NCBI GenBank assembly: GCA_007644065.1
Contig: VJWN01000030.1
Span: 306,425 to 370,424, forward strand
Length of the DNA stretch: 64,000 nucleotides
Origin: Margaritispora aquatica
Taxonomy: Eukaryota; Ascomycota; Leotiomycetes; Helotiales; Discinellaceae
Direction: 5' to 3'
Shown here: piece after piece, positions 1 to 64,000 of the stretch
Layout of the letters: each line of letters starts with the position of its first letter
Position numbering within the stretch: position 1 is the stretch's first letter
Translations under genes and position numbers: made by a program
The notes under the pieces: generated by a model
Database searches by the model: none
What the model saw: the letters and a program-made list of their open reading frames with translations, nothing else
What the model was told of the DNA's origin: nothing

Positions 1-1089
1 GCTAATGACAGCTACTTTCGCTGTGTCACTTATCTACTCGAGTGTCGTGTGTCTATACCTTCGACTAGCAATCACACCCACGCAACGCAAGATCCTGCGA
101 GTAGTCCTCGTTTTGATTCTAGCTGAGGGTGCAAGTTTTGTGATTGTAAGGCCCCTTGCCGAGCTATAACTGCAGAAAGAGGGTGATGTTGACTTCTGGG
201 TTGCTATAGGTGATAGCATTGACATGTTCACCGACTGAGATGATTTGGAGCACAGATATCACGTTCATGTGCTCCGTCCTGTTTGAAGACGGAATTGCAC
301 TAATAGCAGTAAGGAAGAACCCAAACTGTATCGACCTCAGAGGATACACGAGGTGGAATGCGTTTTTCCATGTCGCTGTTGACTGCTTCCTCGCTACCTG
401 TCCAATAATTGTGCTGCGAAAGCTACAGATGGATTTCAAGAAAAAATGTCAGAAGTCCTCAAAATATGTCGTTGGAATGTATTTGCTGACATTTCGAAGT
501 GTATATAGGGGGCATGTTTGGACTAGGCTCGCTTACAATCATTGCGACGGTTTGCCGTGCAGTGGTCGGCCTGCGTGGGTTTGATAATTTAAATGGCACT
601 TAGTACGGTCCCGGCGATCAAGCTCATTCTACTACAAAGAAGCTCATCACTGATATAATCCATAGCAGCATAGCACTTACCATACTCTACAGCATCATCC
701 AAATATGCGTCAGTACGATGTTCATCTGTATCCCCTCAGTGGCACCTTATTTCGTCAAACTCCTCGTTAGACTCAGCGTACTGAGCAAGGATATTAATGA
801 CATGAACGATGCCCTGCCAGACGAGCATCCTCCCACGATCGGACAAGGGGGAGTGAGGAGACTACCCAATGAAGACAGTCTCCTCATATCGACGCAAATC
901 TCTGTTCCGAGTGCGCTGCCCACTCGTGCTAGTAGAGAATGGCAAATTATCACTCTTGAGCCTAAGGTCTATATGAGTTATGATACTAGTACTCATAGTG
1001 GTAGCGAGGGGCAGAGCATTGGCCAACAGCTGAATGAGAAACACAATGAGCAATGGGATGGAATGGGACAAGGTCACCTTTCGAAATGA
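1..1089 (+). CDS. Rhodopsin-domain integral membrane protein (PTH11-like), 5' end outside the window
   Basis: The 3' part of a fungal multi-pass membrane protein of the rhodopsin-domain/PTH11-like type. I read four exons: 1-145 (open in frame 2 from the window edge), 210-447, 509-602 and 666-1089. The introns 146-209, 448-508 and 603-665 all have GT-AG ends; the second and third have CTGAC and CTGAT branch-like motifs. The third intron removes a stop codon in the same frame at 601-603. The spliced protein has several hydrophobic helices, a CxDLRGYTRWNAFFHVAVD helix, a basic loop after the KLQMDF motif, a helix with ICVSTMFICIPS, and a polar cytoplasmic tail. Helix order matches the family, whose members may be receptors or simply membrane proteins of unknown role. 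The start codon and the first helices lie upstream of the window. No single long ORF shows this gene because the introns break it. Confidence 0.8.
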
Positions 1090-2708
1090 TGTGCTGCTTG
1101 ACCAGAGACCGTGTAGATACCAAGGGGGCATGCAGAGTAATCCTGTCTTATGACAAATAAATTTTGTGTGTTTTTTTATTTTAAACTAAGACTTTGCAAA
1201 CACAACACGGAAAAAGTCGTGCATGAGATTACCTTACATAGCAATAACGTCATCAAATGCCTTTGGACCAACCAACTACTTACTCTCTCACTCAACTTCT
1301 CGCTTATGCTGATGTGCATGGTTTCGTAGTCAGCAACACTTCTAAGCAACGCAACGCGATGTGTAACGACGAGAGAGATGAAAATCCATTATTGTTATGG
1401 ATAAAAACAGGTATATCTAGGGCTAATCTATGTTGCTCTCCAGAATTTTTGACTATTGTTTTGATATAATCGTCCTTTCATCCCAACATCTAAACTTCAT
1501 CAACAACCAACAAGCGAAGTAGTCTCGTACTAAACCATTACCAAACCTCTTGTAATTATTTGCATCATCTGTCAATAGCTTTAGCTAACGCTCAAACAAG
1601 AATCATTTTTATCTCCACTCAGACCTCAAGTTTCTCACACCAACCTCAAACGCACCATCCTTGCCATCATGATCGCACCCGAGCTCCAACCAACAACCTC
1701 AACAAGCTGTCTTGCAGCTTCGGCCGAAAATGGAAAGCCAATCCGAGAGGGCGGGGAAAGGGGCGGATTGTTCTAATTCTGCCTCCTGCAAACATGTTCT
1801 TCTTCTTTCGCGATCGAGGTTGGAAACGGGCCCGGTATCTAAGCAAGCAGGGATGAGGAGAGTAGGTGGATCATTCGGAGATTGTAAGAGGAGTTGTAAC
1901 AATAATAAGACAAGTCCGTCTACCTAAACACCGGAAGTGTTCAAATTGAGGAGTGAAAGTTTTATACAAACCCATTTTTATTGACCAACCGCAAAAGCAT
2001 CGGCTTAGATCTTAGATGCATTAGAGCCATTTGAAATAGCAAATAGAGCACGAACATAAGCAATATTTAATTCAATAAACTACTGAAAGCGAGTTTGGAA
2101 ATACAAAGTGAACTATAGACTTATTGAGGGATGTAGAGTATGAAGTGATAATGTATTCCCACCAAGCTATTCAAGCAATACGACCCAAGGCTTCTCCTTT
2201 GTTATTCAAAGGCCCAGTTTTGATGGATCGATGGTTCAAAGTCGTTAAATCCGACTCGAGGAGTGGACCAGCAGAGCAGTGTTAGAGAAGATAGAGGAAG
2301 TTCACTCAAGTGAACGGGATGCTGCTTGTCAATATCCCAACATGTAAAGACATATGCTCTGTGTCGGACAGGTCTTATTTGTTGTGCCAGTGACTTCAAG
2401 GTCTGATGCTACTTCCATATATTGCAATGGTTCTGTAGAATCATCGTCAGAGTCGGAAGAATTGTGAGAACTCTGTCTCGGTGGATCTTAACTCACAATT
2501 GATCCTGTCGCTAAAAATGGAATCTCGCAGTACTCCAACGGAGCTGGTTCTTCTCGGTGTGTGCGTTGAGTTCAAGGACTCCTCGATGTCAAGTCGATCG
2601 TCTTGCATGATAGCATCCACCCATTATTCGATCAAGGGCTCTGTGTCCTTAATTATCGGACATGTGGTCATATGTTCGTTGTGGTTTCGATCCTGTCGTC
2701 TTCCATCC
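1090..2708. other. Intergenic, 1.6 kb
   Basis: No convincing conserved gene. A CT-rich, UTR-like stretch (about 1480-1668) precedes a 35-codon ORF, listed separately. Poly-T/A tracts occur near 1170-1185. Confidence 0.6.
1669..1776 (+). CDS. Possible 35-aa small protein
   Basis: An ATG at 1669 follows about 190 nt of pyrimidine- and CAACC-rich sequence of the kind that forms fungal 5' UTRs. The frame runs 35 codons to TAA at 1774-1776 (MIAPELQPTT... ending GGLF). No signal peptide, membrane segment or known motif is visible. The only argument for it is the leader-like context; it may be chance or the first exon of something longer. Low certainty. Confidence 0.2.
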   Translation: MIAPELQPTTSTSCLAASAENGKPIREGGERGGLF

Positions 2709-3389
2709 TCACATAAGCCACATCTGCACATGCGGCGGGGTACTCCATCCCTGATCCAACCCATGCTTCAACTCCCACCTCAAGCTCTCAACATACCAAT
2801 GCACATGCCTAATATCTGCACTCACGGTATCAGAATCCACAGCCTCAAACACATTCGCCGTATCCCATCCAACCTCTCCAACATCCTCACTCAACTGCAA
2901 ACCTCTCACCCTACCCCTCCCCTCCTCCCTCGACATAACAAGGGCAATACTCTTCAAATTCGGCATCAGCCTCACCTCACTGAGAGAATCATACTTGAAC
3001 ACTCTCAAAATCTCCCACACGCCCGCTTCAATCGCACACTTTAAAATCTTTGCACTATGCGGACTCCGTGCGAGGTCGAGAGACAGGTCCCCAGAGGGAC
3101 TGCAGTCCAATTGGTCGAAGAAGATGGTGTCGTTGGCGAAGTCGACGAAGACGGCGGACTCATGGCGGGGAGCTAGGATGAGGTTTGTATAGGTCGACAG
3201 GAAGAGCGTGCGTGATTCACCGCAGACGTGCAGGAGCGGGTGTGGTCGCTCCTTGGAAACATATTGCTGCACGGTACGGTTGTAGCGAACGGAAACGACG
3301 CGGGGTTCGGGGAAAGCATGTTTCCAGATTTTAATACGGAGCTCGAAGGGGAGTTCGGGGAACTTGTGGAAGGTCTGCGAGTATTCCAT
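2709..3389 (-). CDS. 2EXR-domain protein
   Basis: A 226-aa single-exon protein. It opens with the characteristic 2EXR block, here FPELPFELRIKIWKHAFPEP at about residues 10-29, followed by the R-V-V-x-V strand and the LLHVCGESR helix around residue 53. 2EXR proteins are a large, mostly uncharacterised fungal family, most expanded in Leotiomycetes and relatives, and distantly reminiscent of F-box proteins. The length is within the usual range. No signal peptide or membrane segment. The neighbour on the left reads the other way and gives no functional hint. Confidence 0.85.
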   Translation of the reverse strand: MEYSQTFHKFPELPFELRIKIWKHAFPEPRVVSVRYNRTVQQYVSKERPHPLLHVCGESRTLFLSTYTNLILAPRHESAVFVDFANDTIFFDQLDCSPSGDLSLDLARSPHSAKILKCAIEAGVWEILRVFKYDSLSEVRLMPNLKSIALVMSREEGRGRVRGLQLSEDVGEVGWDTANVFEAVDSDTVSADIRHVHWYVESLRWELKHGLDQGWSTPPHVQMWLM

Positions 3390-3799
3390 GGAGGTTGGTT
3401 GTGGACGGGTGAAGTTGTTGTTGCGAAATGTTGTGTTTGGCGTGGTTGTTGACGTTGGAGGGGAATGTTAAGTCAAGTTGTTCGATGACGAGGAAAGTTG
3501 GAGTCAGTCTGGTGCGATAACGCGGGAGGCTGTCGACTAGCCTCGTCTAGTAGTGAAAGTCAGTTTCGCTACCCTGTTTAGACTTACCAATCACGATCTA
3601 TAGCTTACACATTGATTCATTCCCCTCCTCAAAACCACGTGGCTTCATTTGAGTGTAAGGGACTCATCTCTAGGTACCTATACTAATACTGATATCTGCA
3701 AGCCCATCAGCTCCAAGGATCATCTATCCTAACTCCATCTATATGCCGCTAAAAGGTACAACCAAAATACCGCCTAATATCTTATAAACTCCTACATCC
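3390..3799. other. Intergenic, 410 bp
   Basis: Upstream of the 2EXR gene and downstream of the aquaglyceroporin stop. Nothing distinctive seen. Confidence 0.6.
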
Positions 3800-5962
3800 T
3801 CAAACACCAGCATACCTCCCACTTTCCTCTCCTTTCCTACCCATCACTCTCCCTTTGTTCCTCTGAATCCTCTGTCCCCATCTAACCCTCCATTTCTTAC
3901 TAGCCCTCTTGATTCTCTTCCTTGGATAGTTAACAGGACTCTCACCACCCACAAAGATAGCAGCATCATATAAGAAAGCTCCAAATATGGCCCCTGTAAT
4001 GGGCCCGATCCAGTTCCCCCAAATCCAGTAACTGTCCGTGAATATCTCCTTCCCATATCCAAGAGCTAGTAGCGCAAGGCGAGGACCCAGGTCACGAGCG
4101 GGATTCATGGCTGCGCCAGTGTTGTAGCCAAATGCCATAGAGAGAACGGTGATCACGAGACCAAGTACAAAGGCAGACATTCCGGCGCCTGGAGGCGCAT
4201 TAGTGTCATCTCCGAGAGCGAGAACCGCGACGGCCAAACACGCTGTAGCTGTGAATTCTGTGAAAAATGCTGTAGCGCCTCCAATATAGTCATATCTCGG
4301 GTAGCAAAGGAATGCACCCATGGTACCTGAATCCTTCAAACTCGCACCTGCAGCGAAACTTCGAATGCCCTCTTGATAAAGGCCAAATGAAATCATAGCT
4401 GCAAGGAAAGCACCCACGATCTGAGCAAGCACATAGACAGGAACTTTGCGTAGTGGGAAACCACGATAAATCCAGAGCATGATGCTGATAGCAGGGTTGA
4501 GATGCGCACCAGAAATTCCACCTGCAATGTAAATGCCTACCATCGTTGCAAGCCCCCATGCCCAGTCTGTTGTTTCTTCGTTTCCAGCGGCACTTGAGGA
4601 TGTGACAACAACAAGATCAGCACAGAAACCAAGAGTGAGTTGCACCGTGACAGCAAGAAGTTCGGCAAGCGGTTCACGGAAACGCAGTCGAATCACCGAC
4701 CAATGTGTATGTAAGTTATGGATCTCTTCGGTTTCTGGATCGTATGCTTTGAGGGGCATTTCCTCACCAATCCAGTGATCATCTAGGTCATTCTCATCGA
4801 GTTTCTCAGTGATGGCGGATGCATCATCTGGGAAGTAGTTATCTGCCTCGTCATCCACAATAGCTTGTTCAGGCACAGGAGGTAAGTCACTAGGCCTAAG
4901 TTTCGCCTGGCTAACATCCTCCTCTTCTTCCTCGATTGCATGCTTCGACGGACTAAAGGGCTCTGTAGCTGAGCCAATATTGGAGGTCTGTCTCCCAACC
5001 AGTGGCGATACTGGAGCAGGCGAGAATCCAGTTCCAGTGCGCCTAAGTCCTTGAAAGAGCTTGTTCTCTCGATCTTCTCTAGCATTCTGAAGCTGTGATG
5101 TCACTCTACCTAAATTGAGGGTTGCTTCAACTCGTCCTTGCTCGAGATCACTATTTGCTTCCTGGTGTCTCTGCTCAGCTTCTGGAATCTGGATCTTAAG
5201 CTCGCTTCGTGAAGGTACCATTCCTGGACGTATCACACGTGGGAGCGGTTTTGCGAGACCCCATACTGGTCTAGCATTGATAGGCTGATCGTATGCAGGA
5301 TTCAAATCTGTGTATCCAGGATCAACATAAGGTTGATTTGCAGCAACAGCTTCCACCGGCGCTGGCCCTGCCAAAGTAAAATTGACAGACTGGTCGTCTC
5401 TTCCTGTTGCTATTGCTTGCTGTGGTGCTGCTAGTAAAATGGTAGGTCTCCGTTGTATGCCTCGTGCTGGGCTCACAGTCGCCCATGTTCCTGTTCTCGC
5501 ACGCAGACCTGGAGATGAAAAGCTAAACCGGGGTTCGCGTTCTGAGTTTGTGCTTCCCCTAGGTCTGGTGGCATTGGACCTGTGTCTCTCTGGTATTGAG
5601 TTCAAGCTCGGTCCAGCTTCATTGCTCTCCGGTCTTAGAGGCGATTTCTTAAAGACTTGTGATCGTGGAGATAGCTCGCGAGGTTGGAGGTTTTGTGGTC
5701 TGGCGGATATAGTTCGTCCTCGAGGTCGGTTTGCGTCTGTTTGACCTATACTGACATGTCTCCTTGGAACTGGTGGTAAAGTGCCTGCACGATGCAAAGG
5801 TGTAACTGTTGAAGGTCCTTGATCTGCCCTTTGCCCCGACGTGCTTGGCGATTGTACTTCCTGAACAGTGCTTGTCTGGCTTGGGGTATGCTGTACTGGT
5901 CCAGCATCTCCTGCGTTCTGCCCCTCTTCTACCTCCCTCAATTCTTTGGCTTCGTCAGCCAT
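3800..5962 (-). CDS. Aquaglyceroporin (MIP family) with long N-terminal extension
   Basis: A 720-aa intronless membrane channel. The C-terminal 290 residues form a major intrinsic protein: six hydrophobic helices from about residue 430, first pore loop SGAHLNPAIS (NPA at 489-491), second pore loop TGAAMNPARD (NPA at 620-622). The aspartate after NPAR (D624) is the usual glyceroporin mark, so the likely cargo is glycerol or similar polyols across the plasma membrane, with or without water. Residues 1-425 form a Ser/Pro/Arg-rich, low-complexity cytoplasmic tail with an acidic run at about 344-350, as in fungal Yfl054c-type aquaglyceroporins, where the tail is thought to be regulatory. The C-terminal tail is strongly basic. 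The ATG at 5962 gives a full-length protein with no upstream in-frame alternative. Confidence 0.93.
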   Translation of the reverse strand: MADEAKELREVEEGQNAGDAGPVQHTPSQTSTVQEVQSPSTSGQRADQGPSTVTPLHRAGTLPPVPRRHVSIGQTDANRPRGRTISARPQNLQPRELSPRSQVFKKSPLRPESNEAGPSLNSIPERHRSNATRPRGSTNSEREPRFSFSSPGLRARTGTWATVSPARGIQRRPTILLAAPQQAIATGRDDQSVNFTLAGPAPVEAVAANQPYVDPGYTDLNPAYDQPINARPVWGLAKPLPRVIRPGMVPSRSELKIQIPEAEQRHQEANSDLEQGRVEATLNLGRVTSQLQNAREDRENKLFQGLRRTGTGFSPAPVSPLVGRQTSNIGSATEPFSPSKHAIEEEEEDVSQAKLRPSDLPPVPEQAIVDDEADNYFPDDASAITEKLDENDLDDHWIGEEMPLKAYDPETEEIHNLHTHWSVIRLRFREPLAELLAVTVQLTLGFCADLVVVTSSSAAGNEETTDWAWGLATMVGIYIAGGISGAHLNPAISIMLWIYRGFPLRKVPVYVLAQIVGAFLAAMISFGLYQEGIRSFAAGASLKDSGTMGAFLCYPRYDYIGGATAFFTEFTATACLAVAVLALGDDTNAPPGAGMSAFVLGLVITVLSMAFGYNTGAAMNPARDLGPRLALLALGYGKEIFTDSYWIWGNWIGPITGAIFGAFLYDAAIFVGGESPVNYPRKRIKRASKKWRVRWGQRIQRNKGRVMGRKGEESGRYAGV

Positions 5963-7250
5963 TTTGACTCCTTCTCAACCGATGTCTTCGAATCTGATAA
6001 AAACGAGTGTGGTTGCGTATCCTGCTAAACAAGTAAAAGGGGATACCAATCCATATAAAGATCTGCCAAGTCTAGAACAAAGTCAATTGAAATACCAGTG
6101 GATTAACCATGAAACTTCACGGAGGGTGTCCATGGCAAGATAAGGCTCATCAAGACGATGATGCAGTCTCTGATAGATTTTCATCATCCTCGCCATGCAT
6201 TTTCATCTGCTCCCACCTTTTCTTCCTTGTCCGGCAAGTATCACTATCTCCTGTTGGCTGCATGGCGTGTTCAGGAACCACTTGGTCCCACTAAGTTCCC
6301 ATCAAGATCAATCAAGAAAGCTTATATCTATGCTGTGGAGCCTCATCGGCCCTTGGAGCCGCGACAGCTTTCCACTTGTGCTACTTTTTTGAGAGACGGG
6401 AAGCATGGTTTGTGGTGGGTATACAGATAGAGAGTGGGGAGAGAAATATTTTGCAAGGTGTCAAAAGGGTTGGTCGCTGGAAAATCTAAAGACCCGGTTC
6501 TTCCGACCTAATCACGTGTATAATGGGAACGTCATACGAGTTTGGTTCCATATTTTGATGGTGAGGTATCTATTTTTATAAAGGCCGAGAACTTTTTTTC
6601 TGGAGAGATCTTCGTGTTAGTATGTGGAGCTCAGTATAGTCTGTTTGCCTCCATCTAGAACTGGACTCTAGAGCAGAACGGGTAAAGCACTGTGCCTTCT
6701 CGGCTAAGTGGGTGAGGTAATCAACGGAATATAGGAGTATGCAGATCTTTCGATCAAGTAACTGTATTTAAATCTCTCTGTCATTTCAGTCCCGTCTCTG
6801 TGTTGAGTCGAAGCGTGTTGGAGGCAAACTGTTGATTGCTAGTGCAGCTGAATGTTTAGTGGCAACCTCTGATAAGATGATGTTGTTGTTGGCTCAGTAA
6901 ATCAATAGTAAAAGCTGCTAAACCACTTTGATTCTCGTTCAAGTCTGAGTCCTCAATCAGTTGTATGGGTGTTTTGTTGTTTTTTGTTGATTCAACTTCG
7001 CTTATATATGGATGACGTTGTTACGAAGATGGAGATTTGTTGCAGAAAACCTTTTTTGGAATTGAATATGAGGCCCGAACCTCGTCGTTGGAGCGAAGAA
7101 GGATAGACCCGAGAATTATCTCTCAATGCATCCAGTAAATCCTTCCTTGACTTTTTCCTCCCAAGCAAGTCCCTCCCATTACGCCAGTCACCCCCGTCAC
7201 TTAAACTAAGCAGCAGAAAACTAACGCCCAACCAAACTCAACCCTATCAC
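5963..7250. other. Intergenic, 1.3 kb
   Basis: The promoter and 5' leader of the minus-strand aquaglyceroporin, then the 3' flank of the secreted protein at 7251. Short ORFs on the plus strand (6109-6430) overlap one another in different frames and show no coding character. Confidence 0.6.
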
Positions 7251-8275
7251 TCACTGGCAATGAGATCTGCTCACATAAGCTTTATGCCCCATGTCATACT
7301 CAAACTCCTGTCCACACGTAGCTTGACTTCCACGAGTGCAGGTATCAACAACGTCGCTAGCAAATGAAGCCAAGTCAGCAGTGGTGATGGACTTCCATGA
7401 ATTGTTTTGCAACATACCAGCCCCATCAGTCAGCACAGCCATCTTCGCGAACTTTAAACTGAGGAAGGAGCGCGGAAGGATAAGGGAGACATACATCATC
7501 ACAAACAGCAATGAACGAACACCCACCATACAACCGATCAGGCGTACTGGCCACCTCCAAACAGGGCTTGTTCGTGAGTGGCTTGAACAAAAACACCCCG
7601 TCCATACTAGTGAGATAGCGCATGTTCTCGTCGATGCTTACGATACTTGCGAGGTTGAAGAGCTGGCCGGGGACGGGGCAGCATAAAGTACCTCCCTGTT
7701 TGGCACCCATATCATCAGCGTCATTTCCCATCAATCTACAGTCAAACAGACTATTCATGCTAGGAGTCATGGGTTGATGGAAAGGTGGGAATATGAAAAC
7801 GTACCTTACACCGCTTCTCAACAGAACGAGCAACAATCTTGTCGTTTGAAGCCAGATGGGCAGTGATGTTGAATGTGGGGTGGTTCTTAGCTACTTGTGC
7901 GTAGATCTCCTGTGGGCCTGTCAGTTACTTCCACTACATAACTCTCTCTTGAATTTTAAGAAGTGAGAAATAAACCCATACCTGAACAGTGCCATTGTGC
8001 TCGATATAGTGAACTCGAATTGCTCCTTTGAACACGATAGCTTCGACTCTGTCGCTAGCACTTATCCAATCGCGACTTTCAATTATTGCTCGTCGTTCGG
8101 AGGAGGGACTGCTGAAAAAATTTGCACTTAGGACCTGCGATGGGGGTTGAAGTCGATTTATGAGTGCCATTTAGAAGGGAAGGATGAAAATGGGTGATGT
8201 TGAGCTTGCATTGGTGACAGAGATCGCTGAAGCGGTGATCAAGAGCTTGAGAAGTTGCATGTCTGCGGCTGACAT
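7251..8275 (-). CDS. Secreted cysteine-containing protein, paralog A of a tandem pair
   Basis: Five exons on the minus strand: 8219-8275, 7982-8134, 7805-7909, 7495-7695 and 7251-7442. All junctions are phase 0 and the model gives 235 aa. Exon 1 encodes a hydrophobic signal peptide (MQLLKLLITASAIS). The mature part contains HYIEHNGTVQ, a CCPVPGQLF motif, a C-x7-GGC-like segment and a C-terminal ASDVVDTC...CGQEFEYD block. The gene at 9493-10450 has the same motif order, the same signal-peptide exon phase and a similar length, so the two are clear paralogs. The third intron (7696-7804, 109 nt) is the least certain junction; I chose it because it restores the motif alignment with the paralog. 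I do not recognise the family. Secretion and paired cysteines suggest a secreted effector-like or cell-surface protein, but that is inference. Confidence 0.65.
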
Positions 8276-9492
8276 GCTGCATTGAGTTGCAATTGTTCTT
8301 TTGAAATGGAATTGGTTTATCAAGAAGGAGTGGTGGTTCTGAACTGGAGTTGTTGTTGTTAAGACAGATTATTGGAGGAGGGTTGTTGGTGGACAGATAT
8401 AGACCCTCACCATGACCGCAATCCCAACCAACCATGACTTCACTTCTTCGATACCAACTTATACAGCCCCCCAACCACTAATCACAAAAGCGGACAGAGA
8501 ACGAAGCCAGAAGACTGTGACTTGTGTGAAAATTTCCAGAAAGCAAATTTCATTCACTACGCCACCGTATAACAATCCGGTTTAGCAACTACCGCTACCT
8601 CAAGACACTATAAGACCTTTCGATAAGCACTTCATGAATCAGAGCAAGTCATTCGATTTAAGCAAATATATACATAGGATCGTTTGTTCTGTGAGTCACT
8701 TACTATCACACAGCGGAAGACGGTTCAGATCAAGCCTTGCATTGCCTTGCAACGATAGTAAATATGCTGCTTTATAGGGAAAATTATCTAGCCCAATCCT
8801 ATTAGCATAAACTCTCTGCCCACCATGCAAATAAACGTCAAAGTGAAGTGCATCTGGGCAAGTGAGTAGCGCTTAGCGATGCTTGATGGTGACAGATCAC
8901 ATGGCCTCGCGAAACCCCATTTGGGGGGTTTAGATTTCGAACACTAGAAATATATGACAACAATCTGACGCACGGGTTGGAAAAACGAAGTGTGTGACTC
9001 TTGAAGCGATTTAAATCGGAGATGGGAGTTGGTTTAGGGATAGGGCCTGCAGTAGCAACCCCTACCTTGGTTACAGATGTCTCTCATTCTCTTTTGAAGT
9101 TTTCACAGACCTTGATCTTTTGGCCTTTTTACTTTGTTTTCGTGAGGCGCAAGGGTAAGCCAAGGTTTATCATTTTAGGTGTGTAGCTTCTACTTGAAGC
9201 ATTAAAGAGACAATTGGGCCCGCGTGATCAGAGTGATGAACCTGAATATATGAGATGGTGCTGTATAACCCTTGCTATGGACTGGCTAGCAAAAACGCAA
9301 AGCTGTTTTGCTCACATTGGATCTGGCCTCCGCAAACCTCAGATCCTCCAGATCCTCCAGATCCTCCAAATTTCTCAAAACATGTAACGGACAAGGCCGA
9401 GAGCGAGCAATTATTGTTCGTATTAAGGACCAAGCAACGCAGCCATATCAATCTCCCAGAACTCCATGTGGAAACGTTTTGTCCGGAGGTAC
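8276..9492. other. Intergenic between the secreted paralogs, 1.2 kb
   Basis: The promoter of paralog A and the 3' flank of paralog B. It contains three exact copies of a 9-bp unit (AGATCCTCC) at 9341-9367. Small ORFs here have no recognisable features. Confidence 0.6.
9341..9367. repeat. 9-bp tandem repeat, three copies
   Basis: The unit AGATCCTCC is repeated three times without mismatch. It is non-coding and about 125 bp downstream of the stop of secreted paralog B. Confidence 0.8.
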
Positions 9493-10450
9493 TTAGCACC
9501 CAACTGCAGAGACGACGACATTGATTCTACCTTCGTCAAAATTGTTGTGGGTGCCTACGTCAGTGAACTCTTGTCCACATGTATAGCGACTATAGTCGCC
9601 GTTGTGTCCACAGTTATTCACAACGTCTTCCGCCAAATAGGCAACCCAGCCACAATCGATGTTTTTACCCCACCAGTCCTAGAGACGCCATTAGTTACCA
9701 ACAAGAGGCATAGTACCCATTTCTCAACTTACCTCATTGCATAGGATGAGACCGCTGCATGCACCCGTCCAACCATCATATGTAGTCGCAACTTGGATAC
9801 AACTGTTTCCGCCGACTCCACACCACCCATCGACATCCTAACAGGCTATCAACTTTGACACTTTATTTGACCTATACCACACGAGAAGGATGTGTACTGA
9901 CTCGGAGATAGTTAGTGTTACTATAAACAGCATCTCGGCTAGTTCTGCTAAACCACTGGCCAGGTACCGGACAGCAAAAGCGACCAGACTAAATTCCCTC
10001 AGTAACAACACTGCAGGGCAGCAGTGAAGTATTTAACTGACCACATATGCATCCCCATCATGGAGCTGGCGCCTCTCAAGTCCATCATCGCGGGCATTCT
10101 TAGTATGGTTTGCGTTCTTGTGGAACTGTTTGGGAACATAGTCGGGATTCAATCTTTGAGCTTCAGCAATAACGCTCTGACGATGAGTTAGCAAGCGTTC
10201 GAGTATAAAACTAAGAGGGCTAACGTACTTGAATGGTGCCGTTCTTTTCAATGTAGTGACCTCCAACTTTGCCTTTGAAGGTCATAGTACCATTAACCTT
10301 CCATACCTTGGGCTTAACGTCGACCACATGACCTGGAATGCTGGCTGCACATACCTGCTAGATGTTAGAGACTTTCAATTCCACTTCAAAGTGACATACT
10401 ATTGAAGCAGCAAGCAGGAAAATGGAGCTGGGCATGGTGATCAGATGCAT
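9493..10450 (-). CDS. Secreted cysteine-rich protein, paralog B of a tandem pair
   Basis: Six exons on the minus strand: 10400-10450, 10229-10354, 10042-10176, 9902-9988, 9733-9837 and 9493-9678. Every junction is phase 0 with GT-AG ends, and the introns are 45-64 nt. The product is 229 aa. Exon 1 gives a signal peptide (MPSSIFLLAASI). Motifs in order: HYIEKNGTIQ, a short basic segment ending LERRQ that could be a Kex2-type processing site, FCCPVPGQWF, DGWCGVGGNSC, DGWTGACSG, C-x10-C around the GKNIDCGWVAYLAEDVVNNC helix, YTCGQEF, and a C-terminal VVVSAVGC ending in cysteine. Paralog A (7251-8275) shares motif order and most junctions; B has one extra intron between the CCPVPG exon and the next. 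Function unknown; the cysteine content fits a disulfide-bonded extracellular protein. Confidence 0.75.
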
Positions 10451-10952
10451 GGTTGTCGTTTGAGGTGTTGGTGAGACAATAGAGAAGAAATTGTGTTCAG
10501 GTGAGATTTTCCGCGGGGAAATGAGGATTGGATGGTTCTGTCTTCTATTGAGAAAATCTTGTTTGTTTAATGAGGATGAAGAGAGATGGAGGGGTATTTA
10601 ATCTCGAAGCATCACTTGATTGAGAAAGGGAGAGATAGATAGTAATGGAACGAGCTCAGCCAAAAGTGAATCTGAAATACCTCACACTTTCCCAACTCAT
10701 ATCCAACTTTATAGACACAATCATTCTTTTGCCTAATGTGACAATCGTTTGAAGTCCAGATTCATTTTTCCAGCGATCCAACTTCCGGGATATTGAATCC
10801 GTTCCAACGATTTGTTACCAAGGATCTCGCTTCCAGCGGCCAACACCCAGTATGTTGGGAAAATTTTTGTACAACTCCAGACCTTGCTCCTCCCAGTAGA
10901 ATCATAACCAACAATGATCAATCAGTTAACTTAATAAATATTCCCATAAGTC
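10451..10952. other. Intergenic, 0.5 kb
   Basis: The promoter of secreted paralog B and the 3' flank of the peroxiredoxin-like gene. Nothing else seen. Confidence 0.6.
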
Positions 10953-11776
10953 TCACAGCACAAGAGCACCGCAGGCCCCAATAATGTCTGGAATATCATC
11001 CGCAGTGTTACTCACTGCTCCAAAACGTATGTTCCCCTCTACCATTTTCGTTAGTTTCAAACTCAAGTATGAATTACAGATTAGCTTACTCTCATCAATT
11101 GCCCAGAATCCGCCCACCTGCCACCTATTACCACTAGGATCCACTTCCCTCGCCCATATGTTCTCTTGAGTACCCAGCTTCCGCATTGCAATTTGTGTCC
11201 ATGGATTCAATAAGTGATATGTCGTGCTAACTCCCAATCCCCAACTTGCATAAACCTCGCGCTCCTCATCCACAATCACTTTGATGGCCCACGCACCACC
11301 CAACTGAGAGACCCATTTGTCTGTGGCTGCTTTCGAGCTATGCGACACAGCTATGAAGTTGCATCGAGTGTATTTATTTGCTAACCGCCGTAGCTCAAGG
11401 AAAGTCTTCTCCGCGACTGGAAAAGGTCAGCTGGTGCGAGTATCTGGATGTCGCGGGGAAGTTTACATGGACATCCGCAATGCCTTAGGAATACCACAAT
11501 GGCGGGTCTCCCATCTCCAACAGGTAGGCGCAACTTTATAGACTGTGGTGCGCGTGCACCGACGACAGGTGCAGCGGCGACCTCAACTGGAGGGGGCGGT
11601 GGTGTCTGCCATGAGATCAAGGCTTTGGGTACTGTGAGGTTTGCGAATGGGTTCGCGAAGGGTGATGGGGCATTGGGGTCTTTTGTCGTGTTCGTGTCGA
11701 AGTTGGGGAGGGCGAGCGCATTAGATGGGATGCCCGCCTTCCGCAGAGCTATTTTTGTTGTGAGTTTTGATAACAT
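10953..11776 (-). CDS. Peroxiredoxin-like 2 / AhpC-TSA-like thioredoxin-fold protein
   Basis: Three exons: 11467-11776, 11090-11416 and 10953-11038. The introns are 11417-11466 and 11039-11089 (the second has a CTAAC branch site). The product is 240 aa. The central RPAIVVFLRHCGCPF segment is the thioredoxin-fold beta strand followed by the C-x-C-P active-site region seen in fungal AhpC/TSA-like (PRXL2-type) proteins. It is followed by FLELRRLANKY, FIAVSHSS and, near the C-terminus, GGFWAIDEKGNIRF and SNTADDIPD. The second intron was placed because it joins WAIDE to GNIRF and restores the family strand. The N-terminal 90 residues are Pro/Ala-rich and not conserved. Likely an oxidoreductase of unknown substrate; no targeting signal is evident. 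Confidence 0.85.
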
Positions 11777-12413
11777 TTTGAGATATTGAGTTCTTCTGGA
11801 AGGGAGAATTGCGATGAACAGACAGTTCTTACCTCGAGTGACAGGTATGTCAAATGGCTAAATATATCAGGACCTTGTCAGTTTGAAACAGAGCACTGTC
11901 GTGATGTGAACGCTCGGACGAAGTTTCAAGTGTTATCACATCATCACGTGTGATAGTCGAGTAATGTCATTAGCGATATCTAGTTTGTAGTAGAGAATGG
12001 AATCGACGTTAATCTACGCGTTTAATTTCTCTTACTATGATGGTAGAAATGCTTATGGTTGAGTTATTACCCTAACAGCTTAAGTCCAAACGTTTGTTTA
12101 CTTTCGCTTGTCTATATGCCGAGGTCATGGAATGTAGTCATAGCATAGAATCTAGGTAAGGTTGAAGAAGGCATTTTTGAGTTAAACCACAACCTTTAAC
12201 CAGAGCAAATTAAGAAGATTAGATGGAGAAGAAGAAGTTAACACAAATAAGGCTGAGGTCAAAGTAAACGGATATAGTAATTGAAATAGGGGTTACTCGC
12301 TTATCTTTCGTAACCAGCTCGATGACGTAGTTGTTTTATTTACCAGAGCTTCTTCCCTCCACCCCTCAGCACTTCTCAATCTTCAATTGATCATCCTTAA
12401 CTCTTCACACAAC
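11777..12413. other. Divergent intergenic region, 0.6 kb
   Basis: It separates the minus-strand peroxiredoxin-like gene from the plus-strand membrane protein at 12414 and must hold both promoters. CATCACGTG at about 11942-11950 contains a CACGTG E-box core. Confidence 0.5.
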
Positions 12414-12923
12414 ATGTCTCCCTCCAGAGGCGTCGCAGTTATTGACGAAACCTCAGAAGCAAGCACCGAAGCACGCGCAAACCAACGCTCTTCCTCCGCA
12501 CTCCAATCCGCCAAACAAAACATCAAATTCCTCTTCGCACCCGACTCCCCCACCGCGCCTCGACCTGCCCGACTGCGCACACGCGCCCTCCTCCGCTCGC
12601 TGCGCTACATCGGCATTTTCGTGTTCTGGCGGATCGTGCGATATGCGAAATACGCACTCGTGGGGAGCGCTGTCGCAGCATTGGGTGCGACTGCGTTTGG
12701 CGGCATGATCAGTGGTGTGGGTTTCGTACTTGCGCCACCGACAATTCTGACAAGTGTGGGCATTGGTGCCATTTGGGCGATGGGGAAATGGGGCTTCAGG
12801 AAGATGCGAGTAGGTGAGAAGGTCGGTGGGAATGCGCAGGTTGAGATTAAGGCTAGTAGGGAGGGTGTGAAGAAGGATGGCCAGTGGAGGGATATACAAG
12901 GTCCGAAAGCGATCCCGTGGTAG
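12414..12923 (+). CDS. Small membrane protein, unknown function
   Basis: A 169-aa single-exon protein. I start at the ATG at 12414, preceded by the CACAAC leader; the longer frame upstream begins only with TTG. Residues 1-60 are polar and Arg/Ser-rich. Residues about 63-80 are aromatic and basic, and residues 81-122 form a glycine- and alanine-rich hydrophobic hairpin (GATAFGGMISGVGF) consistent with one or two membrane passes. The tail is basic and ends KAIPW. I do not recognise a family. An organelle or ER membrane location is plausible but not shown. Confidence 0.7.
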   Translation: MSPSRGVAVIDETSEASTEARANQRSSSALQSAKQNIKFLFAPDSPTAPRPARLRTRALLRSLRYIGIFVFWRIVRYAKYALVGSAVAALGATAFGGMISGVGFVLAPPTILTSVGIGAIWAMGKWGFRKMRVGEKVGGNAQVEIKASREGVKKDGQWRDIQGPKAIPW

Positions 12924-14046
12924 AGATATACCGAGAGCAACTCGAGGATTGAAATTTATACACCGAAAATGACCTGCCGTTCTTATTCTGCGTTTTCTAT
13001 GGACCACCTGATGTCTGGTCCTAGCTCAGAGCTAAGGAGGATGACAAGCAATCCGGATTCCAGTCTTCACGCTTCCTGTTACGTATCATTACAGGCAATA
13101 CTATGTCTCCCAGAACCTACATCAGGACAGGATAAATGATTGAGCTTGCTGGTGTACAATTTCTAGGCGAGAGAAACTCGAAATAAGTTACGGATTTTGT
13201 GGTATGGATTGACACAATAAGATCTACCAATGGCGTGTGTCAGATGGAGGCAGTATGCCTAGCATCATGCTCACGTGTACTGCAAACTTGGGAAAGCGTA
13301 GGAAAGAGCTGATGCATAGCAACATGAGCAATGGTAAGCGTTTGGGATAGTTTTCAGCTGAGTAAACCGGTTTCTCACCTGGTTACTCAAGAGAGTAGCA
13401 CCGGGCTGGATCTGCTTTTTGTGCAACAAGCTATGCTCTACAACATCTGGTGATCGTCACGAATCTTGGGCTTGATTGAATCTCAAGATAGGGGTACTTG
13501 ACTCCAGCGCCCTAATTTTTTTTTGGCTCGTAGAACATCGGAATTGCTGCAAGTATTTACATACATAGTAGTGTCAAGTGTTCTACCTCGGCTCTATTCT
13601 TGGAAACATTGTATGCAACCCGATATAGTGCACTTCTCCTCTAGACTTGACAGAAATTTGGAAGGTGAAATAAAATAATTACATTTATTTGTATTCTGGC
13701 TATCTCTTCTCCTATACTGCGTTCTCAAACTTGTTTCCTATTCTATCCTTTGCAATACTTTATCTCTGAAAAATCAGTTATTGAGTTTGACGGGGATCAT
13801 AGTTGTGAACGCAAAATTTTTGTTTACAAAATTGTCCTACCTCGGTGTGTCCGCCTGCTTCTTTCAAATGCAACAGAAGAAGAAATAATCCCTAGTCAAT
13901 GCTGTGTGCTGGTCAACAACTTGGCTCGTGATCAACACACATTATCAAATACAACTTTGCATTCAACTATAAAACCGAGTACAGGCGAGCATTATTCTGT
14001 TGATGCTACATTGCCACCAAAAGACTTCATTGGTCTCACTACTAAA
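12924..14046. other. Intergenic, 1.1 kb
   Basis: No gene is supported. The frame open from 13750 into the peroxidase gene has no conserved content before the ATG at 14047 and is best read as its 5' leader. Confidence 0.6.
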
Positions 14047-14800
14047 ATGCATCCATATATCAACCTGATTTTAGGTGCAATATCCGCAACCTATGCATTT
14101 CCTGGCATGAGCGTATCCAACCTTCCGCGTCAATTACCGCCGGTCAATGTCCTCCCCAGCGCAGACGAAGGAAATTCCGGTCCTTTCTCTAACCGCGAGA
14201 CCAATGCTGAAGACCAATTTCTCGACGTCCGTCCAGGAACAAGCCATCAATTCGTCGCGCCCAAGAAAGGAGATAAGCGAAGTCCCTGTCTAGGTCTCAA
14301 CGTAGTACCAAATCATGGCTTCATTTCTCACACTGGCGTCAGTACTCTTGCTGAAGGTGTGCATACCCTCAACGAGAATTGAAATGCAAGCTGGCCACTA
14401 CTGAGTTGTTGCAGGGGCCAATGAAGCATTCGGCATGGGTACTGACATAGTGACTCTTCTATCGACTCTCGGTGTCGCTTTAGCAGGTGATCCTCTTACT
14501 CAGACTTGGTCGATCGGTGGGTCATATGAGTTGGGCTTGCTAGGAGGCCTCTTGTCTGGTCCGGGTGGGCTTTCGAGTTCCCACAACAAATACGAGAGTG
14601 ATGCATCAGCAAGTCGAGTACGTACACTTACTTCAAATTTTTGATCTCTTTAGCATTCGGCCCTCATCCTTCAGTATTAAGATGCTTTGACGGAATATAT
14701 CTCTTTCCTTGTAGCCCTTGAAGCATTTCAGAGGATCAAGGGCAGTTCAAGTTCCCTCAGGCAGGATAGATCATTCTTTTGCCATTTTGGACTCGCCAGT
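14047..14800 (+). pseudogene. Heme-thiolate peroxidase (chloroperoxidase / aromatic peroxygenase), C-terminally broken
   Basis: Exon 1 (14047-14356) starts with a signal peptide and contains SPCLGLNVVPNHG, the heme-thiolate motif region (usually P-C-P-x-L-N; here the third position is Leu, but the ligand Cys is kept). An intron at 14357-14414 joins STLAE to GANEAFGMGTD. Exon 2 (14415-14617) gives GDPLTQTWSIGG and SSSHNKYESDAS, both family signatures. After 171 codons the frame enters a GTACGT donor, but no acceptor restores the usual segment. A weak remnant (ALEAFQRIKGSS at about 14714-14749) resembles the next conserved helix. The family normally needs about 230-260 residues, including the distal Glu region. 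I conclude a decayed or truncated gene. A highly divergent C-terminus remains possible. Active members are extracellular and oxidise or halogenate aromatic and aliphatic compounds. Confidence 0.65.
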
Positions 14801-15378
14801 TCGGTCATACTTCCGTTAAGTCAATCAGGAATGCAATGTACATAAGTTATTATGATTTCGTATGTACTCTCTAAGTGTCAACGAGATTATGGTCAACGAG
14901 ACAAGACTTGATCTGCACCTCCACGGAGCTAAGCGAGGCTGAGCTAAAATGCCTCCTCCTAATCAGCCCGATCTTACCTCAAGCACCTCGTCCAAAGCAC
15001 CAAATCGGGGACAGGAATTATCTCTCCGATCACACCAATAGCAAAATTAACGATCAAATCCTTTGGGAGTAAATATGAATCTCATTCCTAACTTTATGAA
15101 CACAGCCTTAGATCTTTGGTTGGCTGTGTATGGGTGTATGGCTGTTCACGACCTTATTTCACAACTTTGTAAGAAGTCTTTCTTGGCATGGCGGCATTGC
15201 CACATCACCCTGCTATTCTTCAACCTGGGTGCTTTGAGAGATCAACAGTATTTAACTTACATTATTGTGGTTGATTCAAGTCTTGTAGGTTTACTCCCTC
15301 AGTGTTTATTTGGAGCGCCACAACACCAGAAAGCACAGCACATCGCAATACAAAACCACGCGTTTCAAATAGTCCGAA
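14801..15378. other. Intergenic, 0.6 kb
   Basis: Between the peroxidase remnant and the next gene. Overlapping frames at 14875-15449 are not convincing. Confidence 0.5.
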
Positions 15379-16260
15379 ATGGGAAGAGACAGAACGCCAT
15401 CCCCATCTTCCAGCCCCATCTCTACATCTTCACACATCAATCCGAATGATTTCCACAACCTCACACTCCTCAACGACGGCCTCTACGACCTCACTATTAC
15501 CCTCCCTTCATCTACCACACCTCTATGCCACATAACAAACACATTCTTCACAACTTCCAACAAGCCTTCCATAACGCTTTCTCATCTGCCATCCTCCTCA
15601 CCACCAAGCTCTCACTCTACTCCCAAAGTCCTCGGCTTTGTCAAACTCTCCTACGGATCCAAGGACATCGTTGGTCTTGGTCCCGTTGATGGAGCGGAGC
15701 CGAACACGGAAACGGTGTATGAGGAATTGCGGACTTCAAGCTGGTGGAGGCGTGATAGGCATAAGTTTGAATTCGGCGGGAGAGGTCAAGGGCAGAGAAA
15801 AACGTATGTTTGGATTCGGACGAAGGCTAGGTGGTGGGGTGATCAGCCCGATTTAGAGCTGCGGGAGAAACTTTCCAGCGATGGTGATGTCCCACACAAG
15901 GATAATTTTAGCAACGAGAGAGCAGAGAAGGGTGATGAAGAGGTGAAGGAATGTGAAGAGAGAGGAAACAAGGAACATAAGGAGAAAGGCAAGGAGGGAC
16001 TAGGTGAGGTATTGGCTGTTTACGAGGGACAGCAAGGCTTATTGACAAAGAAGAGGGGTGTATTTTATTTGCGCAAGCTGCGCCCTGGCGAGGACAATAA
16101 GCTAAGTAGGGATGCAGATGACGGGTTTGGACTCGGAAGTGGTGATGGGAAAGAGATCTACGATTGGTATCTTATGGTCTTACTGACTGGGTGTGCATTG
16201 ATCGAAGAAGGGAGAAGGAGAGCTAGAGCGAGGTATTTGGGTGCGAATACTGCTAGTTAG
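15379..16260 (+). CDS. Hypothetical protein, possible tubby/LURP-one-like fold
   Basis: A 293-aa single-exon protein from the ATG at 15379. Its pattern is alternating beta-strand-like segments: NDGLYDLTITL, GFVKLSYGSKDIVGLG, KFEFGGRG, KTYVWIRTKARW, then a charged Glu/Lys insert at about 170-205, then VLAVYEGQQGLL, RGVFYLRKL, and a final hydrophobic helix DWYLMVLLTGCALIEEGRRRAR. The order of strands ending in one hydrophobic helix resembles LURP-one/tubby-like fungal proteins, where VAVYEG-type and VLLTGLAL-type segments recur. I hold this only as a suggestion; a fold prediction would decide. No signal peptide. Confidence 0.7.
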   Translation: MGRDRTPSPSSSPISTSSHINPNDFHNLTLLNDGLYDLTITLPSSTTPLCHITNTFFTTSNKPSITLSHLPSSSPPSSHSTPKVLGFVKLSYGSKDIVGLGPVDGAEPNTETVYEELRTSSWWRRDRHKFEFGGRGQGQRKTYVWIRTKARWWGDQPDLELREKLSSDGDVPHKDNFSNERAEKGDEEVKECEERGNKEHKEKGKEGLGEVLAVYEGQQGLLTKKRGVFYLRKLRPGEDNKLSRDADDGFGLGSGDGKEIYDWYLMVLLTGCALIEEGRRRARARYLGANTAS

Positions 16261-16613
16261 GTGGTTATGGTCTTTCAGTAGGTGAGTGTTTGGAGTTGGG
16301 TAGTTATCTCAAAGGGCTTGTCGATTCTTCTGATAAAGTGCCGCTAGGCGCTGATGATAGCTACTTGTACGATCAGGACATCTCAAACAGCCTTCTTATC
16401 ATATATCCAAGTCATTCATCGCAATTGAAACTACATTCTATCTTGAAAGCTAGTGAAAAATTAACTAATTCTCAATTTCAATTTGGACAAGTCTTCCAGC
16501 TCAAAGAAAAAAAAGTCCAAAAGAAAAGACAGTTTTATCTGCAAAAATACATCAAACATATCATTTCGATATCAAACACCAACATTCATCCTCCGTAGGA
16601 AGAAAAAAATGCT
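16261..16613. other. Intergenic, 0.35 kb
   Basis: The 3' flank of the 293-aa gene, followed by A-rich runs that, read on the minus strand, lie downstream of the tRNA gene. Confidence 0.5.
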
Positions 16614-16620
16614 AAAAAAA
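16614..16620 (-). terminator. Pol III terminator of the tRNA-Lys gene
   Basis: Seven consecutive T on the minus strand, about 20 nt past the tRNA 3' end. A second run of seven T follows at 16603-16609. The longest T run inside the tRNA gene, including both introns, is three, so Pol III would not be expected to stop early. Confidence 0.75.
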
Positions 16621-16639
16621 TGTTTCACAACGGGGATTG

Positions 16640-16791
16640 AGCCCGAGGTGGGGCTCGAACTGAAAGTTATGTTAGAATTTTTTCTCTCGCTTAGCGGAAG
16701 AGATGAGACTTACCCCACGACCTTGAGGTTCCATATGTGCTTGTTCACACACCATAAGAGCCACACGCTCTACCGATTGAGCTACCCGGGC
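16640..16791 (-). tRNA. tRNA-Lys (anticodon CUU) with a canonical intron and a second, spliceosomal-type intron in the T arm
   Basis: Read on the minus strand: acceptor GCCCGGG (16791-16785) pairs with CTCGGGC (16647-16641). D arm GCTC-AATCGGTA-GAGC; the A box TAGCTCAATCGG fits. Anticodon loop CTCTTA|A with anticodon CTT at 16758-16756. A 25-nt intron (16730-16754) sits at the canonical 37/38 site and contains AAG, able to pair with the anticodon. The variable loop is AGGTC. The T stem GTGGG (16718-16714) is then separated from the T loop TTCGAGC (16659-16653) and CCCAC by 54 nt (16660-16713). These 54 nt begin GTAAGT, contain TTCTAACA and end TTTCAG. Removing both inserts gives exactly 73 nt including the discriminator, with perfect T and acceptor stems. 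The anticodon stem TGTGG/CCTCA has one T-T mismatch. The discriminator base is T. Confidence 0.85.
16660..16713 (-). other. 54-nt spliceosomal-like intron inside tRNA-Lys
   Basis: The insertion lies between tRNA positions 53 and 54. The donor is GTAAGT, the branch-like motif TTCTAACA ends 11 nt before the acceptor, and the acceptor is TTTCAG. Its length matches protein-gene introns in this window (44-109 nt, many 45-55). A short internal hairpin is possible around CGCTAAGCG. The last bases, AG, followed by TTCGAGCC, rebuild a B-box-like AGTTCGAGCC at the 3' junction. Confidence 0.75.
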
Positions 16792-17145
16792 TTGGTTTTG
16801 TTGAAGTCAATGGGACTGGGATGCTTTATGTATCAGATGGTCTGGACTGCTGGGAAGGACAAACACAAAGGGGGGTGTCAAGCGTTTCGCTTACGGTATG
16901 GACTTTGGCCCACTTCGGGCATCGAGAGCTATGATTATTGGTAGGGACAAGCTCTTCGACTGGATATTTCTGCTTAGAGGATTGTTTTCAGCTAAATCAT
17001 ACTTCGAAATGAAGGAAAATAGGCCTCTAAATTTGTATCTGACGCCACCCACAAATATCTGAGCTTCTAATAAAAATTCCCAAAAAACTTCTTTTTAGTA
17101 CTCGAACGTTCAGATCAAATTTGACGTCCTCACTCCTTTCGTCCC
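16792..17145. other. Intergenic, 0.35 kb
   Basis: Upstream of the tRNA (minus sense) and downstream of the GNAT gene. Nothing else supported. Confidence 0.5.
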
Positions 17146-17892
17146 TCACGGCCTGAAATCCTCCAACTTCCTGACCTGCCTGCCCTCAATAAAATTCTCC
17201 TCCCCAAGCCATCCCTCCAACGTGCTCTTCACCCCCAGCCCGTCTTCATCAACCCATTCCTCATCTAGACAACTAAACCAAGCCGTGTCCCTCCTGCGTC
17301 CCTTCACAACCAAATGTTTTCTAAACACGCCCTCAAACGTGAATCCCAGCCTCAGCGCGGCGCGCTTACTTGGCTCATTTCGCTCATTCGCCTTCCACTC
17401 CACCCTTTGATACCCGCCTGTCTCAAACGCCCATTTCATGAGCAGATACACCGTCTCCGTGGCCGCGGTGGTACGCTGTAGCGTTGGCGCGAAGAGTACG
17501 GAGCCGATTTCGATGCTCAGGTTCGTGGAAGAGATGTTCATGTATGTGATAACCGAGACTGCTGTCTGCTCTCCCGGAGTCTTGTCCGTGGTCTGGTTGG
17601 ATAGATGAACGGGATTAGAGGTCATGATGGCGAAGGGGAAGAAGATCTTGCTTTCCATTAGGTCGACCATGGCTTTTGTGAACGACTCGGGTCCGTCGTA
17701 CGGGCCGGTGGGGATGTATCGCCATATGTGCGCTTGCTCTGGCTTGCCTAGGTTGGTGTAGAGGTCTGGGATATGCGCGTGGGTGAGCGGCGTGAGGGTT
17801 ACATGTTCCCCTGTGAGAATGGTGGTTTGGGTATTTGGAACCAAGGCTGGTGGCGCGGTGACGAGGTCACCTTCTGGCTCCATGGGAGACAT
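17146..17892 (-). CDS. GNAT-family N-acetyltransferase (RimJ/RimL-like)
   Basis: A 248-aa single-exon protein. The N-terminal half holds LTPLTHAHIPDLYTNLG, the first strand and helix of an Acetyltransf_3-type GNAT domain, and PFAIMTS. Motif A is degenerate: IEIGSVLFAPTLQRTTAATE at about residues 127-146, where the acetyl-CoA-binding loop would sit. The last part is a classic RimJ-like ending: VEWKANERNEPSKRAALRLG, then FTFEGVFRKHLVVKGRRRDT and WFSCLDEEW. Family members acetylate N-terminal amines or small molecules with acetyl-CoA; the substrate here cannot be told. Probably cytosolic. Confidence 0.9.
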   Translation of the reverse strand: MSPMEPEGDLVTAPPALVPNTQTTILTGEHVTLTPLTHAHIPDLYTNLGKPEQAHIWRYIPTGPYDGPESFTKAMVDLMESKIFFPFAIMTSNPVHLSNQTTDKTPGEQTAVSVITYMNISSTNLSIEIGSVLFAPTLQRTTAATETVYLLMKWAFETGGYQRVEWKANERNEPSKRAALRLGFTFEGVFRKHLVVKGRRRDTAWFSCLDEEWVDEDGLGVKSTLEGWLGEENFIEGRQVRKLEDFRP

Positions 17893-18421
17893 TGTCGAGG
17901 ATGTAAGTTGAGGATGTTTGTTTCAGACTTCTTGTGATAGAGTTAGGTAAAACGAACATGTATGTTTTTTTATATTTTTATTTACGGAAATTGAAGTAAG
18001 AACGATATGATGGACAGGCAATCTATGCACCCCGTTGAAATAATTAATTAGGTACAGAGAATTGATGGCTCTGGGCGTTCTCTCTTTGTTATTTTCAAGG
18101 AAAGGAGAGCGACTATACGTTTTAGAGCATGGATGAGTCATGAGTGATAGCAAAGCGTGATGCTGTCCATAAGTGGGAGGTGAAAATCCCAGGATAGGGA
18201 TTCTTGTACTTGTACTGGTGAATTTGAATCTTGGATATCGCTTTTCAAAAGTTGAGTCTAGACATACAAGAAATCTCAGGAGCACAATATAACTTCTCAC
18301 GTGATTACCAATGAAGTCTTTGATGCGGTCAATTGCTACTTTCTGCACCATTCATTAATCTTGTACACAAACATATATACAACAGGGTCTCCGAATGCTT
18401 CTTAAACACTTTGCTGAACCC
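17893..18421. other. Intergenic, 0.5 kb
   Basis: Between the GNAT start and the nucleoporin 3' end. A 142-codon minus-strand frame (17923-18351) lacks any coding character I can defend. Confidence 0.5.
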
Positions 18422-19805
18422 CTAAACGAATCGCGGTGGGTATCCTTGGGTATCATTCCTTCGCTCCTTAACCTTTGGCACAGCAGAGCCTTGGTCTTTT
18501 TCCCAGTCAACATAGTCTTTCTGTATCCTATCAATCTCTGCCTTCAGATGTCGCAGCTGTGTGTTATAATCTTCCAGAATCTAGAGTCTTGTCAGTAATA
18601 TTCTCAATGAAAACTTCGTAAAACTTACCTTCTTTGCTTGCCGAGTCATGGCTTCATCCAACACATCAGGTGTATCTGAAGAGCTCATTTCAATTTCTCT
18701 CTTCAACAGCTCTGCATGCTTCTGTACCTGCACCATCCGAGTCCAAATCTCTTCGCCTCTAGCACCCAATCCAGGATCATTAATACTCTTTTCAAGTGTC
18801 ATGAGCTTCGTTTTTAAATCTTCTTCATCGCCTCCCAGCGCGTATCCCCTGTTCCGCAAAACCTGGACTTTTGTTGCCAAGGCAAGACATCTTTGCTTCA
18901 GTACAAGGTGCTTCCGCCTAGCATTCATGGCTCGAATACTTGTCTGCGTCTCATGATTCTGCATCATCTGCGACAGGGCATCGTTGATTTCGTGGAGCCT
19001 TGCGTTAAATCGAGATAGATTCTGTTGTTGCAGCGTGATTCGTTCTCCCATTTCACGGAAACCTGTGCACAACACAGGAATGAATCCCGGACCGGGCTTC
19101 TTGGAAAGTGCTTCCTCCCACTCCGGAACACTCTCATTTGGGCCTGGTCGATAATAAGGTACCATGCTCTCTTCAACCCTATTGTAGAAGTAATATTTGA
19201 ACACACAACTGGAGCTGCCTGAATCCCATTTCTCTAACACGGTTGCAATCTGCTCCGGAATGCTCTTCTCACCTATGATCCTGTTAGTCAAAGAATTGGG
19301 TTTGAATTCATGGATACGAACGATTATACCCACTTTGCGGCTGCCACATAGCCGTACTTTGTCCAAGAACCGGAAATTGCTGCTGCTGCGCAGACTGTCC
19401 GAATGCATTTTGGTTTACAGCTCCGCCAAACAAGCTCGAGCTTTGCTGTTGCTGGTTTTGTTGTTGATTTTGTCCAAGCCCGCCAAAAAGACCGCCAGTC
19501 TGTTGTGGTTTGTTATTATTTTGAAACCCAGAAGCAGCTGCTGGCTGCTGAGCGTTCTGACCCAGGTTGCCAAATAGAGTTGAGGTTTGCTGTGGCTGTT
19601 GATTGTTTTGCCCAAGGTTTCCAAAGAGTCCTCCTGTCTGTTGTGGTTGAGTTTGTGTGCTTGCGCCAAATAACCCGCCAGTCTGCTGTGGTTGAGTACT
19701 TTGTCCAAAGAGACCCCCAGACGACTGTTGCTGCTGATTATTCTGTCCCATACCACCAAACAGAGAGCCGCTGGGCTTGTTCTGGTTTAAACTTGCTCCG
19801 AACAT
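18422..19805 (-). CDS. NUP57: FG-nucleoporin of the Nup57/Nup54 family
   Basis: Three exons: 19330-19805, 18629-19280 and 18422-18580. The introns are 19281-19329 and 18581-18628. The product is 428 aa. Residues 1-155 are a GLFG/FG repeat region rich in Gln and Asn (repeated GGLFG separated by QQ tracts), the disordered domain that forms the permeability barrier. After MWQPQSG the conserved part begins: KSIPEQIATVLEKWD, then YYFYNRV, then WEEALSKKPGPGFIPVLCTGF, which is the Nup54-type alpha/beta region. Long coiled-coil helices follow to residue 376, with a short coiled tail in exon 3. The protein should join Nsp1/Nup62 and Nup49/Nup58 in the central channel trimer. It is divergently arranged with the complex I gene at 20268, with 462 bp between. 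Confidence 0.93.
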
Positions 19806-20267
19806 GATGCTATATGGTCTGACAGAACGAGCTGCAGATCAATACACCTATTGCAACTATTAAAAACGCCTAGCCTATGTGCCACAATATTTGCAGACTG
19901 TGAGAAATGCGGCTCCTGGTTTCGTGAATTCGGTCGCGTACAAAGGCAGAAATTGAGATAGAAAAGAGCGTAGAATTATGCGTTCAACATGAGCTCTAGC
20001 CAGCGATGAAAGAGCATGCACAAGACTGCGAATTGAAGACGTAAACGTTGAAAGTCGGTGGCGGAAATCCCAGGTAGATTTGAAAGTTGACTTGTAAATT
20101 TTGTTGTCGCGATGCTGAAGCTCTGGCTGGTGGTCGCGACTTTCCGAGCTTTGGTTGCTGACTAAGCGGTTCCTGATCGAAACGACCTCACCTTTGAGAG
20201 CTTCAACTCCAGAATCTACCAATTGAGCCCGCCACAATCCTTCTTCCTGTGCGAAACCACCGTTAAA
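19806..20267. promoter_or_regulatory. Shared divergent promoter region between NUP57-type and complex I genes
   Basis: 462 bp separate the two start codons. Both genes are housekeeping types. No specific factor site can be named with confidence. Confidence 0.5.
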
Positions 20268-21053
20268 ATGTCAGGAAGACAGCCTACGTGAGTGAGACAC
20301 TTGGAAGTTCTATTACTCTCGAAACAACCGCTGATCAATTGCAATTACAGCTTCAATCAAACCGTCCTCATCGACACAACCCCTCTGCCAGCAGACATTC
20401 CAGCTGTCAAGGAGCTTGGAACGAGTTCGGCGCCTCTCCTGTCTGCTAGCTTCTTTATTGGAGCACGATGCAGATCATATAACGATGATTTCATGCAATG
20501 CAAGACCGACAGCGCTGGAAGGGGAGAGTTGGATTGCCTGAAGGAGGGACGAAGGGTGACGAGATGCGCACAGAGTGTGTAAGTTATCCTGAAGATCTAA
20601 GGCTTTTGATCCGAGCAGCTTTTGGATAGTTATGGACTAGGAATGGCATACGGAAGCACTGGAGTTGGAGCGAAAAGAGCGCCGAGAAAATGCTACAGAT
20701 GCGCGGCATGCTAGGAAGGGGTGCTTCTATTGATATCATGATGCTGACAGCTTATGCTCAGGATCGAGGACGTGAACAAGCACTGTTTGGCTGAGTTCCG
20801 GAAGCACTGGACATGTTTGGACAACAACAACCAGCAGCTATGGCAATGCAGGCCAGCAGAGTGGAAGCTCAACAAGTGTGTGTTTGATAACCTGGTGAGC
20901 AATCTTTGCGAGTTCTATACACTCTACGAAATGTACGAGATGATGTTAACCTTGAAGCTGCAGAAAATCGAGAAAGTCATCCCAGATACACCCAAGGGAG
21001 AGACGCCTGTGCATCTCCGTACAAGACAGACTTATTCGCACCACGGCCCATAG
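20268..21053 (+). CDS. nuo-20.8: NADH:ubiquinone oxidoreductase 20.8 kDa subunit (NDUFA8-type)
   Basis: Three exons: 20268-20287, 20351-20578 and 20762-21053. The introns are 63 and 183 nt. The product is 179 aa. There are four CX9C motifs: CRSYNDDFMQC, CLKEGRRVTRC, CLAEFRKHWTC and CRPAEWKLNKC. This quadruple pattern is typical of the NDUFA8/PGIV subunit of complex I, an intermembrane-space protein folded by Mia40 disulfide relay and bound to the membrane arm. The first exon codes only six full residues, so the short start exon is easily missed. Length agrees with the Neurospora 20.8 kDa subunit. No cleavable presequence is visible, as expected for a Mia40 substrate. Confidence 0.95.
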
Positions 21054-21817
21054 AGATATGGAAATGTACGCTTAGTTGAGGGTTGGCGCGAATGTTTGTA
21101 CATAGGGCAAGGCAATAAAATTCAAAAACAAACGGAAGCCGGGGTCATTGTCCAAGCTACCAATATTTGTGATCAGTGATGTGACGAACGTTTTGTCGAG
21201 CTCCTATTTCTTAGAAGCACTACTAAAGATAATATCTTGTTTAGTAGGAAAATACGCAGTTAGTGCTGGCATGCATTAGAGCCTGCCCACGGAGTATTGA
21301 TATCTCCGAAGAAGTCCTTACACGAGTAGGTAAAGTTCGATCATACAATCTTGGACCTGGGACCTGGACAGCTTTATCACAAAAGGGGGGGTTTTTTTTT
21401 GAAGAAAATCTACATTAAAAGGGAATAGCCTACAGAAGAAAGAGTTTGCGAATGACTTGCATATCAGGAGCCTTTGCGGGAAAAAACTCAAGGCTTATCG
21501 GCGTTAAGGGACCCACCAATACTTTGTTAGCCCTGGAACCTGCTTTACTTGATGGTATGTGGGCATTCAACCTAATTTCCATGGACCTAAGACAAACAAT
21601 GACACTGATTATGATTACCGATACTCATTGGCCCTTTGATTTAGCTCTAGGCAATTATGTCATGGCATGGTGTTACGACATGGAATGTCTCGTTACCCGA
21701 GAAGTCACGCCCTACACATCTTTATACTCGCTCAACCTCATTTTCTTCACACTTATCATCTCTCATTATCCCTAGAGCTAAAATTTCTCCAAGGTCTCCA
21801 GAGACTCTCAGCTCATC
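21054..21817. other. Intergenic, 0.76 kb
   Basis: Contains a G7/T9 homopolymer junction near 21386-21401. No gene supported. Confidence 0.6.
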
Positions 21818-22499
21818 ATGTCCTCTGCAGATGCCAACGTAATCAAAGGCGCCTGCGCCTGCGGTGAAATCAACATCATGTTCCCTAAATCCGCCTACCC
21901 CTCCTCCAGCGCTATGTGTCATTGCCTCAATTGTCGAGCAACCAGCGGAAGTCTGTAAGTCATTTCAGACTTCTCTTGATGTTACTCTTCACATCTTAAC
22001 CTACCGCTCAAACATGTATTGCCACTAAATCAAAAACGCTCGAAGGACTCACGTGTGACATAGTTTCTCAGTCATCCTCCCGATGGCAAGCAAAGATATC
22101 ACGGTGTCAAAGGGGACACCGAAGGTGTACGCGGATTCAGAGACGGGGTCTGGGAATATTTGCGAGAGGTACTTTTGTGGTGATTGTGGGACGTGAGTTT
22201 CTTCCTACTCTTACACTTTAAGTATTGGATCCATGTTTTTGTGAACAAAACACCAAGATTCGACCTTTGTGGCATATAAGTCTTCGTTCGGTTTGGTGTT
22301 CTATCACATTCATATTGGCTGATGAAAATGCAACAGACCAATAATGTCCATTGTGCGCGAGGTGCCGGAAACAGCGTACGTGAAAGGGGGTTTGTTCGCT
22401 AAGCAGGGCGTTGAGCTGCCTAAGCCAGGCGCGGAGCTGTGGTGGAAGAGGAGTGAAAAGTGGGAGGAACCTGCGAAGGGGGTTGAGCTTTCTGAATGA
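21818..22499 (+). CDS. GFA/CENP-V-type zinc-binding protein
   Basis: Three exons: 21818-21954, 22064-22192 and 22337-22499. The introns are 109 and 144 nt. The product is 142 aa. The zinc-ligand cysteines are all present: GACACGEINI near the N-terminus, CHCLNCRATSGSL around residues 35-47, and YFCGDCGTPI after exon 2. The order matches the GFA (formaldehyde-activating-like/CENP-V) fold. Most fungal members have no proven substrate; the family name comes from a bacterial enzyme thought to speed glutathione-formaldehyde adduct formation. Cytosolic location is likely. The short C-terminal tail ends KGVELSE. Confidence 0.93.
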
Positions 22500-23485
22500 G
22501 TGGGTGAGGGGGGAAATTCGCCCAGTTGGCTACGTTGACTTTGGGGAGATATTCCTTAGACGCATTACAGTTGAGAAAAAGAGAGAGAGCTGCGTGGATT
22601 CTAGAGTTTAGGACTAGATTTTTGAATGCAACGAGACTCTCTTAGTAAGTAAAGAATCGTTGACTAAAAACAAATCCCGCAGGCTTCAACAATAATTTGA
22701 CCATAGTCATGCGAGGGAGTTTCTAAGTAAGATCTTAGTAAGTGCTCACTGTGAGATTTTATGTTGAAACAATAGTTTTGGTTGGTTGTATCGCAAATGA
22801 AATCCACATTTACATCTTCATCCGATAGCGCTGTCGTAAACACCGAGCGAGGAAATATGAAGCTTGTCCTGCTTTATCTAAATAAGTGGAAATCACAGCT
22901 AATGGCCTAGTCTATGTACCTACTATCTTTGACACCTAATGATTGTGCTCACGTTGCACACAAAACATTTATGGCAAACTAATGCTATCTTAAGATCGCA
23001 AGACTGTCTTGTTTAACGAAACAAACCAAATGAATTGGCCCTTTTGTAGGCAGAAACTAATCGACATGAATGAGATAGGAAGATATTCATTCTACTTCAC
23101 TTCAATAAATTTGCAAACGCAAACACAAAACATGAGATGCATTCATTCATCGATGATGAAGTGTTGGGTTCTCATCACCATACTCGCTGCTTTCTCGCTT
23201 CTGACCCTCCGGGGCCAACTTGAATATAGAATCACATTGGCGTGCAAGTTTTACTTACCGTGACTACTTGTGTGAGATTGAAACAATTTCATATTGAGCT
23301 ATAGCTTCGAGCTTGGAGATGTCAAAAACAAAAGATCAAAGGTGTAGATGATGTCACTTAAACCCCGCACTTCACATGCATACTGTAGCGCCGCAATGGG
23401 ACATAACCTCCTCCTTACCATCAACTGCCATTCATTCCATCCTTGTTGTATTTGTATCCGATATTGAAACAGCGAAACAAGAAAC
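22500..23485. other. Intergenic, 1.0 kb
   Basis: AT-leaning sequence without a supported gene. The 84-codon frame at 23009-23263 has a hydrophobic stretch but no start context or homology that I can recognise. Confidence 0.5.
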
Positions 23486-24700
23486 ATGTCAGAACAAGAT
23501 CGGTACGGTGCCTATTTCGGGTCGGGTCCTTCAAATCTTCCCAACAAAACCCTCAAAATTGGTCTCCCAGACCTTAGTGGACGTCTTGGCGCAGAGCAAG
23601 ATAGATATGCTGGCCATTTTTCGATCGTATGCCCAATCATAGCTCCAATTGGAGATAAATATTGACATCTGGCAGCCTACGCCACTTCTACACTCAGCAG
23701 CTGATGTTGGCATTCTGAAATCTACCATTCTTCCATCCCTTGGTTTCCATTCCGGACTTGCCATTGCAGCATATGCTGCCTCTCGGGCTGCCAATCGAGT
23801 CGATGGCAAAGACTGGCTCTGGCCATCAGCTCAAGTTTTAAATGCTTGGTGGAGTGCTCTTGGCACACGAGTTGTGTACCACAACCTCACACTTTCTGCT
23901 GCTTGGACCACAATCTCATATCCTGAGCGTGTATTGCTCGGAGGTGTCACCATCTGGGGAGCCAGATTGTTCTATCGCATCGCATCTCGAAGTGTTGTTC
24001 GGGGAAAGGATGACCCAAGATATGAGACTGAGAAGAAGAAGGATGGCTTTTGGGATGGTGTAGGATTAACCAAATTCTTACCAGAGGCAGTCATCCAAAC
24101 AATCATCAGTCTCCCATTCACTTTGCCATTCAGAGACCAGCATGCTAGCGCTCTAGCTTGTCCTCCTCTGTACCATGCAGATATGTGGCATAGTATTGCA
24201 GTCGGTGTCTTCAGCGCTGGACTGGCATTGGAAGTGTTAGCCGACTCCCAACTTGCTGCGAAGCAAAGTGGCGGAGAAAGTGACTCTTTGCAAACTGAGG
24301 GTGTATGGAGTATTGTGAGACATCCAAAGTGAGTATTCCTTATATTAATGAGGATTCTCGCACTGACACAATCAGCTACCTTGGTGATGCACTCATTCAC
24401 GCGTCATTTCCAATCTTGCTCTATAGCACTGGTATCATGCATCCATTGACTCTTCTTGGACCAATTGTCAACTATGCCTTCCTCAGATACATGGGAGGTG
24501 ACAGTGAAACTGAGACTAGTCAGGAACAAAGGTATAAGCAGGGTAATCAAACAAAATACGCCGAACTACAGCAATATAAGCAGGAGAAGAACAGTTTCTG
24601 GCCCACGGTCGAAGAACTGGCAAATCCATGGACACTAGCCGTACTTGGTGCTGGTATGGGAGGTGCTTTTGTGGAGTACACATTGAAAAATTATGTTTAA
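23486..24700 (+). CDS. DUF1295 membrane protein (steroid 5-alpha-reductase-like superfamily)
   Basis: Three exons: 23486-23626, 23676-24328 and 24376-24700. The introns are 49 and 47 nt. The product is 372 aa. Exon 2 encodes several hydrophobic helices with LPSLGFHSGLA and ERVLLGGVTIWGARLFYRIA. The exon 2/3 junction rebuilds GVWSIVRHPNYLGDALIHAS, the RHPNYLG motif that marks DUF1295 and the related isoprenylcysteine-methyltransferase/steroid-reductase fold, where it contributes to cofactor binding. An ER membrane oxidoreductase role on lipids is the usual inference, without a known substrate for this subgroup. Exon 1 is a soluble 47-residue lead, joined by a phase-0 intron with an ATTGAC branch-like motif. 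Confidence 0.85.
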
Positions 24701-25144
24701 TTTAATGTAACAGTATGATGAATATATGAATGGGAGGAAGGTACGTAAACGTGAATTGTACATTATGAAAATCACATGGAAAGAAAATTGACAAAACAAA
24801 ATTTGATCGACCTGACAAGACGTTTTGCCTTGTAAGTAAGGAAGCATGTGAGGGACTTGAACATCAACTTGAAAATGCGTCAGTATTGGTGCTTTGGCGT
24901 CAAAGTAGTAATAGATGTCAATACCAGATTAAGGGGACTATCAGGAGCTGGAATGATAATAGGGATGATATTGAATAGAGGATCGAAGCGAAGGTTGGAA
25001 AACGGAGACATAGAGCCGTATCACATGATCTCATCAATATGCGGCCGCATTTGGATCCACATCATCCAAGAGCTGTCAGCCTCGTCCATAAAGTCGGGTC
25101 TCTCATGAAGCTATGCGCATACTCACTTGCTAGAGAGCTACACA
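24701..25144. other. Intergenic, 0.44 kb
   Basis: The promoter of the Spt8 gene. Short frames only. Confidence 0.5.
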
Positions 25145-27191
25145 ATGGCGGACTTCATTCTGGACGACGATGATCGCGGGTCAAATGGGAGCTCCGACAA
25201 TGATCAGGATGAACTAATGGAAGATGCTGAAGATATGGAACTCGACGTTGGAGCGGACGCCGATGGTGATGGTGAGGGGGACGATGATGAGGAAGATAAT
25301 GGCGACGAGGACCAAGATGGAGAGGAAGAGGGGGATTCGCCCGAGCAGCCAATTTCACAAATTCGCAGACCAAGTTTGAACACAGAAACAAATAGTTCAG
25401 AGGACACCCCAACAGTTGCACCGATCAATAGCGCAGGACCAACATCACATCCACATCCTTCGCTTATGCGCACATCTGCCTCTCCACGGCAAGGTTCTGC
25501 GCCTTTGAAGTCTCCCAAGATTCGATACGAAGTCCGCCCCGAAGCACTTACAGCATCGCTGTATGATATCGTGCCTACTATGGCAGCTCCGCAAAGCACC
25601 TCGGTCAATACCATTGCAGCTACACCAGACATGAGGTACTGGTTCACTGGAGGGTCGGATTGCTACATTCGAAAGTATGATGGAGTAGCTACTGTCAATG
25701 GGAAAACCCTTTTGACTGTAGCTCAAAGGCATCCGTTTGTTGATAGTGTTACCAAATGTGGAGTGCTGATGAGTTACTGGGATAATGAGGAGCCAATTAC
25801 CAAAGCTGGAGAAGAATCCTCTCTCTCACCAGTCTATTCCATGGCAGTACAAAGTCAAGCACTTTGGTTACTTTCAGGCTTGGAATCTGGCTGTATCAAT
25901 TTGTACTCGGTACGTCACGATGAGGGCAAGAGAATAGCATATCTGAAGGTGGGGGGTCACAAGTCTGCTGTCTCTGTCCTTACTTTGGCACAAGACGAAA
26001 AGTCGGTCTTGTCTGGTAGTTGGGACAAAAACGTCATTGACTGGGACTTGCATACAGGACAAGTCAAAAGAACCTTCGAGGGAAGTGGTGGTCAAATTTC
26101 CGCAATTGAGGTGCGGCCAGCATCAAGTTTACCAGTGCCTGAAGAGTCTGGTGATCCAGTACCAACGACTGAGACATTCTCAAGTAACAATGGGGCTAAA
26201 CCACTAGCAAATGGAAGCTTGACTAATGGGGTCAATGGCACGTCTAATGGCTTGGGTGATGCCGATGGGACTGAGGATGCTCCGGGCTCCCCTGCAAACT
26301 CACTCTTTGGTGATGATGAAGACAACAATTCATTATTTGGAGAGACTGCAGGCGAAGGGGCACCATCAGGTGGTGTGTTTGGTGATGACGACGACGAGTT
26401 CTCTCGCGCTATTGGGTCTGGAATTGATAACTCCGATCCTATTGACTCTCAAGGTGATTTGTCAATGGCAGATGCACCTACAGATGTGATACTGGCCCCT
26501 GAGGTCCAGCCGCCTGAAGATGCCGTCAAATATGATTTAAAAGAGACAAATGGGCATGCTGTCGAAATCCAAGAGCCATCTCCCGTTAATATCGTCCCCG
26601 AAACCCAGGATGCAATAGCTACCTCAGAATCCACATTCCTTGCTGCTTCAATAGATGGAACTTTGAGGATATGGGATAGGAGGCAGCCGAATCCTGTGGC
26701 ACGTATCCCAACACGGACGGGAGTACCTCCTTGGTGCATGGCTGCCTGTTGGTCACCGGATGGTAACTATTTTTATGCCGGTCGCAGAAATGGCACTGTG
26801 GAAGAATTCAGCTTGCATAAGGGCCTTAAGACCTCGGAACGAACATTCAAATTTCCTCAAGGAAGTGGTGCAGTGAGCGCAGTTCGGGCGATGCCGAATG
26901 GTCGCCATTTGATTTGGTAAGTCGCCCTTTCCAATGGAGTATGAATGATTGCTAACATGATTTAGCGCCTCTCATGACATTTTGCGATTGTATGATTTGA
27001 AAGAACCAGCAGCTTTCAAGCACTCTACAGTACCGTTCTTGATCGTCCCTGGACCACCAAGAGCGGGTGTCATCTCAGCACTCCATATTGATCCTACTTG
27101 TAAATACATGCTATCAGCGGCTGGTAACCGTGGTTGGGAAGGCAGCACGACCGAAGTGCTAATTGGATATGAGATTGGAACAATACCTTAA
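25145..27191 (+). CDS. SPT8: Spt8, WD40 subunit of the SAGA complex
   Basis: Two exons: 25145-26916 and 26966-27191, with a 49-nt intron. The product is 665 aa. I prefer the ATG at 25145 (MADFILDDDD) to the in-frame one at 25127 because its context is better and the acidic start is the family pattern. Residues 1-70 are extremely acidic (runs of D and E). The conserved core begins with KIRYEVRPEALTASLYDIVP, then WD40 repeats: YWFTGGSDCYIRKYD, VSVLTLAQDEKSVLSGSWDK, a long low-complexity insert, FLAASIDGTLRIWDRRQ, and the last repeats into exon 2. Spt8 links SAGA to TATA-binding protein in the nucleus. The insert between repeats is rich in Gly, Asp, Asn and SLFG-type motifs. Confidence 0.93.
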
Positions 27192-28301
27192 AATGGAGAG
27201 ATGTTGGAATGCATGGAAAAATCAAGAAATTCTCGGTATGTACGAAAAGGTGTAGGATATTTTGTTTGGGGCTCATGCATGGCGTTCTGGAATACCACGG
27301 GCATTTTTGTTTGGGGTCGTGTTGTCATTAGGTTCGAGGTGCATGGGAAGGCAGCAAATGGGTCAGATACAGAGGATACTTGTTATCAGTCTTGAGATGC
27401 GAATATCTTGAAATCCTGTAGAAATAGAACTGCGACATTATTTCTCGACAGTATCAACGCACGCTGTTCATCTACACAGTTTCGCCATCGCTCCCATTTC
27501 CTAGTGACTTCATCCTCATATATTTGCCTCGAATCTCCCACTTTGACCTCGATTTAGGCCCGTTTTCTAGCAGTTCCCTTCAGTTTGAGATCAGAAACAA
27601 CCAGTATAAGTGACCTACACTTCCCTCCCGTCTTTACGATTCATTCCTTCCGTCTCTCGCTTAGGTAGATGTCCCTCACATCCCTTCATCATGCTGAATA
27701 CGAGAATCCGACGATCTTCTCCCTTTCCCTTCTCCGTCCATCAGACGACAAGCACGACAAGAAAACCAAATGCGGCTCTTCTTCAAATCCGAATTTAGTC
27801 TCTCCTTTTAGCTTCGGGACCTGGGTTTTATGCAAGAAAACTGGAGACAGGCAGCGGGAATGGTGTAGATCTGTGGGGTAACCGAGGTCGGTTATTTTCT
27901 GCGTGGAGAAGTTGGGGTTAGGGGCGGTGATCTTCCTCGAGAACAATTTTTGGGGGATAAACTCAGGTGGGAGGTTGGTAGCGCGAGAGGGGTGCGGATT
28001 AAGCTGTTATTAAGTGGTGACCAGGATGGTGGGGGCGGCTTGGTATTCAAGTTACGGAGGATATATTACAGGTCATTCCCTCAGGTATGGAATCGAAATT
28101 GGAGTTGCGTTTGAAAAAGCAGTCAGTTATTGAATAAAACCGAGAAATAGTGGAAAATCAGCAACACTTTGGGTCAGACTTCATTGTTGTTACCATCACA
28201 ACCTTAAATTGTCAATTTCAACCGACCTCAGTCATTTTACCTAACTTTCCAAATCCAAACCTCAGTGACTTCGCATCACTCACCACTCACTCCAAACAAT
28301 C
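27192..28301. other. Intergenic, 1.1 kb
   Basis: No supported gene. A leader-like CAACC/CTCA-rich stretch just before 28302 fits the 5' UTR of the small secreted protein. Confidence 0.6.
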
Positions 28302-28604
28302 ATGCATCCCAACCTCACACTCCACGCGCTTGTGCTCCTTGCACTTACCACCTTCTCATTCGCCGTGTCACTTCCACCCCGCCAATTCTCAGGCTGCAAT
28401 TGCGGCTTCATAACTGGCACGTCATGTGGATCACGCACGTCAACAGGACTATCGCTCTCTGGGGATTGTAGTCCAAACAAGGTTTATAGCTGCAAAGAAC
28501 AATATGGGAATGCGCAGCCTGTTACCGGGTGTTTGGTCTGTGACACGAGGGGTCAGGATGGCTTTGATGCTTGCTTGTTGGGTTTGGGTTTACCAAGTAG
28601 CTAG
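28302..28604 (+). CDS. Small secreted cysteine-rich protein
   Basis: A 100-aa single-exon protein. Residues 1-22 are a strong signal peptide (LHALVLLALTTFSFAVS) followed by LPPRQ, a possible Kex2-like site. The mature part of about 75 residues holds eight cysteines: GCNCG, TSCGS, GDCS, YSCK, TGCLVC and DAC. Even number, small size and secretion fit a disulfide-rich extracellular protein of the kind often called candidate effectors. No family is recognised and no role should be assumed. It lies just upstream of, and convergent with, a HET gene. Confidence 0.8.
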   Translation: MHPNLTLHALVLLALTTFSFAVSLPPRQFSGCNCGFITGTSCGSRTSTGLSLSGDCSPNKVYSCKEQYGNAQPVTGCLVCDTRGQDGFDACLLGLGLPSS

Positions 28605-28893
28605 TTGGATGCTGGGAGGTATTTACAAGTTGGGAAAGGATGGCACTGCAAACGAAGCTAAAATTTGGTGGATTGAAAGGGAAGTGTATAGAGGAGCGTC
28701 TATTCCAGTGAGAGAGCGGAGGAGACAACAAGAGTCAACAAAAAGCGGTGATGAGATATGTTTCACAGTTGAGAATTTGAGGTGTGGGTTTCAATGTTAA
28801 AACAATTAAGTATGTCGAATGCGGCATTATTTCATCAATTCACACGGTCATACGAATAAGTTCAAAATATCTTATCTGCTTGAACGATATACC

Positions 28894-30942
28894 TTAGACA
28901 ATCGTGAAAGTATACAAATCCGTTTCCTCCTCCAACTTCTCGAAGTAATCATCCGTAATAACAGCTCTCTCCGCTGCAGTCTGTCGTTCCCAAAGCGCTA
29001 CTATATGCTTGTCATATACAGGTATAGGTGAAAGTAGAAACATGCCAATCCTGCGATATTCCCCACGATTCCCAGTAGCCTGCAAGACGATTCCGTAGTA
29101 AGAAGACGGATTGGCCAAACACACCACAGCAAACAACCTTCCATCTGACTCCTCCACCGGCAAATCTCGCCTGTAATGGAAGAACATATCTCTAACCCTC
29201 ACCATGAAATCATCCTGCCACTCCACCACTTCAGCAGCAAATAACCTCGCTACGACTGTCAACCTTCCCGAAACCGCAGGCGAATATTCATCATCATCTA
29301 ACGTCTCAATCTCAATCCCCTCAACCTTCACACACTCCCTATACACATGATCCTGAACCACACACCCCACCCCCCCTAACCTACTTGCCCAAGACCAACT
29401 CGGCGGTTTCTTCTCCGCCAAAACACCCACCTCCGGCGAGAGACTAAATGGACCTTGGTACGCCATCCCCCACACCAACTGCCTCACCAAACCGTCCTCC
29501 CACAATCTAGCCACATACCTCCCACGCATAAACGAGCGAAACAAGCGCGCCACACCCGCAATCGCAACGAGGAGGTCGCTCTCATACGTCAGTGAGCAGC
29601 TCATAAACAGCTCCACGATGTGTGACCAGGCCGTGACACGCTCGGCAAGCGTTTTATGTTTGAGGTTCAGACCTAGTAAGTCGAGGTCCTGCTTGCGCGG
29701 CGTAAGAATCAGGTCTTCGGATGGACATCCAGAGGGGTATAGCTCGCTGGCGCAAAATTGCCGACATTCGAAGAAGACCTGGCTTGCGCCAAAGTGCAGC
29801 ACGCGTGGGGAGAGGAGTCGCTCTTGCATTACCCATCCGCGTGAGAGGAGCACAGAGAGCGTGACTTCGCGGTACCAGAGCAATTGGTCACGAATGAGGT
29901 ATGCTTCCACTTTAGGCACTTCGATCGTGTCGCTTCTTCTTTTGTTTCGCTTGAAATGACGGGCTAAGCGAGCCATTCTGCTCGTTTTGGGCGTCACGAC
30001 ACCGCTTAAGATTCTAGGTTGAACTGCGTGCACTGGACGCGATACGAAGCAGCCCCCTGTGCTACTAGAAGAATTTGTGGCTGCGATATTACAGTACGAG
30101 AAGGAGTAAACGCCTGCCATGCGCAGGGATTCTTTGAGCCAGTCTTCCTTGGAATCTTGGATAATGCAGAGGGAGTCGATCCAGATGTACGAGACTTTGA
30201 AGGTACGAGTGACGTGGATTGCGTCTCTGAAAGTCTTTGGGAGTTCGGTTAAAGAGATTCCTGTTTGGAGAGATTGTATGTTCTTGGATGTCATTGTTAG
30301 GAGTGGTGTTTTGCCCCAACAGTGGCTTAGTGTTGTATATTTCGTGTCTGGGGGGAGTGATTCTGAATAGCACAACTTGATTGTGTCGTTTCTAATTGGA
30401 CTGATTTGCAGCAGTCTGGTCGGTAAACACCTTCGCATTGATGTAGAAGCCACATTGCAATGCGTGTGTGTCTTGATGCAATTCCTCACCCATCCTGCTG
30501 CCATCTCTAGGCTCTCAGCCGACCCAGAGTCACAAGATGAATACTCCAGCTGTGCGTCAAGAAGCATTTTTTCTGGAGCTAAACAAATATAAGCAATGCC
30601 ATCTGATAAACTCCTGAATATCTTCTCACCTTCAAGGTTGCTTAAATCGTATAGTCTAAACTCTTTAGCTATGGTCGACCCCCTAACCGCGAAGTACACT
30701 TCCATACAGTTCGGAGATGTGTAATATTTCATCGTGACAGTATCTAAAGGCCCTGGGAATTGCAAAGCCTCGGTTCTCTCTGTTTCAGAGAATGCTTGCC
30801 AGAGAAAAGTACATAGTTGACAGCCATACTCGCCTGTGAGTTTGATGGCAGCAAGTTTGTTTTCGTAGCGATGGTGAGTAGGCACCAAAGCGGCAATCTC
30901 GTGGGAGAAGAATCTTTGGCAAAATTCGCAAAAGTTGCTCAT
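28894..30942 (-). CDS. HET-domain (heterokaryon incompatibility) protein
   Basis: A 682-aa single-exon protein. An N-terminal Cys-rich segment (CEFCQRFF at residue 5, GCQLCTFLW at about 40) is common ahead of fungal HET domains. The HET domain starts at about residue 202 with YTTLSHCWGK and continues with LPKTFRDAIHVTR, YIWIDSLCIIQDSKEDW, and YCNIAATNSSSSTGGCF; these are the three conserved HET blocks. The C-terminal half has GWVMQERLLSPRVLHFG and the W-SW motif (PPSWSWASRLGGV). HET proteins take part in allorecognition and regulated cell death when hyphae of different genotypes fuse; most copies have no tested partner. Length is normal and no break is visible. Confidence 0.95.
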   Translation of the reverse strand: MSNFCEFCQRFFSHEIAALVPTHHRYENKLAAIKLTGEYGCQLCTFLWQAFSETERTEALQFPGPLDTVTMKYYTSPNCMEVYFAVRGSTIAKEFRLYDLSNLEGEKIFRSLSDGIAYICLAPEKMLLDAQLEYSSCDSGSAESLEMAAGWVRNCIKTHTHCNVASTSMRRCLPTRLLQISPIRNDTIKLCYSESLPPDTKYTTLSHCWGKTPLLTMTSKNIQSLQTGISLTELPKTFRDAIHVTRTFKVSYIWIDSLCIIQDSKEDWLKESLRMAGVYSFSYCNIAATNSSSSTGGCFVSRPVHAVQPRILSGVVTPKTSRMARLARHFKRNKRRSDTIEVPKVEAYLIRDQLLWYREVTLSVLLSRGWVMQERLLSPRVLHFGASQVFFECRQFCASELYPSGCPSEDLILTPRKQDLDLLGLNLKHKTLAERVTAWSHIVELFMSCSLTYESDLLVAIAGVARLFRSFMRGRYVARLWEDGLVRQLVWGMAYQGPFSLSPEVGVLAEKKPPSWSWASRLGGVGCVVQDHVYRECVKVEGIEIETLDDDEYSPAVSGRLTVVARLFAAEVVEWQDDFMVRVRDMFFHYRRDLPVEESDGRLFAVVCLANPSSYYGIVLQATGNRGEYRRIGMFLLSPIPVYDKHIVALWERQTAAERAVITDDYFEKLEEETDLYTFTIV

Positions 30943-31415
30943 CGTGACAAGCTTGGAGATGCAATTATTTGACGGTAGGGATTGAGGTAAGTAGAAAATT
31001 GCAATTGAGGGTGGTGATATAGAACATTGTTATGATAAGGCTCGCTTGTTACTGTGGAAGATGGTTTAGAATTTTAGGTTGCTATATCGGAGAAGCTGAG
31101 GAGGAATATATGGTTGGCGTGGTTAACAGAACTCGAAACATTAAGCGCTGATAAAGCGTGGTGCTAATTTCAACTAATACTGTTCGTCTTACTGTATCTC
31201 TATATAGAATTAGCGCCCTGATAATAGTATTGTAGCACCAACTTACTGGAAAGAACACAACACGATATATCCAGTACTTTATTCGCAGTATCACCACACA
31301 ATCCGAACAAGAAGCTAGGCCAAGCTTGCGTAAAATTGTAGTCCATTTCTTAAACAGTATTATTTCGCACGTAATATACCAAAATCAAAACTCCTTCCTC
31401 CCACAGAAGCAACAT
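30943..31415. other. Intergenic, 0.47 kb
   Basis: The promoter of the HET gene and the 3' flank of the small membrane protein. Nothing else seen. Confidence 0.5.
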
Positions 31416-31697
31416 CTACTTCCTCTTCATTGCCCCCCGACTCCTAGTCTCGCGCAAATCTTGTTGCACACTCCCCGTCGTTGTCCCCCCACTGCTCTGG
31501 TATTTATCGCCTTTCTTGTCTGATACCACTGCTTGGCTCCTCCTCGCGGGCTTCTTGGAGGGGAAGAAGGTGCCCTTGATCATCTGCAGGAACTGGAAGG
31601 ATGCGAATGAGATAGAGGCTAGGATGGTGAGAAGTACAGCACCGGCCCAGAACTTGTCGTGTCCGCTCATCTGCCAATTGGGGTCGATGAAACTCAT
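31416..31697 (-). CDS. Small single-pass membrane protein, unknown
   Basis: 93 aa, one exon. Residues about 16-40 form one hydrophobic segment (FWAGAVLLTILASISFASF), followed by a basic, Ser/Thr-rich tail ending AMKRK. It lacks a cleavable signal and could be a tail- or signal-anchored protein, with the basic side facing the cytosol. I do not recognise the family. A clean ATG and good codon character support it being real. Confidence 0.6.
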   Translation of the reverse strand: MSFIDPNWQMSGHDKFWAGAVLLTILASISFASFQFLQMIKGTFFPSKKPARRSQAVVSDKKGDKYQSSGGTTTGSVQQDLRETRSRGAMKRK

Positions 31698-34600
31698 GGT
31701 TGCGGTTCAGAATCGATTGAGTTATGGTTTGTATTTTGGTTGGTATTTGGGATGTTGATTTTCTACGGTGCTCGTTAGATGGTGTTTCACCTCAATAGCG
31801 GGGTACATAATAATAATGGGACGGAATAAGCAGCGCAACTTTACACTTACAATTCAAACAAACAGCAAGACTTGAGAAGCAAACAAACATTTCATAACAC
31901 GGATTATCGTCTCCTAATAAACACCTCCAGGTCCCTCGGAACAGGTGTCCACCAACATCCCTCCGCTTCGAAAATTCTCCCCACACCAAATTACTTCAGG
32001 CTGATTGACCCCGTGAGCATCGTGTGGCTGCTTTACGACCCAATTGCGGAGGAGATATACACCAACCCCTGGATTCTCTCGCTTGCCAAAAGGAGGCTAA
32101 CCTGCCTCGGCTCGTATGGCTCGTTTTGTCCCGGCTGCCGGCTCCGTGGAACCGTCTTCGTGTTAGAGTCCTGGGTGTTGAGTGGTTGTGGTGCCGGCCC
32201 GAAATGGAGTTGGGATATGGTATCCCGTCGGTGGCGGAGGGGTAGCGATTGGTTGATCTTATGGTATTGGCATTTATCTTGTGACATAGGGAGATTGATG
32301 GACTCTTCGATCAATGCTTGATATTTAGACCAAGACACTACATCGTTGATCCTGGTGGAATACTCCTCTCGAACCATCTTGATTCTCGATCCAGATAGAT
32401 TAATCTTTTCCAGATGTCAATCATCCTCAGCCTAACTTTTAATGATTGTTCTGTTGATAGATTGCATAGCATTTTCTGTTTGTATATATTCCGTAAGTCT
32501 CGATCAATTTTAGCGAGAATGAGCCCATCACCTTCGTCAGTGAAATGATGTCTACGGTCTACCATCATAACCAAGAAAAACATCCCTCCTTGTTCAGACT
32601 ATAATATGAAACTAGGTAGCACTTGCAAGTACTTGCTTGATATTGTCAGATACTGTGCTTCCTCAAAGTTCCTGTAATTTGACCTTTTATGGTGCTCATG
32701 TCTATTTCCAATTGAGCTGTCCAACCAAGATTATCTATTTCCTTAGATATCAGTTCTAAAGCTTCAAAGAACCTATGCTGGTCCTCCACAAATCGTGCCT
32801 CCTCGTCACCAGCTCCCATGTCCTCCGCTAGCAATAAATTTAAGCAGATTCTCTCTGTAAACCTGAGGAGTTGCAGCCATTGCTCGTAGACAAACACTTT
32901 TGCTTAATGATCGCGCGTCTTGTTATACTTGTGTCATCGAAGGTTGGAACCAGCGGAAAGAACGTACGTCCGCACCGCAGAAGTTTGTGGGCATACAAAG
33001 TAGGCAGGCACCTGAAACTGTGTCTTTCTAACGTACTTCGCGAGCATCATTCAACGATACGCTGGTCGCCACATGCGTGTATAACGAGTGTATTCGGCCC
33101 CCGAGAATATAACGCTCAACCATATGATGACCAAATATGGTCGATTCAATATATACTTTTATTGCGCTGCGAAGCGTGTAGCCAAGGCTGGTATTTTGGA
33201 ATAATGATAATATATAATCGACGTTGATGAAGGAGGAACTGAGCAGTTGGGTTTATTGTAGTTTTGATTTTGTGAACAATCTTGATTCTAATAACTGGTC
33301 GTTGAACTTTGTAAAAGCTGATTCTTGGTATAGGTTCGGATCTCGTCGTGAGCTAAGAAATTTCTTGAAGTCTATACCCGCAGCCAAGTTTCGGGTCAAG
33401 CAAGGCTGTTCTCGTACTCGGTGTTTGCAAAATAGAACGAGCATCTCCAAGACGTTTCCTAGTAAGTATGCGAGTGCAACTTCTATAAATCTCACATGAT
33501 ACACAGTTTGGTGCAGAGTTTTATTGATATGAAAGGTTTATTTGTAGAAAGCTTTTCGGAATCAAAATAGAGAGGCAGTTAAAGTGGGAGTTCCGCTTAA
33601 GCTTTATTTAGTCAATAATAGCTTCCTCGGAAATATTCGTAACCTCCAAGCAACATGTTGCTGAGGCATAATTTCTCAAACAAAGTCTTTGTTAGTAAAG
33701 AAAGTTATCGATTCTTATATGAATGATTTAAAAAAATGATGTTGTGTAGAATGAAAATTTGAGGTGTTTCGCTGCGTGTCTAGTCCTTCACCTTTGTACA
33801 AGTGGTGGTGGATTGAGGTGGCTCGACTATTTACCAGTCTAGAAAGCTTGTAGCGAGAATTCTGTGCATCTGACACAGCCCCACATGCTACCATAGCTAG
33901 ACACTTCCCTCCCTTGGATACTTATTTACTGGAGTTTAACTCTGATGTCGAGGACGAGATTGACTTTAACCTTCGAAGGCGACGACGCAAGTCATACCGA
34001 AGTTTAAAAGCGTCACCTTGGTCGCAACCTCTCAAGGATATCCATCACAAGGCAGCAATTCTGCGCAGTAGCTGGTAAGAATTCCTAGGCGAGGATGATC
34101 AATGAGAAATTTAGGGAATTGTCTTTTGGCATTGCGCTGCGGACTCAGAGGTCCAGGATCACGTCACTATCCGGAGACAGGCGGTCCAAACTTTGCATTA
34201 CGTACGCCGTAACTCTTAACTCTCAACAAGAGTTGGAATCAATTCGAAGCTCCGTAGTCAATCTACAAAGAGATAGCTTTCCAAGCTATTTGTGGCTCTG
34301 TAGATGTTTACTGGATGAAAACGATAACCTTCCTAGTCACTACGATGGCATGGCAGACTTGTTTGAAGAAAAATGTTCTTCGAACTTCTTTTCATCAGAG
34401 AAACACTTGCTGGAATCTGTCTAGACTTGCTTGGGCTTAGACTTTGTGGGAAGGGTAGATTCGTGGCTAGCTTAGCCCTCGAACACTCTGATCATCACTT
34501 TTGCCTTCGAATAGAATGAAGAGAACACTAAACTACTAGCCCACCGACGCAAGCCATCTACCTACGTTTAATTTCATCACCCAGCACATATAATTCCGAA

Positions 34601-35856
34601 CCTTCCGATCGTCTTGTCTTCCAGGAGAGTTTGTGTGTTGGAATCGTAGAAATTGAGCAGCGAAGCGAGAAGCTTAACAGGCGAGCTTGTGACAAGAATT
34701 GCTTAAATAAGGTTGTACGCATGCCCCAGAAAGTGTCGAGATAGGTGGTGATATTTCCATAGTAGATGGCTTGCATAGGTCCGAAAATTTTGCACAAACT
34801 TAAGATGTCCCAAGTGCTGATTTACAGCCATGCTGATAAGCTACGTTGTTGCTTGATGCTTTGTTTATGAGGAAAATCGTTGCTAGTCTGAAGGTGTAGA
34901 CGAGTAATGCTAATGAACATGGTTTTGCTGCTAGCGTCATGGCGCTTGGTGCAGGGCTGTTATCAAAGGGCTTCGGAGCTAGGCTGTTGTTTTCGTCTTC
35001 TGACCCGAACACTAGATTATCATATATATGTGGACACATGTACTCTTCATTATCACTTCATCATCACGAGATTTCGTGGCGATTCTCCTAGCTGTAGGAT
35101 TGCAGCGCGCTACTTCCGAAAGTAAAATGTCGCTGTACTCTCACTTTGCCGAACAAAGATTTGGAGGAATGAAGTGCATATGTTGAAATAGAATGCTACT
35201 TCGTACATGGCCAAAATAACGTGTAAAGGTAGGGTTAAGCAGGGGTATAGCCATAGCTAGATTGCTTTACAGCAACCTACGACTTCACAGTATTAAGAGT
35301 GCTGCCTTTATGTTTCCCAGGTGAGCACAGAGTAGTGGCTATGAAAAGTCGAGGGATTTTGAAGCAATTTGCATAAAGCAGCATTGCGGAGACATTAGTG
35401 ACATACCCTACCCTTTTACACGTTATTTTGGCTATGTAGGAAGGGGACATAAGATTCAGCCTCACATTGGGAGCTAACGCCGAGAAATGTAATTTAGGTA
35501 AATATGGGGGCGCCGCGCAAAAATAGAAATCGTACCAGAATTCAGCCCCGTACGGCGATTCATGCCCAAATTCATATTGTGCTCCGTACTCAACAAACCC
35601 GTTACAGTGATTAGATTGGCACGTTGGTCGGTCTTGTCCCCAGATCGTAGTCGAGATAGCGGTCGACCGTGGCACGTATAAGTGGAGAGGTGCAACCCAA
35701 AGACCGCCTGGCTGGCAACTACATTTATGAACCAGCTGCATATTTGACGAGTACCCTTTCAAGCCCTAATTCTCAAGTCAAGCACTGTGCACTAATGTTC
35801 TCAATTTGACCCGCCCAATTACCAACCGTGGTATTGAACTCTTCCCACACTCCACC
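31698..35856. other. Gene-poor region, 4.2 kb
   Basis: No intact gene. Minus-strand frames at 32646-32897 and 32338-32583 have protein-like composition (Glu/Leu/Arg-rich helices) but do not join into a supported model. A plus-strand frame at 34095-34424 is similar. The region holds one MITE-like inverted repeat (35204-35438) and may consist of decayed gene or transposon material. Confidence 0.5.
35204..35438. mobile_element. MITE-like element with inverted terminal repeats
   Basis: About 32 bp at 35204-35235 (TACATGGCCAAAATAACG start) is repeated in inverted orientation at about 35404-35438 (ending TTTTGGCTATGTA) with few mismatches. The arms enclose about 170 bp without an ORF. Ends read TA...TA, as in Tc1/mariner-type MITEs. 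Only one copy is in the window, so mobility is inference. It lies 0.42 kb before the start codon of the triterpene cyclase. Confidence 0.55.
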
Positions 35857-38010
35857 ATGGATGAAGACACTCATAATCGAACTACTCTGCCGCAATTTTC
35901 ATTGCCATCACTCTGCTCACTCGCCTCACTCGCTTCCCAAGCCACTGAACTCGCTATCTCCTACTCTTGGGATCTTCTCAGAGAAAACAACCACTGGAAC
36001 GGCGAACTTCGCTCTAACGCAAGTATAACTGCCGAACAAATCTTCTTGTACCAGTCCCTGGGTTACAATCCCATTCCAGACGCATCCTCCTATCGCCATT
36101 ACTTCCTCTCGCAACAACAAGATGACGGCTCCTGGTCTATTGCCCCCGGTTCAGATTATCCTGGTTGTGTCTCCACGACCACAGAAGTTTATCTCGCTCT
36201 TAAAATTATGGGAGTTTCGACGAGTGACCTAGCGATGCTGAAAGCGAAGGAATTCGTAAGATCACAGGGAGGCGTAGCAAAGGTCCGGATATTCACCCGG
36301 TTGTTCCTCGCGCAGTTTGGATTATGGCCTTGGGATTCCATTCCACAATTACCAGTCTGGTTTGTGCTTCTTCCCGCTCACGCATTTGTGAGTATATATC
36401 GACTTGCATCGTGGGCACGATCGACAATAATACCATTGTTGATTATCCGGCATCATGAGAAAGTCTATCCACTGCCCTCTGGCGAGGGGCGATGTTTGAG
36501 GACGGAGAGGGAGAGTGGATTTTTGGATGAATTGTGGTTAGACCCGAGGAGGAAGAATGTGGCATATGCGCCGTCGTTATTGAGGCCTTGGGAGAGCGAT
36601 GTTTGGTCGTTGTTCTTTAGTGGTATTGATATGTGTTTGGCGTGGACAGAAAAGAGCCTTGTTTTGGCTCCAGTGAGGAAATATGCGAGGAGGAAATGCG
36701 TGGAGTGGATCTTGGGGCATCAAGAGAAAGAAGGGGATTGGGCTGGTATTATACCGCCTATGCATGCAGGTGTTCAGGCGCTGTTGCTGGAGGGTTATAA
36801 ATTCGAGGATGAACGCATACAGGATGCTATCAAAGCCATAGAGCGCTTTACGTGGGAGGATGAAAGGGGTGGAAAGAGGTTGCAAAGCTGCGTTAGTCCG
36901 GTTTGGGATACAGTTTTGATGACGAGGGCGTTGTGTGATGCACACGCCGGCCTAGGTGGACAGATGGTGTTGAGAATGGATGAGAGACTGAGCAATATTA
37001 TCCACTGGATCAAATCTCATCAGCTCCTAGGTCCGGAAGGTGATTGGCGAATCTACGTAGATAAAGCTGTGCTGCCAGGTGGTTTCAGCTTCGAGTACCA
37101 TAATACTTGGTATCCAGACGTTGACGACACTGCTGCCGCCATCCTGGCGCTCATCTCCCAAAACCATGCTGAGGTCGATAGCCATACAGTTACGACGGCT
37201 ACGGCGTGGATCTGCGGCCTACAGAATGCGGACGGTGGGTGGGCGGCGTTTGATCTCGGGAATGATAGGCTATGGTTGAATAAGATCCCCTTTTCCGATA
37301 TGGACGCACTGTGTGATCCTAGCAGTGCAGATGTGACCGGGAGGGTACTGGAGGCGTTTGGATTGATGATGCAGACCTTAGCTGATGAGAATGGATACGT
37401 CAACGCGTTTACTAGAGGAATGATCGAGGGGGCGTGTGTGAAGGGTATTGCGTATTTGGTGGGACAACAGGAAGGAACAGGTTCGTGGTATGGCCGTTGG
37501 GGCTCGAATTATTTGTATGGGACTTCGAACGTGCTTTGCGGATTGAAGTATTTCGTTGATGAGAATATGGATGTAAAGCATGCGATGGAGCGAGGCGTGA
37601 AATGGCTCAAGAGAGTGCAGAATGCTGATGGTGGGTGGGGTGAAGACTTACAATCATATAGGGACAAGTCTAGAGCTGGACGAGGAGTCTCGACACCTTC
37701 GCAAACGGCGTGGGCGCTGATGGGTTTATTGTCTGCCATTAAAAATGATCCTCGCGATGATGTTGCGATTGAGAGAGGTATTAAACACTTGGTTGACACA
37801 CAGACAGATGTGCGTGAAGATGAGAAGGGAGCCAGTTGGCCGGAGAAGCGGTATACTGGTACGGGATTTCCGAATTTCTTCTACATTGGATATACACTTT
37901 ATCGTCACTATTTTCCCACAATGGCCCTGGGGAGGTATTTGCGGGCTGTAAGAGCGGTAGAGGAACGAGTAGGTCTCGCTAAAGATCAACGAATATCAAT
38001 AAAATCGTGA
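35857..38010 (+). CDS. Squalene-hopene-cyclase-type triterpene cyclase
   Basis: A 717-aa intronless protein. The start is the ATG at 35857 (CCACCATGG context); the longer frame begins with TTG only. The catalytic protonation motif is DVDD at residues 421-424 (WYPDVDDTAAA). The DxDD form indicates protonation of the squalene double bond directly, as in squalene-hopene cyclases, not oxidosqualene cyclases (which have DCTAE). QW-type repeats are present: QQQDDGSW near residue 87, QNADGGWAAFD, QEGTGSWYGRWG, QNADGGWGED, and the C-terminal GTGFPNFFYIGYTLYRHYFP. All are standard for this fold. Expected reaction: cyclisation of squalene to hopanoid-type pentacyclic triterpenes at a membrane. SHC genes are mainly bacterial and occur patchily in fungi; the absence of introns fits acquisition by transfer. 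Neighbours show no further terpene-pathway genes. Confidence 0.93.
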   Translation: MDEDTHNRTTLPQFSLPSLCSLASLASQATELAISYSWDLLRENNHWNGELRSNASITAEQIFLYQSLGYNPIPDASSYRHYFLSQQQDDGSWSIAPGSDYPGCVSTTTEVYLALKIMGVSTSDLAMLKAKEFVRSQGGVAKVRIFTRLFLAQFGLWPWDSIPQLPVWFVLLPAHAFVSIYRLASWARSTIIPLLIIRHHEKVYPLPSGEGRCLRTERESGFLDELWLDPRRKNVAYAPSLLRPWESDVWSLFFSGIDMCLAWTEKSLVLAPVRKYARRKCVEWILGHQEKEGDWAGIIPPMHAGVQALLLEGYKFEDERIQDAIKAIERFTWEDERGGKRLQSCVSPVWDTVLMTRALCDAHAGLGGQMVLRMDERLSNIIHWIKSHQLLGPEGDWRIYVDKAVLPGGFSFEYHNTWYPDVDDTAAAILALISQNHAEVDSHTVTTATAWICGLQNADGGWAAFDLGNDRLWLNKIPFSDMDALCDPSSADVTGRVLEAFGLMMQTLADENGYVNAFTRGMIEGACVKGIAYLVGQQEGTGSWYGRWGSNYLYGTSNVLCGLKYFVDENMDVKHAMERGVKWLKRVQNADGGWGEDLQSYRDKSRAGRGVSTPSQTAWALMGLLSAIKNDPRDDVAIERGIKHLVDTQTDVREDEKGASWPEKRYTGTGFPNFFYIGYTLYRHYFPTMALGRYLRAVRAVEERVGLAKDQRISIKS

Positions 38011-39171
38011 ATAATCACGGGGGGTTTTTTTTCCTTTTCACAATTTCAAGGTTCTCAAGTAAGATCTTACCATCGAGAAGGCTTCACAATTCCAGTCAGA
38101 CCATGTGGAAAGGTGCGAGATAAGGCGGTGTAATTGCTATTTGCTGAAAAGTCATCCAGGGTGATAGTTCTGAAGATCTCATTTCAAAATATCAGATTCA
38201 TAGGCACCGGTCTCTGGATGTATGGCACAATTTTGTCAAACAAGTTGATGACAATTTGCTTGTTATAATATAGGCGGAGGGTTCACGAGGCCATAAGGTA
38301 GTTTCAATACTTATGCTGTCAAGGCCGAACATAAAGTGCCACAATCCTCGAACTAGCTAACAGACATAGCCTGGATCTCTGGGGTATTATTTTAGCACTC
38401 GGCCAAAACCAAATAGTCGGAAACGATTGCATCATAATACCCAGGTTTCCTGTGGCGTATTGCTGTCACAAACTAGCCTCGATTATGATCTTCCAGAGGA
38501 ATAAATTTTTAGAGAAATCTGTATTCTGTGGTCAGCTCGTGAATGATGTGGTGAATTAGCTTACTGCACAAAGAAGCTAGAGTTTCCACAATCAATTATT
38601 GACCAAGCTCTTCTTAGAGCAATAAGTAGTCAAGCTTAGCTTACAAAATGAGCCGATGAACTTTTTGCAAAATACCGCAATACGAACGCATTTGACAAGT
38701 TAACTCGAAACACTTGATTTCAAGGTAACGATTAAATTGAGTGACCACGCTGAGGCTAGAAGTAGAATAGTAAAGCTTGCTGGTAGATGAAATAAAAATC
38801 TGTTAAACTGCAATGCCAAGTCCACTCCTTGAGCTTCAGGTATTGCCCTTCGACACTGCACATTGAGTGCACTATTTAGGAACTGCCTCTGAAAGCCTCG
38901 ATGATATATAATAGCTTTAAACGTGCTGATATGCAGTCTCGAAAACCATTGTTCTCGTTTTCCTTCTACAAATATTTAGTTCAAGTCACGGAATGAGGTG
39001 ATGGGGGTTATAACTACCAGTATGGAAGTGGTGAGGTCGTCGAGCCCCACCTTGGGAGCATTTTACACCACGTGATCCGGATCAAGGTTTCCCCAAGCCT
39101 TCGCGTTCCCCAAGAACAAAGTCGCGATTGCTTCATATCAAATCAGCGAAATCCATTCCACAATCAGCACC
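38011..39171. other. Intergenic, 1.2 kb
   Basis: The 3' flank of the cyclase and the promoter of the SR protein. A G6/T8 homopolymer junction lies just after the cyclase stop. No gene supported. Confidence 0.6.
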
Positions 39172-40132
39172 ATGGCTTCAAGATCGCCATCACGAGGAAG
39201 AGCACGGAGTCGTACTCCTTACTCTGATTCTCATGCGCCAAAAGTTGAATCTAGGTCTCGATCACCACGACGATCAATCACTCCTCGCTCTCCAAGCCGC
39301 AGTCGCAGTCGCAGTCGAACCCCGAGAAGAAATGGCAGATACAAGAGTCAAAGTCGAAGTCGCAGCAGAAGCATTAGCCGTGGCAGAAGTCCAAGCCCAG
39401 TCAGGAGCACAAAGGTATGGTTGCTTTAGCGATACTAATCTGACGACTGCTAATTCTTTCTAGGTTGTCATTGAGAAGCTTTCCAAGAACGTCAACGAAG
39501 CGCACCTTCGCGAGATCTTCTCTGCGTATGGGCAGATCCGCGACCTTGATATGCCCATGAACAGACAATGTATGTCCTTGGCTCACTCTGCTATACAACC
39601 ACTAACTCGTTCAGTCAATACCAATCGAGGCACAGCATATATTCTTTACACATCCGAAACAGACGCAGAGGCAGCCATTGCTCACATGCATGAATCTCAG
39701 ATTGATGGTACCTTGATTAATGTTTCCATCGTCCTCCCGCGCCGCAAATTCTCACCATCTCCACCCTTGGCACGACGGGGCGCAAACATTGATCCAAGAC
39801 GCCCACCAGCGAACAACTACGGACGTTCTGAACAGGCTCCTCCTAGACGTCGATCTCCGCCGGCACCATACAACAGTCGAGGTGAGAGAGGATCTGATAT
39901 GTATAGACCAAGAACCAAGTCCCGCTCTCGATCGCCCAGACGACACAGAAGTAGAACCAGGTCATCATCTCGTTCACGATCACCACCAAGAAGACGTAGT
40001 GGAAGAAAGGCCAGCCCAGTAAGAAATGGAGGAGGTCGACGCAGAAGAAGTCTCAGCTATAGCAGCTACAGTAGCTATGGTGACAGAAGCAGAAGCCGCA
40101 GCAGAGCTCGTGGAACAACAAGCAGACGCTAG
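39172..40132 (+). CDS. RNPS1-like SR-rich RNA-binding protein
   Basis: Three exons: 39172-39414, 39464-39569 and 39615-40132. The introns are 49 and 45 nt. The product is 288 aa. Residues 1-80 are an RS domain (alternating Arg-Ser). One RRM spans residues 82 to about 158: VVIEKLSKNVNEAHLREIFS (RNP2 region), YGQIRDLDMPMNRQ, RGTAYILYTSETDAEAAI (RNP1 region) and IDGTLINVSIVLPRRKF. A second long RS/Pro-rich tail follows. The architecture, RS-RRM-RS with this short RRM, matches RNPS1, which associates with the exon junction complex and the ASAP complex in nuclear splicing. The intron positions fall at the start and within the RRM. Confidence 0.9.
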
Positions 40133-40718
40133 GACCTAGCGTTGGGAGAATTATAGGAGGGTAAAATAGGCGTTAGGAATTGGGCAAGGTATTTTCTTGA
40201 TGGTTTTAGAGATACCATTATTTGGCTCTACCAGAGTCACTCGCAGCTGTATCGAGAGAAGTATGATCATGAAATTTGTGGGGTTTGGCGCAACTTCCTG
40301 TATTAAGTAACGATACAAAGCCAGGTACTGGAGGGGTCTTTCCTGACCAGATAAATGTATCAACATGATTTCTATTTCTCTCGGTGTTTTTGAGATCTTG
40401 CCCGTTGCTCATCTTTATCACTCATTGCTAACAAACTATAAAAAACATCTTTCTTCTCTGCCCTATAATGGTCGAAGATTATATTCAATACTTCGACTTG
40501 GCACGCACTCCTATGAATATCTCAATCAATAACATTTTATTAGTGCGAGCAGACTGAAGGTAGTGACCTTTCTATCTACTCATAACTCTCCTCATCAGTA
40601 GGAATTTCTTTGGTGAGCCAGCTAAGTTTGGATATCAATTAACTTCCCGAATGCAGCAGTCTTACCAAGCATCACACTGGCACAAGTACCTCAGTCAATC
40701 CTCCCACGCAGTTCCTAG
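40133..40718. other. Intergenic, 0.6 kb
   Basis: Between two plus-strand genes. Nothing specific seen. Confidence 0.5.
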
Positions 40719-42438
40719 ATGCACCGATCTAAAACAGACCCTTTCGAGCCGTGCGTCCTTGTCGAGTCAAGCCGAGTAAATGGACATTCACCGAGAATGC
40801 ATTCAAAGCAGGAACTAGAGCTGGTTGGTGACTCGCATGGTTTCTGTGCTGATATTCGTGATTCTCAGTCATGGCAGAAACATGACACGTCCAAGACAGA
40901 GAACCATCACGAAACACATTTCAAAAAGCATCAGCGACACTATGAAAAGCACAAAAGGCACCACGAGATGAGGCAAAAGAAGTATGAAATACAGTCCTCT
41001 GCAGACTCGTCGGGATCATATCAAGAACTACCCTCTGCTTCTTCAGAGCCATCCATGAATCAGATGGGTCCTCAGCAAAACCCTGTGCTATCTGAAGATT
41101 CGTCGACCTTCGAACATAATGTCTCCATCCGTCCCACTACATCAATGGCACTGGAGCGATCTGAAAATCGAATTGTCCAAAAGGAGGAAATATTGTCACG
41201 CCTCAACAGGCGTACTGGGAGTCCTCTGTCGGAAACAGGCCAAGAGGAGGTTGACATGAATACTCCCCTGGCAGTTGAATGTACAGGTGGTGAAGCCTGT
41301 GAAACACAGGTCGGTGATATCATCACTTATAACGAATCTGTGGAATTATCAATTCCAAATGGTCTTGTAATCATGGCCAACGATAATGATCGGATTATCC
41401 GGGGATTTCCGTGTCCTCCACAAATGCAAGCATTCTTCACACGAGAACAATGGAAGGAAATCAGTGACAAGCTTGCAAAAAATGGACCTCACGAAATTCA
41501 GACTGAAACTGATATGGGCTATTATATCGAGGAGATTTTTGATACAGCCGCTATGCTAGATGGCAAGTACTTCCGCCCTGCTGGTATGTTGATGCGTTTG
41601 GATTGTCCTGGCGAGAGCAAGTACTGTCCAGACGACATGGAAGTTTACCGAGATCCAACCAAATCAGATGAACGATTTGTAAGCTACATTGCAAAGTCGA
41701 GAAGAAACAAAGCCAGGGAAGAGGCGAAGAAAACACGAAAAGATCTAGGACAAAAGAAAGAACGTATTAGCAGGCGTGACAAGAAGATTCAGAAAGAGGA
41801 GATGCATGCTTTGGTGCGTGATGAAGTTTTCAAGCGCAAAATTGTGGAGTCTCTGCGTTTAGTGCTTGATCCTGTTAGTATACTGAAAGACGGCGACAAA
41901 GCTACAAAACACGGTATGCTAGATCCTTTTCGTCGTTGAATACCCTGTTGATAGCTGTACAGGTTGGAGGGAATGGCAGAATCAGTGTATTACTGCCGCC
42001 CGCCTCACTAAACACATCTCCCCGCCACCTACGCACAACAAGCCTTGGGACTTTTCTCAGCTTTCCTTCCGTAAAGACCGATGGCCACCCTCCAAACATC
42101 TCTACTATGAACGTTTCAGAGGACAAACGATCGTCGTAAAGACGAAGGAGCCGGTCACTCGTGCGTACAGCTACGGATATGCAGCTGCAAGCATCGTGTA
42201 TGATCCTTCTTGGCGAACGAGCGATATCTTGAGAGACGTTGCAATGAGGGAAGTCAAACAGGTCTTCTTTGTGCCAGATTGGGATAGTATGGACCAGAGG
42301 GGTGGTGGAGTTCCGGGATCGAGAAGCGTAATCCTTTGCGATAGTGGTGTGCCCTTTGAGCTTATGAGGAGGAAGTGGGGTGTCCTTGAGAAGGAGGTGA
42401 ACGAGGAGGAGAAATTGAAGGGGTGTAAGGTTATGTGA
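40719..42438 (+). CDS. Hypothetical charged protein, 556 aa
   Basis: Two exons: 40719-41913 and 41963-42438. The 49-nt intron was inferred because it joins DKATKHG to WREWQNQCITAARLTK in frame and opens a further 158 codons. Residues about 60-95 are His/Lys/Arg-rich (repeated HKRHHE-like), then a Ser/Glu-rich disordered stretch. The second half is ordered: RGFPCPPQMQAFFTREQW, a Cys-containing LDCPGESKYCPDD segment, and a long basic coiled region (RRNKAREEAKKTRKD). Exon 2 has YYERFRGQTIVVKTKEP and IVYDPSWRTSDILRDVAMREV, which look like strands and a helix of a folded domain. No family recognised. Basic runs would suit a nuclear protein. Confidence 0.75.
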
Positions 42439-43054
42439 GATTGTCCGTTGTTGGCTTTGTAACGGCATTTAGATTGTATCGTATTCTTGATTAGAAAACA
42501 ACTCTAGGTCAAAACTGATTATGCGTTGATAGATATTATTATTCAAGATGTTTCTCTCCACGATTTTACACTCTGACCTCGTCAATAGGCAATGAGAACT
42601 AAACTCTCTTCATTAGGTCTTTTGGATCATCTTACAATTTTCGTTTTGAGATAAGAATCGTATCAAGTACTATGACCTTCGAAGCAGGTAATCTGCTTAC
42701 TTTGGTAAATGAATACATCGATAGATTTTGTACGTCTGGATCTCGCTTATGCCTGGCAATTTGACGAGAGTCCGGAGAGCGATCCCGAGAAGAACGACGA
42801 ATAGAAGGCCACAGATATATGAAACCACGAGAGGCTCAAAGCTGAGTTTTTATATATCTCAAAGATTTAATGTTTTCTAAGAAGCATCTATCACACTTGA
42901 CAGCATGACTAACTCCCCGCTCGACTAAATTTCACCACCACGAATCGAATAGCCTAGTTACAAATTAAAACAACGAAACACAGACAACAACACATGACAG
43001 GTGCAACAGTCTTTATCTTTCTTACCACGGGAAAAAAAAGTCCGACAAGTGAGC
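42439..43054. other. Convergent intergenic region, 0.6 kb
   Basis: The 3' ends of the hypothetical gene and of the hydrolase face each other here. No gene supported. Confidence 0.6.
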
Positions 43055-44396
43055 TCAAAGACCATTCTTCTTCAAATAGTCAGTCATGACTTTGTAAGCT
43101 CCAGTTGCGTTGAAGCTGAAATTAATGCCATGTCCAACACCAGGGTGTATGACTGCCTTGAAATCCGTCGCATTGGGAAAGAATCCTGCTTTGGCTTTCG
43201 CCCCGTTATTTGCAAACGCAGAAGTGCAGTTACCACCACAGAATGCAAAGTCGAATTCAGCACCAACAACCTGCGCCAGTAGTGTCAGTCATTTCCCTAA
43301 AGATCGATGAAGAGCAGGGAAGAACCACTTACCAGCAAAGGCTTCGTGAAACCTAGAGCGGCAAGGGGATAGATCGCATCAGAACCAACCGAAATGAGCT
43401 CCGCAACGGCAACAGGCTGCTTCACCGCTTCCGTATACCACATGACGTCCTTATCATAGCTGTTCCCATAGAAGAACACAGCCACGTTCGCAGCCGCATC
43501 CGCCGGCGTTAGATACATGTTGTCTCGTCCCGGCCACTTGCCTGGTGCCTGCAAAGCTGCAATCCTGAGCGTGAACGCCTGCAGGAACGTGTTGCCGCCC
43601 GATTGCGGGTACGCGAATCCAGTGATGATGGCCCCGTCGGAGAGTTGTGGTGTCCGTGCGATCAGGCCGTTGCTAAGGAAGGAGCCGTAGGAATGGCCGA
43701 CGTGCACGATTTTTGAAGGCGTCCCGTCGATGTCGCCTGTGTATTTGCCGGAGCGCAGGAGGATTGTCAACTGTTGGAGGATGGCGAGTTGGGCGTTGGC
43801 TTGGGGTTCTTGGTAGCCTGATACTCTGGTGGTGTGTTAGTGAGTTTGGCTGAGTTGGGAATTGAGAGAGAGTTGGACTACTTGGACGAGGTTCCTGTTC
43901 CGAGACGGTCGTAGAAGAACACAGTGTAACCTTGACTGAGTGCGAAATCTACGAAGGAGTATTTCTCTGGCTGCACTTCTGAGTCCCAGTATCTGTCAAA
44001 TTTATCAGTGAAATCTACGAGTTCCAACAGATACTATGCATACCTTCTATCATAGCCTAACCCATGAGAAGCGAGAAGAATCGTCTTCTGACTCTTGGAC
44101 CGGTTTCCAGGCGAGCAAATCGTAGCACCGATAGTGTATGAAGCTGTGGCGGGTGCAGCTCCAATGATGGGAATACTGCTCAGAGCTCCGCCGCTAGACA
44201 GGGCGTTGACGAATCCTACGACATCGTAGTCGGATGCGAATGGCTTGTAGCCTGCGGTATAAGCCAAGCTGCTGACGTTGACTGGGATGTTGTAGTCGTA
44301 GCAGACTCGTGGGGTTGGAGTTGAGTGCGAAGATACCGGGAAGCTGAGAAGTGAGAGGAAGAGCGAAATGCTCAGTGAAGTGCGGGATGGCTTCAT
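43055..44396 (-). CDS. Secreted alpha/beta-hydrolase
   Basis: Four exons: 44044-44396, 43882-43992, 43333-43825 and 43055-43270. The introns are 51, 56 and 62 nt. The product is 390 aa. A signal peptide (LSISLFLSLLSFPVSS) opens the protein. TILLASHGLGYDRRYWD gives the oxyanion region (HGLG), FFYDRLGTG the following strand, and HVGHSYGSFLSNG the nucleophile elbow (G-H-S-Y-G). A later DxxxFCGGNC segment would carry the acid region, and HPGVGHGINFS has the likely catalytic His. The triad order Ser-Asp-His fits the fold. Extracellular lipase or esterase activity on an unknown ester is probable. Several N-x-S/T sites in the mature part support secretion. Confidence 0.9.
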
Positions 44397-45754
44397 TTTG
44401 TGAGGTGAAGGGAGGTTGAAGAAGAAGTGAAGTGAAGTGATGGTAGTGGTAAAGATCTGGAATGGCTAATGCTCATTTATACTCTCTTGAGATGGAGATG
44501 AGATGATATGACATGCTGTCAGCAAACTCGCAAGCTCGGCTAGAGGTGTGCATCGTTGGATCCCTCACAAGCATCTGCTCAAAGAAGACTACCGAGATTG
44601 ATACACAACATCAAATGAATCCTAGGATTCTCATCTGCAGCATTAAATTTTGAGTGTTGTCAAACTGTTATAGCTGTCGGAAAATATAGTACCTTGTTTT
44701 TCTTCTCGAAACTGACTTTTAGACCCCACGCTGTATCTCTCAAGCTGTGGCATCCAAAAGAGGCAACCGATGTGCAAATTCTAGTCCAAATCAAGGTTGG
44801 GCAGGAGTATTGAAGTGGTACTTGAGTGATGGAGATGAAGTACTGCTTATAAGCATCACATTTCTCTAGAGCTCTGGATTAATTCTTACTCGGGTCTTTC
44901 GCAGGAGGTCAAAAATAGCCCACTAATGCCCTATTACCAGAGATTTGAAAGTGGTAGTTATCGTATACAGGTTTCATTATACGGAGCACTTAAAGAGAAC
45001 AATATTGAACTTTAAACGAGGACAGACAAGTGACTGGACTTACTTTATGAGCCACAAACGTGTGTATTTTGTAAAGCAAATTCGCAGTGTTGTCCACTGT
45101 TCAGTCCTTGTGCTGCAGGCATGGAAACGCTTAAGCGAGAAACGCAAACAGGGTCGGAAACTCGGATTCGCTAAGCGAGCCTGTTGCGCATGCGCATGCG
45201 CACATACAGGAGATCACTTACCATACTTGAGCCCCAGATCAAGCCAATTAGGCTTAATTTTGTGATTATTAATTCTCCTGAGGCAGGCCCCAGATTTTGC
45301 GTTAATGTTCGACGCAGTGCCTTATTTGTCGGTCAAGAAAATTGTGCCGAGTGACAGCCAGCTTTGCTGCCAAAATGGGGGCGGAGTCGAGGCTCAATGG
45401 TCTTTGGAAATTATGGTTTTGGGAAGAAAAGATTTGGAATTGCGACCTTGTTGACGCGTGTTGACATTGGCTGCGCATCTTGTTGTGGTGATGGCGGTGT
45501 TGTCTTTCTATGGCGATATGGGGCGGTCACAACTACACAGCATGAATATGGATCCTTGACAGACAGTCTCGGGAAAAAAGCGAGAGGGAGGAGGTGAGTA
45601 AAGATAAGACTCGAGCTACGATATGAAATTAGTGATATTTATTCACTTCTCTTCTCTCTGCTATTCTACTCGATACCTCAGGAGCGAAAACTGCGACGAC
45701 GACTCTCGAAAGAAACACCAAATTCACCTAACAATTGTTCAATCCTTCTCAATC
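44397..45754. other. Divergent intergenic region, 1.4 kb
   Basis: The promoters of the hydrolase (minus) and the RTA1-like gene (plus). It contains a 24-nt purine/pyrimidine alternation at 45185-45208. Open frames at 44945-45597 have no supporting features. Confidence 0.5.
45185..45208. repeat. Alternating purine-pyrimidine tract
   Basis: GCGCAT is repeated within a strictly alternating tract rich in CG and CA steps, with a palindromic core (TGCGCATGCGCA). Such sequence can adopt left-handed DNA under supercoiling; that is a known property of the sequence class, not shown here. Confidence 0.6.
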
Positions 45755-46772
45755 ATGGCCCGCTCTGCTCAAGACCCCCAAAATCCATGGCTTTACAACC
45801 CATCACTCCCCGCCGCAATCGTCGTCGCACACATATATCTCCTCACAACAGCAATCCACATCTACCAAGCTAATCGCACTCGGATGCGTTTCTGCATTCC
45901 CTTAATCCTCGGAGGAATTTGGGAAACGATCGGTTACGGGACTCGCGCAGCAGGAGCACGAATTCAACACTCCGTCGCGCTGTATGCTACGCAGCTCACT
46001 CTCGTTGTGCTTGCTCCGGCTTGTAAGTTACTTTCTTTCATTCAAGACTGACACATTGCTCATGTACAGCGCAGTTGTCGCGGCATTCAATTACATGCTC
46101 TTCGGTCGCATACTACGGACTTACTCACCCGAAGCAAACCCAAAGGCTCTTGGAGTCTCGCACACATGGGTCACAAGGATTTTCGTCGCGTTTGATGTCC
46201 TCTCTTTCCTGACGCAGAGTGCAGGTGCAGCGATTCTAGCCGGAGCGAAGGCGGACATCAAGAAGAGCAATCTGGGTGAACATATCGTCATTGGAGGGTT
46301 GATACTTCAACTTGTTGCTTTTGGATTCTTCACTGTTGTAGCTGTGAGCTTTCATTTGAGGTTGAGGAAACTCCGCGCTGTATCTGGTTCTGTCGCACAA
46401 CAGAAGGTGGGCGAGTGGCGCCCTCTGCTATTATGCTTGTATATCAGTTGTATTCTTATTATGATTCGTAAGTTTTCATCACCTTTGAGTCAGTTGCACT
46501 ATGCTGACATTTCGACTCTAATAGGTTCCGTATATCGAGTCGTTGAGTTTAGTCAAGGCTTTGATGGCTATCTCGCTTCACACGAAGTCTTCTTTTATGT
46601 GCTTGAAGCTGTTCCGATGATGCCACCGTTCATTCTCTTCAACTTCTATCATCCTGGACGCATCGTTCCAAGAGGCTTCGCTCTGCGCAAAGCTGTCACA
46701 GAACAAGGAGGTATTCTCATGGAAGAGCCCAAGGACGGAGGGAATACTACTGATTCAGTTGAAAGAGTCTGA
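45755..46772 (+). CDS. RTA1-like lipid-translocating membrane protein
   Basis: Three exons: 45755-46022, 46075-46467 and 46525-46772. The introns are 52 and 57 nt. The product is 302 aa. There are seven hydrophobic helices. RTA1 family signatures are GIWETIGYGTRA in the second helix, LVVLAPAFVAAFNYMLFGRI rebuilt across intron 1, TWVTRIFVAFDVLSFLTQSAGA, and IRSVYRVVEFSQGFDGYLASHEVFFYVLEA across intron 2. The 3' splice site of intron 1 was set to 46074 (GCGCAG) because it restores the LAPAFVAA helix; the earlier TACAG breaks the frame. RTA1/Rsb1 proteins are plasma-membrane proteins linked to lipid translocation and resistance to 7-aminocholesterol or long-chain bases. Substrate here unknown. 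Confidence 0.93.
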
Positions 46773-48101
46773 GCTACACAAAGAAAGGTCAAGCAAGATA
46801 AAGCTTTCATGAGCTGAGGTGAAGTTACTTGCAGGGATGAAGAGGAAAGCAATGGGGATATTATAGTTTACTGTTTAATTTTTCCAGATGTGATCAAATT
46901 GGATTTGAGAGGTGAAGATATTTAGGGACTGGGTGAGGGTTAGTCAAGGTTTTTGTACTTAGATTTCTCAAGTGTAGCTCGTAGAGTTTGTGTTTTTCTT
47001 TTTATTAATGGCACTTGTTTCCACGCGTCCTATCGAAGCTCAATCTACTTTTTGATACTTATTTTATGATGATAATCGATAATCGAGTGCTAAAAATGTG
47101 GCATACTGTTATCCTTTATTCCGAAACTGCCATCAAGATTGAAATTTACGTCTTACCAGAATGAGAGACGCTTCGAGTACAATTCCAAGTTAGTAAAATA
47201 AACCTACCTAAAAGCCAAACCGAGAATCAGTGTACTCAGCCGGCAGATTCAATCTATATATCATTGATTTGAGCGATGAGCAGTCCAAATCAATCAACAC
47301 CTATGTCGAAGCTTAAGTGACAGACTCGGCTTGAACTAGCTACGCCTCGAAACTAGACCTCTTCTCAATCCAGAACATCAGACTCTCCGAAAGGCTCTCT
47401 ACAGATCAATCTCTGTTTGTACAGCCTCAAAACTCCGGTCTTGGCTACCAGCGTAATCTCTCCATCCACGCAAACAAAACCATGCCAAGATTCTCACATC
47501 CGAACACCTCTGCAAAATCACATGACAGAGCACAATACCTTCGTACAAACACCCTATCAAGTACCACAACCACAACCTTCAACCCAGAAACTCAAATAAG
47601 CTTATCCACCTATCTCAAAACACAAATACAACCCAGCAATTCTCCCCACTTCGGCGCTACCTACGTCATCCAGACAAGCCGTCTCTCCGAAGCGAGGCTG
47701 TACCCCCCTGAGCGCTAGCTAAGCGAGCCTCTCCCCTAAGCCTAAGCAATCCCCACTGGAGGCTGAGTTGTGTGAAGTGCCGCGATACTTAGGCAGCGAG
47801 GTCACGATTTGTTCAGCTTTGTTGCTGAGGTGGAATTTGAAGGGATGGAATGGAGGAATTGAATGTCAGAGCTGATGCTGATGGGATGGGATGGGCTGTA
47901 TCATATGTCGAACGTTGTTCCAGGCATTGATTGCGTTGATATATATTTCATACCCGCTGGGGTTGGGGATTGGCAATTCAATTTTGGAGATCAATTGAGT
48001 CTGCAATACTTGATTGTTTGTTGTCTTGTGTGGAACTTGGCGGAGACTACTCATTCTGATCTGAAGAACCCAGTAGTTGAAATCATTAATTCACATCTAG
48101 A
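46773..48101. other. Intergenic, 1.3 kb
   Basis: AT-leaning, without a supported gene. Frames at 47417-47718 overlap in different registers and are probably non-coding. The final part is the promoter of the Zn2Cys6 gene. Confidence 0.5.
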
Positions 48102-49465
48102 ATGTCCGAAATACCATCCCCAATTATCTTTGACATAGCACGATCGAACCCGAAGCCGCCTCACAGGAAGTCCAAAAATGGATGCAAGATCTGCAAAGCC
48201 CGAAAAATCAAAGTGAGCTCTCTCACCAAAGACATAGTAATTGAGGATACTAACACCGTTATCAGTGCGACGAAGCGCACCCTTTCTGCGGAAACTGTTA
48301 TCGACGCTTCCCCAACCCAGAAGCAGAATGCTCTTACGACCAACAGCCCGGCTCATCACCCGCCCAACCCACACATTCACAACCACAATCGCCGAGTTCC
48401 ACCGCACGTACATTAAGCATCACAAGCCTAAGCAGCACTTCCGCTTTCCCATCCACCTCTCGCGCCCTCGAGCTCCGTCTCTTCCACCACTACTCGACCG
48501 TAACATGCCACACGATGCCGACGACCGAGTCTCCCGCCGGTCTACGCATGTGGCACGACACGGTTCCCTCTCTCGCCTTCGCGTGCCCGCACATCTATAC
48601 AGGGATCCTGTCGCTTTCGGCACAGCACCTGTTGTCGCTACTTCCCTACGACTCCCCCTCCACGGCAGCCGAGTACGCACAGCTCAAAGCAGCAACATAC
48701 ACGTACATCAACACAACGGTGTCGGCGCACCGAGAGGAGATGACAAACGCAACTTCAACCGAACCCCTGAATCGCTTCACGACCTCCTTGTTGCTAGCGA
48801 TGCACGCCAAGCTGCGCGTGAAATGCGAGGCCGGGAACAGGAGCGGGAGTGAAAACCACGTCCCGTACACGCTGCCAGTGAATTACTACATTCTCCACGA
48901 CGGCGCAAGGAGGATCTGGGACCAGCGCGAGTTGCAGGAGTGGAGCGATGGAGTGAGGGAGTACATAAAATGCTACTCGCATCTCGCGCCGCCGCGGGAG
49001 ACCTGGACGCAGCCTGAGGCGGGCTTTGGCGCCAGGATTGCCATGGATGGAGTGGAGTTCCCATACGACCCGCTGCCCACGTTCATTGAGTATGAAATTT
49101 CCATCTCAGACGAGCATCGTACCGTCTACGAGCACGCGCTCGCATACCTGACGCTGATCAAGCAGTGTATCCTGCTCCACGAACGGGAAGCCTGGGTGCG
49201 TCACCGGTTCGCGATCGCACCGAGTGTGTTTGGGGCGGGGTTTCGGGTGTTGATGCAGGCTCATGAGCCGGTTGCGCTATTGATTCTCGCGCGGCTGTAT
49301 GCGTTGCAAAAGATTGTAGATGGGCCGTGGTGGTTGCAGGGGACAGCGGAGTATGAGATTGCGGGGTTGGAGTCGTTGATTGAGGAGGAGTGGAGGTGGG
49401 GGATGGATTGGCCGGTTTGGGTATTGGCAAATTCGGAGGTTTTTAGTGCTGGTTATTGTGTTTGA
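48102..49465 (+). CDS. Zn2Cys6 fungal transcription factor
   Basis: Two exons: 48102-48212 and 48266-49465, with a 53-nt intron inside the DNA-binding domain. The product is 436 aa. The binuclear zinc cluster is C28-x2-C31-x6-C38, then six residues and C45-x2-C48, then a ten-residue spacer to the sixth Cys. The third Cys is the first codon of exon 2, a common fungal intron position for this domain. A Ser/Thr-rich linker follows. The rest is helical, with FHHYSTVTCHTM, FACPHIYTGILSLSAQHLL and the WDQRELQEWSD and EPVALLILARLYALQ segments, as in sterol-regulatory Upc2-like and related Zn2Cys6 proteins with a short middle region. Target genes cannot be told. Nuclear. Confidence 0.92.
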
Positions 49466-50287
49466 TGAGTGGGCGAGAAGCTTATATTGTAAAGTTGAAG
49501 TGTTCGAGTAGCTCTCTTGTTAGGATACCTGTAATCGTACTAGAATTGAAGCAATAAAATAGAAGAGATAGAATAAAGTTGTCGAATTAGATATCATCGA
49601 TATTGAATATTGGACAGAAATTAGATCAAGTTTCGTTTTTACTCAAGACTCGGGTTGTTAAGCTGTCACTTTATGCTTGTTTTGTGAATCCATAAACCTA
49701 TGACAACGCAGAACTCCACAACATTAGCTACCTATGCATACCTGTTTCGACTACAGGTTTGAAACGGTACCATAACAACAATCAAAGACCATGATACAAG
49801 TCGAGGCATTTGAACTTCTCTTCAACATCTGATTTCACTAAGATTCAAAAGACAAAAGCGCGATCATAATTATGCCATTGCTCAAAGATACTAAACCGTA
49901 TGCCTTGCCAGTAAGCTCCAATTTAACGCTACCTTGTACCCCGTATTGTAAAGCTCTAGTGTAGACAAAGACCGTCGCTAGTCTAAATACAATTTTTTCT
50001 GCGTCGTTGCCATTACCATTCCATAACATGATGCCATGAGGACAACCAACTTATTTTGAAGAGTACGTCACCCTAGCGCACCCAACAAGTAAACACAATC
50101 ATAATTCCCTAGCAATGCGCCAATCCGGCTCCATGGGTATCGTTGTAGTACAGTGGTACTAAAAAGCAAATAGCTAGCCTCCCAAACGCCCCAAAAATAG
50201 TGCCGTATCCCCAAATTCGAAATGAAAGCCAATTCGTAATTTTGTGTCAGATTACATAGCAAAGAATGGAATGTCGAGAAGAAATAT
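49466..50287. other. Convergent intergenic region, 0.8 kb
   Basis: 3' ends of the Zn2Cys6 gene and the SNF2 gene face each other. No gene supported. Confidence 0.6.
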
Positions 50288-53200
50288 TTAACGGCCGCTA
50301 ACACCAAACAAGAAAGCAAGTTGAGCGACTTGAAGACGACCAAGCGCCTTGTTCGCTCCTTCATCAAGAGCAGCATCAACAACGGCTCGTTTCTGCTCCT
50401 GAAGCTCAATAATTCTATCCTCCACAGTACCTTCCACAAGAATACGGTGAACTTCGACAGGATTACGTTGTCCAATGCGATGCGCACGATCAATTGCCTG
50501 CATCTCGATGAAAGGATTCCAGAACGGATCTAGGATGATGACCCTCGAGGCAGCAACTAGATTAAGTCCAGCATTTCCGGCCTTTAGAGAGATGAGCATG
50601 ATGTTGTGATCAGGTTTGTTGATGAAAGTGTTGATTGTAGTGTTTCGAAGGTCGGCTGACATGCTGCCATCATAACGCAGGACTTTGAGGTTTTCCCTGT
50701 CCAAAGGAATTTGAACTAGATCGAGCAAGGTGACGAATTGACTGAACACGATGGTCTTTTTGCCGTCATTCTGGAATTGTTGCAAAAGCTCGACACACTT
50801 GTCTACCTTGGCAGATGGTTGATAGTTCTTACGAAGATAGCGCATGTACCGGCGACGATGCTCGACTGATCTCGATGCTTCCTTCTTCAGCATAGCGAGG
50901 GAAACGTGGGAAACTGGTTTCTCCTTCTCCTTGCCCTTGGCACGGCGACGCGACTTCTTTTTTGATTTTGTCTTCTTTGCAGAAACTTCCTCCTCGTCAT
51001 CACCGTCTTCGATCTCGTCTTCCTGCTCCTCATCGTCAGGGACAACGAAACCTCGTAGATCACCAGCGTCGTCCACATCATCATCGCTCTCTGTGTCATT
51101 ATCATCTGTGTCACTCTCTGTATCGCTTTCTGACTCGCTGACCATCTGCTTGTCTTCGGGAAGAGCCATATCTGGGCTGTGGACCTTCTTGAAAGTAAGA
51201 AAGTCAATGACTTTCTTCATTTGTAAGACGCCTCGGCAGCTAGGACATCTGACCCCAGTGTCATTGCCGTCCCCATTTTGACGAGCGGCTGCATCGGAGA
51301 TCTTGGTCAAGCATTCTGCACAGGCATCGTGCCCACATGGAACAATGATTCTTGGATTCTCAGCGGCATCATAGCATACAGGACACTATAATTGTCAGTC
51401 AAAGCTTGAACAAGCAGGGAGAGAAATACTTCAAATGATTCAGCTTCAAGCAGCCTAGCTACAACATCTGGAGCGAGGCTTTTGGCTAACGTAACCATCG
51501 TCGCATCGTCGATGTCTGATGGTGCTTCCTCATAATCCATGATTAAATGAGGATGGCAGCAGGCCTGTCGTAAACGTAACAACAGAACAAGAATATTGGA
51601 ATAGTTCTTGCCAACAGTACCGGCCTTCACATATCGATTGAATTGAAGCTGGGTTTTAGACTCGAGTGCTTTGTAGTAAGCTTGCTCCTCATCATCAAAG
51701 ACAACATGCTGGATTTCTTCAGTCTTAGGAGGGAGTGTGATGATTGGGCCACCATCAATAAGAGTCTTCTTTGTGCGACGAAGCATGATTGCTTTCAAGA
51801 CAGCCTGGAGCTTTTGCATTGGAGCGTTAAGATCTCTCTCCCGTGGTCTCCTCTTGTCAAATTTTGTAAGGCAACCAAACTCCGACGAGAATCTGGTCCA
51901 TTCATTGTACGGCTTGATTCTCAAGAAATGGATCAGAGAGTACAGTTCGTTGGGATTGTTCTGCATCGGAGTACCGGTCAATGCCAAGCGATAGATCGAT
52001 TTCAGATGGCATGTTGCTTTGGCAGCGCCGGTGTTCTTATTCTTGATGTTATGAGCTTCGTCGAGAATGATTCGATAGAACTTGGATTTCGGGCCTAGGA
52101 GGGGGAATAGACGCTTCATTGGTGCTTGGTCATAGTCACCGCGTGGATATTCTCCCTTTTGCTTCTCAAGCCAACTTTCCATGCTCTTGAACTCATGTGC
52201 CAAAGTGCCATAGGTCGTCAGTACAACATCGTAACCTTGCACCTCATCCCAAGAAAGCTTCCTCTTGCTCTGCCCATGCATCATGTGGGTGCTCATTCGG
52301 TGGCTTGTGCGAATCTTTTGTCTAATCTCTTGTTCCCACTGCCGAACTAAGGCAACGGGTCCTACGATCAGGGTTGTCTATGCGGCGTTAGATGGTAGAA
52401 ATTGAGATGGCGTAGATACAAACCTTTTGTGCTCGATCAGTGGAGGGTCGATCTAGCATCAGTGCCAGTGCTGAAACAGTTTTCCCGAGTCCCATGTCGT
52501 CAGCAAGAATCCCACCTTTATTGCTACCATTCTCCATTGCTTTCAACCAAGTCAAGGCAATTTTCTGATGCTCATACTTTGAATATTATCAGCACTGGAA
52601 AACGTGTATTGAAATCGAGAAACTTACCAAGGTACCATTTATGCCTTGAGGAGTTGGTTCTCTTGCTTCCTTGGGGACATCAATATCTGTTTTGATGTTG
52701 TCAAGCAGTGCCTTAATCTCATCGTTGCTTCTGTGTGGTCCACTCATAATATCGTGAATTCTGTCATTCATTTCGTCGTCGGCATTCAAGAACTCGGAGA
52801 CCTCTTGGAAATCGTTGACATTTGATCTGCCGACTATATCTGCAAGTGAGTTTTGCTGTCCGAAAGCCTCGGATCCTGCAGCCTGGTCTACAAAGCCGTA
52901 AAAACTAGTATCTAGTGGTGTGATATGCATGTTAGCGTCAGGATCTCCTAGAGCATAGAGACTTGGATAGAATTGATCGCCATAAGCATAGCTATTCCAC
53001 GGATAGACGCTACTACCAGGCATATAGATATTGTCATTTGGATAAGTTTGACTACCAGAAGCAAGAGGGTTGCCATTAAGATAGACTTGAGGATCCGAAA
53101 CAACTGGGTTGCCGTTCGGATAGATTCCACCACCAGGAACGAGGGATTCGTGCGTGAACGGCCTAGGATAGACAAAACTTCCACAACCAGGAGGATCAAA

Positions 53201-54532
53201 GGCATTGATGTTTAACTTACCATAGTTAGACTGGCCAGGGGTTGAATTCATATCTGGGGCCATTGGGTAGTCATACAGAGCCATATTCGCATCTTTTGAC
53301 CCTGATGGATTTGTCTTCTGCTCCGTCTTAGGCGCTAGACCTTGCTGGTTATGGTAAAAAGCAGATTGTGGAATGATCTCGATGTCTGAATCACTAGCAT
53401 TCAGATTTTCGTCCTTGATCACTGGCCCTGATGAAGAGGACTCAGCCTTCAATCGGATGGCAGGCATATAAGGAAGGAATGTTGTTCGTGATTGCAAACC
53501 TGGTTCCAACTTCATGTGCGAGTTAAACGATGAGCCTGAAGACTCAGCTTTCACCGGTACACTTGCAGTTCTTTGTTGAGACCAGGGCAAGCTTGAGGAA
53601 GCTGATGAAGAGGGGGGTATGCCAGAGATCCGATCAAAGGCTGATGCCCCGAAGGTTGACATTGAAGTTGTTGAGCTTGCTAAATTCTGAGCAACTTCTG
53701 CGTCAGCCTTCTCCTGCATTCTTCTATTTTCTTCGTTTCTCAAGCGCTTCATGTATTCCGTGGCAATGTCTTCAAAGTCATCACTGGGATGGGAAGTTAG
53801 TGAATCATAATATGTAGGTTTGGTTGATAACTTAGAAAACCTGCAAGTGGACGGCATTGGAAATGATGAGACGAAAGCACTCGCAAGTCCAAAACAGGAG
53901 ATAGAGGCCGACATACTCTGAGCTTGATACAGGCGTGCCAGGACCTGTTGTGTAAGGACTTGGAGTTGCACGGCGTGATTTGTTTTCTCTGACAGGTGCC
54001 AAACCACCATCAAGATGCGTGCTATAGGAACGTTTTCTGGTTGGGAGGTCCATGGTGGGAACCTTGGTAAGATCTTGAATTGAGTTCGCAGAATTTGGGG
54101 TCGACGATGTGGAAGGAGGTACTGAGGTCCATTGATTTGAGTCTGCGAATGTGTTAGAGAGTACATAATATGGTTTGATCTTAAGAGCAGGCTACAGCCT
54201 TGTGTGCCTATTGTGAATAAAGAAGACTTGCCTTGAGGTGAGCCCACGGATGATCCAGATGCATTCTCGGTACTTCTAAACAGCTTCTTCGGTGTAGAAG
54301 TTCGGACTGGAGGTGCCATAGCCTGGCTGGAAACTACCTGTGAGGAGCTCGAGGCTGGGCCACCATTTGTTGCACGGCTTGCAAGCTTGAGTTTAACCTT
54401 GAGGTCGCGGATTTCCTTCTTGATTTCGAACTCGGCCTCTTCTCGATCTACAATTGTGTCATCGAGTGAATTGAGCATAGCTTGCTGGAAAGTAAGCTCA
54501 TTCATGAGCTCCTCAACGTTTTCGTCAGCCAT
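50288..54532 (-). CDS. Uls1/Ris1-type SNF2 ATPase with RING finger
   Basis: Six exons: 54232-54532, 53917-54142, 52628-53840, 52424-52576, 51430-52377 and 50288-51385. The product is 1312 aa. Intron 1 (54143-54231) has a GC donor (CAAG|GCAAGT) and TTCGCAG acceptor; the others are GT-AG. Residues 1-580 are mostly disordered, with a short coiled coil at the start and a candidate SUMO-interacting motif (DSDIEIIP). The SNF2 ATPase follows: Walker A DMGLGKT at 607-613, DEAH at 737-740, [16 protein letters not shown], and MLRRTKK. A C3HC4 RING begins at C948 ([25 protein letters not shown]). An acidic/basic insert separates it from the C-terminal helicase lobe ([22 protein letters not shown]). Uls1-type proteins act in the nucleus as DNA translocases with ubiquitin-ligase features on SUMOylated targets. 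Confidence 0.92.
54143..54231 (-). other. GC-AG intron
   Basis: The first intron of the SNF2 gene. The donor reads CAAG|GCAAGT, otherwise a perfect consensus as is typical for GC-AG introns. A TCTAACA branch motif lies 11 nt before TTCGCAG. Using it joins SPQ to DSNQWTS in frame. Confidence 0.75.
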
Positions 54533-55500
54533 GGCTGTGGGGGTTGCAGATTAACGCCCTGCTTGGGCGGTGCGATTTGATGCGAAGGTCTCAGTAGGTA
54601 TGAAATGGAGGGAAGTCGTAAAATTTGTCGGAGTTTGAGAGTGAAGCAATCGAGGAGAATGCGCCTGGGAAAATGAATGTCGTCGAAGGCGAATTGGAAG
54701 AAAAGTAAATTATTCTATTACAACCAAATATGGCTCATCGAGAGCTGTCTAGAGAGAAAATCTAAAGAGTAGGAGGATTGTCGGAATTGAGACTCTTATG
54801 TATTGTACAAAGAGAACTGGTAGAGCGCACACCAGCATCCAGCCGACGCGTCGAAATATGGTTTGTCGTGATGTTCGACACTTGGGTGATGGGAGGTGAT
54901 GGTGTTTGTGTTCATGTTCACAATGGAAATGCTGGGAATCCCTGTCAAAACTTTAAAGTGGGCGCAGGAACTCCCGGATATGCTTCCTAAAAGAGCTTAG
55001 TCTGTTTTAAGGACGGAAGTGCCCACTATGACGACAACCCCCATCTGGAGAAGTGGTGCAGTCATGTGACTTGATTTGTAATCATGGCGATTGGGGATTT
55101 AGCTGATGGATGAACATCCTACATCCTACATTCTCAAAACCTCATCGCCTAGAGTCTCAAGACAACTTCCAAACTTCCACAGTACACTTGTTGCTTATAT
55201 TTCGGTATACCCACATGCTTTATTATCACAGATTCTGTCATTCATCATTACTTACCGCCGAAATCTCTGGATTTTGCGCTCATTAATCTGGAAAGACCTC
55301 ATTCCAAGACTCTTTTCCCAGAGCGGTTTCTGATTAATTTTGGTTGCATTTGGACTTTTGCTCTTCTTTGGTTTCGTTTTGGATTTGGTGCTTTGTTAAA
55401 GTTTCAGTGGAGCCAATCCATTGTTTCTATAGTTACAAAAGCGTCTTATTGTAACTACAGAAGAGATTTCTAATATAAAGGGGCTGTAGGTTACTTTACA
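54533..55500. other. Intergenic, 1.0 kb, between the SNF2 gene and the AT-rich block
   Basis: The promoter of the SNF2 gene. Base composition is normal until about 55,430-55,560, where it changes abruptly. Short frames (54778-54990, 55106-55333) are not supported. Confidence 0.6.
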
Positions 55501-58194
55501 GGTGACCAGACAACTATAACTAGGTACCTAAGGTAGCTAGTAACTATATTATTTTTTTCTTAAAGTAAATTCGTCCTTTAAATTTCTTTTATAGAATAAA
55601 TCTTATAGATTCGTAAGACTTATAGAATAGTAAATTATTTAGAATAAGGCTTATAGTATTATATACCTTCTTCCGTAACTTAGTAGCTTTATAAATTATT
55701 AAATATTTCGTAAATTATATTATAGGTTTAGAATTAAAGTATATCTTACTCTATAAGTTATATAATATATAACCTTTTTTTTTATACTATACTTATCCTT
55801 TTCTACGATCTTTTTAGAATACAAAACATAATCTTAATTTTAATCTTTAACTTTAAACTTTAATTTTAACCTTAATTTTAACTTTAACTTTCTATAGTAA
55901 TAGTTCCTTTCGTAAAGATCCCTTTTGTTATTAGCTAACTAATAACTAACCTTAATCGTAATTACTACTAAGGTAGTATACTTTATAATAGTTAAGCTAC
56001 TAGTTGACTAATCCTTTCTACGATCGTATAATATCTTAATCCTTAGTTTACTTATAACGAGTATATCTTAATAATCCTAGTTTATACTCGTAAGGTTCTA
56101 GGCTAGTACTATAATCGTATTACTCGTAAGAATATTTATTAGTTTATTAATATAGTAGTTTACTTTAGGTTAAATCTATATAATAGTACAAGATTAATAG
56201 TAAAGTATACAAACTACTATTTTACTACAGATAGTACTACCTATAGTATAGTCCCTATTACTAGGAATACTCCTTCTTCCCTAGTACTACCGGCTTTACT
56301 AGTCCCTATAGTTATTATAACTATCTTTTCTCCTTAACTAATCTTTCTATAACTAGTTAGTTAAACAAGATAGACAAGACAAAGTAATAACGTTAGTTCG
56401 ACGAGTTAAAGAAATATAACTAACTTTATTATAACTATTAGTCCTTTTATAATATCTACTTAAAGTCTAGTTCCTTCTTAAGTTCCTTTGTCTTTAAGTT
56501 TATTATATAGAGCTTCCCTTTATACTTTACTCTCTATCTAATATTCTTAACCTCTATCGTTTCTATCTTTTTTCTCTTCTCTAACTCTACTTACTAGTAG
56601 TTATACTAACCTTTCTCTTAGACCTTTACGTTAGTCTTCTTTATCCTTAATAAATACTATAACGTAACGTTCTAAACAAACTTACGATTAAATAATAAGT
56701 TAGTCCGTTACTAAAACTTTTAATTCCTAGGTCTTATAATAAGTTAAAGATAACTATCTAGATTATAAGGTTAAAAGTAGTACTCTCTATAATACTATCG
56801 TAGAAGAAGGTAAGGTAATAGACGTAATTTATAAAACTAGGCTTCGTAATATTAATTCTTAGGCTTAGGCCTTATTATAGACGTAGTAGATTAGGTTAAA
56901 TATAACCCTTAAGGAGCTAAAGAAGAAGAAAGCTACGTATTTAGAAGATTAAAAGGCTAATAAGTATTAAAGGTTAGATAATAATAATACGAATAAGAAG
57001 AATAATATTAGTTCTAGTTCTACTAGTACTCCTTAGTACTATTATTAATACGGTTAGGTTTTAGTTTTATCGTTATTTTTTAGTTTGTTTTTATAGAATT
57101 AAACGTTAAGTTAACTAGTTTTCTAATCTATAATATTAATCTTACTATTTTATAAAAAGAAATATATAAAAGAAAAATAAGTAAAAAAAAGATAGTTCTT
57201 AGATTTATAACTTTAAGTAGTCTATATTATCTTTAATATCTTTAGTTCTATTTAAATAAAAGTTTTCTTATTCTACGATAATCGTATCTTTTAATACGAC
57301 GAAAAGGAGTTAAAGTACTAGGATACTTTTATAAACCTTTTTCTTCTCTTTTCTTATTAGTATATTCTAACCTCTTTTTATCGTACTATTAATATAGGTA
57401 TAGTAAAGCCTATCTCCACTTACTAGCCTTATAATAACCTCTTTCTTTTCCTTAACTATAGCTACGAGCTAGTAAGTATTTAAGTACTTCTCCTTAACTA
57501 CTACGAACGGTCTATACTAATTAAAGTTAAACTTAGTCTTTATTTCGTTCTATAGTAAGATATACTTCTTTTCTTAGAAGCTTTTTACTCTTAAAATTAT
57601 ATATTTATAGGTTTTTAACTACTATTTCTTATTTACTTTTTCTCTTATAGCAACGAGCTTATAGGCTTTAGTACGTAAAGCTTTAAGAATAATTAATTAA
57701 TTAGTATTGTTTACTTAGACGTCTCGTAGTATTAAGGTATTATCGTCTATAAGAAGACGTAGTTATCGTCTATATAGTAACGAGAATAAGGATTACTTAG
57801 TTATAAAATAGGTTTAGATCTAAACTACGAATAAGATTTTATTAATATACTTGTCTTACTTAGCCTTTATCTTACTAACAAAGTACTTCGAAATTACTTG
57901 TCTAATAACTTTATTTAAAGACTTAATAGCTCTATTAGTATAAAGATAGTAAGCTATAGTTCTAGAGTAGTATAAACTAAGCTTTTTAAATACGATTTCT
58001 ATAGTAAGTACTTATAGGTTCGTTTCTTAATCTATAATAATCTCTTTTAGTACTTTATAGTTTAGATATAAGTCTATAATAAAGTTAGTAAGAACTTCTA
58101 CTATAATATCCTTAACGGCTTTAATAACTAGTTACTTCGTAGTATAATCTATAGTAGTAATAATCTATTAGTTTCTATTCTTTATTAAAGGATA

Positions 58195-58560
58195 TATCCG
58201 CAAATCCGGAGCCTGCCACTGTAGTGCTAATAGCGTACTAATAGTGTAAAAGAGTCTAACGTCACTAGTCCCTAGTTTTAACGTTAACGACAGTTACGTC
58301 TCTATTAATCGGCTATTATCGACGCTAAGGCTTATTAAGCTAGTACTATTAGAGGATACGTACGTACTAACTTAGTGTTAGTAGCCGATACGCACGTACT
58401 AACGTAGTTAATGTCACTATACCTACTAATACAGTACTATTAGTACTATACCTACTATAGCTACTATAGCTACTATAGCTGCTATAGCTACTACACGTGC
58501 CACGCTTGCTACAGCTACTATAGTTTCTAGTAGCTCTACTATTATTACTATAGTTATTGT
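58195..58560. repeat. Less-mutated island inside the AT-rich block
   Basis: Unlike the surrounding block it keeps many CA, TG and GC steps (for example GGAGCCTGCCACTGTAGTG at about 58210). It includes a short 9-bp-type repeat of CTATAGCTA between 58440 and 58490. It may be a younger insertion or a single-copy piece that escaped RIP. Confidence 0.55.
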
Positions 58561-58679
58561 TATTAGTTATAAGATTTAACTTATTCTAAGTATAAATCGA
58601 ACTAAAACTTAATCTATATTAGCTAGATAGGTTAAAGGATTAATTATAAAATACTAATAGTAAATTAAGTATAAATAAC

Positions 58680-58880
58680 TAGCCTATAACCAACTACTAA
58701 CTTAACTAATAAAATAACTCTTAACCGACTACTAACTTAATTAATAAAATCACTCTTAACCGACTACTAAATTAACTAACTAAACTACTTAACTAACTAC
58801 TAAATTAACTAATAAAATCACTCTTAATTAACTACCAAATTAACTAACTAAACTACTTTTAACTAACTATTAAAACGACT
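58680..58880. repeat. Degenerate 35-bp tandem repeat
   Basis: Units of the form TAACCGACTACTAACTTAAT plus an ATAAAATCACTCT-like end recur about five times with drift, first at exact 35-bp spacing. Confidence 0.6.
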
Positions 58881-59254
58881 ACTAGTCCGACTACTAGCTT
58901 AATTACTAACTTGACTACTAAGATAACTATTTACTATATAATCTTTTTTCTCTTCATTATTTAATACTATTTATAATATTAGTTAGTAAGATTATTAATA
59001 ATTAATAGGTACTATTAATAATATAAACTTATTATTAAAAATAGTAATAACGTTAAAGATTATTTCTAACTTTAGAATCTATCTTACTTTAGATATAATT
59101 AATAATAAGAAGTAAGTGTTTAACTTATATATACTTAACGTAACCCTTCTCGACGAGTAGAATAAGTCTTTATAGTTAAGGATACTTCTAGTGTTTTCTT
59201 TCTTTACTCTAACTCTATAATACTCTAAGTATTATAGTTTAATTTATTAGTTTA

Positions 59255-59515
59255 TTATCGTCCTCTCTATTACCGTTTTCCTTATCCTTATCGTCCTTCT
59301 TTACCTTATCGTCCTTTTTATCCCTATTATCCTCCTTATCCTTATTGTCCTTCTTATCCTTATTGTCCTCCTTATCCTTATCGTCCTCTCTTTTCTTATT
59401 ATCCCCCCTCTCCTAGTTATCCTCCCTCTTCCTATTATCCCCCTCCTTCTAGTTATCCTCCTTCTCTTTATTATCCTCCCTTTCCTTACTATCGTTCTCC
59501 TTTTTAAAATTAGTA
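59255..59515. repeat. Polypyrimidine repeat tract
   Basis: About 260 bp of one strand composed of C and T with regular TTATCGTCC/TTATCCTCC motifs at roughly 12-15 bp spacing; the other strand is purine-rich. Degenerate minisatellite. Confidence 0.7.
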
Positions 59516-61630
59516 TTCCTTATCTTTTCTTTTTTTCTACTATACTATACTTCTATTTTAATAATAATAAGTGACTCTCTTATATAACCGATTCTTTTCT
59601 TAACGTTAGTAATATCTAAAAAAAGCTTTATAGATTATTATATATTATTAGAAAATTAGAATTATCTACTAAGTCGTCTAAGGTATCCTTCTACTAGTTA
59701 AGTATAGCTATAGTATCGTTAAGTAAGGCTAGCTTTACTACTATCCGTTTAACCTTTATAGTAAGTATTTAAACGATAGAATCCTACTTTATAGTATTTA
59801 TTTCTTTCTAGCTTTTCTTAACTTTTCTAAGGCTTTCTAATTTCTATTAATATATATATATTTAAATACCTAACTCTACTATACTACTAACTTATAAAGT
59901 TAGTACTATCTAGCTTTTAGGTTATATTAGATCTAGTAGCCCTCTCTCTTACTATATATAAAATAAGTATAGATATTTATATAATTATATAAAGTCGAAG
60001 AGATTAAAACTATAAACGTAATAGACGATAGTTAACTAACGTATTAAAAGTATTAAATAAAATCACGAGGTATTTAATTACTATTCTACTTAACTACTTC
60101 TAATACTTTAGTTATAATTCGGTTAGTCTCTATATCCTAACTCGGAAGTTAAATTAACTTACTTTTATAATATCTAGAGAAAGTATAATATAATCCTTTT
60201 TTAATATTTCTTAGAACCTTTAGTATACGTCGTCTAAATCACTTATAGCCTCTAGTTTAAATTTAGTCTTAACTAATATTTATATACGACTTATAATACT
60301 ACTATACCTATCTACTACTAAATCCTTTATCTAGTCTATATTAGCTTATATATAATAAAGACTATATATAATATACTATACTTTTTTAATAATAAGTTAT
60401 TCGAGAAAATTATTTTAAAGTATTATATTAGCCTTTTATATATTAACTACTTTAAACTAGTATCGCTAAATCGTTACTAAAAAAACCTTAATATCTATAT
60501 TTAGCTAGAATTTCTACTTTAATCTAAATTCTTTAGTTATTTATATACTTATAATTATCTTTATTCTAAGTTTAATATTGGTCTAGCTAGTATTAACCTT
60601 AGTACTTAACGTATCTTTAGCGGCCCTTACTTTAAGTACTCTTTATAGAGACCTATCGAATTATACTAATAAGTTATTATCGTTATTATTTCTATTATCT
60701 AAATCGCTTTCCTTACTTGTAACCCTCTTTCTAGTGTTATAAGGAGACCTCGCGGCAAGTAGTATTAGTATTATAGAGAATAAATTATAAACGTTAGATA
60801 GTATATCGTACTAGCTTCTTACTAGTACCTTAGGTCTAGAAGAATTATAAACTACTTCTATAATATTCTATTTATATATTAAGTAATATTCTATTCTAAT
60901 TAATTAAAAGTATTATAGAAAACTATACTTAAGACTAGCTATTATAATAATTTGATTCCTTATTATAACAGTTATTTTTATAAGTACGTTGTTACTTTTT
61001 TGTTAATATAAATAGTATACGATTATTAGGACGCTAACCTTAAAAAGGAGTCTTTTGTTTTTTTAGTTATAAAACTAGAAGATTCCTACTTTATAAGCTA
61101 AAAAAAATTAGTTTATTCTAAATATATTATATTTAATATTAAGACTTACTATAAAGAATACTTAACTTAACGATATAATTATAGTAAAGTAGTAAAATAT
61201 CTAATATACTAAGTTATTAAAATCTCTATATTAAAACGGAATAGTACTATTATAGGTAAAAGAGAATATAAAAAGGTATTTGTATTTAAAAAGAAGAATA
61301 GGACTTAGATAGTATAGACTAAAGTATATTTTAAAACTAATAACTAACTTTATACTTATCTTTATATACTATTTAACCTTACTAATATTAACCTATATTC
61401 TATTAAGGTAGACTACTATATAAAAGATATACTAATTATTTATATATTTAGTAATAAAAAGTTATATTAATACTAATAGATTTATCTTATCTAAAACTTA
61501 TAATATATAGAATTAAGGATTAGTTAATTTAGTTATAGATTATATTAACTTAATTATAAATTACTTAATAGTAGTTAATTTAGTTATAAATTATTTGTTA
61601 GTAGATTACTTAATAGCGAATAGTTTACTA

Positions 61631-61980
61631 GTAGTTAAGTTAGCTATATATAACACGATAGTGGTTAAGTTTATTATATATAACGCGATAGTAGTTAAGT
61701 TAGCTATATATAGTACGATAATAGTCAAGTTTGTTATATATAGTACAATAGTAGTTAAGTTAGTTATATATAACGCGATAGTAGTTAAGTTTACTATATA
61801 TAGTACAATAGTAGTTAAGTTAGCTATATATAGTACAATAGTAGTTAAGTTAGCTATATATAGTACGATAGTAGTCAAGTTTACTATATATAACGCGATA
61901 GTAGTCAAGTTAGCTATATATAGTACGATAGTAGTCAATTTTGTTATATATAGTATAATAATAGTTAAGTTAGCTATAGT
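61631..61980. repeat. 30-bp minisatellite, about 11.5 copies
   Basis: The unit GTAGTTAAGTTAGCTATATA plus TAGTACGATA repeats at exactly 30 bp from 61631, with point differences between copies. Because 30 is divisible by three, the array stays open on both strands (143 codons plus, 110 codons minus), coding only for a monotonous V-V-K-L-A-I-Y-x-T-I motif. Not a gene. Confidence 0.9.
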
Positions 61981-64000
61981 TAATTTAGTAAATAATATAA
62001 TAACTATCGACTACCTTTATCTATAATAGGCTCGTTCTTTTACTTAATTATAAAGTATACAGATATTATATACTCGTTTACTTATACTTTCTATTTAATC
62101 TTCTTTATATAGAATCTAATACTAGTCTTAGTTAATATAATTATTAATATATAGAACGTTACTTTACTTTAGCTTCCTAGTTAACTATAATAGAATAAGG
62201 TAAACGTTATATAAAATTAACTTAATAGAATAAAATCTTCTACTAAATAACCTCTAGAAGTTAATAGTAGTTAGTATCTTTAGTAGTAGTACTTTAATTA
62301 TACTATAAATATCGTATAGTACTCCGTTATTTACTAGTTTATAGATATCGATTAATATATAATAGTATTTAAAGAATTTATTATTCAATAACAGATAGCT
62401 AATATTAATAACTTTAATTAATATTTATATATATTTAATATGTTATTTATTTAAGGTATAATATAGCTTATACTCGTATAGCTTAAGGTTCGTAGTAGGG
62501 GGGTCCTATTCCTAAACCTAATAATTATTTAAACGTTTAGAACTACTTTTTTATAAATAAAAATATCTTAAGTATTTATATTCTAAAACTTTAAAGTTCT
62601 ACTTATTCTTTCTAAATCTTTTTTAGTACTTAAGAAATCTAAAGAACTAAATAAAGTATTACTAAACTTAATTATAATTTAATAATATATTGTTACTTTT
62701 TTAGCTAACTATTCTTTCTAAACGTATTCCTTTTAACTTATTATAATAATCTATAATAAAAATTATAAATAAAGGAATAAAGCTTTATAGCTTAAGTATA
62801 CTTTATATAAAGGTAGTTATTATTATAAAAGTAGAACGTAGATAGTATTCCTATACTATATTTTATAATATTAATTTGTATCTAAATAAAAAAAGTAATT
62901 AAAGGTTATAGTATATAAAGGTAATTTACGCTAGTACTTTTAAAGATAATCTAGATATCGTTCTAATAAAGTATAGTAATATTATATTTATTACTTTTAA
63001 ATTAGTTTTTTAAGTATTCTAAAAATATATTTAATTTTAATATAATTTATTTTTATTTATATAATCGTAAAAAGCTTTTAAAAGGAATTTATAAAAAGCT
63101 TTTATATACTTTAAGTTCTATTTATTAAGTACCTTAAAACGTTTAATTAATTTAATATAATAAGATATAAAGTAGAATTTAAAATAGTTCTAATAAGCTT
63201 TATTTACTTTATCTTATAGTTTAAATTAGTTAAAAATATTCTTTATATTCTTAATATAACTTAGTACTAAACTTAAGTATTTAAAGATTTAGTTATTATA
63301 TAATTTATACTCGGTAATTATAACGAAATTAATAAGTATATGAGTATAAATAATAGTATTTAGTTTAAGATATAATAGTAATAGTATAATAATTAATAAA
63401 AGAATCTATAAAACGTTTTTATTTTTTAATCTAGTTTATTATTAGATTTAACTAAACTTTAAAAAGTATTTAAGGTAAGTATAAATAAGGACATTTATAA
63501 AGTGAGTGTCTAGCTAAACCGCTCTAATAGATTTCTATAAAGTACAATAACCCTTTCGCTTTGTTCTTATCTAATATATAGCTAGGATTAAATCTATAAT
63601 TAATATTATAATATACTTAATTAGGTCTTTAACTAGCCTCTTATATAATTAATATAGTATATCTAACCCTAAGTAATTATATATATTAATATATATATAC
63701 TACTATTTAAAATTAATATATTTATAAACCTAGTCGTCGGATATTCTAGTAACCTTCTTTACTAAATACTATTATTTATTAATTTATTCTTTTATCTATT
63801 TGTAGGTATAGGGTAGCTATTCTTTCGTTAGGTTTTAACGTTACAACGAAAGAACTTAATAACGTATATACTATATATTTATTTTATAGTTTATTATTAA
63901 TACTTACTCTTTATAATTAACGATTATTAGTATAAGTATAGGATAGTAGCTCTAAGTATTCCTATTAGTGTAATGTACTAGTATACCTGAACTACTAAGA

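Follow-up and report, generated by a model that had tools for sequence, protein, structure and literature searches.

We have analysed a window of 64,000 nucleotides of the Margaritispora aquatica genome (contig C24, 306425-370424) and scanned the assembly to which it belongs (42.36 Mb, 49 contigs). A scan of the window with Rfam RF00005 located a tRNA at exactly 16640-16791 on the minus strand, with a score of 33 bits. The gene encodes tRNA-Lys(CUU) and is interrupted twice. Exon 1 (16755-16791) covers tRNA positions 1-37, including the anticodon CTT, and is followed by a canonical tRNA intron of 25 nt at 37/38 (16730-16754). Exon 2 (16714-16729) covers positions 38-53 and exon 3 (16640-16659) positions 54-73; between them, at 53/54, lies a 54-nt GT-AG intron of spliceosomal type (16660-16713; GTAAGT...TTCTAACATAACTTTCAG). 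This insert displays a 5' splice site GTAAGT (16708-16713), a branch-site core CTAAC (16671-16675) followed by 11 nt to the intron end, and a 3' splice site CAG (16660-16662), all on the minus strand like the gene itself. The initial annotation of this DNA had read the locus as a tRNA gene whose T arm contains an intron of spliceosomal type, in addition to an ordinary tRNA intron. This reading was strongly supported by ten further interrupted tRNA genes in the genome, and the 54-nt insert and the 25-nt intron were both confirmed with exact coordinates. The annotation had also put a branch element 11 nt from the insert's end, which held for the CTAAC core; the eight-letter element TTCTAACA that it had named is followed by 10 nt instead.

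The boundaries of the insert could be determined from the paralogues. Removal of both introns left the 73 nt that had been predicted, and four tRNA-Lys(CUU) genes that lack the insert (C46, C45, C2 and C1) have exons of identical sequence. Thus, the junction is fixed by the paralogues and was not chosen by us; it could shift by one G, and just one of the two placements gives GT-AG ends. Exon 3 pairs with T-stem positions 49-53 only once the insert has been removed. Likewise, ARAGORN found no tRNA in the native gene and returned a tRNA-Lys(CTT) with a 25-nt intron (38,25) after the insert had been taken out. A search of the genome for tRNA-Lys(CUU) copies carrying the insert, which the annotation had proposed, yielded six genes, all with the same three exons. 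Two of the six are interrupted: the window gene and a gene on C49, which has 54 nt at the same place, with the branch site in identical register and a diverged insert body. The other four have no counterpart of the insert. All five remaining genes also carry introns at 37/38, with sequences that differ from that of the window gene. Since four of the six genes are uninterrupted, the window copy could be dispensable. Intact genes elsewhere together with decay of this copy had been named as signs of a pseudogene; the intact genes exist, and decay of the window copy was not seen. By eye, all six tRNA-Lys(CUU) genes found have a T-T mismatch at 29/41 in the anticodon stem.

Inserts of the same type, with GT-AG ends and 48-61 nt long, were found in at least 11 tRNA genes at four sites (6/7, 30/31, 53/54 and 60/61). 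In addition to the two tRNA-Lys(CUU) genes, they comprise a tRNA-Arg(CCU) gene on C23, whose anticodon stem is split at 30/31 by 49 nt (GTTAGA...TACTAACAGTTAATAG) and which has a 14-nt intron at 37/38; two tRNA-Gln(UUG) genes, on C25 and C16, whose acceptor stem is interrupted at 6/7 by 51 and 48 nt, leaving a first exon of six bases, and which have a 38-nt canonical intron; five tRNA-Arg(ACG) genes (C47, C9, C46, C1 and C14) with 54-61 nt at 53/54; and a tRNA-Lys(UUU) gene on C34 with 50 nt at 60/61. A second kind of tRNA-Lys(UUU), on C48 (locus L035), is not interrupted. The eleven genes stand at separate loci, and assembly error was rejected as an explanation. Their number is a lower bound, the tRNA gene inventory being incomplete.

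The additional genes were located by reading around weak or long Rfam matches and DNA-search matches. The genome-wide RF00005 search scored 62 of 1722 first-look candidates, and the window's own gene was absent from its list; all six matches below the cut-off proved to be interrupted tRNAs. With its intron search switched on, ARAGORN modelled none of the eleven native genes correctly (nine were missed, the tRNA-Arg on C46 received a wrong intron and the gene on C23 was called tRNA-Ser). After removal of the inserts, it gave the correct isotype and anticodon for 11/11, with the 37/38 intron of the C49 gene left unmarked. A covariance model of tRNA with a T-arm insert scored the window gene and the C49 gene at 79 bits each, an uninterrupted tRNA-Lys at 45 bits and the tRNA-Arg(CCU) at 35 bits; having been built from artificial chimeras, it is circular for tRNA-Lys. 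Minimum-energy folding of four joined tRNAs gave a plain cloverleaf as the minimum for tRNA-Arg(CCU) alone, and folding energy was therefore not used as evidence. No genome match was obtained with a concatenated query of 17 human, yeast and Neurospora tRNAs for missing isoacceptors or with a fungal-type tRNA-Gly(GCC) query, and these empty results are uninformative. Exact-pattern scans for an interrupted tRNA-Arg(ACG) gene among stray fungal contigs of viral and genome contig collections gave 0 matches. Long introns also occur in a tRNA-Met(CAU) gene and in a tRNA with a TTGCA loop, probably tRNA-Cys (L039 and L040; the genes measure 145 and 154 nt); as judged by eye, these introns are at the canonical place and lack GT-AG ends.

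The inserts share the signals of U2-type introns. The 5' splice site, of the GTRNGT-like kind, begins with GTAAG in ten of the eleven, including all those of tRNA-Lys(CUU), tRNA-Arg(ACG), tRNA-Gln(UUG) and tRNA-Lys(UUU), and with GTTAG in one, the off-consensus GTTAGA of tRNA-Arg(CCU). A CTRAY branch site is present as CTAAC, 9-11 nt before the end, in 9/11 and as CTGAT in one; the C14 copy of tRNA-Arg(ACG) has CTAAA only. All eleven end in CAG or TAG. Their removal restores the host exactly, and the uninterrupted tRNA-Lys(CUU) and tRNA-Gln(CUG) genes display the joined sequence: the related tRNA-Gln(CUG) gene on C9 runs GGTTGATTAGTG unbroken, which confirmed the 6/7 junction of tRNA-Gln(UUG).

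The full signature, GT[AT]AG with CTRAY 8-12 nt before the end and YAG, occurred in 10/11 tRNA inserts and in 7 of 1,538,474 overlapping segments of 48-61 nt from both strands of the window's first 55 kb, the signature having been defined after the inserts had been seen. Two of the seven segments are the window tRNA insert itself and an mRNA intron in the SPT8 gene. The latter (49 nt, plus strand, 26917-26965, GTAAGT..GCTAACATGATTTAG) was placed by tblastn of three homologues and served for the comparison with protein-gene introns that the annotation had suggested. It has the same signals as the window tRNA insert (GTAAGT, CTAAC and TAG) and a similar size. The SPT8 protein (25109-26920) has a best match of 79% identity; the closest named proteins, from Hyaloscypha, Cudoniella and Mollisia, genera of the Helotiales (Leotiomycetes), are 74-76% identical to it. 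The five further signature segments (18581-18628, 11039-11089, 10177-10224, 9679-9732 and 21266-21321, all on the minus strand) may be mRNA introns; that at 18581-18628 lies at the edge of a Nup54 ORF. Runs of four or more T were found in 7 of 25 predicted mRNA introns vs 1 of 11 tRNA inserts, which is not significant (Fisher p = 0.39); the 25 were predicted from ORFs in 55.5 kb of the window and in fetched loci, with the SPT8 intron alone placed by homologues. A stricter ORF-based prediction gave 4 candidate mRNA introns.

Comparison of paralogues revealed that exons and splice signals have been held constant, in the manner expected of selection, within inserts that have diverged. In an ungapped comparison of the window and C49 tRNA-Lys(CUU) inserts, GTAAG, CTAACA and CAG were identical at 14/14 positions and the rest at 13/40 (Fisher p = 6e-6, for 14 positions chosen on sight of the alignment), where 27% identity is expected by chance. 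With the textbook set GTAAGT, CTAAC and CAG, the values were 13/14 vs 14/40 (p = 2e-4). The exons of these two genes are identical at 73/73 positions. Wherever neither tRNA function nor splicing is at stake, the two genes are close to chance divergence. Gene conversion could hold the exons alike; it would not readily do so for isolated splice signals within a randomised insert. The tRNA-Arg(ACG) genes followed the same pattern. Four of the five have identical 72-nt exons, with inserts that share from 21/54 to 38/57 aligned identities in pairwise comparisons (39-67% where aligned) and 60-nt flanks that share 14-23/60. The fifth (L076, C14:360435-360486 and downstream) has two exon changes in addition to its CTAAA branch site and lacks the full signature. 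This copy may be decaying, which would make it a useful natural control. All of this conservation was observed among paralogues of one genome.

For three isoacceptors, every gene found was interrupted. All five tRNA-Arg(ACG) genes found were read, and each carries an insert; a joined query retrieved these five genes, matching bases 1-52 and in no case running through the junction, so that no uninterrupted copy was found. Both tRNA-Gln(UUG) genes found are interrupted, as is the single tRNA-Arg(CCU) gene retrieved by both native and joined queries. In each case this means that none was found by searches that score the best candidates only, in an assembly whose gaps could hide copies. In sampled ORFs of the window, 81 of 4196 codons are CGT or CGC. 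Under standard wobble rules, CGC is read only by the tRNA with anticodon ACG (inosine). Hence, tRNA-Arg(ACG) is presumably indispensable, and the cell presumably must join it. The case of tRNA-Arg(CCU) is weaker, because yeast survives its loss. Given that no uninterrupted tRNA-Arg(ACG) or tRNA-Gln(UUG) gene was found, splicing is probably needed for translation in this fungus.

The interrupted genes resemble ordinary RNA polymerase III (Pol III) genes. In the window gene, the A box, recognised by its consensus, is TAGCTCAATCGG (16773-16784, minus strand), and the B box (consensus GGTTCGANNCC) is at 16651-16661 on the same strand. Its first two letters are the terminal AG of the intron; because this AG precedes TTCGAGCCC at 53/54, the B box reads AGTTCGAGCCC and G53 is kept. 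A terminator-like run of seven T (16614-16620, minus strand) lies 19 nt past the tRNA end, so that the window gene has an A box, a B box and a T-run terminator. All eleven interrupted genes have a run of 5-9 T that starts 8-36 nt past their end, and T5 occurs within none of the precursors. By eye, the insert at 60/61 in the tRNA-Lys(UUU) on C34 disrupts the B box at its end; in the tRNA-Gln(UUG) genes, the A box is one intron farther from the start than usual. From this promoter and terminator resemblance, we infer that the precursors would be Pol III transcripts. Three tRNA genes (L058, L065 and L069) have TTTT within the mature tRNA, in the anticodon loop, and downstream runs of five or longer; Pol III here thus presumably reads through four T. 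Among other small RNA genes, both U6 matches and the 5S rRNA matches (at least 44 listed, 43 above the cut-off, all 117-120 nt long and covering the full model) show no interruption, a control limited by the fact that a like search left the window's interrupted tRNA unlisted, so that interrupted U6 or 5S genes could be missed.

In our view, the inserts are very probably U2-type spliceosomal introns that would be removed to make tRNA. Pol III, directed by the internal A and B boxes, would transcribe the window tRNA-Lys gene as far as the T run that follows it. GUAAGU, CUAAC and CAG would be recognised by the nuclear spliceosome, which would join position 53 to 54 and restore the T arm. Only the spliced precursor could fold into a tRNA body fit for RNase P, RNase Z and the tRNA splicing endonuclease; as the last step, ordinary cutting and ligation would remove the 25-nt intron at 37/38. 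Spliceosomal removal should precede splicing at 37/38, because the T arm, the acceptor stem or the anticodon stem is broken until the insert leaves.

The same introns could instead be spliced from a Pol II precursor (a read-through transcript or a dedicated capped RNA), with the tRNA being excised afterwards. Capped Pol II RNA is the normal substrate of the spliceosome, and the window gene is preceded on its strand, at a distance of about 355 nt, by a GNAT-like ORF that ends at 17146, so that the 3' UTR of this ORF could reach towards the tRNA. We regard this origin as rather unlikely, since the A and B boxes look kept, by eye, in most of the eleven genes, the T runs are placed outside every precursor, and the U6 RNA of fission yeast is spliced from an mRNA-type intron as a Pol III RNA (PMC10484740). 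It is very improbable that the inserts merely mark pseudogenes, i.e., dispensable tRNA copies that are never spliced. Short insertions in the D or T arm of eukaryotic tRNA genes are generally supposed to be such marks (PMC4090602), and the four intact tRNA-Lys(CUU) genes and the decayed look of the C14 tRNA-Arg(ACG) copy would fit. Against this stand the unchanged exons of both interrupted tRNA-Lys(CUU) genes and of 4/5 tRNA-Arg(ACG) genes, in which splice signals are kept while insert bodies differ; for the class as a whole, the objection is answered by tRNA-Arg(ACG), tRNA-Gln(UUG) and tRNA-Arg(CCU), with no uninterrupted gene found.

Cleavage by the tRNA splicing endonuclease, as of the non-canonical introns of Cyanidioschyzon and nucleomorphs, appears extremely improbable to us. 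The two tRNA-Gln inserts reach 3 of 4 central pairs of a bulge-helix-bulge; the strict 4-bp central helix was formed by 0/11 inserts with a one-base slide allowed, which is weak evidence, with 6.6% of random segments passing. More telling is the presence of GTAAG, CTAAC and YAG, of which such a mechanism would have no need, and the inserts are at 6/7, 30/31, 53/54 and 60/61, not at 37/38. Rfam at gathering thresholds, run on the window, reported just the tRNA, and a group I or II self-splicing intron was rejected; 48-61 nt is too short for either. Concerning origin only, and not mechanism, the annotation had considered a recent insertion of mobile, introner-like introns. The common site 53/54 in tRNA-Lys(CUU) and tRNA-Arg(ACG), both with TTCGAGCCC downstream, is in line with such a spread, as are the tRNA-Arg(ACG) inserts of C46 and C1, still identical at 38/57 positions. 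This proposal lost ground and is quite improbable: queries with four inserts (window tRNA-Lys, tRNA-Arg(CCU), tRNA-Gln of C25 and tRNA-Lys(UUU)) matched tRNA paralogues only, and the tRNA-Lys(CUU) insert bodies are near random.

Among the open-access matches listed, no title or abstract opening gave a precedent for a tRNA gene with a spliceosomal intron. The nearest precedent is the mRNA-type intron of the Schizosaccharomyces pombe U6 gene, a Pol III gene from whose RNA the intron is spliced out (PMC10484740). Like the precursors presumed for the M. aquatica tRNAs, U6 RNA is a fungal Pol III transcript with a spliceosomal intron. It differs in being a component of the spliceosome, with an intron thought to derive from reverse splicing near the catalytic bases, whereas the M. 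aquatica hosts are tRNAs of several isoacceptors, interrupted at several positions, and the two U6 genes found here are uninterrupted. In PMC9602550 and PMC4090602, Cyanidioschyzon merolae is described with more than one intron per tRNA gene, in the D, anticodon or T arm, including 53/54, and nucleomorph tRNA genes with D- and T-arm introns. The introns of C. merolae and of the Guillardia theta nucleomorph (3-24 nt in the latter) are attributed to the splicing endonuclease, those of C. merolae to the bulge-helix-bulge system (PMC4090602, PMC3978253). The M. aquatica inserts differ from both by their 48-61 nt, their splice and branch sites and the lack of a strict bulge-helix-bulge. In C. merolae, the D- and T-arm introns are supposed to leave before the anticodon intron (PMC9602550); the order proposed here, insert before 37/38 intron, would be analogous. 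The canonical 37/38 intron occurs in the same tRNA-Lys(CUU), tRNA-Arg(CCU) and tRNA-Gln(UUG) genes as the inserts and differs from them in position, in enzyme and in having no GT-AG or branch-site requirement. The U2-type introns of M. aquatica protein genes, as in SPT8, are like the inserts, with an mRNA as host there and a tRNA here. The tRNAscan-SE 2.0 paper gives one intron as the limit for eukaryotic tRNA genes and, in the passages considered, seeks non-canonical introns in archaea (PMC8450103). In a review, non-canonical introns are supposed to be rare among eukaryotic tRNAs, with nucleomorphs and C. merolae named as cases (PMC4090602).

It seems likely, at a confidence somewhat below that for the introns themselves, that the spliceosome is an obligatory tRNA-processing enzyme in this fungus. 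All tRNA-Arg(ACG), tRNA-Gln(UUG) and tRNA-Arg(CCU) would pass through it, several of them going on to the endonuclease, and the decoding of CGU/CGC and CAA would hang on splicing. Such introns would have been gained repeatedly, at different tRNA sites, and may be common in related fungi, where they would be hidden because tRNA finders do not model them. tRNA splicing and mRNA splicing have been treated as separate worlds, and single nuclear tRNA genes here appear to need both in succession. If confirmed, this would mean that translation in M. aquatica depends on the spliceosome through tRNA supply, that the spliceosome routinely acts on Pol III RNA with exons down to 6 nt (plus leader), and that fungal tRNA catalogues may miss essential genes, which would be reported as absent or mis-assigned. 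It also makes testable how the spliceosome could recognise tiny exons with no cap and by what route non-coding RNA acquires introns.

Elsewhere in the window, we have observed a HET-domain (heterokaryon incompatibility) gene at 28894-31029 on the minus strand and, at 35770-38010 on the plus strand, a single long open frame that makes up a squalene-hopene cyclase-like gene. Between 56001 and 64000, the GC content drops from about 46% to 20-27% at the contig end; this AT-rich island is of a type that repeat-induced point mutation leaves behind. Contig C38 is probably the mitochondrial genome. Its tRNA matches recur about 33.7 kb apart (for example, 5297/38998 and 6194/39895), which suggests either a circular molecule, with an assembly that runs on beyond the starting point, or a large duplication.
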